A stretch of 36,417 nucleotides of DNA from positions 1-36,417 of the forward strand of contig JAKBZR010000028.1 in assembly GCA_021842405.1 (NCBI GenBank), in the 5' to 3' direction. A program made the position numbers and the translations under genes. The notes below the pieces were generated by a model. The model was not told the DNA's origin. It did not search any database and worked only from the letters and a program-made list of their open reading frames with translations. Every line of letters starts with the position of its first letter. Position 1 is the first letter of the stretch. This stretch comes from a bacterium (GTDB lineage Bacteria; Armatimonadota; Chthonomonadetes; Chthonomonadales; JAMCWF01). Of the stretch, positions 1 to 36,417 are shown piece after piece.

Positions 1-2
1 GA

Positions 3-542
3 TCTGTCTCAATCGTGAGGGCGCAGGAGGGCGGCATTCTGCACTGGTTCTGGCTGGGCACCGGCATCGTGCCGTTCGTTATTTATACAATTGCAATGAT
101 CGCGGAGACAAATCGCGCGCCATTCGACCTGCCGGAGGCCGAATCGGAGCTGATCGCCGGATTCCACACCGAGTACTCCTCGATGAAATTCGCGATGTTC
201 TTTATGGGTGAATATGCGGCCATGCTGACGGTCAGCGCGCTTAACGCCACCCTGTTTTGGGGCGGATGGCTGCCTCCGTTTGCCATTCTCTCCTTTATCC
301 CCGGCTTCATCTGGATGCTCGCCAAGATCATGCTCGGCATACTCTTTTACGTTTGGCTTCGAGCCACCCTGCCGCGCTTGCGCTATGATGCCTTGATGAA
401 TCTGGGTTGGAAGCGGATGCTGCCGATCGCACTGGTATGGCTTTTTCTCATCGCGGCGGTGATGACTTTGCCCTCCCATGCCGGTCACCGGGTCGCCGTA
501 GCGAGGGTCGGCTCGGCACTGGCACTGGTACAAAAACACTAA
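3..542 (+). CDS. nuoH: NADH-quinone oxidoreductase subunit H, 5' end missing
   Basis: This is the C-terminal part of the complex I membrane subunit that, in the known structures, helps build the quinone-binding chamber at the junction of the membrane and peripheral arms. The reading frame is open to the left edge, so the N-terminal half is outside the window. The hallmark segment AETNRAPFDLPEAESE followed by AGFHTEYSS is present. Its acidic residues line the path between the quinone site and the membrane arm in the known family. Hydrophobic segments flank it on both sides. The protein ends in a short basic tail at the TAA at 540-542. nuoJ follows after 66 bases, with no nuoI between them, which is unusual for a nuo operon. 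The identification is secure. The start cannot be assigned here. Confidence 0.96.
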   Translation, partial: SVSIVRAQEGGILHWFWLGTGIVPFVIYTIAMIAETNRAPFDLPEAESELIAGFHTEYSSMKFAMFFMGEYAAMLTVSALNATLFWGGWLPPFAILSFIPGFIWMLAKIMLGILFYVWLRATLPRLRYDALMNLGWKRMLPIALVWLFLIAAVMTLPSHAGHRVAVARVGSALALVQKH

Positions 543-608
543 TCGGAGTAGCAGGCAATTGTATATTAACCCATCAATCGGCAACCGGCATGAAAGGAGA
601 GCGAGATC

Positions 609-1121
609 GTGCAGGCCGCCTTTTTCGGCGTAATTGCTTTTTTGTCCATCTTATCAGCCATTTTAATGGTGATGAATCGCAACCCCGTTCGCAGCGCCCT
701 TTTCCTGGTGGCCAATTTCGCGCTGCTGGCGGTTCTATACTTAACGCTGGCGGCCCAGTTTATCGCGGCGGTGGAGATCATCGTTTATGCGGGCGCTATT
801 ATGGTGCTGTTTCTTTTCGTTTTGATGCTGCTTAGCTTGGGTGCCAGCCATGCGTTGCGGGAACGGGGCGGATTGCAGCCGCTGGTTGCAATCATTTTGG
901 GGCTGATCTTTTTGGCCTCGCTCAGCGCAGCCGGTGCAATCGGCACGCTCGGACCGGGCCAGGCCACTCCGCAGTGGGTCAAGAACGGCGGCACCGTGAA
1001 GGCGATCGGCACCGCCCTTTTCGATCCACGGCTGCCCTGGCTGTTTCCGTTTGAGGTTACCTCGATCTTGCTGCTGGTGGCGGTGGTCGGCGCGATCGTG
1101 CTGGCTAAGCGGAGGGTTTAA
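609..1121 (+). CDS. nuoJ: NADH-quinone oxidoreductase subunit J
   Basis: NuoJ is a small membrane subunit of complex I next to NuoH, NuoK and NuoA. Its third helix carries the pi-bulge that rearranges during turnover in known structures. The 170-residue protein starts with a hydrophobic helix, then NRNPVRSALFLVANFALLAV and AQFIAAVEIIVYAGAIMVLF, which are typical of the family, and has about five membrane segments. The start is a GTG. It is favoured by the strong Shine-Dalgarno AAAGGAGAG at 593-601 about seven bases upstream. nuoK follows after 3 bases. The length is normal. The identification is secure from motif and context. Confidence 0.97.
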   Translation: MQAAFFGVIAFLSILSAILMVMNRNPVRSALFLVANFALLAVLYLTLAAQFIAAVEIIVYAGAIMVLFLFVLMLLSLGASHALRERGGLQPLVAIILGLIFLASLSAAGAIGTLGPGQATPQWVKNGGTVKAIGTALFDPRLPWLFPFEVTSILLLVAVVGAIVLAKRRV

Positions 1122-1124
1122 AGA

Positions 1125-1433
1125 ATGCTTGCCGTACCTACTGAATACTACCTGGCCCTTTCGGCCATTCTGTTTACCATCGGCGTCATCGGCGTACTGA
1201 TCAAAAGGAACCCTATCGTTATCTTTATGTGCATCGAGCTGATGCTCAACGCGGTAAATTTAACCTTCATTGCGTTTGGACGGCATTTTGCGCAGATCAA
1301 CGGCCAGATGTACGTGATCTTCGTGATGGCGGTGGCGGCGGCCGAGGTGACGGTTGGGCTGGGGATCATCGTGGCCGTCTTTCGCACCAAGGATACGATT
1401 GACGTGGATGAGGTGAACCTGCTGAAGTTTTAG
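1125..1433 (+). CDS. nuoK: NADH-quinone oxidoreductase subunit K
   Basis: NuoK is the smallest antiporter-like (MrpC-like) subunit of complex I and links the quinone end to the proton-pumping subunits. The 102-residue, three-helix protein has the family core [19 protein letters not shown] and the segment [11 protein letters not shown]. The two membrane glutamates essential in the family are present as E38 and E74, matching E. coli Glu36 and Glu72. The ATG is served by GGAGGG at 1111-1116. The gene sits 3 bases after nuoJ, so the two are certainly co-transcribed. After nuoK the usual direct junction to nuoL is broken by about 700 bases carrying a hicBA pair. Confidence 0.98.
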
Positions 1434-1626
1434 ACTAACATAAACAATGAAAGAATCAGGCAAAGAAAAAGAGATATTCCGACGCTAGATTCGGTGGCAG
1501 ACGTGCAGGTGCTCGTTCGCTTTATGCTCTTAACCAGCTCCCGCGCCAAGTCAACGCGGCGATCGAACAAAACGGTGGCAGGGTATGACATCGGGTCTCA
1601 TATCCATCAAAGAGGTGACAGCCAAT
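1434..1626. other. Junction between nuoK and the hicBA insertion
   Basis: This 193-base stretch has no gene I can support. It is where the complex I operon is first interrupted. The - strand has an open stretch without a credible start or domain, which could be a gene remnant or chance. A likely ribosome binding site for the downstream hicB, AGAGGTGA at 1611-1618, lies at its right end. I see no target duplication or inverted repeat at either edge that would define an insertion event. Confidence 0.4.
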
Positions 1627-1836
1627 ATGAGAAACTATATCGCTGTTGTTGAACAATGTCCCGAAACGGGCTTATATGTAGGCTATGTGCCGGGCTTCGC
1701 TGGCGCTCATACGCAAGCAGAGACATTAGATGAGTTGCCGCACAATCTACGCGAAGTGATTGAAATGTTGTTAGAAGACGGTGAGCCATCTCTGGAAGCT
1801 CAGTTTATCGGTACTCAGATGGTAACTGTGGAATAG
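1627..1836 (+). CDS. hicB: HicB-family antitoxin
   Basis: HicB proteins neutralise the HicA mRNA interferase by direct binding. The 69-residue product has the classic HicB core: NYIAVVEQCPETGLYVGYVP, then GFAGAHTQAETLDELPHNLR and EVIEMLLEDGEP. It ends soon afterwards. There is therefore no room for the ribbon-helix-helix or helix-turn-helix DNA-binding tail of longer HicB proteins. I start it at the ATG at 1627 rather than at an in-frame upstream ATG. The reasons are that AGAGGTGA lies 8 bases upstream and HicB homologues begin M-x-N-Y. The hicA gene begins 1 base after the stop, which implies translational coupling. The order is antitoxin first. The family call is secure; activity is not shown by sequence. 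Confidence 0.92.
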   Translation: MRNYIAVVEQCPETGLYVGYVPGFAGAHTQAETLDELPHNLREVIEMLLEDGEPSLEAQFIGTQMVTVE

Positions 1837-1837
1837 T

Positions 1838-2065
1838 GTGAAATTGCCTCCAGTACTGAAATCACGAGAAGTGGAGACAATGTTGGAACGTCTCGGGTTT
1901 ATTGTGGTACGGCAAAGAAGCTCACACAAGCAATTTCGCCATCCAGACGGACGTTGTACCACCGTGCCATTTCATTCGGGGAGAGACAGTTCACCCATAT
2001 TGTTGAGGCAGATAGCCAAATACATTGGCTTGACAGTTAATGATTTGCTCTCGGAGGGTAGGTGA
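1838..2065 (+). CDS. hicA: HicA-family mRNA interferase toxin
   Basis: HicA toxins are double-stranded-RNA-binding-fold ribonucleases that cleave mRNA independently of ribosomes and need a conserved histidine. The 75-residue product has the family pattern LKSREVETMLERLGF followed by VVRQRSSHKQFRHPDGR, then TTVPFH and LLRQIAKYIGL. The active-site histidine is present in the SSH triplet. The usual Gly of the G-S-H motif is Ser here, a small departure that could reduce activity. The start is a GTG 1 base after hicB and has no strong ribosome binding site of its own, as expected for coupling. The pair sits between nuoK and nuoL in the operon direction, so it is probably co-transcribed with respiratory genes. 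Confidence 0.92.
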   Translation: MKLPPVLKSREVETMLERLGFIVVRQRSSHKQFRHPDGRCTTVPFHSGRDSSPILLRQIAKYIGLTVNDLLSEGR

Positions 2066-2134
2066 GATCATTGATTAATTCGCTGCGTCCCAATACTTTT
2101 TGCTTCCGGCTATGCCGGGTTATGGTGATTGTGC

Positions 2135-4159
<2,025 letters not shown>

Positions 4160-4185
4160 ACAGGCTCTCAAGAAACGAAGCTAAA

Positions 4186-4935
4186 ATGAAAAAACAGTAT
4201 AAAAACCCTCCAATTGAAGAGGCAATCGTCGAGTTTCATTTTGTTCCAGGACATGGTTCAGAATGGGATTTGATTATTCCGGGGAAACTCCATGAACACC
4301 CTGATATCAAGACCCAGTATCCAAGCGAGCCCCGTGTCCAGAAACTTTTTATACCGACGATTCAATCGATGCCAGGTCAGCCATCATCTCCGACAGTGCA
4401 AATTGCGCAAAGAGTCCAATTTCTTAATGATGACGGAAGCCGCCTGGTCTCAGTTGGTCCTAATGTACTCAGCGTTAATGTTCTCCGACCCTATGATGGT
4501 TGGGAGCAGTTTCGCTCACGAATCGAGAAGGCGCTGCATGCCTATACCGAGGTCGCTCAACCAATCGGCGTGAAGCGTGTTGGTGTGCGATATCTAAATA
4601 AGATCGTGGTCCCGGAAAGAGATATCACAATTAAGAAATACACACAATATATTCTAGCTGCCGGCAACGGGCTGCCCGTACAGGTGGAAGGCTTCTGGAA
4701 TCGTGTGATATACAAATATAACCCATTTCTAACGCTCGTCCTAAATCAGTTAAAAATCGAAGCACCCGAAGGGCAATCGGCCTTCGGGTTAGACTTAGAC
4801 GTTAGCTGGGAAGGGGCTGAAGCGAAAAGCTTAGATGAAATCATAGAAGTCGTTAATGATCTGCATGAGCGCGAAGGTGCGGCTTTTGAAGCGATCATAA
4901 CCGATGCTACTCGGGAGCTATTTGATGGAGAATAG
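4186..4935 (+). CDS. TIGR04255 family protein, copy 1
   Basis: The product belongs to TIGR04255, a sporadically distributed bacterial family without established function. The 249 residues show the family signature: KNPPIEEAIVEFHF at the N-terminus, a central LSVNVLRPYDGWEQF, then GVKRVGVRYLNKI, and an acidic helical C-terminus. No catalytic motif, membrane segment or signal peptide is visible. The next gene overlaps its end by 11 bases and a PIN-domain gene overlaps that one by 4 bases, so the three form one translationally coupled cassette. The base composition is lower in G+C than the neighbours: the 60 bases from 4201 are 42% G+C, against 57% for the 60 bases from 2401 in nuoL. This supports acquisition by transfer. 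A second copy lies at 11592. Confidence 0.85.
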   Translation: MKKQYKNPPIEEAIVEFHFVPGHGSEWDLIIPGKLHEHPDIKTQYPSEPRVQKLFIPTIQSMPGQPSSPTVQIAQRVQFLNDDGSRLVSVGPNVLSVNVLRPYDGWEQFRSRIEKALHAYTEVAQPIGVKRVGVRYLNKIVVPERDITIKKYTQYILAAGNGLPVQVEGFWNRVIYKYNPFLTLVLNQLKIEAPEGQSAFGLDLDVSWEGAEAKSLDEIIEVVNDLHEREGAAFEAIITDATRELFDGE

Positions 4936-5350
4936 AACCAGCGGTATACAATTCGAACAGAATAGTTATATGGCCTATCCGGAGACCAGTATATCTGGTT
5001 TAACGCAATGGTACGGCATCAGTAATTCGGAAACTGCTGAATCTGAGGGCACACAGGAGATTTATAGAGATTGGATTCCTGCTCAACCTCCATTCTTGGA
5101 GAGAGATGTTGCGCTTTGGATGCATGGAACTTCTGAGCCGGCAAGTATAGAACAGGAAAAAATGGTAAAACTTTTCCCATATCAGGCGATAGAAGGGCCG
5201 TCTGCCTATTTCGCAGAATCGTTTGTGAAGGTATACGGGGAGCCTGTATTTCCCTCCAAGCGTCGCCAGTTTGGGAGTGCGAAAGGGTTGATAGTGATGT
5301 CTGATGATTTCGATGAGCCACTAACAGACTTTAATGACTATATGCTATGA
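4925..5350 (+). CDS. Chimeric antitoxin: unknown N-terminus plus VapB-type (DUF2281-like) tail
   Basis: The 141-residue protein has two parts. Residues 1 to about 110 are unlike any family I recognise. They are rich in aromatic and acidic residues, with no membrane segment. Residues 111-141, from SKRRQFGSAKGLIVMSDDFD to the end (EPLTDFNDYML), match by eye the toxin-binding tail of DUF2281/Phd-type VapB antitoxins that precede PIN toxins. It overlaps the TIGR04255 gene by 11 bases. Its TGA overlaps the ATG of the PIN gene (ATGA at 5347-5350), the spacing expected of an antitoxin-toxin pair. I infer that it neutralises the PIN protein while its N-terminus connects to TIGR04255. Alternatively the N-terminus is debris left by a recombination. 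I chose the ATG at 4925; an in-frame ATG at 4904 is possible. Confidence 0.7.
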   Translation: MENRTSGIQFEQNSYMAYPETSISGLTQWYGISNSETAESEGTQEIYRDWIPAQPPFLERDVALWMHGTSEPASIEQEKMVKLFPYQAIEGPSAYFAESFVKVYGEPVFPSKRRQFGSAKGLIVMSDDFDEPLTDFNDYML

Positions 5351-5733
5351 AACTGTTGCTCGACACGCATAGTTTCCTGTGGTTTATCGGTGGGGATGCG
5401 AAACTCAGTCACAAGGCGCAGACGCTGATTGAAGATCAAACGAACGATGTCTTTCTCAGTATTGCCAGCCTATGGGAAATGGCAATAAAATTCAGTCAAG
5501 GTAAATTACAACTAGTGCAACCTTTCGAAACGTTTATGTCAGAACAACTAAGCCTGAATCACATTCGTACTCTCGATATCACGTTCAGCCACACGGCGAG
5601 CGTGGCAACTTTACCTTTTCATCACAGAGATCCTTTCGACCGTCTACTGGTTGCCCAGACTCGGATTGAACAGATGCCGATTGTGAGCTGCGATCAGGCG
5701 CTTGATACCTATGGAATCACGAGATTATGGTGA
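5347..5733 (+). CDS. PIN-domain ribonuclease toxin, VapC-like
   Basis: PIN-domain toxins are Mg2+-dependent ribonucleases that usually cut tRNA or rRNA. The 128 residues carry the acidic active-site set: D6 in MKLLLDTHSFLW, E44 in SLWEMAIK, D98 in RDPFDRLLVAQ and D116 in VSCDQALDTYG. The length is typical and no active-site residue is missing, so the enzyme looks intact. The start codon overlaps the stop of the upstream chimeric antitoxin by 4 bases. It belongs to the PIN subfamily usually partnered by antitoxins ending in an FGSAKG-x-DDFDEPL tail, which is exactly what precedes it. nuoM begins 37 bases downstream, so the toxin gene lies inside the respiratory operon. Confidence 0.93.
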   Translation: MKLLLDTHSFLWFIGGDAKLSHKAQTLIEDQTNDVFLSIASLWEMAIKFSQGKLQLVQPFETFMSEQLSLNHIRTLDITFSHTASVATLPFHHRDPFDRLLVAQTRIEQMPIVSCDQALDTYGITRLW

Positions 5734-5770
5734 TGAAAATGTTTACAGATAACCGGAGTGAAAAGCAAAT

Positions 5771-7444
5771 ATGCCTGAAATCATAAGAGATCATCTGCTT
5801 ACCTGCTTGGTTTTCCTGCCGCTCATCGGCGCGGTGGTGCTGATGTTCATGCCGAAGCCGGCCGAATCGCCGGCCGACGGCCACGGCACCCACCAAGACT
5901 CTTCATCCCCGGCCGACCCCCGCGCGCAGGCAATCCGATGGATGGCGCTGCTCTTTTCGCTCCTCACATTTGCCCTCTCGTTGATATTGCTGTTCCGCTT
6001 TCACTCGGCGAAGTCGAGTTACCAGTTCGTGGATGGCCCTTACAACTGGATTAAGCAGTTCCACGTCCACTACTACCTGGGTATTGACGGCATCAGCCTG
6101 CTGCTCATCCTGCTGACCACCTTTCTGTCCGTGCTCTGCATCGGTTACTCCTTCTCGGTAAAGCAGCGGGTGAAGGAGTTTATGATCTTTATGCTGGTGC
6201 TGGAGACCGGCATGCTGGGCGTTTTTTGCGCATTGGATCTGGTGCTGTTTTATGTCTTTTGGGAGTCGATGCTCATCCCGATGTACTTTTTGATCGGAAT
6301 TTGGGGGCATGAGCGCCGCATCTACGCCGCGATCAAGTTTTTCATCTTTACCTTTATCGGCAGCGTTCTGATGCTGGTGGCGATCGTGGCCCTGTATGTA
6401 AAAACCGGCAGCTTCAATCTGGTTACGCTCTTGACACCCGGCACCCAGCCCCATCATCTGCTCTCGCTGATCAGCCCCCACGTGCTCATGTGGATGTTTG
6501 CCGCCTTTGCGCTGGCCTTTATGATCAAGGTGCCGATGTTTCCGTTTCATACGTGGCTGCCGGATGCCCACGTCGAAGCGCCGACCGCCGGTTCGGTGAT
6601 TCTGGCCGGCGTGCTGCTGAAGATGGGCATTTACGGTTTTCTGCGTTTCTGCCTGCCGCTGTTCCCGGCGCAGGCCCACCAGGCGGCCCCGCTCTTCTTG
6701 ACACTGGCGGTGATCGGCATCGTCTACGGCGCGATTGTGGCCGCCATGCAGCCCGATATGAAAAAGGTGGTGGCCTACTCCAGCGTGAGCCACCTGGGGT
6801 TTGTGATGCTGGGTATCTTTTCGTTAAATCCACTCGGCATCACCGGCGCGGTGCTCCAGAGCATCAATCACGGCGTCTCGACCGGCGCCCTCTTCTTTAT
6901 CGTCGGCATGTTTTACGACCGGAAGCACACCCGCCTCATCTCGGCATACGGCGGTGTGAAGCGGGCGGTCCCCATTCTGGCCGCCTTCTTTTTGATCGCA
7001 ATGCTCTCCTCCATTGCGCTGCCGCTGACGAACGGCTTCGTGGGCGAATTCACCATCTTGCAGGGGAGCTTCATTTCGCATACCGCCGGTTGGAAATATA
7101 CGGCGGTTGCCACCACCGGCATGATCCTGTCGGCTGTCTATATGCTCTGGATGTTCCAGCGTGTGATGTACGGGCCGCTGGACAAAGAGGATAATCGTAG
7201 CCTGCCCGACCTGGTATGGCGCGAAAAACTGGTGCTTGCACCGCTGGTCGTGCTGATTTTCTGGTTCGGATGTTATGTGACGACTTGGACAAAGCCGCTC
7301 ATTCCGACCGTTGATTCGCTGGTTTCAAACGTGGGACCGGCTTCAATTGCGGAGCGGCGGGCGTCGGCGGCTTCCATTTTAGAAGGTACGGCCGGCAAAT
7401 TCGCTATCATTCCGCTGACGCGCGGCAAACTGGGAGGTAAGTAA
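5771..7444 (+). CDS. nuoM: NADH-quinone oxidoreductase subunit M
   Basis: NuoM is the middle antiporter-like proton channel of complex I. The 557-residue protein has the essential glutamate E165 in LVLFYVFWESMLIPMYFLIG and K253 in FMIKVPMFPFHTWLPDAHVE. K284 lies in GVLLKMGIYGFLRF, and QPDMKKVVAYSSVSHLGF follows. An insert of about 20 polar residues (PAESPADGHGTHQ and on, residues 31-50) after the first helix is longer than in E. coli NuoM. The ATG is preceded by GGAGTG at 5755-5760. The C-terminal tail after the last helix is extended by some 40 residues. A URO-D-like gene starts 2 bases after the stop. Confidence 0.98.
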   Translation: MPEIIRDHLLTCLVFLPLIGAVVLMFMPKPAESPADGHGTHQDSSSPADPRAQAIRWMALLFSLLTFALSLILLFRFHSAKSSYQFVDGPYNWIKQFHVHYYLGIDGISLLLILLTTFLSVLCIGYSFSVKQRVKEFMIFMLVLETGMLGVFCALDLVLFYVFWESMLIPMYFLIGIWGHERRIYAAIKFFIFTFIGSVLMLVAIVALYVKTGSFNLVTLLTPGTQPHHLLSLISPHVLMWMFAAFALAFMIKVPMFPFHTWLPDAHVEAPTAGSVILAGVLLKMGIYGFLRFCLPLFPAQAHQAAPLFLTLAVIGIVYGAIVAAMQPDMKKVVAYSSVSHLGFVMLGIFSLNPLGITGAVLQSINHGVSTGALFFIVGMFYDRKHTRLISAYGGVKRAVPILAAFFLIAMLSSIALPLTNGFVGEFTILQGSFISHTAGWKYTAVATTGMILSAVYMLWMFQRVMYGPLDKEDNRSLPDLVWREKLVLAPLVVLIFWFGCYVTTWTKPLIPTVDSLVSNVGPASIAERRASAASILEGTAGKFAIIPLTRGKLGGK

Positions 7445-7446
7445 AA

Positions 7447-8382
7447 TTGACAAAACGAGAGAGATTAATGGCGACGCTGGCCGGTGCAGCGACCGATCGC
7501 ATACCTTATGGGCTTTGGTACCATTTTCGGCTTGACCCGCCCGCCGGCGATGAATTTGTTGAGTCGGAGTTGGCGTTTTATCGAAAATTCGAGCCCGATT
7601 TTCTCAAGGTGATGCATGACATCCCTTACGAGATGCCCGCCGGCCTGCCTAAGATCGAGTCACCGGAAGATTGGACGAAGCTGACCGTCTTGGATGGGGT
7701 GAACGGCAACTTCGGCCAGCAGCTTGCCGCGATCCGGCGCATATTGGCCGGCATGGGTAATGACGCTCCATTGGTGGACACGGTATTCAGCATATTCTCG
7801 ACCGCGCAAAAACTGTGCGGCAACAAAACGTTGGAGCATCTGCGCGCCGATCCGGATGCCACACATGCCGGCTTGAAAAAGATTGCCCAATCGCTGGCGA
7901 ACTGGTCGGAGGCGCTGGTGCGCAATGGGGCGGCCGGTATCTATTTGGCCGTATCGGGCGCGGCCGGCGACACCATGCCGGCCGAGGAGTATCGTGCGAA
8001 TTTTCTCCAATACGATCAGCAGATTTTACATGCCGCGCGCGGCGGCTGGCTTAATGTGCTGCACCATCACGGGGTAGGCATCTATCCCGATCTGACGCTG
8101 CCGCTGGAGGGCTATCACGTCTATAGCTGGAGCAATCGGCTGGCCGGTAATCCCAGTGTCCGCGAGCTGCGGTTGAAGCGCACCGGCTGCCTGATGGCGG
8201 GCGTCAACGAGCTGGAATTCGGCAAAATGACGCCGGAAGCGCTGATCGAGGAGGCGAAGGGTGCCATTGCGGAGAGCGGCGGACGCGCCTTCATCCTGGG
8301 GCCGGGCTGCGCCGTTCCGACTCCGCCCGATTCGCCGGAGGCTAACTTGCATATCTTCCGGCAGGTAGTGACAGAGGTGTAA
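7447..8382 (+). CDS. URO-D-fold protein, methyltransferase-type relative
   Basis: The 311 residues fit the uroporphyrinogen decarboxylase superfamily (TIM barrel), which includes HemE and the corrinoid methyltransferases MtaA/MtbA. The N-terminus MTKRERLMATLAGAATDRIP and the C-terminal GPGCAVPTPPDSPEANL are typical of the wider family. In MtaA/MtbA relatives an H-x-C motif and a distal Cys bind zinc. Here the distal Cys (in GPGC) is present, but the H-x-C site reads VLHHHGVG without Cys, so zinc binding is uncertain. It lacks the arginine-rich N-terminal HemE motif and is unlikely to be HemE itself. The TTG start is favoured by GGGAGG at 7432-7437, nine bases upstream. Its composition matches the host genes. 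The substrate is unknown. Confidence 0.75.
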   Translation: MTKRERLMATLAGAATDRIPYGLWYHFRLDPPAGDEFVESELAFYRKFEPDFLKVMHDIPYEMPAGLPKIESPEDWTKLTVLDGVNGNFGQQLAAIRRILAGMGNDAPLVDTVFSIFSTAQKLCGNKTLEHLRADPDATHAGLKKIAQSLANWSEALVRNGAAGIYLAVSGAAGDTMPAEEYRANFLQYDQQILHAARGGWLNVLHHHGVGIYPDLTLPLEGYHVYSWSNRLAGNPSVRELRLKRTGCLMAGVNELEFGKMTPEALIEEAKGAIAESGGRAFILGPGCAVPTPPDSPEANLHIFRQVVTEV

Positions 8383-8415
8383 GCGGGATCGGTTGAGATA
8401 TCTCGGAGCTTGAAG

Positions 8416-8751
8416 ATGAGATCAGTAGAGAATCTAGAAAAAGATACCACTTTGGCTGAGGTTATTCGGCGATTGGTAGAGGCATACCGGCCGGAGCGAA
8501 TTTATCTATTTGGCTCAAAGGCCCGTGGTGATGCTGGAACGGATAGCGATTACGATTTGTTGGTGATTGTGCCGGACGATGCGCCTCCGGAGCAGCATAA
8601 AAGCCGTTTAGCTTACAAAGCTCTACGCGGAACAGGTACGGCAGCCGACATTATTGTATGGTCACGTTCAAAATTTGAAAAACGTTCACATGTGGTGACA
8701 TCGCTTCCCGCCACCGTGATTCGCGAGGGGAAGATACTCTATGTCGCTTGA
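8416..8751 (+). CDS. MNT-type minimal nucleotidyltransferase, antitoxin of a HEPN pair
   Basis: The protein is a 111-residue DNA-polymerase-beta-fold minimal nucleotidyltransferase. The core motif is intact: G33-S34 in YLFGSKARGDAGTDSDYDLL, with D45 and D47 as metal ligands and D78 (in AADIIVW) as the likely third carboxylate. In characterised MNT/HEPN modules the nucleotidyltransferase neutralises the HEPN ribonuclease, in some cases by AMPylating it. A HEPN gene overlaps its 3' end by 11 bases, confirming the pairing. I chose the ATG at 8416 because GGAG at 8405-8408 is well spaced; a TTG at 8410 is the alternative. The HEPN partner is truncated, so this antitoxin may be a survivor of a decayed module. 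Confidence 0.9.
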   Translation: MRSVENLEKDTTLAEVIRRLVEAYRPERIYLFGSKARGDAGTDSDYDLLVIVPDDAPPEQHKSRLAYKALRGTGTAADIIVWSRSKFEKRSHVVTSLPATVIREGKILYVA

Positions 8752-8947
8752 CCCGGAATTGGTGGCGGAGACACGAGCATGGCTGATTAAGGCAAGCCGC
8801 GATTGTACGGCTGGAGAGGTTGATCTTGCCGCTCGGCCGCCATTGGCGGAGGATGCCGCATTTCATGCTCAGCAGGCTGTAGAGAAAGCACTAAAAGCTT
8901 ATCTTACGTGGAACGGTCGTACATTCCGCAAAACACACAATATTTAA
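8741..8947 (+). pseudogene. HEPN-domain toxin, C-terminally truncated
   Basis: The 68-residue product aligns by eye with the N-terminal half of HEPN proteins that partner MNT nucleotidyltransferases: MSLDPELVAETRAWLIKAS, DAAFHAQQAVEKALKAYLTW and FRKTHNI. Full-length relatives are about 120-140 residues and continue for several helices after the T-H-N motif. Here the frame stops directly after it, at the TAA at 8945-8947. The bases of that stop run into the Shine-Dalgarno of nuoN (AAAGGAG at 8946-8952). The missing part includes the last helices of the four-helix fold, so the protein is probably inactive. A deletion joining HEPN to the nuoN leader is the simplest explanation. Confidence 0.8.
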
Positions 8948-8958
8948 AGGAGAAACGC

Positions 8959-10443
8959 TTGAACGGAGCATCACATATCGCGTCCAGTTTGAGTGCAATA
9001 CTGCCCATATTGATCCTGATGGGTACCGCTTGCGTTGCGCTGATGGGCGATGTATTCATCTGGAAGCGGCAGCGAGCATTGACCGGAATTGTGGCGCTGA
9101 TCGGCTCGGTCTGGGCGCTGGTGGTTAATCTTCAGCAGATTTTGGGCTATGGCAGTTCGGAACCATTCAGCGGGTCTCTGGTCTATGACTCGCTCAGCCA
9201 AACAACCAGCCTGGTGCTCCTGATCGCAACCGTGCTTTCGGTATTGCTGGCGATTACCTATCTGCGCAACCGCGGGCTTGAGTTGGGCGAGTACCACGTG
9301 CTACTGCTTTTTTCGGCATCCGGTGCCATGCTGATGGGCGCTGCCAACGATTTGATTATGCTCTTCATTGGGATTGAGGTGCTTTCGGTGGCGCTCTACG
9401 TGCTGGCCGGCATTGCGCGAACCGAAGAGCGCAGCGAGGAGGCGGCCATCAAGTACTTCCTGCTGGGTGCTTTCGCCTCCGGATTTCTACTTTACGGGAT
9501 CGCGCTCGTCTACGGTGCGACCGGCACCACCAACCTCCAACAAATCAATCACCTGTTCAGCGCTAAGGCATCCATCACCCCAATCTTGGTAGCCGGCATC
9601 GGGCTGTTAATCGTAGGGCTTGGCTTCAAGGCGGCGCTGGTTCCATTTCATCAGTGGACGCCCGACGTTTACGAAGGTGCGCCGACCTCGGTCACCGCAT
9701 TTATGGCGGCCGCCGCAAAAGTGGGCGCCTTCGCCGCCTTTTTGCGAATCATGAACGCCTTCATGCCGGTACAACCGGCCTGGATCACCGCGATTCAGGT
9801 GCTGGCGATTTTAACCATGGTCTTTGGCAATTTGCTGGCGGTGGTTCAAGATAACGTGAAGAGGATGCTGGCCTACTCCAGCATCGCACACGCCGGTTAC
9901 GTGCTGGTGGCGGTCGCCTCCACTGGGATGATCTACCGGCACGCGGTGCTCTACCTTTCTCAGGGCGATCGCGCCGCCATGTTTTACCTGCTCGCCTACG
10001 TCTTTATGACGGTCGGCGCGTTCGGCGTGCTGGTGCTGTTATCGCGGAGCGGCAAAGATTACCAAACGATGAACGATCTGAAGGGCTTGGCCCGCACACA
10101 TCCGTTCGCCGCCTACACGATGATGTTCTTCATGCTTTCTCTGGGCGGAATCCCGCCCACGATGGGCTTTCTGGGCAAATGGTTGATCTTTAACGCCGCC
10201 ATTTCCGCCCACCAGGTCACGCTGGCCATCGTGATGGCACTGGCAAGCGTGGTGGGCATCTATTACTACCTGCGGGTGGTCTGGATGATGTGCTTCCAGG
10301 AGCCGGAGGGTGCACCGGCTACCGAGCATCCAGTTAACGATTGGGCAGCGCGATGGTCGGTGATCGTGTCACTGGCCGGAACGCTGATGTTTGGGGTGCT
10401 GCCGGCGCTGTTAAGCCCGATCATGACGGGGCTTTACCATTGA
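8959..10443 (+). CDS. nuoN: NADH-quinone oxidoreductase subunit N
   Basis: NuoN is the antiporter-like proton channel of complex I nearest the quinone end. The 494-residue protein has E140 in LFIGIEVLSVALYVLAG and K224 in GLGFKAALVPFHQWTPDVYE. The pattern GAPTSVTAFMAAAAKVGAFA and QDNVKRMLAYSSIAHAGYVL follow. About fourteen membrane helices are visible and the length is normal. I place the start at the TTG at 8959 because AAAGGAG (8946-8952) sits 6 bases upstream and the residues before it belong to the overlapping HEPN gene. Larger in-frame extensions from 8908 have no ribosome binding site. It is the last nuo gene here. Confidence 0.97.
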   Translation: MNGASHIASSLSAILPILILMGTACVALMGDVFIWKRQRALTGIVALIGSVWALVVNLQQILGYGSSEPFSGSLVYDSLSQTTSLVLLIATVLSVLLAITYLRNRGLELGEYHVLLLFSASGAMLMGAANDLIMLFIGIEVLSVALYVLAGIARTEERSEEAAIKYFLLGAFASGFLLYGIALVYGATGTTNLQQINHLFSAKASITPILVAGIGLLIVGLGFKAALVPFHQWTPDVYEGAPTSVTAFMAAAAKVGAFAAFLRIMNAFMPVQPAWITAIQVLAILTMVFGNLLAVVQDNVKRMLAYSSIAHAGYVLVAVASTGMIYRHAVLYLSQGDRAAMFYLLAYVFMTVGAFGVLVLLSRSGKDYQTMNDLKGLARTHPFAAYTMMFFMLSLGGIPPTMGFLGKWLIFNAAISAHQVTLAIVMALASVVGIYYYLRVVWMMCFQEPEGAPATEHPVNDWAARWSVIVSLAGTLMFGVLPALLSPIMTGLYH

Positions 10444-10529
10444 AAAATTTCAATCCTCCCCCCTCTCATTCACCGCGAATGCGCTTTTCCGCTGCACTCT
10501 TCTTGATTCAGGTAAGGACGATTTAAAAT

Positions 10530-11426
10530 ATGGTAACCGTAAAATCCCCTTATGAGATGCTGACCACTACTGCCGGGCGGTGGTGGCGGGGCAACCTCCA
10601 TACTCACACCACCGAGAGCGATGGGGTATTTACTCCGGAAGAGGTGGTGGCCGATTACGAGCGTCGCGGATATGATTTCCTGGCCATCACCGAGCATGAT
10701 CGGCTCTCGATCCGCCTATCTCAGCTTCAGACCGGCACGAAAATGACGCTGCTGCCCGGATGTGAGGTGGGCGGCGGCCCCCACATTCTAGCCATCGGCA
10801 TAAGCGGCGAAGTGAAGCCATCATCCGATAGGCAGGGAGTCATCCAGGCGATCAACCAACAGGGCGGGATTGCGATTCTCAACCATCCGAATTGGGGCCG
10901 ACATTTCTGCCACTGGGAACAGAGCGTACTGGAATCGCTGCAAGACTATGTGGGCATCGAGATTTACAACGGCGTGGTGGAGGCGGAGCCGGGCAACCCT
11001 CGCGCGACGGACCGCTGGGATAGGCTGCTTTCGGTTGGAAAGCAAGTTTGGGGATTTGCGCATGACGACCTGCATTTTCCGGGCGGGGCCGAGCTTGGGT
11101 GGATTATGGTATATGCCCCGGCGCACCATTCTGGAGGCGAAGTGGATCGGACGAAGCAAAGCGCCCTGTTGGAATCCATTCGCAGCGGCTGCTTCTACGC
11201 CTCAACCGGGGTCGTAATTAATCAAATTACATCATCCCAAGGTAAAATGATCGTTGAGACAGAAAACGCCCAGGTGATCCGGTTTGTGGGCGAGCATGGC
11301 CGCCTCATCGCACGGGTTGCCGGCCCATCTGCGGAGTGCCAATTGCCGGAGGCGGGCTATCTGCGCGCCGAGTGCTACGGCTCCGGGGATGCCATGGCCT
11401 GGACTCAGCCGCTGTTTTGCGGATGA
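10530..11426 (+). CDS. PHP-domain metal-dependent phosphoesterase
   Basis: The 298-residue protein carries a PHP domain of the CehA/McbA-like group, which hydrolyses phosphoesters with a multinuclear metal site. The metal ligands are visible in order: H24 and H26 in NLHTHTTESDG with D31, E55-H56-D57 in AITEHD, E79 in GCEVGGG, H119 in ILNHPNW, and H178 with D180 and H182 in FAHDDLH. The C-terminal 60-70 residues are likely a small beta domain, as in relatives. The ATG at 10530 is preceded by AAGGA at 10514-10518. No signal peptide is visible, so it is cytoplasmic. It follows nuoN by 86 bases and may be read through from the nuo operon. The substrate is unknown. Confidence 0.85.
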   Translation: MVTVKSPYEMLTTTAGRWWRGNLHTHTTESDGVFTPEEVVADYERRGYDFLAITEHDRLSIRLSQLQTGTKMTLLPGCEVGGGPHILAIGISGEVKPSSDRQGVIQAINQQGGIAILNHPNWGRHFCHWEQSVLESLQDYVGIEIYNGVVEAEPGNPRATDRWDRLLSVGKQVWGFAHDDLHFPGGAELGWIMVYAPAHHSGGEVDRTKQSALLESIRSGCFYASTGVVINQITSSQGKMIVETENAQVIRFVGEHGRLIARVAGPSAECQLPEAGYLRAECYGSGDAMAWTQPLFCG

Positions 11427-11591
11427 GCGCCTAATATTCAAGGATACGTATTCATTCGTACATGAAGGGCGGATATCGTAGAGGGCAATTTTTAAACCGA
11501 ACCAGCATGGAACTGAGACTATCCTGTTTCAATAAAGAGGCGGGATGACTTCTTAACATTTTTCAAGATCAGTCGAAGGTTTATTATTTTG
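11427..11591. other. Gap before the second TIGR04255 cassette
   Basis: This is 165 bases without a gene, visibly more A+T-rich than the PHP gene before it. I see no convincing -35/-10 pair and no hairpin followed by a T-run. A weak ribosome binding site, GAAGG at 11575-11579, serves the ATG at 11592. The composition change from here to 13281 suggests a transferred block. Confidence 0.35.
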
Positions 11592-12341
11592 ATGAGCAAA
11601 AAATACAGAAATCCACCGATTGTTGAGGCTCTGTGTGAGTTTCGCTTTAATCCAAGCGATGAATGGGATCTCACTGTCCCTGGTTTGGTATATGAAAAGA
11701 TTCGAGATAATTTTCCTAAAAGGCGCCAAGCTAAGGCATATGAACTCAATACTGTGATTGGCCCAGAGGGTGTCGAGCAAAGAACTGTAACCACTGATCG
11801 AATGCAATTTTTACATGAGGATGAAAAAGCTCTCATTCAGGTAGATCGGCATTTGCTGGCTGTCAACCGCTTGAAACCATATTCTGGATGGGATGAATTT
11901 TTACCTCTAATTCGACAGGGTTCCAGTGCATACATTGAGGAAGCGAAACCAAAGGGTATTCAGCGCATAGGTTTACGATACATCAATCGCATTGAGATTC
12001 CAGGCCAAGACGTAAGACTAGAAGATTATTTAGAGTTTCGTCCTTTTGTAGGATCAGGATTATCCCAAGGGCATAAATCATTTATAGTCGGTATTCAAAT
12101 CCCTTATGAGAGTTCGAAGGATACCCTTCGTCTTCAGCTTGCTAACGTTGCAACTGGTACTCATGCTGCGAGTATAGCGATGATACTTGATCTGGATTAC
12201 TCTCTTGCTCAACCCGACAGCGTGTCGTTGGACAACGTTTTTGAATGGATGGAGGTTGCGCATAATCATGTTGAAGAAGCATTCGAAGCATGTATTTCAG
12301 AACGACTTCGGCAACTGTTTGAAGAGGCGGTGGAAGAATGA
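11592..12341 (+). CDS. TIGR04255 family protein, copy 2
   Basis: The second member of TIGR04255 in the window has 249 residues, the same length as copy 1. Shared landmarks are the N-terminal KYRNPPIVEALCEFRFNPSD (copy 1 KNPPIEEAIVEFHF), VNRLKPYSGWDEFLPLI (copy 1 VNVLRPYDGWEQF) and GIQRIGLRYINRIEIPGQD (copy 1 GVKRVGVRYLNKI). An acidic amphipathic C-terminus is also shared. Overall identity looks low, so this is not a recent tandem duplication. No catalytic motif is recognisable. The stop overlaps the next gene's start (ATGA at 12338-12341). Together with the third gene this makes a tight tricistron of the same layout as the cassette at 4186-5733. Function is unknown. Confidence 0.85.
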   Translation: MSKKYRNPPIVEALCEFRFNPSDEWDLTVPGLVYEKIRDNFPKRRQAKAYELNTVIGPEGVEQRTVTTDRMQFLHEDEKALIQVDRHLLAVNRLKPYSGWDEFLPLIRQGSSAYIEEAKPKGIQRIGLRYINRIEIPGQDVRLEDYLEFRPFVGSGLSQGHKSFIVGIQIPYESSKDTLRLQLANVATGTHAASIAMILDLDYSLAQPDSVSLDNVFEWMEVAHNHVEEAFEACISERLRQLFEEAVEE

Positions 12342-12904
12342 ATGAAGTAGCAATCTTAGAGTCAAGTATCGGGTCACCTGTCTTCCATCCTACTCCATTT
12401 TCATTTCTTCCTATGAGCGAGTGGCAAGGGGAAATGGGTATAGCCGACGAAAGCCCCAATGCTAGACCAACCTATATGTCAATTATCGATTCACGAACTA
12501 GAACAACCGTTTCCAAACTGCTAGAGGATTTCAATAACCGGCAGGAAACAGGAGCTTCTACAGTCCGTGATTTTGAACATCGGATCTGCTTGGTAGCATC
12601 TCTTTACACGTTCAGGCGTTCGGAAGAGGTCCTCTCTTTTTTGAATGACTGCCCTTTTCTTGTCCAACTGCTGATAGAAGCTCGTAATGCGATTGCGAGA
12701 TGCTTCGGGGAATTTCAAAAAGTGGCACTTGAAGTCGTTACTGATCCTGAAGCAGAAAACGACCGTGAGCTATTTGCCTTTATTCAAACAAATCTTGAAC
12801 CGAATGATGCTTTGGATAAATTGGACCGTCTTGATCAAGAGTGGTGGCTTGCTGAGTCTGATCGAGCTAAAAGTAAGCTCTGTATTCATGTGGAGTTCGA
12901 ATGA
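12338..12904 (+). CDS. Two-part partner protein of the TIGR04255/HEPN cassette
   Basis: The 188-residue protein is soluble, with no signal peptide. Residues 1-95 resemble nothing I know. Residues about 97-188 (FLNDCPFLVQLLIEARNAIA, then VALEVVTDPEAENDRELFAF and DQEWWLAESDRAKSKLCIHV) resemble, from memory, a small protein family often found directly upstream of HEPN genes like the one that follows here. That would make this half the HEPN-specific partner, probably an antitoxin. The start overlaps the TIGR04255 stop, and the stop overlaps the HEPN start (ATGA at 12901-12904). The layout parallels the chimeric protein at 4925. The function is inferred from position only. Confidence 0.65.
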   Translation: MNEVAILESSIGSPVFHPTPFSFLPMSEWQGEMGIADESPNARPTYMSIIDSRTRTTVSKLLEDFNNRQETGASTVRDFEHRICLVASLYTFRRSEEVLSFLNDCPFLVQLLIEARNAIARCFGEFQKVALEVVTDPEAENDRELFAFIQTNLEPNDALDKLDRLDQEWWLAESDRAKSKLCIHVEFE

Positions 12905-13281
12905 GTTTCGATTGGGCAGATTATCTTAGTCTGGCACAAGAGCTGTCAGGGAACATGGTTAGTCAGGCTAGTCAGGAAGCTAAATTACGTTCTGCTATTA
13001 GTCGCGCCTATTATGCTGCTTTCTGTAAAGCTCGAAACCATCTTAGAGATAAAGAAGGGTATCTGGTCACGCAAGAGGTGGAAGTTCATCAGGATATCCG
13101 TAACGAGTTCAAGCGTAGCGATGATAAAGAACACAGACAAATTGGTCAGCATCTTGATCGCTTAAGGAGGGACAGGAATAAAGTTGACTATGATGACAAT
13201 GTTGCGAGTTTAGACAAGATGACTAAACAAGATTTGGGATTAGCCGAAAAGATCTTTATTCTATTGTCACGCATATCTTGA
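12901..13281 (+). CDS. HEPN-domain protein, likely effector of the second cassette
   Basis: The 126-residue all-helical protein is recognisable as HEPN by AISRAYYAAFCKARNHLRDK in the first half and LDRLRRDRNKVDYDD in the second. HEPN RNases use an R-x4-6-H motif, often R-N-x3-H. Here the corresponding stretch is R92-N93-K-V-D-Y97, with Tyr where the catalytic His would be. Nuclease activity is therefore uncertain and another role, such as binding, is possible. This R-N-x-x-D-Y form seems usual in its subfamily. The gene overlaps the upstream partner by 4 bases and ends the cassette. Its composition (45% G+C over 12961-13020) is lower than that of the flagellar and nuo genes. A convergent methyltransferase gene lies 10 bases downstream. 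Confidence 0.82.
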   Translation: MSFDWADYLSLAQELSGNMVSQASQEAKLRSAISRAYYAAFCKARNHLRDKEGYLVTQEVEVHQDIRNEFKRSDDKEHRQIGQHLDRLRRDRNKVDYDDNVASLDKMTKQDLGLAEKIFILLSRIS

Positions 13282-13291
13282 TGAGGACTGA

Positions 13292-13861
13292 TCACAGCAG
13301 CCAAGGTATCAGCATTCGTGTGCTTTGCCGATAAGTAAGGTACTCGCTGCCAAATTCGTCGGTCAGCAACTTTTCCTCCGCACTGATCTTCCAACGAAAC
13401 GCATACACGACACCCATCAATATAAATAGTTGCAAAAGGTCGCCATAGACAAAAAAGGTTCCCACCAGGCCCATCAAAATACCGGTGTAGATCGGGTGTC
13501 TGACCAACCGGTAGGGGCCGGCATCAACGACCCGGTGCCCCTCCCGTAATACGGCCACCCCGCTCCACAAGTTACCCAAATGGGAGCGCGCCCAGATCGC
13601 GAACGCCAGCCCCAGCAGCTCCAACGCCAGGCCGGCACCCATCACCGCATCGTTGTGAGGCCATAAAGATGATGACATCAATCGGCCGTAATGGTTGGGC
13701 GCGATGAAAATGGCTGCGATAAGGATCAACCACCATCGGGGTCCAAATCCCCATTGTCCTTTAACCACAACTTGACGCTGGCGGGTGGTGATCCATCCCC
13801 AAATGAGCCATAACACCCAGAAAATGACCCATAGCCAATTCGATAGCTGAACCAGTTTCAT
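13292..13861 (-). CDS. Isoprenylcysteine carboxyl methyltransferase-like membrane protein
   Basis: The 189-residue integral membrane protein has about five hydrophobic segments and the ICMT/PEMT-type signature. AGPYRLVRHPIYTG marks the SAM-binding region, and the C-terminal block EEKLLTDEFGSEYLTYRQST is typical of bacterial relatives. Such proteins transfer methyl groups from S-adenosylmethionine to lipid-embedded or unidentified substrates. Bacteria generally lack prenylated CaaX proteins, so the substrate is unknown. The ATG at 13861 has GGAG only a base upstream, too close for a normal ribosome binding site. No better in-frame start exists, because a stop lies shortly upstream. It is downstream of the histidine kinase on the same strand, 86 bases away. 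Confidence 0.85.
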   Translation of the reverse strand: MKLVQLSNWLWVIFWVLWLIWGWITTRQRQVVVKGQWGFGPRWWLILIAAIFIAPNHYGRLMSSSLWPHNDAVMGAGLALELLGLAFAIWARSHLGNLWSGVAVLREGHRVVDAGPYRLVRHPIYTGILMGLVGTFFVYGDLLQLFILMGVVYAFRWKISAEEKLLTDEFGSEYLTYRQSTRMLIPWLL

Positions 13862-13947
13862 CTCCAGTCGTAATGGACGTTATTCACTTGCGCTCTCAAT
13901 CGGCTTCGTAAACTTGATTTTATGAGGTGGGCTGGTCGCCGTTTCGA

Positions 13948-16900
13948 TCAGGCGAGGTGCAGCATTAAGGTGAATTCGCTACCCTGTCCCACCCGGCTTT
14001 CCACCTCGATTCGACCGCCCATCTCGGTGACGACGGTGTTGACGATGGCCAGTCCGAGTCCGGTTCCCTTGCCGGTCTCTTTGGTGGTAAAGAAGGGGTC
14101 GAAGATTCGTCGTCTAGTGGCCGGTGTCATACCGACTCCGGTATCGCGGACGCTTATCGCTACGCAAGGCTCCGATTTTGAAACGAGTTCCGGCTTGGTG
14201 GTGTCTAAAGTGCGATGGATGATCAGCGTTGATACCAGAATGGAGCCGCCGTCAGGTATGGCGTCGCGCGCGTTCATCAGCAGGTTCAAAATGGCCTGCT
14301 GCATTTTGCTGGCATCACCTCGAATGTTGATCGGATCTCCCCATAACTGAGTGAGTATCGTCACGCCGTTACCGTCGGTCATCGTCTTCATCAGAGCGAT
14401 CGTGTCGCGAATCACCGGATTAACGTCCAGTGTGGTGATCGTGCCGGGGCCGCCCCGTGAGAATGCCAGGATACGCTGCACCAACTCCGACGTTTGGCGC
14501 GCCGAACGCTCCACCATTTCAGCGTAATGATACCCGGTCGGGTCGTGTTCCAGCCGCTGCTTGAGTAGAGAAGAAAAGCCGAGGATGCCGGTGAGCAGAT
14601 TGTTGAAGTCGTGGGCGATACCACTGGCCAGCGTATTGACGCACTCCATCTTTTGCACCCGGAACAGATGGGCGCGCAACTGATTTTCAGCCGTGATATC
14701 TCTCGATGAAACTCGGGCGCCGGCGAAACGACCGTCGGCTTGGCGAATCGGTATCCCTCGAATGGCAACCTCGATTCGCTGCCCGGTTGCGGTCACCAAC
14801 TGCGTTTCGCCGGTCAGCGGCGTCTCGCTTTTCTGGAGCTGATTCCACCAGCTTATCGCCCGCTTTTTCAATGAGGGAGCGACCAAATCGGTGTGGCTTT
14901 TACCGATGATTTCTTCGGTTGAATAGCCCAGCCCCTGCGCCTCGGTGCCATTACAGCGGATGATGCGGCCTTCCGTGTCGAGGATATGGTAGAAGTCAGG
15001 CGATTCTTCAAACAGCGTTTGGTACTCTTGCTGAGAACGCTTGAGATTCTCAAACAGCTTGCCGTTTTCGATGGTCAGCGAGGTTTGATGGGCTATCGCG
15101 TCAACCAGCGCAACCTCATCATCCGCCCATTTCCGACAGTGGTCGCACTGATGAATGGCGAGCAGCGCCACCAGTTTTCCATGCGAGAGCACCGGCGCCA
15201 TGATGCTGGATCGCACCGAATAGGGACGATGAAATTGATCGAGGAACGGCTTGGTCCTCGGATCTGATTCGCAGTCACAGATCACAATCGCTTCGCCCCG
15301 TTTTAAGCGTTGATCCATGTCCTCGATGGAGGCGTTAAATTGGTGCAACCCCAAGATGCTGGGCATGCCGGGACGGTTGTGCTCATACAATATGTTGATC
15401 TCACCGGTGCGGCCGGCATCCGCAAAGTAGCAGCGGCTGGCCTTTAAAACGCGGAACAGCTCTTGCAGCGTGATGTGGATGACCTGTTCAAGCGAAATGG
15501 CGCGCCGCATAGCGCTGATGATTCGATTCTGCATCCGCTGGAATCGCATCTGGCGCTGAGATCGCTGGTACATTTTGGCGTTCTGTATGCTGATCCCGAG
15601 CACCCTCCCAATTCCCAGCAACAGTTGAAGGTGCATCCGATCCAGTGGAGCGTATTTCAGAGTGCCGACATCCAAGACCCCGACGACCTGGCCATGCGCG
15701 ATCAATGGAATGGCGGCAAACGATATCAGCTTGCCCTTAACAAAACCACGGTGGGTTTCTTCCGTGCTCACCTCCGAAAAATTGTCGAGCAGTATGGGTT
15801 CACCGGATAAGGCGACTTTTCCGGCGTAACTCTCGCCCACTCTGATTCGCTTCGGCAGCCGTGCCAAAGTGGGCGGCTTTAGCCAGAGGTGGGCTTCCAT
15901 CTCCAGCTCGGTGCGGTCGTCGTTGAGCACGTAGATCGCGAAGCCCTCATATCCGATTGAATTTAAGATCAACGGCCCTACCGACTTCATGGTATGCTTT
16001 AAATTCAGTGAGCTGCTCACCGCAACACCGATGTCGTTCAATACCGCCAGCTCATAGTTTTGTCGGGTGACCAACTCGTTCACACTCGATACTTGATCGC
16101 TGAGCTGTAAATTCGCGAGGCGCATCTCTTCTAGCAGGCGGGCATTTTCAATTGCAGCACCCAACTGATGGGCAAAGCCGGTCATAAAATGAATCACCTG
16201 GGTTGAAACGCGGGGCTCCAGCCGAGACCCGAAAAGCAGCGTGCCGATCGTCTTATCGCTTGCCTTGATCGGCAGACAAGCGAAGGAGCGGATGCCGGAT
16301 TGACTGAGCAAGCGGGCGTAAGAATCGCCCGACAGGTTGGCGTGTTGAACCACCTCCCTTTCCCCACTGTGGAAAACTCTCGCTTCAATGGAGTTGGCCA
16401 CGCCGATCGGCCGCCGAAGGTCGGCCATTCCCTCCGCTGTACCGCAGGCGCCGACCGCCTCCAGCCAATGCTGATCGGGAGATGCCAGCCGGATGACGGC
16501 CAGCGAAAATCCGATTAAATCGAGGGTTCGCTGAATGGCTTGCTGAATTCGCAGCGGCATCTCATCGGGCTGGCTGGTGGAGAGCGTGCCGAGCAGCGAA
16601 ATCGTGGCCGGCTGCAGGCGGAGGAAGCGCTCGGCCGAATCGGTGCTGAGCTCGGCTTTGCCGTTCGTTTCATCGGGCATCTTGGACCGCGTCAATTCAA
16701 AGCGGCAAAAGGGGTCCCCCCGCGCAATGCATCGAGTTTCCGCCGCCAGCACCATCCCGTTATCGCGGCTGTTTGCTAGCCAACAAGCGTTGAGCAAGCC
16801 GGAGAGGAAGCCCCGCATATAATCGCAGCAGGGCTCGTTTTGCCAGTGGCTGTTTCGCACGTAGGCCCAGCCCTCAAAGGAGTTCTCGGCCTCGATGAGC

Positions 16901-17229
16901 GCGGTGCCGTTTTCGCGATCCAGGTGCAGCACCCGGAACTGACCCGCCGCATGCTCAAACTCTTCGACTAAGATCTGCTGAAACAGAGAAGCCGATAATG
17001 AAGAGCGGAATCGCTCCGGCTGAGTGGCGATCAGCCGCGCTGCATCTTTCAAGCCAAGACGGTAAAAAATGGCGCGCGCATCTTCCCCCACCGCGCTGAA
17101 CATCTCCTCCCGCAGCTCATAGATTGAGGTTTCGATCTGAACCCAGAAGGCGCGCGACCCAACCCCCGACGTCAGCTCGGGGGATTGCGCTGGGTTTGAA
17201 ATTATAAAGCGATAGGAATCTTTCTCCAC
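13948..17229 (-). CDS. Large V4R-GAF-GAF-GAF-PAS sensor histidine kinase
   Basis: The 1093-residue cytoplasmic sensor kinase has no membrane segment. Residues about 10-185 look like a V4R (4-vinyl-reductase-type small-molecule) domain, ending in the typical ETRCIARGDPFCRFE. Three GAF-like domains follow at about 200-365, 385-545 and 575-725, then a PAS domain at about 735-860. The phosphoacceptor is His873 in GIAHDFNNLLTGILGFSSLL. The ATPase domain has the N-box NLLMNARDAIPDGG, the G1 box RDTGVGM, the F-box FDPFFTT and the G2 box GKGTGLGLAIV. There is no receiver domain, and no response-regulator gene lies in the window, so the partner is elsewhere. The start is a GTG with only a weak ribosome binding site. 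It faces away from the flagellar operon. Confidence 0.93.
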   Translation of the reverse strand: MEKDSYRFIISNPAQSPELTSGVGSRAFWVQIETSIYELREEMFSAVGEDARAIFYRLGLKDAARLIATQPERFRSSLSASLFQQILVEEFEHAAGQFRVLHLDRENGTALIEAENSFEGWAYVRNSHWQNEPCCDYMRGFLSGLLNACWLANSRDNGMVLAAETRCIARGDPFCRFELTRSKMPDETNGKAELSTDSAERFLRLQPATISLLGTLSTSQPDEMPLRIQQAIQRTLDLIGFSLAVIRLASPDQHWLEAVGACGTAEGMADLRRPIGVANSIEARVFHSGEREVVQHANLSGDSYARLLSQSGIRSFACLPIKASDKTIGTLLFGSRLEPRVSTQVIHFMTGFAHQLGAAIENARLLEEMRLANLQLSDQVSSVNELVTRQNYELAVLNDIGVAVSSSLNLKHTMKSVGPLILNSIGYEGFAIYVLNDDRTELEMEAHLWLKPPTLARLPKRIRVGESYAGKVALSGEPILLDNFSEVSTEETHRGFVKGKLISFAAIPLIAHGQVVGVLDVGTLKYAPLDRMHLQLLLGIGRVLGISIQNAKMYQRSQRQMRFQRMQNRIISAMRRAISLEQVIHITLQELFRVLKASRCYFADAGRTGEINILYEHNRPGMPSILGLHQFNASIEDMDQRLKRGEAIVICDCESDPRTKPFLDQFHRPYSVRSSIMAPVLSHGKLVALLAIHQCDHCRKWADDEVALVDAIAHQTSLTIENGKLFENLKRSQQEYQTLFEESPDFYHILDTEGRIIRCNGTEAQGLGYSTEEIIGKSHTDLVAPSLKKRAISWWNQLQKSETPLTGETQLVTATGQRIEVAIRGIPIRQADGRFAGARVSSRDITAENQLRAHLFRVQKMECVNTLASGIAHDFNNLLTGILGFSSLLKQRLEHDPTGYHYAEMVERSARQTSELVQRILAFSRGGPGTITTLDVNPVIRDTIALMKTMTDGNGVTILTQLWGDPINIRGDASKMQQAILNLLMNARDAIPDGGSILVSTLIIHRTLDTTKPELVSKSEPCVAISVRDTGVGMTPATRRRIFDPFFTTKETGKGTGLGLAIVNTVVTEMGGRIEVESRVGQGSEFTLMLHLA

Positions 17230-17680
17230 GGTGAGGTTCTCGCTATGAAATGATCACTGGTTCTCGGATCGTCAATAGTTGCATTGAAAGCAGACCGCTA
17301 CGCTGCAATTGGAATCCCGCGTCTAACAAGTGATCAACTCCTCTCTTCCTCCTCGCAACCGTTCCGTTCTCCTTCCCCCTCCTAGGGGGAGGGCGGGATG
17401 GGGGTCAAGACACACCGCCCTGCAACACCCGCCCAAATTGCCTGGAGAACTCAACTCTTACATGCCTGAGCTCATTGATCATGGTGAATCTATGATGTCC
17501 TGAGTCATAATGCACCCCGTTTGCTCTAGTGCCGAAAGAGAGTAATTAAATCATTGCTGCTATTTTAGCCCGAATCGAACGGTCATGCAAGTGTTTGATC
17601 GGGTGAATATTATTGCAAGGACTGGAGGTATGATCATCTTACGGGCTAAATCCTTGCGAAAATCGTTGAAGGGAGATCAA
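17230..17680. other. Divergent intergenic region between the kinase and the GyrI-like gene
   Basis: This 451-base stretch separates two diverging genes and must hold promoters for both. I cannot pick out a full -35/-10 pair with confidence. CATAAT at 17506-17511 is a possible -10 for the + strand, but no acceptable -35 lies 16-18 bases before it. A G/C-rich hairpin sits at 17371-17393. A + strand open frame reaching back to 17585 would add 32 residues to the downstream gene, but the strong ribosome binding site GGGAG at 17671-17675 argues against it. Confidence 0.4.
17371..17393. repeat. C-run/G-run hairpin, possible fragment of a dispersed repeat
   Basis: TCCCCC at 17374-17379 pairs with GGGGGA at 17385-17390 around a 5-base loop. 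The stem extends to about 9 pairs with one mismatch or G-U. It is followed by the G-rich GGGCGGGATGGGGG. Such C-run/G-run units occur as dispersed intergenic repeats in many bacteria. Only one copy is seen in this window, and there is no T-run to make it a terminator. Confidence 0.4.
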
Positions 17681-18163
17681 ATGTTGGATTACAAAATCGT
17701 TGAGCAGGCAGGATTTTACGCAATTGGAAAGGCGATTACGGTCAGCACCAAGGAAGATGAAAATTTAGACCATATCCCGCGGTTCTGGGACGAGTGCAGC
17801 CGCGACGGCACGCTTGAGAAGCTCTGCGCCGATTTCCATCGCGAGGAGATGCTGGGCGTCTGCACCGACTTCGACCACCAGAGCGGTCGGTTCACCTATA
17901 TGATTGCGGTCAGAGGCGGCGAAGCCTACGTCGGTCAGGATTACCTGGTACGGCAAATCCCGGCCAATACCTGGGCGGTCTTCACCTCTACGGGGCCGAT
18001 GCCGGATGCGATTCAAGCGGTTTGGCGGCACATCTTTCAGGAGTGGCTCCCATCTTCCGGTTATGAACATGCCGATGCGCCCGATCTGGAGGTCTATCCG
18101 CCGGGAGATCCGAACTCCGTGAACTACCGGTGCGAGGTCTGGATACCGATCATCAAAAAGTAA
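17681..18163 (+). CDS. Stand-alone GyrI-like effector-binding protein
   Basis: The 160-residue protein matches the GyrI-like small-molecule-binding domain found at the C-terminus of AraC-type and MerR-type regulators. The N-terminus MLDYKIVEQAGFYAIGKAIT, the middle FTYMIAVRGGEAYVGQDYLV and TWAVFTSTGPMPDAIQAVW are typical. The end VNYRCEVWIPIIKK is typical too. No DNA-binding domain is fused, so it is probably a ligand-binding or hydrolase-type (SbmC-like) stand-alone protein. The start at 17681 is chosen for the Shine-Dalgarno GGGAG at 17671-17675 and because family members begin near this residue. It is monocistronic, with a likely terminator directly after it. The ligand is unknown. Confidence 0.85.
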   Translation: MLDYKIVEQAGFYAIGKAITVSTKEDENLDHIPRFWDECSRDGTLEKLCADFHREEMLGVCTDFDHQSGRFTYMIAVRGGEAYVGQDYLVRQIPANTWAVFTSTGPMPDAIQAVWRHIFQEWLPSSGYEHADAPDLEVYPPGDPNSVNYRCEVWIPIIKK

Positions 18164-18168
18164 AAGTC

Positions 18169-18198
18169 AAGAGGGCATCACTGATGCCCCTCTTTCTA
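18169..18198 (+). terminator. Probable rho-independent terminator after the GyrI-like gene
   Basis: GGGCAT at 18173-18178 pairs with ATGCCC at 18184-18189 around a 5-base loop. The flanking AGA and TCT can extend the stem past a bulged C. The 3' side runs into TCTTTCTAACTTT, a moderate T-rich tail. It starts six bases after the stop codon, which is the right place. Confidence 0.6.
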
Positions 18199-18479
18199 AC
18201 TTTCGATGAATGCGGTTCAAGAATTTAGATTCCATGTACGGATGGGGGTGGAATCGCCCACATCACACCCAATCCATCACAACCGACCGTAAAGTAAGGA
18301 AACGCGAAAAAGTTGACCGAATATCCCGCAACCCCTTAATTTCTCATCCCAATCAACCAACAATTTTACCAGGTTATCCTAATCCGAATTTGACAGCGAA
18401 TCGACGACCGCTTTCATCAGTCGAATGAATCCGTTCAAGGGGACTGTGATTCCGATCGCAAACAGAAAGGCACATCCCG
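18199..18479. promoter_or_regulatory. Leader and probable promoter region of the flagellar operon
   Basis: The roughly 280 bases between the terminator and fliK hold no convincing gene. The promoter of the flagellar operon may lie here, or the operon may continue from further left. Candidates are TTGACC at 18313-18318 with a weak -10 TTAATT 17 bases later, and TTGACA at 18390-18395 without a good -10. I see no clear sigma-28 (TAAA-N15-GCCGATAA) or sigma-54 (GG-N10-GC) site. AAAGG at 18466-18470 is the ribosome binding site for the GTG of fliK. Confidence 0.35.
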
Positions 18480-21014
18480 GTGCAACACGCAACACCAACA
18501 CCGGCATATATTAATAGTGCAGTAGGCCAAGGCGGCGCGGCGAAAAGTGCGCTAGCGCCCGCCGGTTACGATGTCGGGGCCGGAGCGGACGATTTCGCCC
18601 AGATGCTGGAAGGTCTGTTTCCCACCGGCTCCCATTCATCACAACCGGCGTCGGCACAGCCGGGTTCTGCTCTCCCAAACAACCTCCCGCCGCGGTCAAC
18701 CCCCATTACCGATGCTCAAACCGCCATCAAACGGGCGTTGGTTGGAGGCAATCGCCAATCTGCGTCAGATAATCAAAAGGCCGAAGGGAAGCCGGAGGTA
18801 TCTCAATCATTCGGCCCACAAGTCAACAAAACAGAATCCCCGGATAAATCGCGAGCGAAGACGCCAACTATTTCCTTCGTGCCGGAAATTCAGGTTGCTG
18901 CCGTTTCAGTTCCCATTCTCACCTCCGATTTTATTTCGGCGCCGGGAACGATTAGTATAGCGAACGCCGGCAGCTCGCAAACTAACGTAAATCAAGCACT
19001 TCCTACTCTTTCTGCTCAAAACGAGAGCGGGACGATCTCAGAAATGAGAGTGGGACTGGCGTCGGAGGCAGCAACTAATCCTGCTGCCAAGCCGTTGGCT
19101 CTAAAATCAGTGAACACAACCGGCCAAGCGCTGTCCCACAGCCCAAAATCTTCCAATCTTCCCGTATCGAACGATTTCATCCCTGAGCTAACGTTGGCCA
19201 AGCCGTCAATCACCGCTTTTCCAAACTCCGAAATGGCTCTGGGTTCCGCAACGGCTGGTTTGAAAACAGCTAAGGCCGTCGCCGTTACCGCCCAGACCAC
19301 TCCATCGGCCTCAGGCAAGATCAACACCGCTCAGCCGGCAAGTTCATCCGCAGCAGGCGCAGAGGCGTTAAGCCCGCCATCCGTAATCCAACGATCCGAC
19401 CCTATCACACCACTGGAAGAAGCGGCCGGGATAGTAAAGGGCGCAACGATTATAAGCTCGTCCGCATCGCAGGTCGCTGAAAAAGCCCCGGCGCCGCCGG
19501 CTTTGCCCGCAACGAGTATCAATGAGCAAGCGGCTTTAAATGAACCGGTTGCTTCGGCGATCGGTTTGAAAGATGTTCAGGGGAAACCGCCCGCCGCGCC
19601 TTTCACCAGCCCTTTGACAACGGAAGGAGCTGCAAACCTGGGAAAAGCGGGTTCTCAAACAAAATCGGCGGTCGTACCCAATGAACCTCGATCTCTCAGC
19701 GGACAGATGGCTGAAACGGCATCAACCAGCGGTTCGGCAATCACTCAGAAACCGGGGCTATCCAGTGCGGCCGCCCCAGCAGCGGATATCCCATCACCAT
19801 CGACAAGCTCGGTTCAATCGGACGGAATGAAGATCGCGGCTAGGCCGGTCTCCCCGACACCCAACATCCCCGTTTCTCCGGTGTCAAGCGATGCAATCAT
19901 GCAGCCCATTTCAGCACCGGTCGTTGCAGGTGCCGGCCAGAATACACCCGCACTCCAACCGTCCAATTCTATGCCGGCCGAGAGCGTGGGAATAACGGCA
20001 TCGAAGGGAGCGGTTGCAGTCGTTCAATTACCGGTAGCGATTCAGGGAAATGTGATCTCGTCCGAAAACAGGCCTTCGTTGAGCGCATTTTCGGGTGCAA
20101 TTTCAGATGCTTATGCAATCCCAAACCGGCCGGAGCTAACGAGCGCCGCCGGTCTGATTCCATTACCGACCATAGCACCAAAATTGAACCGTTCCAGCGA
20201 ACCCACCGTCGGCCTGCTCAAAGCCAATTTCAGCCTAAAGCCTGCATTGGGTAATGTGCCAAACCCCGGGCCGGCTGTGAACGATTATATCCACTCTCTG
20301 CTCGCTCAAGGCAGCCCTGAAATCGCCGGTAACGTCCGCGACACGGCAGCGGCGCCCGCCCCCGCAACACCCGCCGGCGCTGCGGGTGTAGATCGCAGCG
20401 CTCTAACCTGGATACCCACCGCACACGATTCCAACCCGCCAAAACCGGATGGAGCGCCGGCTTTGAGATCGGCTTCCGGCGGTAACCGTTTCGCGAACCA
20501 GATGGTGACCGCTCCGGTTGCACCAACCGGCCTTGCATCGAGCGGTGTCACCGGCGCGAACGGCAACCCGGCCCCTTCCGTGCAGGGGCAGGCGGTCATC
20601 CACCAGATCGCCGACCTGATCGATCGGGCGCATTCGGCCGCTTCATCTCAGCAAGTGGTTCTGCAGCTTAAACCGGAACATCTAGGCAGCGTCCGGCTGG
20701 AGCTGAGGAGCACCGGAGACGGCGTTACGGCTCGCGTGATCACCGAAAGCCCGGAGGTGAAACAGACTCTGGAACAGGGGAGAGCCGACCTCCAAAATAT
20801 GATGCAGCAGCGGGGCGTTAATCTATCCAGCCTGGACGTGTCGGTGGGTTTCGCCCAGAGCGGGATGCGCAGCTTTGAGCGGAATTTCAGGGAATCGGCC
20901 GGCGGTAGTGGCGTCCGGCCGCTGAGCGTATCCCACTCGACTGAGCCGGCCGTTCCAATTGAGCGGTCGCGGATTGCACCGTCAGGTTACTCGCGGCTTG
21001 ATACGCTGGCGTGA
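18480..21014 (+). CDS. fliK: Flagellar hook-length control protein FliK
   Basis: FliK is a secreted molecular ruler that measures the hook and then switches the export gate (FlhB) from rod/hook to filament substrates. The C-terminal domain at residues about 695-790 is the conserved Flg_hook fold: QQVVLQLKPEHLGSVRLELR followed by GVTARVITESPEVKQTLEQG and LQNMMQQRGVNLSSLDVSVG. The first 690 residues are low-complexity, rich in Ala, Pro, Ser, Thr and Gly, as expected of an extended ruler. At 844 residues it is about twice the Salmonella protein (405). The start is a GTG with AAAGG about nine bases upstream. It is the first flagellar gene here; the fliE-fliJ genes usually upstream are absent. Confidence 0.93.
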   Translation: MQHATPTPAYINSAVGQGGAAKSALAPAGYDVGAGADDFAQMLEGLFPTGSHSSQPASAQPGSALPNNLPPRSTPITDAQTAIKRALVGGNRQSASDNQKAEGKPEVSQSFGPQVNKTESPDKSRAKTPTISFVPEIQVAAVSVPILTSDFISAPGTISIANAGSSQTNVNQALPTLSAQNESGTISEMRVGLASEAATNPAAKPLALKSVNTTGQALSHSPKSSNLPVSNDFIPELTLAKPSITAFPNSEMALGSATAGLKTAKAVAVTAQTTPSASGKINTAQPASSSAAGAEALSPPSVIQRSDPITPLEEAAGIVKGATIISSSASQVAEKAPAPPALPATSINEQAALNEPVASAIGLKDVQGKPPAAPFTSPLTTEGAANLGKAGSQTKSAVVPNEPRSLSGQMAETASTSGSAITQKPGLSSAAAPAADIPSPSTSSVQSDGMKIAARPVSPTPNIPVSPVSSDAIMQPISAPVVAGAGQNTPALQPSNSMPAESVGITASKGAVAVVQLPVAIQGNVISSENRPSLSAFSGAISDAYAIPNRPELTSAAGLIPLPTIAPKLNRSSEPTVGLLKANFSLKPALGNVPNPGPAVNDYIHSLLAQGSPEIAGNVRDTAAAPAPATPAGAAGVDRSALTWIPTAHDSNPPKPDGAPALRSASGGNRFANQMVTAPVAPTGLASSGVTGANGNPAPSVQGQAVIHQIADLIDRAHSAASSQQVVLQLKPEHLGSVRLELRSTGDGVTARVITESPEVKQTLEQGRADLQNMMQQRGVNLSSLDVSVGFAQSGMRSFERNFRESAGGSGVRPLSVSHSTEPAVPIERSRIAPSGYSRLDTLA

Positions 21015-21058
21015 CCACATTCAACCGGCGCCGAAATCAATGAAAAGGAGGAACTAAG

Positions 21059-21115
21059 ATCGTTTCTATTTACTGGATTAAACGAACAATGCTCTGTAAG
21101 GAGGTGATAACGTGA
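21059..21115 (+). other. Possible 18-residue leader ORF with a non-canonical start before flgD
   Basis: The strong Shine-Dalgarno AAAAGGAGGA at 21043-21052 is not followed by ATG, GTG or TTG at the right distance. It is followed by ATC at 21059. From there an open frame encodes IVSIYWIKRTMLCKEVIT and stops at a TGA that overlaps the flgD GTG (GTGA at 21112-21115). The flgD ribosome binding site lies inside its last codons. A shorter version could begin at the ATG at 21089. It may be a translational-coupling leader, a relic, or a spare ribosome-binding site. Confidence 0.25.
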
Positions 21116-21561
21116 ACGCGGCAGCGTTAAGCTCAACAACACAAACCAGCTCAACCAATCAAGCCAGCAGTGCGGCGCAGATCAGCAACAGCACTTCGCA
21201 GATTGGTGAGCAGAACTTTCTTCAACTGTTGGTTGCCGAGATGCAAAATCAGGATCCCAGTTCCCCATTGGATCCGACCCAATTTATGGGGCAGCTCGCT
21301 CAATTTTCAACGGTTGAGGGAATTAACAATCTCACCGGTTCGAGCACACAGTTGGAGGGCGCCCAGCTTTTAGGGCGTAACGTGACAGCCAGCATTGTGC
21401 AGAACGGCGCTTCCACCCGGGTCAATGGGGTGGTCAATGGGGTTCAATTCCAATCGGATGGGGTGCATCTGATGGTCGGCCCGAACAACACAAATGTCCC
21501 GCTGACGAACGTCACGGAGGTGCAGCCGATACAGACTAGCGCCACCGGTTCCGGGGGCTAG
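21112..21561 (+). CDS. flgD: Flagellar hook assembly (cap) protein FlgD
   Basis: FlgD is the scaffold that caps the growing hook and is needed for FlgE polymerisation. Residues about 30-80 carry the family signature GEQNFLQLLVAEMQNQDPSS and DPTQFMGQLAQFSTVEGINN. The remainder (LLGRNVTASIVQNG and following) is a short Tudor-like segment. At 149 residues it is much shorter than the E. coli protein (231) and lacks an obvious Ig-like insertion, as in Bacillus-type FlgD. The GTG start has an exceptionally good ribosome binding site, TAAGGAGGTGAT at 21097-21108, complementary to the whole anti-Shine-Dalgarno. The neighbours fliK and flgE support the call. Confidence 0.94.
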   Translation: MNAAALSSTTQTSSTNQASSAAQISNSTSQIGEQNFLQLLVAEMQNQDPSSPLDPTQFMGQLAQFSTVEGINNLTGSSTQLEGAQLLGRNVTASIVQNGASTRVNGVVNGVQFQSDGVHLMVGPNNTNVPLTNVTEVQPIQTSATGSGG

Positions 21562-21594
21562 CGCCCGATCGGTTAGCCCGATGAGGATTCGATA

Positions 21595-21978
21595 GTGCTG
21601 CAGTCCACTTCAAAAATCAACCCGGCAAATATCGCTTCAGCGACGCAATCACCCACCGACGGGCGAAAGCGGTTGGAGGAGCGCTCGTTTGCTGATATGC
21701 TGGCTTCAGTTCAGTCCGATCAGAGCGCACTGCGGTTTTCGGCGCACGCCCAAACGCGGTTGAAATCGCGCGAGATTCAACTGGCTCCGGCTCAGATGAA
21801 TCGAATCGGTGATGCGGTCAATCGCGCCGCATCCAAGGGAGCAAAGGAATCGCTGGTGCTGGTTGATGATTTGGCGATGGTGGTAAGCATATCGAATCGA
21901 ACGGTCATTACCGTGATGGACAAAGAAAACTTAAAACAGAACGTCTTCACCAATATAGATAGCGCGGTCATCGCGTAA
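21595..21978 (+). CDS. Flagellar operon protein, TIGR02530 family
   Basis: The 127-residue protein matches the small family found between flgD and flgE in Firmicutes-type flagellar operons (TIGR02530). The typical block is RFSAHAQTRLKSREIQLAPA with KESLVLVDDLAMVVSISNRT. The end VITVMDKENLKQNVFTNIDS is also typical. The precise role is not established; gene position suggests a hook-assembly function, perhaps as a chaperone. No signal peptide or membrane segment is present. The start is a GTG preceded by GAGG. It follows flgD by 33 bases and is separated from flgE by a 133-base gap that can fold into hairpins. Confidence 0.88.
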   Translation: MLQSTSKINPANIASATQSPTDGRKRLEERSFADMLASVQSDQSALRFSAHAQTRLKSREIQLAPAQMNRIGDAVNRAASKGAKESLVLVDDLAMVVSISNRTVITVMDKENLKQNVFTNIDSAVIA

Positions 21979-22021
21979 TCGGTGAGGCAATCAACGTAAT
22001 CTTGCCAATCGGCAGATAGAT

Positions 22022-22065
22022 CGGAAGAGCCGGACCGACGTCCTAGAGGGCGCGGAGGCTCTCCG
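22022..22065 (+). promoter_or_regulatory. Structured leader upstream of flgE
   Basis: A closing stem pairs AGAGCC (22026-22031) with GGCTCT (22057-22062). It is extended by CGG (22022-22024) with CCG (22063-22065) past a bulged A. Inside, GGAC (22032-22035) and GTCC (22040-22043) form a tetraloop hairpin. No T-run follows, so it is not a standard terminator. It may stabilise or control the mRNA of the abundant hook protein. It does not match any riboswitch consensus I can recall. Confidence 0.4.
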
Positions 22066-22111
22066 TTTCCTGAACGATGGATGGAAACGTTAACACGGAG
22101 GTCAAAAGAAA

Positions 22112-23863
22112 ATGTTACAAGCGATGTTCTCGGGCGTAAGCGGACTGCTCGCCCATCAGGAAGAGATTGATGTCATCGGCAACAATATCGCCAACGTCAA
22201 TACGCCGGGTTATCGAGCAGCCAATGTTACCTTCGAGGACCAACTATCACAAACTTTACGCTCGGCCGCCGGTCCAACCAGCACTCTGGGCGGTCAAAAC
22301 CCATTGCAGGTTGGGCTGGGCGTGTTGGCCGGCGCAATCGGCACCAATCAAACGCAGGGCAACCTGCAGAGCACCGGTAACAATACCGATCTCGCAATTC
22401 AAGGCAACGGCTACTTTATGGTCGGCTCCGGCTCCAACATCTACTATACCCGGAACGGCTCCTTTGCTCTGGACAGCGCCGGCAACCTGGTCTATGCGTC
22501 CACCGGAATGAAGCTGCTGGGATATCAGGCCAGCCCATCGGGAGTTATTGATCCCACCCAGCCGGTGACTTCAGCGTCCTCAATTACGATTCCGCTGGGA
22601 ACGCTCACCAGCGTGGCGCCCACCCAAAACATCGGGATGGTGGGCAATTTAGACGGCGCGGTCGCTCAAGCATCAACCAATGTGGCCTACAGGGGCAACC
22701 TGGACAGCACCGCCACCCCCTCCACCAGCACTCCAAGCCCGCTGACCACCACCGTCTACGATTCGATGGGCAACGCCCACACGGTTGAGGTGACCTTCTC
22801 CAATCCGGTAGATGGCAGCCCGTTAACCTCGCCGCCTGCCCCGGCCGGCAGCACCCGCTCATGGGACGTGCAGGTAAAAGTTGACGGCACTACCACTTTT
22901 GATAGCTCAACCGGCAACAAATCAAAGCTGTACTCCACTTCGTCGGGGTTCACCTTCGCTTCATTGTCTACCGGCGCCTCACTGGGAGCCGATATCAATC
23001 TGAATGGGCAATCAGGCGATAATAACACCTCCGAAGTCCCGGGAACCGGCGGGGCACCCGCCTTTCCGCTTACGCTTAACTTCAGCGCTCTCACCGATAC
23101 GGCCGGCACTTCGACCCTAGGCGGAGTCGCTGACGGTCAAGCCGGTGGACCGCCGAACTGGTCTACCTCGGTTACCGCTTACGACAGCCTCGGGGTAGGG
23201 CACCTGGTTACTTTTAACTACAACCGGGTCAGCTTGGGATCGAATCCGCCTATCGGAGCGACTCAACGCTGGGACTGGAGCGCACAGGTGGCCGGCTCGA
23301 CCGTCGCCTCTGATACGACCAGTGGAAACTCGCCGCTCTACTTCGATGCGAACGGCAAACTGATCAGCGGCTCAACGCAAAACTTGAGCATACCGCTCAG
23401 CAACGGCGCCACCACGCCGGCAAGCGTCACGGTGAACATGAGCTCGATTACTCAGTTGGCCGGCGATTCCAGTGTAACGGTGGGAAGTCAGGACGGCTAT
23501 TCGCTGGGCACCCTGCAGTCATTTACCATATCGCAGTCCGGCCTGCTAACCGGTGTGTTCTCGAACGGTCAAACTCGCACCATCGGGCAGATCGCACTGG
23601 GGACCTTCACCAACCCGTCCGGCTTGGAAAAGATCGGTGACAACATGTTCCGCGCCTCCAGCAACTCGGGCTTGCCCCAAGTGGGAATGGCCAACAACAA
23701 CGGAAATGGGACCATCAATCCCGGATTTCTGGAGATGTCGAACGTTGACCTCTCCACCGAGTTTGCCGATCTCATCGTAACGGAGAGAGGCTTCCAGGCG
23801 AATACCAAGATCGTCACGGCGGTAGATCAGCTCCTGCAGAACGTGATCAATATGATGCAGTAG
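22112..23863 (+). CDS. flgE: Flagellar hook protein FlgE
   Basis: FlgE polymerises into the flexible hook joining the basal body to the filament. The N-terminal rod-type motif MFSGVSGLLAHQEEIDVIGN and NIANVNTPGYRAANVTFEDQ is intact. So is the C-terminal block NVDLSTEFADLIVTERGFQA with VTAVDQLLQNVINMMQ, which forms the coiled D0 domain. The central 400 residues are Ser/Thr/Gly-rich beta domains, surface exposed. At 583 residues it is larger than the Salmonella protein (403). I see no cysteine, so a spirochaete-type lysinoalanine crosslink is not expected. The ATG has GGAGGT at 22097-22102 about nine bases upstream. A hairpin lies just after the stop. Confidence 0.96.
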   Translation: MLQAMFSGVSGLLAHQEEIDVIGNNIANVNTPGYRAANVTFEDQLSQTLRSAAGPTSTLGGQNPLQVGLGVLAGAIGTNQTQGNLQSTGNNTDLAIQGNGYFMVGSGSNIYYTRNGSFALDSAGNLVYASTGMKLLGYQASPSGVIDPTQPVTSASSITIPLGTLTSVAPTQNIGMVGNLDGAVAQASTNVAYRGNLDSTATPSTSTPSPLTTTVYDSMGNAHTVEVTFSNPVDGSPLTSPPAPAGSTRSWDVQVKVDGTTTFDSSTGNKSKLYSTSSGFTFASLSTGASLGADINLNGQSGDNNTSEVPGTGGAPAFPLTLNFSALTDTAGTSTLGGVADGQAGGPPNWSTSVTAYDSLGVGHLVTFNYNRVSLGSNPPIGATQRWDWSAQVAGSTVASDTTSGNSPLYFDANGKLISGSTQNLSIPLSNGATTPASVTVNMSSITQLAGDSSVTVGSQDGYSLGTLQSFTISQSGLLTGVFSNGQTRTIGQIALGTFTNPSGLEKIGDNMFRASSNSGLPQVGMANNNGNGTINPGFLEMSNVDLSTEFADLIVTERGFQANTKIVTAVDQLLQNVINMMQ

Positions 23864-23878
23864 ATCGGCGAGCGATGA

Positions 23879-23914
23879 TGGCGGGTGTTGGAAATGAACG
23901 GCACCCGCCATTTC
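23879..23914 (+). terminator. Hairpin between flgE and flbD, attenuator or mRNA-stabilising stem
   Basis: TGGCGGGTG at 23879-23887 pairs perfectly over nine bases with CACCCGCCA at 23902-23910, with a 14-base loop and a short TTTC tail. The T-run is too weak for full termination. It could partially terminate after flgE or protect its 3' end, giving more hook protein than downstream products. Confidence 0.5.
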
Positions 23915-23924
23915 AGAGGGAGAT

Positions 23925-24233
23925 ATGATAAGAGTTACGCGATTTAACCATTCCGAGCTGATGGTCAATGCAGACCTGATTGAGTTCGTGGAAAATACGC
24001 CCGACACCGTTATCACCATGCTAACCGGCCGGAAAGTGCTGGTGCTCGAGCCGGTTGAAGAGGTGGTCGCCCGCATCAAGCAGTACCGCCGAGAGGTGGG
24101 AATGTCTTTGCATCGTCTGGAGGGCGCCGAAGCGGCACCGGTGGAATATGAAGAGCCGATGGGTCACCCGCATCTGGCGGATCGGACGTCCGGCCGGGCA
24201 GGAATTCGAATTGAGCATGGTGGCGGCGCTTAG
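23925..24233 (+). CDS. FlbD/SwrD-type flagellar protein with an extended tail
   Basis: The first 65 residues match the FlbD/SwrD family: MIRVTRFNHSELMVNADLIE, FVENTPDTVITMLTGRKVLV and a helix ending near RIKQYRRE. In Bacillus subtilis the SwrD member raises motor torque, probably through the stator. The usual place is between flgE and motA, as here. The family is normally about 65-80 residues. This one has 102, with a tail containing histidines and glycines (MGHPHLADRTSGRAG, then EHGGGA) of unknown role. The start ATG has AGAGGG only four bases upstream. This is not the Caulobacter regulator of the same name. Confidence 0.88.
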   Translation: MIRVTRFNHSELMVNADLIEFVENTPDTVITMLTGRKVLVLEPVEEVVARIKQYRREVGMSLHRLEGAEAAPVEYEEPMGHPHLADRTSGRAGIRIEHGGGA

Positions 24234-24276
24234 TGTGACAGCCACCCATTCTATTTTTTGGAGATAGGTACGGCGG

Positions 24277-25056
24277 ATGGATACGGCAACGATCGTCGGT
24301 CTTGTTTTAGCTTGGGGCGCTTTGATAGGCAGCGTGCTGCTGGAGGGGGGCCAGTTAAAGTCCTTCATCAGCATTCCGGCTGCGGTTCTGGTATTTGGCG
24401 GCACGATCGGGGCCGGCATGATCAGCTTTAAAATGAACTCGGTTACCGGCATACCGGGCATTATTCGGAATGCCTTTATGGGAAAAGCCCAGGATCCGGG
24501 TGCCGTCATCAAGCTGATGGTGGGATTTGCGGAAAAGGCGCGGCGCGAAGGTCTTCTCATCCTGGAAGATGATGTAAAGCAGCTTAACGATGAGTTTTTG
24601 CAGCGTGGCATCCAGCTTGCGATTGACGGCACCGATCCGGAGCTGGTAAGAGAGATACTGGGAACCGAAATTCAGTTTTTGGAATCCCGTCATAAGGTGG
24701 GGGCACAGTTGTTCGCTACATTCGGCGGTTTCGCGCCGACGCTGGGCATCATCGGCACCGTGATGGGACTGGTGCATATGCTGGCCAATCTCAGCAACCC
24801 CGGCTCAATGGGTCCGGCCATCGCCAGCGCGTTTATCGCAACCCTGTACGGCGTATCCTCAGCCAACCTGATTTTCTTGCCCATATCCAACAAGCTGAAA
24901 ACGCGCAACGAGGAAGAGGTGGTCATCCGGGAGATGATGGTGGAGGGCATCATGGCCATCCAGGCCGGTGATAACCCCCGCATCGTGGAAGAGAAGCTGC
25001 GCGCCTTTCTTGCCCCCAAAATAAGAAAGGCGCTGGCGGAAGTCACCGGAAAATAG
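24277..25056 (+). CDS. motA: Flagellar motor stator protein MotA
   Basis: MotA forms the pentameric ring of the ion-driven stator around a MotB dimer and contacts FliG. The 259 residues have four membrane segments and the family landmarks. These are MDTATIVGLVLAWGALIGSV, GTIGAGMISFKMNS, ESRHKVGAQLFATFGGFAPT with LGIIGTVMGLVHML, and AIASAFIATLYGVSSANLIF. The cytoplasmic loop between helices 2 and 3 carries conserved charges. I cannot decide proton or sodium use from sequence. Upstream is flbD, and motB starts 3 bases after the stop. TTGGAGATAGG at 24259-24269 is the ribosome binding site for the ATG. Confidence 0.97.
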   Translation: MDTATIVGLVLAWGALIGSVLLEGGQLKSFISIPAAVLVFGGTIGAGMISFKMNSVTGIPGIIRNAFMGKAQDPGAVIKLMVGFAEKARREGLLILEDDVKQLNDEFLQRGIQLAIDGTDPELVREILGTEIQFLESRHKVGAQLFATFGGFAPTLGIIGTVMGLVHMLANLSNPGSMGPAIASAFIATLYGVSSANLIFLPISNKLKTRNEEEVVIREMMVEGIMAIQAGDNPRIVEEKLRAFLAPKIRKALAEVTGK

Positions 25057-25059
25057 TCA

Positions 25060-25848
25060 ATGGCGGTAAGACGAAAAGCACACGAAGAGCATGAAAACCT
25101 GGAGCGCTGGCTGCTTACTTATGCCGACATGATCACCCTATTAACCGCCTTCTTTTTGATGCTCTACTCGATGTCGGTGATGAGCCAGAATAAGTTTAAC
25201 CAACTGGCGACCTCGGTTCGATCCGGATTCGGCGGTTTGAGTCAGGCCGGCCCCAGCGTCCTAAATGGCGGCGCGAATTCCGGTAAAAAGCCGGTCATCA
25301 AGCTGGATAACTCCATCACCACCTTCGAATCCTCGATCAAAGGGCTCGAAAACTACATCAAAAAGGCGAAACTATCCAACAAGGTCTCCATCACCGAAAC
25401 CCCCAAATGGATCCGCATCTCCCTGCTGGCCGACAACCTCTTGTTTGATCTGGGCAGCGCCGAGATCAAACAGGACACGCTCCCAATCTTGAAAAGGATC
25501 GGCTCGGTTTTGGAACAAGTGAGGAGCCACATTCGGATAGAGGGCAATAGTTGCGATTTGCCCATTCACACCGTCCAATACCCCTCAAACTGGGAGCTCT
25601 CCAGCGCGCGGGCATGCAGCGTGGTGCGCTTTCTGCTCCACCATTCTCATCTTAATCCCAATCAGTTGTCAGCGGTCGGTTATGCCGATACCCGCCCGCT
25701 GGTTCCCAACAACTCCGACGCCAATCGAGCCCGGAATCGCCGGGTTGACATCGTAATTCTCAAGCCGTTCACCCTAAAGAGCGACGCGCAGACCACCGAT
25801 AATATCCCCAGTAAATTAACGCGGCCCAACATCCGGCCCGTGTTTTAA
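25060..25848 (+). CDS. motB: Flagellar motor stator protein MotB
   Basis: MotB anchors the stator to peptidoglycan and carries the ion-binding aspartate. The 262-residue protein has its single membrane helix at residues 17-40 (RWLLTYADMITLLTAFFLML) with D23 as the ion-binding residue. The C-terminal OmpA-like domain spans about 120-245. The usual peptidoglycan motif G-H-T-D-N reads GNSCD here, but the rest (YPSNWELSSARACSVVRFLL, NRARNRRVDIVIL) is intact. The gene begins 3 bases after motA and is certainly co-translated. The plug segment follows the helix. Function is secure by family and synteny. Confidence 0.96.
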   Translation: MAVRRKAHEEHENLERWLLTYADMITLLTAFFLMLYSMSVMSQNKFNQLATSVRSGFGGLSQAGPSVLNGGANSGKKPVIKLDNSITTFESSIKGLENYIKKAKLSNKVSITETPKWIRISLLADNLLFDLGSAEIKQDTLPILKRIGSVLEQVRSHIRIEGNSCDLPIHTVQYPSNWELSSARACSVVRFLLHHSHLNPNQLSAVGYADTRPLVPNNSDANRARNRRVDIVILKPFTLKSDAQTTDNIPSKLTRPNIRPVF

Positions 25849-25868
25849 GCTCATCCTGGGGAGGACGC

Positions 25869-26348
25869 TTGATAGTGGCTGCTCAAGCCGAACTCGATGC
25901 CGCTGAGGCACCGAAAGGGAAAAAGAAGCTACCGCTTCCGCTCTTGATCGGCATCGTAGGGGCAATCGTTCTAATTGGTTTTGGCGCGAAAATAGTGCTG
26001 GGCGGCGGTAAACGAGCGGCGAAATCCAGTAAATCCAAGCTTGAGGTCGGCACCATTGTAACCTTAGATGATTTTCTGGTCAACCTGGTTGGGAACGGCA
26101 GCGATCACTATTTAAAAACAACGATCGCGCTGGGCTTGAAAAAGGGAATCAGCAGCGATCAATTTAAGGACCAAATTCCCATTGCACGGGATGCCATCAT
26201 CGGCGTGCTGACCGCCCAGCGCCTCAGCGCGCTGGGCACCGATCGGGGTAAAGAGAAGCTGAAAGCCGAGCTGACGGATGCGGTCAATCATGCGCTCGGA
26301 AAAACAACGGTAGTGGCGGTCTATTTCACCGCCTTTGCGACGCAGTAA
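25869..26348 (+). CDS. fliL: Flagellar basal body-associated protein FliL
   Basis: FliL surrounds and activates the stator. The 159-residue protein has a short cytoplasmic N-terminus, one membrane helix (LPLPLLIGIVGAIVLIGFGA) and a periplasmic domain. That domain has VTLDDFLVNLVGNGSDHYLK, TTIALGLKKG and IPIARDAIIGVLTAQRLSAL, as in the family. The start is either the TTG at 25869, four bases from GGGGAGG (25858-25864), or the GTG at 25875, ten bases from it. I keep the TTG. It is followed by an unusually structured 171-base gap before fliM. Confidence 0.94.
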   Translation: MIVAAQAELDAAEAPKGKKKLPLPLLIGIVGAIVLIGFGAKIVLGGGKRAAKSSKSKLEVGTIVTLDDFLVNLVGNGSDHYLKTTIALGLKKGISSDQFKDQIPIARDAIIGVLTAQRLSALGTDRGKEKLKAELTDAVNHALGKTTVVAVYFTAFATQ

Positions 26349-26362
26349 AAAATCAATCAATC

Positions 26363-26441
26363 GGTCCTTGCAGGAGGCGAGGTGGCGGACCAGCGCGGAT
26401 ACGGATATCCGCATGGCGTCCGTTGCTATCGCCTTTTGGCG
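26363..26441 (+). promoter_or_regulatory. Nested-stem RNA element between fliL and fliM
   Basis: Three stems lie inside one another. GGCGA (26376-26380) pairs with TCGCC (26429-26433), and CGGAC (26386-26390) with GTCCG (26418-26422). GCGGATA (26395-26401) pairs with TATCCGC (26406-26412) around a CGGA tetraloop. An alternative pairing, GGTCC (26363-26367) with GGACC (26387-26391), would disrupt the middle stem. CGCC (26430-26433) with GGCG (26438-26441) around TTTT would disrupt the outer one. Such mutually exclusive pairings are typical of switches or attenuators. I do not recognise a known riboswitch class. The distance to the fliM start is about 80 bases. Confidence 0.45.
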
Positions 26442-26519
26442 TTTATAAGATGAAACAAGCCAAATACTTTTCAATCAATTTTAAACCGGCTCATCCAAGT
26501 CGAAAAGAGGTAACCCAAA

Positions 26520-27578
26520 TTGGCGGAGATTCTCTCACAGGCCGAAATTGAAGCGCTGCTCTCCTCACTGGCCAGTGATGTAAACACCGGCACATCCGCC
26601 CCAGCGAATCGCAGTGAGAGCGCCTGGTCGCAGACGCCGTCGGTTGCGGTGGAGCACAGCACCCAGTCACTGGTCGCCTACGAGCCTTACAATTTCCGTC
26701 GCTCCGATAAGTTCGCTAAAGATCAGCTTCGCACCCTTCAGATGATGCACGAGACCTTCGCTCGACTGCTGGCCACCTCGCTCTCCGCCTATCTTCGGAC
26801 CGCGGTGCACGTAGAACTGGTATCGGTCGAGCAGGTTCTCTACGAAGAGTACATTCGATCCCTTTCCACCTCGCTGATCAACGTTTTCAGCATGCCGCCG
26901 CTAACCGGGCAGGCGATACTGGAAATGGACATGGCGATCGTCTTTTCGATGATTGATCGTCTGCTAGGCGGTCCGGGCAACACGGCCAAAAACGTCACCG
27001 CCCTGACCGAAATTGAGCAGGCGCTGGCCAATAGCATCGTGACACGGGCACTGAAGGAGTTTAAGGCGGCTTGGGAAGGCATCGCCCATATCAATCCCCG
27101 ACGCGAGTTCATTGAAACCCAAGCCCAGTTTGTCCAGATCGTGCCGTCGAATGACATCGTCGTTTCGATCCTTTTCGAGATTCAGGTGAGTGACTTGAGA
27201 GGGGCGATGAGCGTGTGCGTCCCCTATCTGGTGTTTAAACCGATTATCGCGAAGTTTTCGGCTCAGCGCTGGTTCGCCGAAGGCGGAAGCAAGCGCAGCT
27301 CGCAGAGCACCTTATCGCTGGCAAAAAATATTGGGATGACACGAGTGGCCTGCCAGGTGGTGCTGGGCCACTCAAAAATCACGGTTTCACAGCTTCTGGA
27401 TTTAAAGCCGGGAGATCATATCATCCTGGACCGCAAAGCCGACGACGAGGTGGATGTGGTGGTGGGCAACAGCGTTAAATTCAAGGGGCGGGCCGGAACC
27501 CGCGGTAAAAAAATTGCGATTCATATCAATCGGCCGGCCGTATCGGCCGATACCGCCGCCGATCTCGTGGCTGCTTAA
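26520..27578 (+). CDS. fliM: Flagellar motor switch protein FliM
   Basis: FliM forms the middle layer of the C-ring, binds phosphorylated CheY and switches rotation. The 352-residue protein begins with the CheY-binding motif LSQAEIEALLSSL. The middle domain has YNFRRSDKFAKDQLRTLQMM and, further on, EMDMAIVFSMIDRLLGGPGN. The C-terminal SpoA domain spans about 265-335 (GHSKITVSQLLDLKPGDHII). The start is a TTG with AAAGAGG at 26504-26510 upstream. The fliL-fliM-fliY order is normal. The length and domain order are typical. Confidence 0.97.
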   Translation: MAEILSQAEIEALLSSLASDVNTGTSAPANRSESAWSQTPSVAVEHSTQSLVAYEPYNFRRSDKFAKDQLRTLQMMHETFARLLATSLSAYLRTAVHVELVSVEQVLYEEYIRSLSTSLINVFSMPPLTGQAILEMDMAIVFSMIDRLLGGPGNTAKNVTALTEIEQALANSIVTRALKEFKAAWEGIAHINPRREFIETQAQFVQIVPSNDIVVSILFEIQVSDLRGAMSVCVPYLVFKPIIAKFSAQRWFAEGGSKRSSQSTLSLAKNIGMTRVACQVVLGHSKITVSQLLDLKPGDHIILDRKADDEVDVVVGNSVKFKGRAGTRGKKIAIHINRPAVSADTAADLVAA

Positions 27579-27590
27579 CTGGAGAGGGAT

Positions 27591-27671
27591 ATGATTGACG
27601 ATCAAAAAGCAAGAATGGTTAAAGGCGAATTACACCGGCTTTCGCAAGCACCATTAAGGAAGGAAGGGTAG
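27591..27671 (+). CDS. Possible 26-residue small protein between fliM and the fliY-like gene
   Basis: An ATG at 27591 follows GGAGAGGG (27581-27588). It opens a frame encoding [20 protein letters not shown] followed by PLRKEG, stopping at the TAG at 27669-27671, two bases before the ATG of the next gene. The product is charged, helical and has no signal. The ribosome binding site and the position filling the whole gap favour real translation. It could be a small protein or a coupling leader for the fliY-like gene, whose own ribosome binding site AAGGAAGG lies in its last codons. I know no homologue. Confidence 0.45.
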
Positions 27672-27673
27672 AA

Positions 27674-28645
27674 ATGGCGGAACTATCAACTGGTCAACTG
27701 GCCGGGTTTGAGCTGTGGGCGGAACGCCTCGCACCCGCGATCGGCAGTGCGCTGGCCGCTTCAGTCATCCCAACCGTATCCATTGGAAAGATGACGGTTG
27801 CCTACCAGGAGGTAGAGCATGTGCTGGAGCAAACCGGCCGATTTCTTCAAACCAGCTTCAGCATCAGCACCGTTTCAAGCGATGAGATGCTGATTACCTG
27901 CCCGGAGGACAGCGCAGCACTTATGCGGCATCTCCATAACGGCGGCGAAATAAACGACGCGCCCACCATTTTAGCCGATGATCAGGTGGAAGAGGCGGCC
28001 GTCGTGTTTTCCAACATCATCAGCGCAATCGCCGGAACGCTGGATAACGACCTCAACGATATGGACGGCACCGATGAGCATCGCACTGGTATCGGCACCA
28101 TCACCCTTTCGCCTTCGTTTGTGAGCGATACCCACCTGGTTACCCTCACGATCCCCATCAATATCCCCAACGCGAACGAGGTGCTGGCAACCTGGTACGT
28201 CACACCGGCATTCGTCGGTCTGGTGTCCACTCCGATTGAGGTCGAAGAAGAATTGGAAGAAAAGGAGAGCGGCTCAATTTCTCTGGAGTCGGAGCCGCAA
28301 TATAGGCAGCCTCCGGCAGATGCAGACTTTGGAGCGTGGAACCCGCCCGCAGCGGCCAGCGGAGCTCGATGGCTGCCCCGCGGCATGGAGCTGGTGATGG
28401 ATATCCCACTCGATGTGGCGGTGGAGCTGGGCCGGGTCAAGATGCTGATCAAGGACATCGTGGAGCTATCCAGCGGCTCCATTGTCGAGCTGGATCGGGT
28501 AGCCGGCGAACCGGTGGATGTACTGGTTAACGGGAAGCTGGCGGCAAAGGGCGAAGTGGTGGTCATCGAGGATAACTTTGGAATACGGATTACCGAGATC
28601 GTCAGCCCGCATGAGAGGCTGGCCGGTCTGGGAAAGCGAGGGTAA
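27674..28645 (+). CDS. fliN: Flagellar motor switch protein, FliY-like (CheC-like plus FliN domain)
   Basis: The 323-residue protein combines an N-terminal CheC/FliY-like domain (residues about 5-190) with a C-terminal SpoA/FliN domain (about 236-312). The latter holds [40 protein letters not shown] and [16 protein letters not shown]. The linker, about 190-235, is acidic and proline-rich. FliN forms the lower C-ring and helps dock export substrates. In Bacillus FliY the CheC part is a CheY-P phosphatase with a D/S-x3-E-x2-N motif. Here the Asn is N114 ([10 protein letters not shown]), but the Glu three residues before it is Val111, so phosphatase activity is doubtful. AAGGAAGG is its ribosome binding site. 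Confidence 0.92.
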
Positions 28646-29617
28646 ATGAGAATGCGCCGAATAGCTCCCTTTTTTTGCCTTCTGTCGCCGGTAGTTTTGC
28701 TGGCTGCGCAACCGACCGTATCAGGCGCCGCTCCCCTGTTTGATGCCGGTATGGGGACTCGGCAATCGGCCGTAACCCCACCGGCGCCGACCACGTTTTC
28801 TAGGTCAAGTAGTCAGGCTGCCTACCGGCGGCCGGCGACCCAGACGGCGAAACCAACCGGCTTTTTAAAAACTCAACCAGTAAAATCCAGTGCCGGCACT
28901 CTAGATCGGGTGCCGGCGGAGAAGAAAATACAGCCGGTATATCACCCTAATAGATCGTCCGTTGCTGTACCGAAAGCGAAGGCCGCCCATAGCGAAAAGA
29001 AGACCGCTTTGTGGCAGACCCGTCCCGACCCGGTGGATCGCACTCAACCCAGCTCATTCAGCACCATTACAGCCGGCTGGAAGATGATTTTATACCTATT
29101 GCCGATGTTGGCCCTCATTTGGCTGGCGTTGAAGGGATTGCGGCGTTTCTACCCCGGCGCCATGCTTGCTAGCCCTAAATTGCAGCGGGCGAACTCTGAT
29201 GTTGCATCCAGCCGTGGACTATTGAACCGCAGTCTCGCCGGCTGGAAGTTAGGCGCCTTTAAGCGGAAGGAAAACAGCAATATCCGGGTTCTTGAATCGC
29301 TGCCGATCGGCGCGATCGGCCTCTATCTGGTGGAGGTGCGCGGGCGACTGTTGCTGCTGGGATCATCGAACGGCGGGCTGACCGTCCTCACCGAATTCAG
29401 CGATGAAGAGGAGGCACATTCTCATTTTGACGAGGCGTTGAAGCAGGCAACCCAAACCGCAGCGGAGGAACCGCCGGTCACCGTTGATCGCTCTTATGAC
29501 GCGCGGGCCATCGCGGCTCATCTTTCCGAACTGGTGAGCGTCACCCGGAATGCGGCTGTAAATGAGCCGCCCGCTCCGCACACAAGCTATAACCATCGCT
29601 CATTCAATGATGCTTAA
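28646..29617 (+). CDS. fliO: FliO-like flagellar biosynthesis protein
   Basis: FliO is a membrane protein that helps assemble the FliP ring of the export gate. The 323-residue protein has a signal peptide (MRMRRIAPFFCLLSPVVLLA) and a long Pro/Ala/Ser/Thr-rich region to about residue 140. One membrane helix follows (MILYLLPMLALIWLALKGLR), then the conserved soluble part NIRVLESLPIGAIGLYLVEV with RGRLLLLGSSNGGLTVL. The last 70 residues are variable. It is longer than E. coli FliO (about 120), as seen in Gram-positive-type relatives. It starts directly after the fliY-like stop and overlaps fliP by about 11 bases if fliP starts at 29607. Confidence 0.87.
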   Translation: MRMRRIAPFFCLLSPVVLLAAQPTVSGAAPLFDAGMGTRQSAVTPPAPTTFSRSSSQAAYRRPATQTAKPTGFLKTQPVKSSAGTLDRVPAEKKIQPVYHPNRSSVAVPKAKAAHSEKKTALWQTRPDPVDRTQPSSFSTITAGWKMILYLLPMLALIWLALKGLRRFYPGAMLASPKLQRANSDVASSRGLLNRSLAGWKLGAFKRKENSNIRVLESLPIGAIGLYLVEVRGRLLLLGSSNGGLTVLTEFSDEEEAHSHFDEALKQATQTAAEEPPVTVDRSYDARAIAAHLSELVSVTRNAAVNEPPAPHTSYNHRSFNDA

Positions 29618-30512
29618 CACACTCGAAAATCGCTCATCCGCCCGGGATAGAGATACGGTTTCAAATGGGACCGCCGGTACGCCCCCTCAGCCGAGGACTC
29701 GGTCGCTCGAATTCTGGAGGTTTACCGGTCGGATCGTTCGCGATGCAACGACGCCCAAAATGCTCGCCTGGACACTGCTGATCATGCTGATCGCCGGCGG
29801 CGCGGCGGCGGTCAGCGCGCAAGTCAAATCCACCATCCCGATCCCGAAATTGACGGTCGGCCTATCGCCGGCAAAAAACAGTAAAGACATTGCAGTTACC
29901 CTTCAGGTGCTTTTGCTGATGACGGTGCTCACGCTGGCTCCCTCCATCCTGATTATGACCACCGCCTTTACCCGCATCATTATTGTGCTGTCAATTTTGA
30001 GGAGCGCACTGGGGTCGCCGCAGATTCCACCCAACCAAGTGCTGACCGGGCTTGCTCTTTTTCTGACCTTTTTTGTGATGCGGCCGACCTTCGCTCAAAT
30101 AAATCAAAACGCCCTGCAGCCCTACTTCAACAATACCATCCCCTTCACGACGGCGGCCGACCGGGCGGTGAAGCCGCTGCGCTCGTTTATGATCCGCCAG
30201 ACCTATACCCGCGATTTAAATTTCTTCATCAATCTGGCGCACATCAAGCCGCCCGGCACGCCGGACGATGTACCGCTCACGGTGTTGATCCCGGCTTTCA
30301 TAACCAGCGAACTGAAGACCGCCTTCATCATCGGCTTCTATATCTTCCTGCCGTTTCTGGTGATTGATATGGTGGTGGCATCCACCCTGATGTCAATGGG
30401 AATGATGATGATGCCACCGACCGTCATCTCATTGCCGGCCAAGCTGCTGCTCTTCGTGCTGGCAGACGGCTGGACCCTATTAATTGGATCGCTGGTAAAG
30501 GGCTTTCGGTGA
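29607..30512 (+). CDS. fliP: Flagellar export gate protein FliP
   Basis: FliP is the main subunit of the FliP5Q4R1 export gate. The conserved core is intact: ILIMTTAFTRIIIVLSILRS, PNQVLTGLALFLTFFVMRPT, ELKTAFIIGFYIFLPFLVID, and MGMMMMPPTVISLPAKLLLF near the end. The start is unclear. The ATG at 29607 gives 301 residues with a basic 50-residue N-terminus before the hydrophobic stretch MLAWTLLIMLIAGGAAAVSA. The ATG at 29760 gives 250 residues, the usual FliP length, with that stretch as a normal signal peptide, but no well-spaced ribosome binding site. Both overlap or abut fliO. Confidence 0.95.
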   Translation: MMLNTLENRSSARDRDTVSNGTAGTPPQPRTRSLEFWRFTGRIVRDATTPKMLAWTLLIMLIAGGAAAVSAQVKSTIPIPKLTVGLSPAKNSKDIAVTLQVLLLMTVLTLAPSILIMTTAFTRIIIVLSILRSALGSPQIPPNQVLTGLALFLTFFVMRPTFAQINQNALQPYFNNTIPFTTAADRAVKPLRSFMIRQTYTRDLNFFINLAHIKPPGTPDDVPLTVLIPAFITSELKTAFIIGFYIFLPFLVIDMVVASTLMSMGMMMMPPTVISLPAKLLLFVLADGWTLLIGSLVKGFR

Positions 30513-30649
30513 AAATATGATTGGTTGCAGGGATTCCTTTTTGTTGGATATACGGCTGCGTTGAAGCGGTAAGCGGAAACATGCGCCGCGAAAATGGCGA
30601 AACATTAATTCGGGACTATTTTTGGCAGCCGGGTAAAGGAGAATGTATC

Positions 30650-30919
30650 TTGTCACAGGGAGATGCACTGGAAGTAGGCCGTTCGATGCTGATGGTGGCG
30701 CTGCAACTGGCGCTGCCGGTGCTGCTCTTTGGGCTGGTGGCCGGCGTGCTGGTGAGCATTTTTCAAGCCGTCACCCAGATCCAGGAGTTCACCCTGACTT
30801 TTGTGCCGAAACTGCTGGCGGTGGTGTTGGCGCTGGTTATCTTCGGCCCCTGGATGATCAGCACGCTGGTCAATTTCACCACTCAGGTCTTCACTAACAT
30901 GCCGCCCATCGGGCGTTGA
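30650..30919 (+). CDS. fliQ: Flagellar export gate protein FliQ
   Basis: FliQ is a two-helix hairpin protein that wraps around the FliP-FliR core. The 89 residues match the family: GRSMLMVALQLALPVLLFGL, VSIFQAVTQIQEFTLTFVPK and LALVIFGPWMISTLVNFTTQ. The frame is open further upstream. I place the start at the TTG at 30650 because AAAGGAG at 30635-30641 is correctly spaced and the result equals the normal FliQ length. The upstream extension would be polar and unlike FliQ. The fliP-fliQ gap of 137 bases is longer than usual and has no other supported gene. Confidence 0.95.
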   Translation: MSQGDALEVGRSMLMVALQLALPVLLFGLVAGVLVSIFQAVTQIQEFTLTFVPKLLAVVLALVIFGPWMISTLVNFTTQVFTNMPPIGR

Positions 30920-30942
30920 TTCAAAAATAAGGACGATTCAAG

Positions 30943-31722
30943 TTGGCGCTCTCACTACTGAATGGTCATTGGATGTGGGTATTTTTGCTGGCGCTGAGCC
31001 GCATCAGCGCGGTGGTGGTGTCCGCTCCGGTGTTTGGCACCAGCACCATTCCAGCGCCCGCAAAGATCGGGCTGGCAGTTGTGCTCTCACTGGCGCTCAC
31101 CCCCCTGATTTCGCCCATCGTCGGCGCGGCGCCGGCCTCTTTGAGCATGTTTGCAGCCGGCATCGCCATGAACGTGATCATCGGCCTCATTATCGGCTTC
31201 GCGGTGAACCTGATCTTCACCGCATTTCAAATTGCAGGCCAGTTGATTGACATCCAGATGGGATTCAGCATGATCAACGTGCTCAACCCCATTTCACAAC
31301 AGCAGGGCTCCGGGCAGTCGCTGTTGATGTATCAGCTCGCGATCACCGTTTTTCTCATCGGCGGCGGGCACTTGATATTACTGGAAGGTCTGCTCCAGAG
31401 CTTTCGCATGATTCCACCCGGCGGCCTTTCGATGCCGATCAACCTCTACTCAGTCGCCAACTCCCTTTTCACCGAAACGCTGATGATCGCCATCCGAGTG
31501 GCGGCGCCGGCTCTTGCCGTGCTGTTTCTGATGGACGTCTCTTTTGCCATCCTCACTCGAACGGTTCCACAGCTCAATGTGATGATCGTCGGGATGCCGG
31601 TTAAAATCATCTTCGGCTTGCTCACCGTCTCAATGGCGCTCCCCTTGGTCGCCTTTGCGGCCGCCCACCTTGCCGCCTCTATTTCCGGATTGGTGCCAAG
31701 CCTAGTCGGAGCGTCGAAATGA
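30943..31722 (+). CDS. fliR: Flagellar export gate protein FliR
   Basis: FliR completes the FliPQR gate and contacts FlhB. The 259-residue protein has about six hydrophobic segments and the family features LLALSRISAVVVSAPVFGTS with IPAPAKIGLAVVLSLALTPL. Further on come QIAGQLIDIQMGFSMINVLN and VAAPALAVLFLMDVSFAILT. The start is a TTG with TAAGGA at 30928-30933 upstream. The length is normal. It follows fliQ and precedes flhB, the conserved order. Confidence 0.96.
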   Translation: MALSLLNGHWMWVFLLALSRISAVVVSAPVFGTSTIPAPAKIGLAVVLSLALTPLISPIVGAAPASLSMFAAGIAMNVIIGLIIGFAVNLIFTAFQIAGQLIDIQMGFSMINVLNPISQQQGSGQSLLMYQLAITVFLIGGGHLILLEGLLQSFRMIPPGGLSMPINLYSVANSLFTETLMIAIRVAAPALAVLFLMDVSFAILTRTVPQLNVMIVGMPVKIIFGLLTVSMALPLVAFAAAHLAASISGLVPSLVGASK

Positions 31723-31777
31723 TCGGCTTTCATCTTATCGCCGGCATCTCCCTCCGTAATTCAGCGGGCAGCTAAGG

Positions 31778-32860
31778 ATGGCCACCGATGATCGAACCGA
31801 GTCCGCAACCCCGCGACGGCGCCAGGAGGCAAGGCGGAAGGGGCAGGTCGCCAAATCCACCGAGCTGACCTCCATCATCGTCTTTTTAGTCGCTGTCTGG
31901 GCACTGCACAGCGCGCTGGGCAGCGGTATGTGGGAGCAGATCGCGCGGCTCACTCAGACCACCTTTGGGCATGCCGGCGACCCTACCATCACGCCGGGCC
32001 AGCTTACGACCACCGTGAATCAGGTTGGGCTGACTCTGCTGCGGGCGCTGGGGCCATTTCTATTGCTGCTGATGGTGGTCGGCATCGTTTCAAATATCGC
32101 TCAGGTTGGAGTGCTTTTCACAAATCAACCGCTCGTGCCCGACCTGAACCGCATCAATCCGATGGCTGGTTTCCAGCGGCTGCTCTCTCAGCGCGGGCTG
32201 GTGGACACGCTAAAGAATCTACTGAAGATCACCTTGATCGGAATCATCGCCTACTCCACCTTCTGGGCATCCTATCCGGCCCTGCTGACCATCAGCCGCA
32301 CCGATTTCGGCACCACTTTGGGCATCATCGGTGATACGGCTTATCGGCTGGCGATGCGCACCGGCTTTACCCTGCTGGTTATCGCCGCCCTGGATTACGG
32401 ATATCAGCGCTACGCTTATGAAAAATCCATTCGTATGACGAAGGACGAGATCAAGCAGGAGCTACGTCAGACCGAAGGAAGCCCGCTGATTAAGACGCGT
32501 ATTCGCCAGCTTCAACGCCAGATCGCCCGGCGGCGGATGATGCAGGACGTGCCGAAAGCCGATGTGGTTATTACCAACCCCACCCACTACGCGGTTGCCT
32601 TGAAATATCAGGGCACCGGCCTGCCCGCGCCCTGCGTAGTGGCCAAGGGGAGAAATATCATCGCCGAGCGGATCAAGGAAATTGCGCGGGAAAACCGGGT
32701 TCCCATCGTCGAAAATGCTCCGCTGGCGAGGGCGCTCTATCATCAGGTCGAAATCGGCAAGATCATCCCGCCCGATCTCTATGCGGCGGTGGCCGGCATC
32801 CTCGCCTACGTATATCAGGTGAACAATCGGCGGCGTACCCTATCCGGGGCAGGAAGATAG
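31778..32860 (+). CDS. flhB: Flagellar export switch protein FlhB
   Basis: FlhB controls export specificity: after the hook is complete, FliK triggers a change in its self-cleaved cytoplasmic domain. The 360-residue protein begins MATDDRTESATPRRRQEARR, the typical amphipathic start, followed by four membrane segments. The NPTH self-cleavage site is at residues 267-270 (VVITNPTHYAVALKY), and the C-terminal domain continues VVAKGRNIIAERIKEIAREN. An AAGG abuts the ATG directly, so the ribosome binding site is poor or shifted, though the start agrees with the family. flhA, which usually follows, is not here. It is the last flagellar gene of the window. Confidence 0.97.
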   Translation: MATDDRTESATPRRRQEARRKGQVAKSTELTSIIVFLVAVWALHSALGSGMWEQIARLTQTTFGHAGDPTITPGQLTTTVNQVGLTLLRALGPFLLLLMVVGIVSNIAQVGVLFTNQPLVPDLNRINPMAGFQRLLSQRGLVDTLKNLLKITLIGIIAYSTFWASYPALLTISRTDFGTTLGIIGDTAYRLAMRTGFTLLVIAALDYGYQRYAYEKSIRMTKDEIKQELRQTEGSPLIKTRIRQLQRQIARRRMMQDVPKADVVITNPTHYAVALKYQGTGLPAPCVVAKGRNIIAERIKEIARENRVPIVENAPLARALYHQVEIGKIIPPDLYAAVAGILAYVYQVNNRRRTLSGAGR

Positions 32861-32888
32861 GGCTGAAATATCGAACCAATCCCCTATC

Positions 32889-32908
32889 GCCGGCCATTTG
32901 GCCGGTTA
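32889..32908 (+). terminator. Hairpin after flhB, possible terminator
   Basis: CCGGCC at 32890-32895 pairs with GGCCGG at 32900-32905 around an ATTT loop, and a terminal G-T can extend the stem. Only TTAAC follows, so the T-run is weak. Its position between the flagellar operon and an unrelated TIM-barrel gene fits a terminator. Confidence 0.4.
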
Positions 32909-32929
32909 ACAAATGTCTGAAGGGAGAGC

Positions 32930-33730
32930 ATGACCATGCATTTGGCATGTCAGGAAGGAATGGCGCCCGGTAGCGATCTCCGCGAGAAGCTGGACAACCT
33001 GGCCGCTTGCGGCTATGAGGGCATCGAATTCGGCGGGAGCGGGCTGATGAATCGGGTAGCTGAAATTAGAGCCGTCATCGCGAACCACCCCATAAAGCCC
33101 AGCACCGTCTGCGGCGGCTTCAGCGGCTGTCCGCTGGACTCTGATCGGGGCGAGCGGGAGAAGGCACTGAGGGATATCAAGAATCTGCTCGCGGCGTCGG
33201 CCGATCTCGGAGCGGTGGGCATGATCTTCGTCCCGCTCTTCGGGGGGCCGCGAGTGCCGGATCTTTCCCCCTATATGAACCCCATTCAGCTTGAGACCGA
33301 GCTGCTCTACAAGCTGATGGATGAGATGGGCAACGAGGCGGGCAAGCGCGGTGTCAAGCTGCTGCTGGAGCCACTGAATCGTTATGAAACCCATCTGATC
33401 AATCGGCTGGAGCAGGGAGTCGCCGTGTGCGAGAAGCTGCAAAACGAGAACATCGCCATCATGGCCGATTTCTTTCACATGTCCATCGAGGAGCCCGACA
33501 TTGCGGAATCGATCCGTAAAGCCGGCCGCTGGATATCGCACGTCCACCTGGCTGACAGCAATCGCCAACTGCCGGGCTATGGCCACACCGATTTTAAATC
33601 CGGTTTCCGCGCACTAAAGGAGATCGGTTTCGACAAGTATATGGCGCTGGAATGCGGCATTCCCGGCACTGATCGCAAAGCGGAGCTAAAGCGCTCAGCC
33701 GATTTTATGAAGGCGGCGATGTCGGCTTAA
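32930..33730 (+). CDS. Xylose-isomerase-like TIM-barrel sugar epimerase/isomerase
   Basis: The 266-residue protein belongs to the xylose-isomerase-like TIM-barrel superfamily (AP endonuclease 2/IolE/hydroxypyruvate isomerase type). Four metal ligands fall in the expected order: Glu in LLLEPLNRYETHLINR, Asp in IAIMADFFHMSIEE, His in ISHVHLADSNRQLPGYGH and Glu in YMALECGIPG. These enzymes isomerise or epimerise sugars and inosose compounds; the substrate cannot be told from sequence. The ATG at 32930 has AAGGGAGAG at 32920-32928. An in-frame ATG two codons later is possible. It is a single gene facing the - strand URO-D-like gene. No signal peptide is visible. Confidence 0.88.
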   Translation: MTMHLACQEGMAPGSDLREKLDNLAACGYEGIEFGGSGLMNRVAEIRAVIANHPIKPSTVCGGFSGCPLDSDRGEREKALRDIKNLLAASADLGAVGMIFVPLFGGPRVPDLSPYMNPIQLETELLYKLMDEMGNEAGKRGVKLLLEPLNRYETHLINRLEQGVAVCEKLQNENIAIMADFFHMSIEEPDIAESIRKAGRWISHVHLADSNRQLPGYGHTDFKSGFRALKEIGFDKYMALECGIPGTDRKAELKRSADFMKAAMSA

Positions 33731-33766
33731 CGCAGCGATTAGCGGTTGGGTCGGTAACTTCGCATC

Positions 33767-33821
33767 CGGGCCGTTAAACGGTCGGTCGCTGAGGGCTGCA
33801 AGTCCCTATCAGACCGGCCCG
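33767..33821. other. Nested hairpin element between convergent genes
   Basis: CGGGCCG (33767-33773) pairs with CGGCCCG (33815-33821). Inside, CTGA (33789-33792) pairs with TCAG (33809-33812) and GGG (33793-33795) with CCC (33804-33806), with a TA bulge and an 8-base loop. A T-rich segment (TTGCTTTTAATCTTTT) follows shortly downstream. It may act as a bidirectional terminator for the isomerase gene and the convergent URO-D-like gene. The rest of the 171-base gap has no gene I can support. Confidence 0.4.
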
Positions 33822-33901
33822 ACTGCTCCTCCCTTGCTTTTAATCTTTTCGCTCTCCTGCCCCCGCTCGCCATCCAGCGAAAATCATCAGGCGCGATCAT
33901 C

Positions 33902-34978
33902 TCAGCTCCACTCGCAAAGACGCAGCACCTCCCTCGCCTCCGGCTCGCTGGAGCAGTTGACCTGTAGCCACAGCCCCTCCGGTTTTAAACTCTCCAGCAC
34001 CAGCGGAATCTCTTTCACCCTCGGATAGACGATGATCGCCTTTCCCTTCGACTGTATCTTCCGAAATAACGGAATCCAGCGCGCGATGCCATCCGCGTCG
34101 AACCGGGCGCCGCTCACCCACTGCACCGCGTTCAGCTTGGGCAGGTCCAGCAGCAGGTCGAGGTGCTGTAGCGCTTCCACCCCATCCAGGTGGTAGATCG
34201 AGTAGTCCAGGTGGTCCAGCTCGGCCTGCAGCTCCTCCAGTAAAAACTCCTCGTACATCGCGGCCGAGATGAGGCAGGAAAGGTCGTTTTGCACCGAGTA
34301 CATCCGGCCGGGCGCCCAGAGCGAGATCCAGCATGTAGCACCCCTCTGCACCGGCTGGATGATCCGGTAAGCGCTCTCATAGGCCTTTTCCCACGACCGA
34401 TACAGCACCCGCAGCGCCGCCTTCACCCCATCCGGATGCTCCAACAGGTCGAGCGCCGCCCGCTCCGGCCCGCCCCGCACCACCGACAGCGCATCGAATC
34501 CGGCGTGCAGATCGGTGATGCCGAGCAGGTAGCGTCCCCGGCTCCGCTCCGCCGCCGCTCGGGTAATCGCCAAAATCCGCTGAAAGCAGGCGTTGTCGTC
34601 CCGGATTTCCAGCGGGCTGAGATCATCATAGCCGGGCAGCAGCTCGGACCACTCCACCCAGGAGGTGCCGTGCGAATCCTCCGAAAACTTCAGCTCGGCG
34701 CCCAGAAAGGCGGAGAACACGTCGGGGCCGAAATTAGGCCAGAAATAGGGGTAAGCCAGCCCACCGTAAAAGGTGTGGCGGCACACCTCCTCGAAGCTCT
34801 CGATCAATCGTTCGGCCGACTCGGTGTAGGCCACATGGGGGTCATAAAAATTCACGATATCGGCTATAATCGGCCCGCGCGGGGCGGTTACGGAGATCGC
34901 AACCCGATCCAGCGTCTCGTTGGCCCAAAAGGCGCGGTAGTACGGCTCCAGGTCTTCAAAGTCGGACTTAAACTCCAT
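33902..34978 (-). CDS. URO-D-fold protein, corrinoid-methyltransferase-like group
   Basis: The 358-residue protein is a distant URO-D-superfamily TIM barrel, of a group sometimes annotated as uroporphyrinogen decarboxylase-like or trimethylamine corrinoid protein 2. The recognisable stretch is DYSIYHLDGVEALQHLDLLL followed by KLNAVQWVSGARFDADGIAR. It lacks the HemE signature arginine motifs, so haem synthesis is unlikely. There is no adjacent corrinoid-binding protein, so methyl transfer is only a possibility. The ATG at 34978 has GAGGAG about five bases upstream on the - strand. It begins 24 bases after sucC ends and is probably co-transcribed with it. It differs from the shorter URO-D-like protein at 7447. 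Confidence 0.75.
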   Translation of the reverse strand: MEFKSDFEDLEPYYRAFWANETLDRVAISVTAPRGPIIADIVNFYDPHVAYTESAERLIESFEEVCRHTFYGGLAYPYFWPNFGPDVFSAFLGAELKFSEDSHGTSWVEWSELLPGYDDLSPLEIRDDNACFQRILAITRAAAERSRGRYLLGITDLHAGFDALSVVRGGPERAALDLLEHPDGVKAALRVLYRSWEKAYESAYRIIQPVQRGATCWISLWAPGRMYSVQNDLSCLISAAMYEEFLLEELQAELDHLDYSIYHLDGVEALQHLDLLLDLPKLNAVQWVSGARFDADGIARWIPLFRKIQSKGKAIIVYPRVKEIPLVLESLKPEGLWLQVNCSSEPEAREVLRLCEWS

Positions 34979-35002
34979 GCGGCTCCTCGCGACGAAGCGA
35001 TC

Positions 35003-36157
35003 TCAACCGTTAACGAGCTGGACGATCTTTTGCGCCGCCTCCTGCATCGTCTCGACTGAAATAAGCGGGGTTCCTTTCAGCAATTCCGCCCCCTCGGCGG
35101 CGCGGGTACCGGCTAATCTCACCACCATCGGAACCTTAATGTCCATCTTCTCGGTCGCTTCGATAATTCCTTTAGCCACCTCATCGCCGCGGGTTATTCC
35201 TCCAAAAATATTGAAGAAGACCCCTTTCACATTGGGGTCCATCAACACGATCTCCAACGAGTTGCGCACGAGCTCGGCCTTGGCGCCGCCGCCGATATCG
35301 AGGAAGTTAGCCGGTTTGCCGCCGGCGCGGCTCACCTCGTCCAGCGTGGTCATCACCAGACCGGCGCCGTTGCCGATTATGCCGACGTTGCCGCCCAGAC
35401 GGACGTACTGCACGCTGCGCCGATGCGCCTCCGCCTCGATCGGGTCATCCTCGCTCTCCTCCCGATACTGCTCCAACTCGGGATGGCGGAACTGGGCGTT
35501 GTCATCCACCGTCAGCTTGGCGTCGGCCGCCAGTATTCGGTTGTCGGCCGTGCGGGCCAGCGGGTTAATTTCAGCCAGGTTGGCGTCATTTTGCTGGTAG
35601 CACCGGTAAAGGCCCTTTATGAATGGCACGACGGAGGATGCGACCTCAGCCGGCAGCTTGGCATCGTAAACCGCCCACCGAATCTGATAATCAGGCAAAC
35701 CAAGCGCCGGATCTATAGGCGAGCGCACGATCGCCTCCGGGTTGGAAGCAGCCACCGCTTCAATGTCCATGCCGCCCATCGCGCTCACGATCAGCACATC
35801 CCGCTGACTGGCGCGGTCCGGTACGATGCCGACATAATACTCCTCCGTAATCTGGATGGGAGCCTCCACCAGCAGCTTTTCAACCCGCACGCCCTGCGGC
35901 GCTTGGTGGGTCTTCAGCAGCATCCCTAGCATGCCGGCCGCCGTCCGCTCGGCCTCATCCGGCGAGTTTACCACCTTGATACCGCCCGCCTTTCCGCGCC
36001 CGCCCACGTGAACCTGAGCCTTCAATACCCCCCGGCCACCAAGCCGCTCCACCGCTTTACGCGCTTCCTGCGGTGTGCTCACCACGCCGGCATTGACCGG
36101 TATGGCAACACCCGCCTGTTTCAGCAGATCTTTGGCCTGATACTCGTGAATTTTCAT
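35003..36157 (-). CDS. sucC: Succinyl-CoA synthetase (ADP-forming) subunit beta
   Basis: SucC is the ATP-grasp subunit of succinyl-CoA ligase in the citric acid cycle, converting succinyl-CoA to succinate while making ATP or GTP. The 384-residue protein begins MKIHEYQAKDLLKQAGVAIP and continues LKAQVHVGGRGKAGGIKVV. Metal- and nucleotide-binding parts are visible in LAEINPLARTADNRILAADA and NGAGLVMTTLDEV with NFLDIGGGAKAE. The ligase domain has FFNIFGGITRGDEVAKGI and ends VRLAGTRAAEGAELL. The length is normal. The sucD gene, which usually follows sucC, is not downstream: a URO-D-like gene is there instead. The ATG has GGAG seven bases upstream and the gene has its own sigma-70-type promoter. 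Confidence 0.96.
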   Translation of the reverse strand: MKIHEYQAKDLLKQAGVAIPVNAGVVSTPQEARKAVERLGGRGVLKAQVHVGGRGKAGGIKVVNSPDEAERTAAGMLGMLLKTHQAPQGVRVEKLLVEAPIQITEEYYVGIVPDRASQRDVLIVSAMGGMDIEAVAASNPEAIVRSPIDPALGLPDYQIRWAVYDAKLPAEVASSVVPFIKGLYRCYQQNDANLAEINPLARTADNRILAADAKLTVDDNAQFRHPELEQYREESEDDPIEAEAHRRSVQYVRLGGNVGIIGNGAGLVMTTLDEVSRAGGKPANFLDIGGGAKAELVRNSLEIVLMDPNVKGVFFNIFGGITRGDEVAKGIIEATEKMDIKVPMVVRLAGTRAAEGAELLKGTPLISVETMQEAAQKIVQLVNG

Positions 36158-36190
36158 TCGGTTGCTCCATTTTTCAATGATGATGGTTTA

Positions 36191-36219
36191 ATTATACGCC
36201 ACCGGCCAGTGATTTTCAG
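36191..36219 (-). promoter_or_regulatory. Sigma-70-type promoter of sucC
   Basis: On the - strand a perfect -10 TATAAT (36196 down to 36191) lies 17 bases from the -35 CTGAAA (36219 down to 36214, 4 of 6 to consensus). The expected transcription start near 36184 would give a leader of roughly 27 bases before the sucC ATG. Confidence 0.65.
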
Positions 36220-36240
36220 CGTGATGAGCCGCTTTTGCGC

Positions 36241-36269
36241 TTGACGACAACGGATTGGAAGGCCATAAT
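36241..36269 (+). promoter_or_regulatory. Divergent sigma-70-type promoter at the right edge
   Basis: TTGACG at 36241-36246 (5 of 6 to consensus) and CATAAT at 36264-36269 (5 of 6) are separated by exactly 17 bases. It reads rightwards, away from sucC, and its -35 lies 21 bases from the sucC -35. The gene it drives would be outside the window or start at its very edge; none is recognisable in the remaining 148 bases. Confidence 0.55.
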
Positions 36270-36417
36270 AGGCCGAACTTGCTGGCATCGCCGCAAAGTT
36301 CATTGGAAAAGCGCGGTGATGCTCGTTTATTGTTCGATCGAAAGTAACGAATGTGAGCAGGCCAACCAAAGGGAACATCGAGGCGGCGATCGCTAACATG
36401 ATCGTCCGCTTTCATCA

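Follow-up and report, generated by a model that had tools for sequence, protein, structure and literature searches.

A VapB-type toxin-binding tail on an unrelated N-terminal extension suggests a recurrent three-gene architecture built around TIGR04255

Results

A three-gene cassette between nuoL and nuoM

The window, by which we mean the whole stretch of 36,417 nucleotides that was analysed, carries at the nuoL/nuoM junction a cassette of three overlapping genes on the forward (+) strand. The first gene (4186-4935) encodes a 249-aa protein that is a clear member of NCBIfam TIGR04255 (sporadTIGR04255), a family without assigned function, which it matches with 146.5 bits against a cut-off of 30 over positions 1-251 of 252. 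The second, ORF2 (4925-5350), overlaps the TIGR04255 gene by 11 bases and runs through 141 codons with no frameshift and no internal stop. The third (5347-5733) specifies a PIN-domain toxin of the VapC type of 128 aa (Pfam PIN, E 1.5e-11), in which an alignment with three VapC relatives shows the acidic residues D6, E44, D95/D98 and D116 to be kept. ORF2 stop and PIN start share the tetranucleotide ATGA (5347-5350), as in the VapBC pairs to which an earlier sequence-only reading had compared them, and translation of the PIN gene is likely coupled to that of ORF2 through this overlap. The G+C content of the three genes (44-47%) differs from that of the flanking nuoL and nuoM (57-58%), so that the nuo operon seems to have received the cassette by insertion. 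This operon (window 1125-10443) is in fact broken at two further junctions, by a HicB/HicA pair between nuoK and nuoL (1585-2065) and, between nuoM and nuoN, by a gene resembling uroporphyrinogen decarboxylase as judged by eye together with a nucleotidyltransferase/HEPN pair. The HEPN gene of this pair (8741-8947) encodes 68 aa, aligns to Pfam positions 2-56 of 117, reaches into the start of nuoN and is probably truncated.

A toxin-binding tail behind a homologue-free extension

The sequence-only reading had proposed that only the end of ORF2 is a VapB/DUF2281 toxin-binding tail, grafted onto a different protein. Profile searches bear out the first part of this proposal: Pfam DUF2281 aligns residues 106-139 with its positions 31-64 of 64 (E 6e-7), and the NCBIfam VapB model NF050009 covers residues 96-140 (E 3e-14) with 53 bits, short of the cut-off of 60, which is no surprise when the N-terminal half of the profile is absent. 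The last 33 residues scored alone gave an E of 5e-15, and the boundary falls at about residue 109-112. We therefore refer to residues 111-141 plus the stop codon (5255-5350) as the tail and to residues 1-110 (4925-5254) as a variable N-terminal extension. Residues 1-112 searched on their own matched no family in Pfam or NCBIfam, and no N-terminal domain of the VapBC type (Phd, N-terminal half of DUF2281, AbrB or RHH) was found there with either collection; the 141 residues are thus not one ordinary antitoxin family, and the front is as unlike the usual small antitoxin body as had been claimed. Nor did residues 1-110 have homologues among 101 genomes and IMG/VR, plasmid matches to the whole of ORF2 running through the tail only, and the function of the extension is accordingly not readable from conservation. 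The expectation that this front would match other proteins encoded downstream of TIGR04255 failed at the sequence level. Nonetheless, it is real coding sequence: its codon usage matches that of the cassette genes in frame, a score equalled by none of 2000 stop-free random sequences, and an open frame of 110 codons would arise by chance at this composition with P ~0.001. Together with the intact frame, this makes a frameshift in the middle of the gene highly improbable.

The tail itself is portable. In Gloeothece, a Phd-type antitoxin has a tail with 19 of 24 residues identical to the window's, and its adjoining PIN protein is 49% identical to that of the window. We examined 26 loci with a window-type tail from 397 genomes; as named by eye from the translations, their N-termini are mostly of the Phd type and otherwise DUF2281, HTH-like or other modules. 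A DUF2281-type tail on an HTH-like protein (L175; HigA-like by eye) is further evidence of this portability. At the level of sequence, then, the graft is genuine, and it is wider than had been supposed. TIGR04255 stood upstream of the tail in none of these 26 other loci, so the combination present in the window has been seen once.

Predicted fold of the TIGR04255 protein

The confident AlphaFold model of the TIGR04255 protein (pLDDT 94, pTM 0.89) is a duplicated TBP-like fold, in which a beta-alpha-beta4-alpha plan is repeated. The top PDB matches returned by Foldseek are TATA-binding proteins, and these are weak (E 3e-3, TM ~0.3, probability 0.87-0.98). A SecB-like chaperone identity found no support, SecB being absent from the 50 best fold matches in the PDB. 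In 9hnh, the one PDB sequence match (E 0.004), the same short helical stretch is aligned twice, and this match looks spurious. Pfam scans detected no Panacea/DUF4065 domain in either TIGR04255 or ORF2. No paper naming TIGR04255 turned up in the literature collection that was searched. Six copies are present in the source genome; a first scan of genome contigs with a single TIGR04255 protein as query gave no matches. In one locus (L093, 4001-5095) TIGR04255 and ORF2 are naturally fused into one protein of 364 aa, followed by a gene of the TQSCDL family and a large restriction-helicase-like gene; folding of this fusion left the extension at low confidence and was uninformative as to a docking site.

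TIGR04255 cassettes with exchangeable antitoxin and toxin parts

A second TIGR04255 gene (11592-12341, + strand, 150.6 bits) opens a parallel cassette within the window, in which ORF2 (12338-12904, + strand) joins an 80-residue extension to a HEPN-partner domain and the third gene (12901-13281, + strand) encodes a HEPN-type toxin with weak HEPN matches, which falls into one cluster with 32 further third genes of the HEPN kind. Our survey took in 80 TIGR04255 loci from public genomes, with further loci from relatives as well as from plasmids and viral contigs. Across the roughly 80 loci, which are spread over many phyla, the next gene usually combines a variable N-terminal extension with a C-terminal part that tracks the third gene. 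The latter is HEPN in 33 loci, PIN of several kinds in others (8 by Pfam, in at least three lineages), a family starting MFLAR.ITRAKW in about 20, behind HEAT-like ORF2s, a TQSCDL family in 6 and a zeta toxin in one locus on a Vibrio plasmid, the remainder including DUF7689, a Nostoc type and further families without assignment. Two HEPN cassettes (L057 and L105) lie within restriction-modification loci, with the methylase gene on one side and the restriction gene on the other, and a methylase or restriction gene flanks three other cassettes (L071, L093 and L094), which is consistent with a defence setting.

Four types of ORF2 C-terminus have matching stand-alone antitoxins that adjoin the same toxin, namely those of the window, of L098 and of the L066 type, all with PIN, and the HEPN partner with HEPN. 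In the types of the window, of L098 and of HEPN, alignments of these C-termini with stand-alone proteins encoded beside related toxins score far above shuffles; the match of the L053/L066/L087 PIN type, found by genome search, extends at 41% over 41 aa (E 1e-4) to a stand-alone VapBC without TIGR04255 (L150). No stand-alone counterpart was found for the tail of L059. Comparison with two stand-alone relatives (L114 and L119) showed the window extension to be absent from them. To relate extension length to TIGR04255, the HEPN-partner profile was run over the 397 genomes: all nine HEPN loci with TIGR04255 had extensions of 47-80 aa, while those of 13 loci without it, leaving out a macro-domain fusion, were mostly short (median 18), a difference with p=0.001, or 0.004 with the fusion included, these values being only indicative because the loci are related to each other. 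Likewise, the extensions of 32 HEPN-type TIGR04255 cassettes of the first survey had a median of 71 against 11 in a stand-alone locus (L116). Two loci without TIGR04255 are exceptions, one with an extension of 52 aa (L137) and one with possibly 87 aa, its start being uncertain (L128). Profile comparison revealed no motif common to the extensions across toxin types, except between neighbouring HEPN subtypes. In L145 the HEPN-partner domain forms the C-terminus of an apparent macro-domain protein, as judged by eye, with a HEPN gene adjoining, and is another graft of this antitoxin domain. Two orphan antitoxins have the beginning of TIGR04255 fused in frame, 66 residues of it in L123 and 13 in L147, traces of a deletion of the remainder; HEPN is missing there. 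As evidence of addiction these remnants are real but not decisive, because the toxin is gone too.

Origin of the window cassette

In a maximum-likelihood tree the window TIGR04255 falls inside a clade of HEAT-type cassettes (support 100/98), whose ORF2s end in HEAT-like repeats, as sister of L027 (52% identical). Over the whole tree we count 13 changes of toxin type and at least three separate origins of PIN. Being nested among cassettes with another antitoxin and third gene, the window copy likely results from a module swap, and the simplest history is that a VapB tail with its PIN gene replaced the C-terminus of ORF2 together with the third gene. We considered whether residues 75-108 could be what is left of the beginning of the HEAT domain found in the nearest cassettes, but they scored -1.6 bits, below shuffles, and no other frame matched. 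With no trace of a HEAT-type ORF2 in residues 1-110, the N-terminus has either changed so far that its origin is no longer recognisable or been acquired from another source.

Discussion

The comparison of cassettes shows a common architecture in which the antitoxin C-terminus and the toxin are swapped together, and it suggests that the window graft belongs to a recurrent, previously undescribed three-gene arrangement. Precedent for such a layout exists in the TAC systems, in which unrelated antitoxin families bear dissimilar extensions tied to a dedicated third protein and the module moves between toxin types; the ChAD regions of TAC antitoxins share no mutual similarity and still work once transferred to the N-terminal end of model proteins (PMC5105189). 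The cassettes described here resemble TAC (Rv1957/HigBA1, the MqsRA and HicAB types and CmdTAC) in having three genes, dissimilar extensions, diverse toxins and a dedicated third protein and, for the HEPN type, in the link between antitoxin extension and third gene, stand-alone relatives being mostly short. They differ in that the TAC protein is SecB-like and its natural extension C-terminal, whereas TIGR04255 has a TBP-like model and goes with an N-terminal extension; by fold, then, TIGR04255 is not a TAC member although the layout works like TAC. By this analogy, the window cassette is best read as a tripartite toxin-antitoxin system working in the manner of TAC. With VapBC pairs having a DUF2281- or Phd-type antitoxin it shares the PIN toxin, the kind of C-terminal tail and the overlapping genes, but the Phd/DUF2281 N-terminal domain is replaced by an unrelated extension of 110 aa and TIGR04255 lies upstream. 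PanAT, with its Panacea domain and hyperpromiscuous antitoxins, likewise pairs one conserved component with many toxin families; here no match to that domain was detected, and it is the antitoxin portion that varies along with the toxin.

We prefer to explain the cassette by guardian control of an extended antitoxin, an explanation whose chances we regard as evenly balanced. TIGR04255 would be the guardian, ORF2 the antitoxin made of extension and tail, and PIN the toxin RNase, whose active site the tail would fill in the fashion of VapBC. The extension would take the place of the usual antitoxin N-terminal domain and provide a docking site for TIGR04255, whose binding during synthesis would keep the antitoxin folded, soluble and protected from proteolysis; if TIGR04255 were titrated or lost, the antitoxin would fail and the PIN toxin would be released. 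The same logic would have been put to work repeatedly, with third genes of the HEPN, PIN, zeta and other types. Binding of TIGR04255 to the extension, dependence of the antitoxin on it and toxicity are what we infer from these comparisons, and the earlier suggestion that the graft places PIN under TIGR04255-linked control is in the same sense plausible.

A different role for the same parts would be autoregulation, with the usual Phd or other regulatory or dimerisation domain swapped for an extension that brings in TIGR04255; the TBP-like saddle of the latter would sit on the operator so that the toxin-antitoxin complex represses its own transcription. The Foldseek matches to TBP point in this direction, as does the occurrence of the same tail on Phd, DUF2281 and HTH-like modules, which leaves ORF2 without its usual N-terminal domain. 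We nevertheless consider this unlikely given the low significance and TM of those matches, the location of the window cassette inside the nuo operon and of others between restriction-modification genes, and the fact that short stand-alone HEPN partners are likewise devoid of an obvious DNA-binding domain. Still less probable, in our opinion, is an accidental fusion, in which the exchange put an incoming VapB tail behind a pre-existing ORF2 N-terminus and left that N-terminus and TIGR04255 as passengers of a functionally ordinary VapBC, with PIN neutralised by the tail as before. The replacement itself probably happened, as the nesting within the HEAT-type clade indicates, and a combination seen once with a homologue-free front is what such an event could leave behind. 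Yet other TIGR04255 cassettes independently carry an extension with a matched antitoxin C-terminus and toxin, extension length tracks the presence of TIGR04255 in the HEPN type, TIGR04255 and ORF2 remain intact and coding, and the HEAT fragment is absent from the ORF2 N-terminus. That the combination is known in one copy from a draft genome of 174 contigs could also raise the suspicion of a frameshift, an assembly error or a dead remnant. This is highly improbable for three intact frames with overlapping starts and stops, codon usage in frame, no match of related ORF2s in another frame and a PIN protein with its acidic residues kept, at a junction well within a contig of 36 kb.

Guardian control, if extended to all these loci, would make TIGR04255 the hallmark of a new tripartite toxin-antitoxin class, in which a protein of TBP-like fold controls antitoxins through hypervariable N-terminal extensions; chaperone addiction would have been invented independently, and HEPN, several PIN, zeta and unassigned toxins captured, sometimes inside restriction-modification loci. 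We put this wider proposal forward more tentatively. It offers a role that can be tested for a widespread family without assigned function, and for the anonymous genes behind it. If true, the logic of chaperone addiction had more than one evolutionary origin, involving unrelated folds, and the MFLAR.ITRAKW, TQSCDL and DUF7689 third genes are candidate toxins.

The third genes of the HEAT type (L027-L047, L079 and L092 ORF3) and of the Nostoc type (L006, L008 and L036) have by eye a common pattern, R....AF.....LS..R, and may form one toxin superfamily. Finally, the PADLOC candidate defence model PDC-M32A is matched by the ORF2 C-termini of L012 (2220-2762, E 5e-6) and L008 (2242-2727, E 2e-4).
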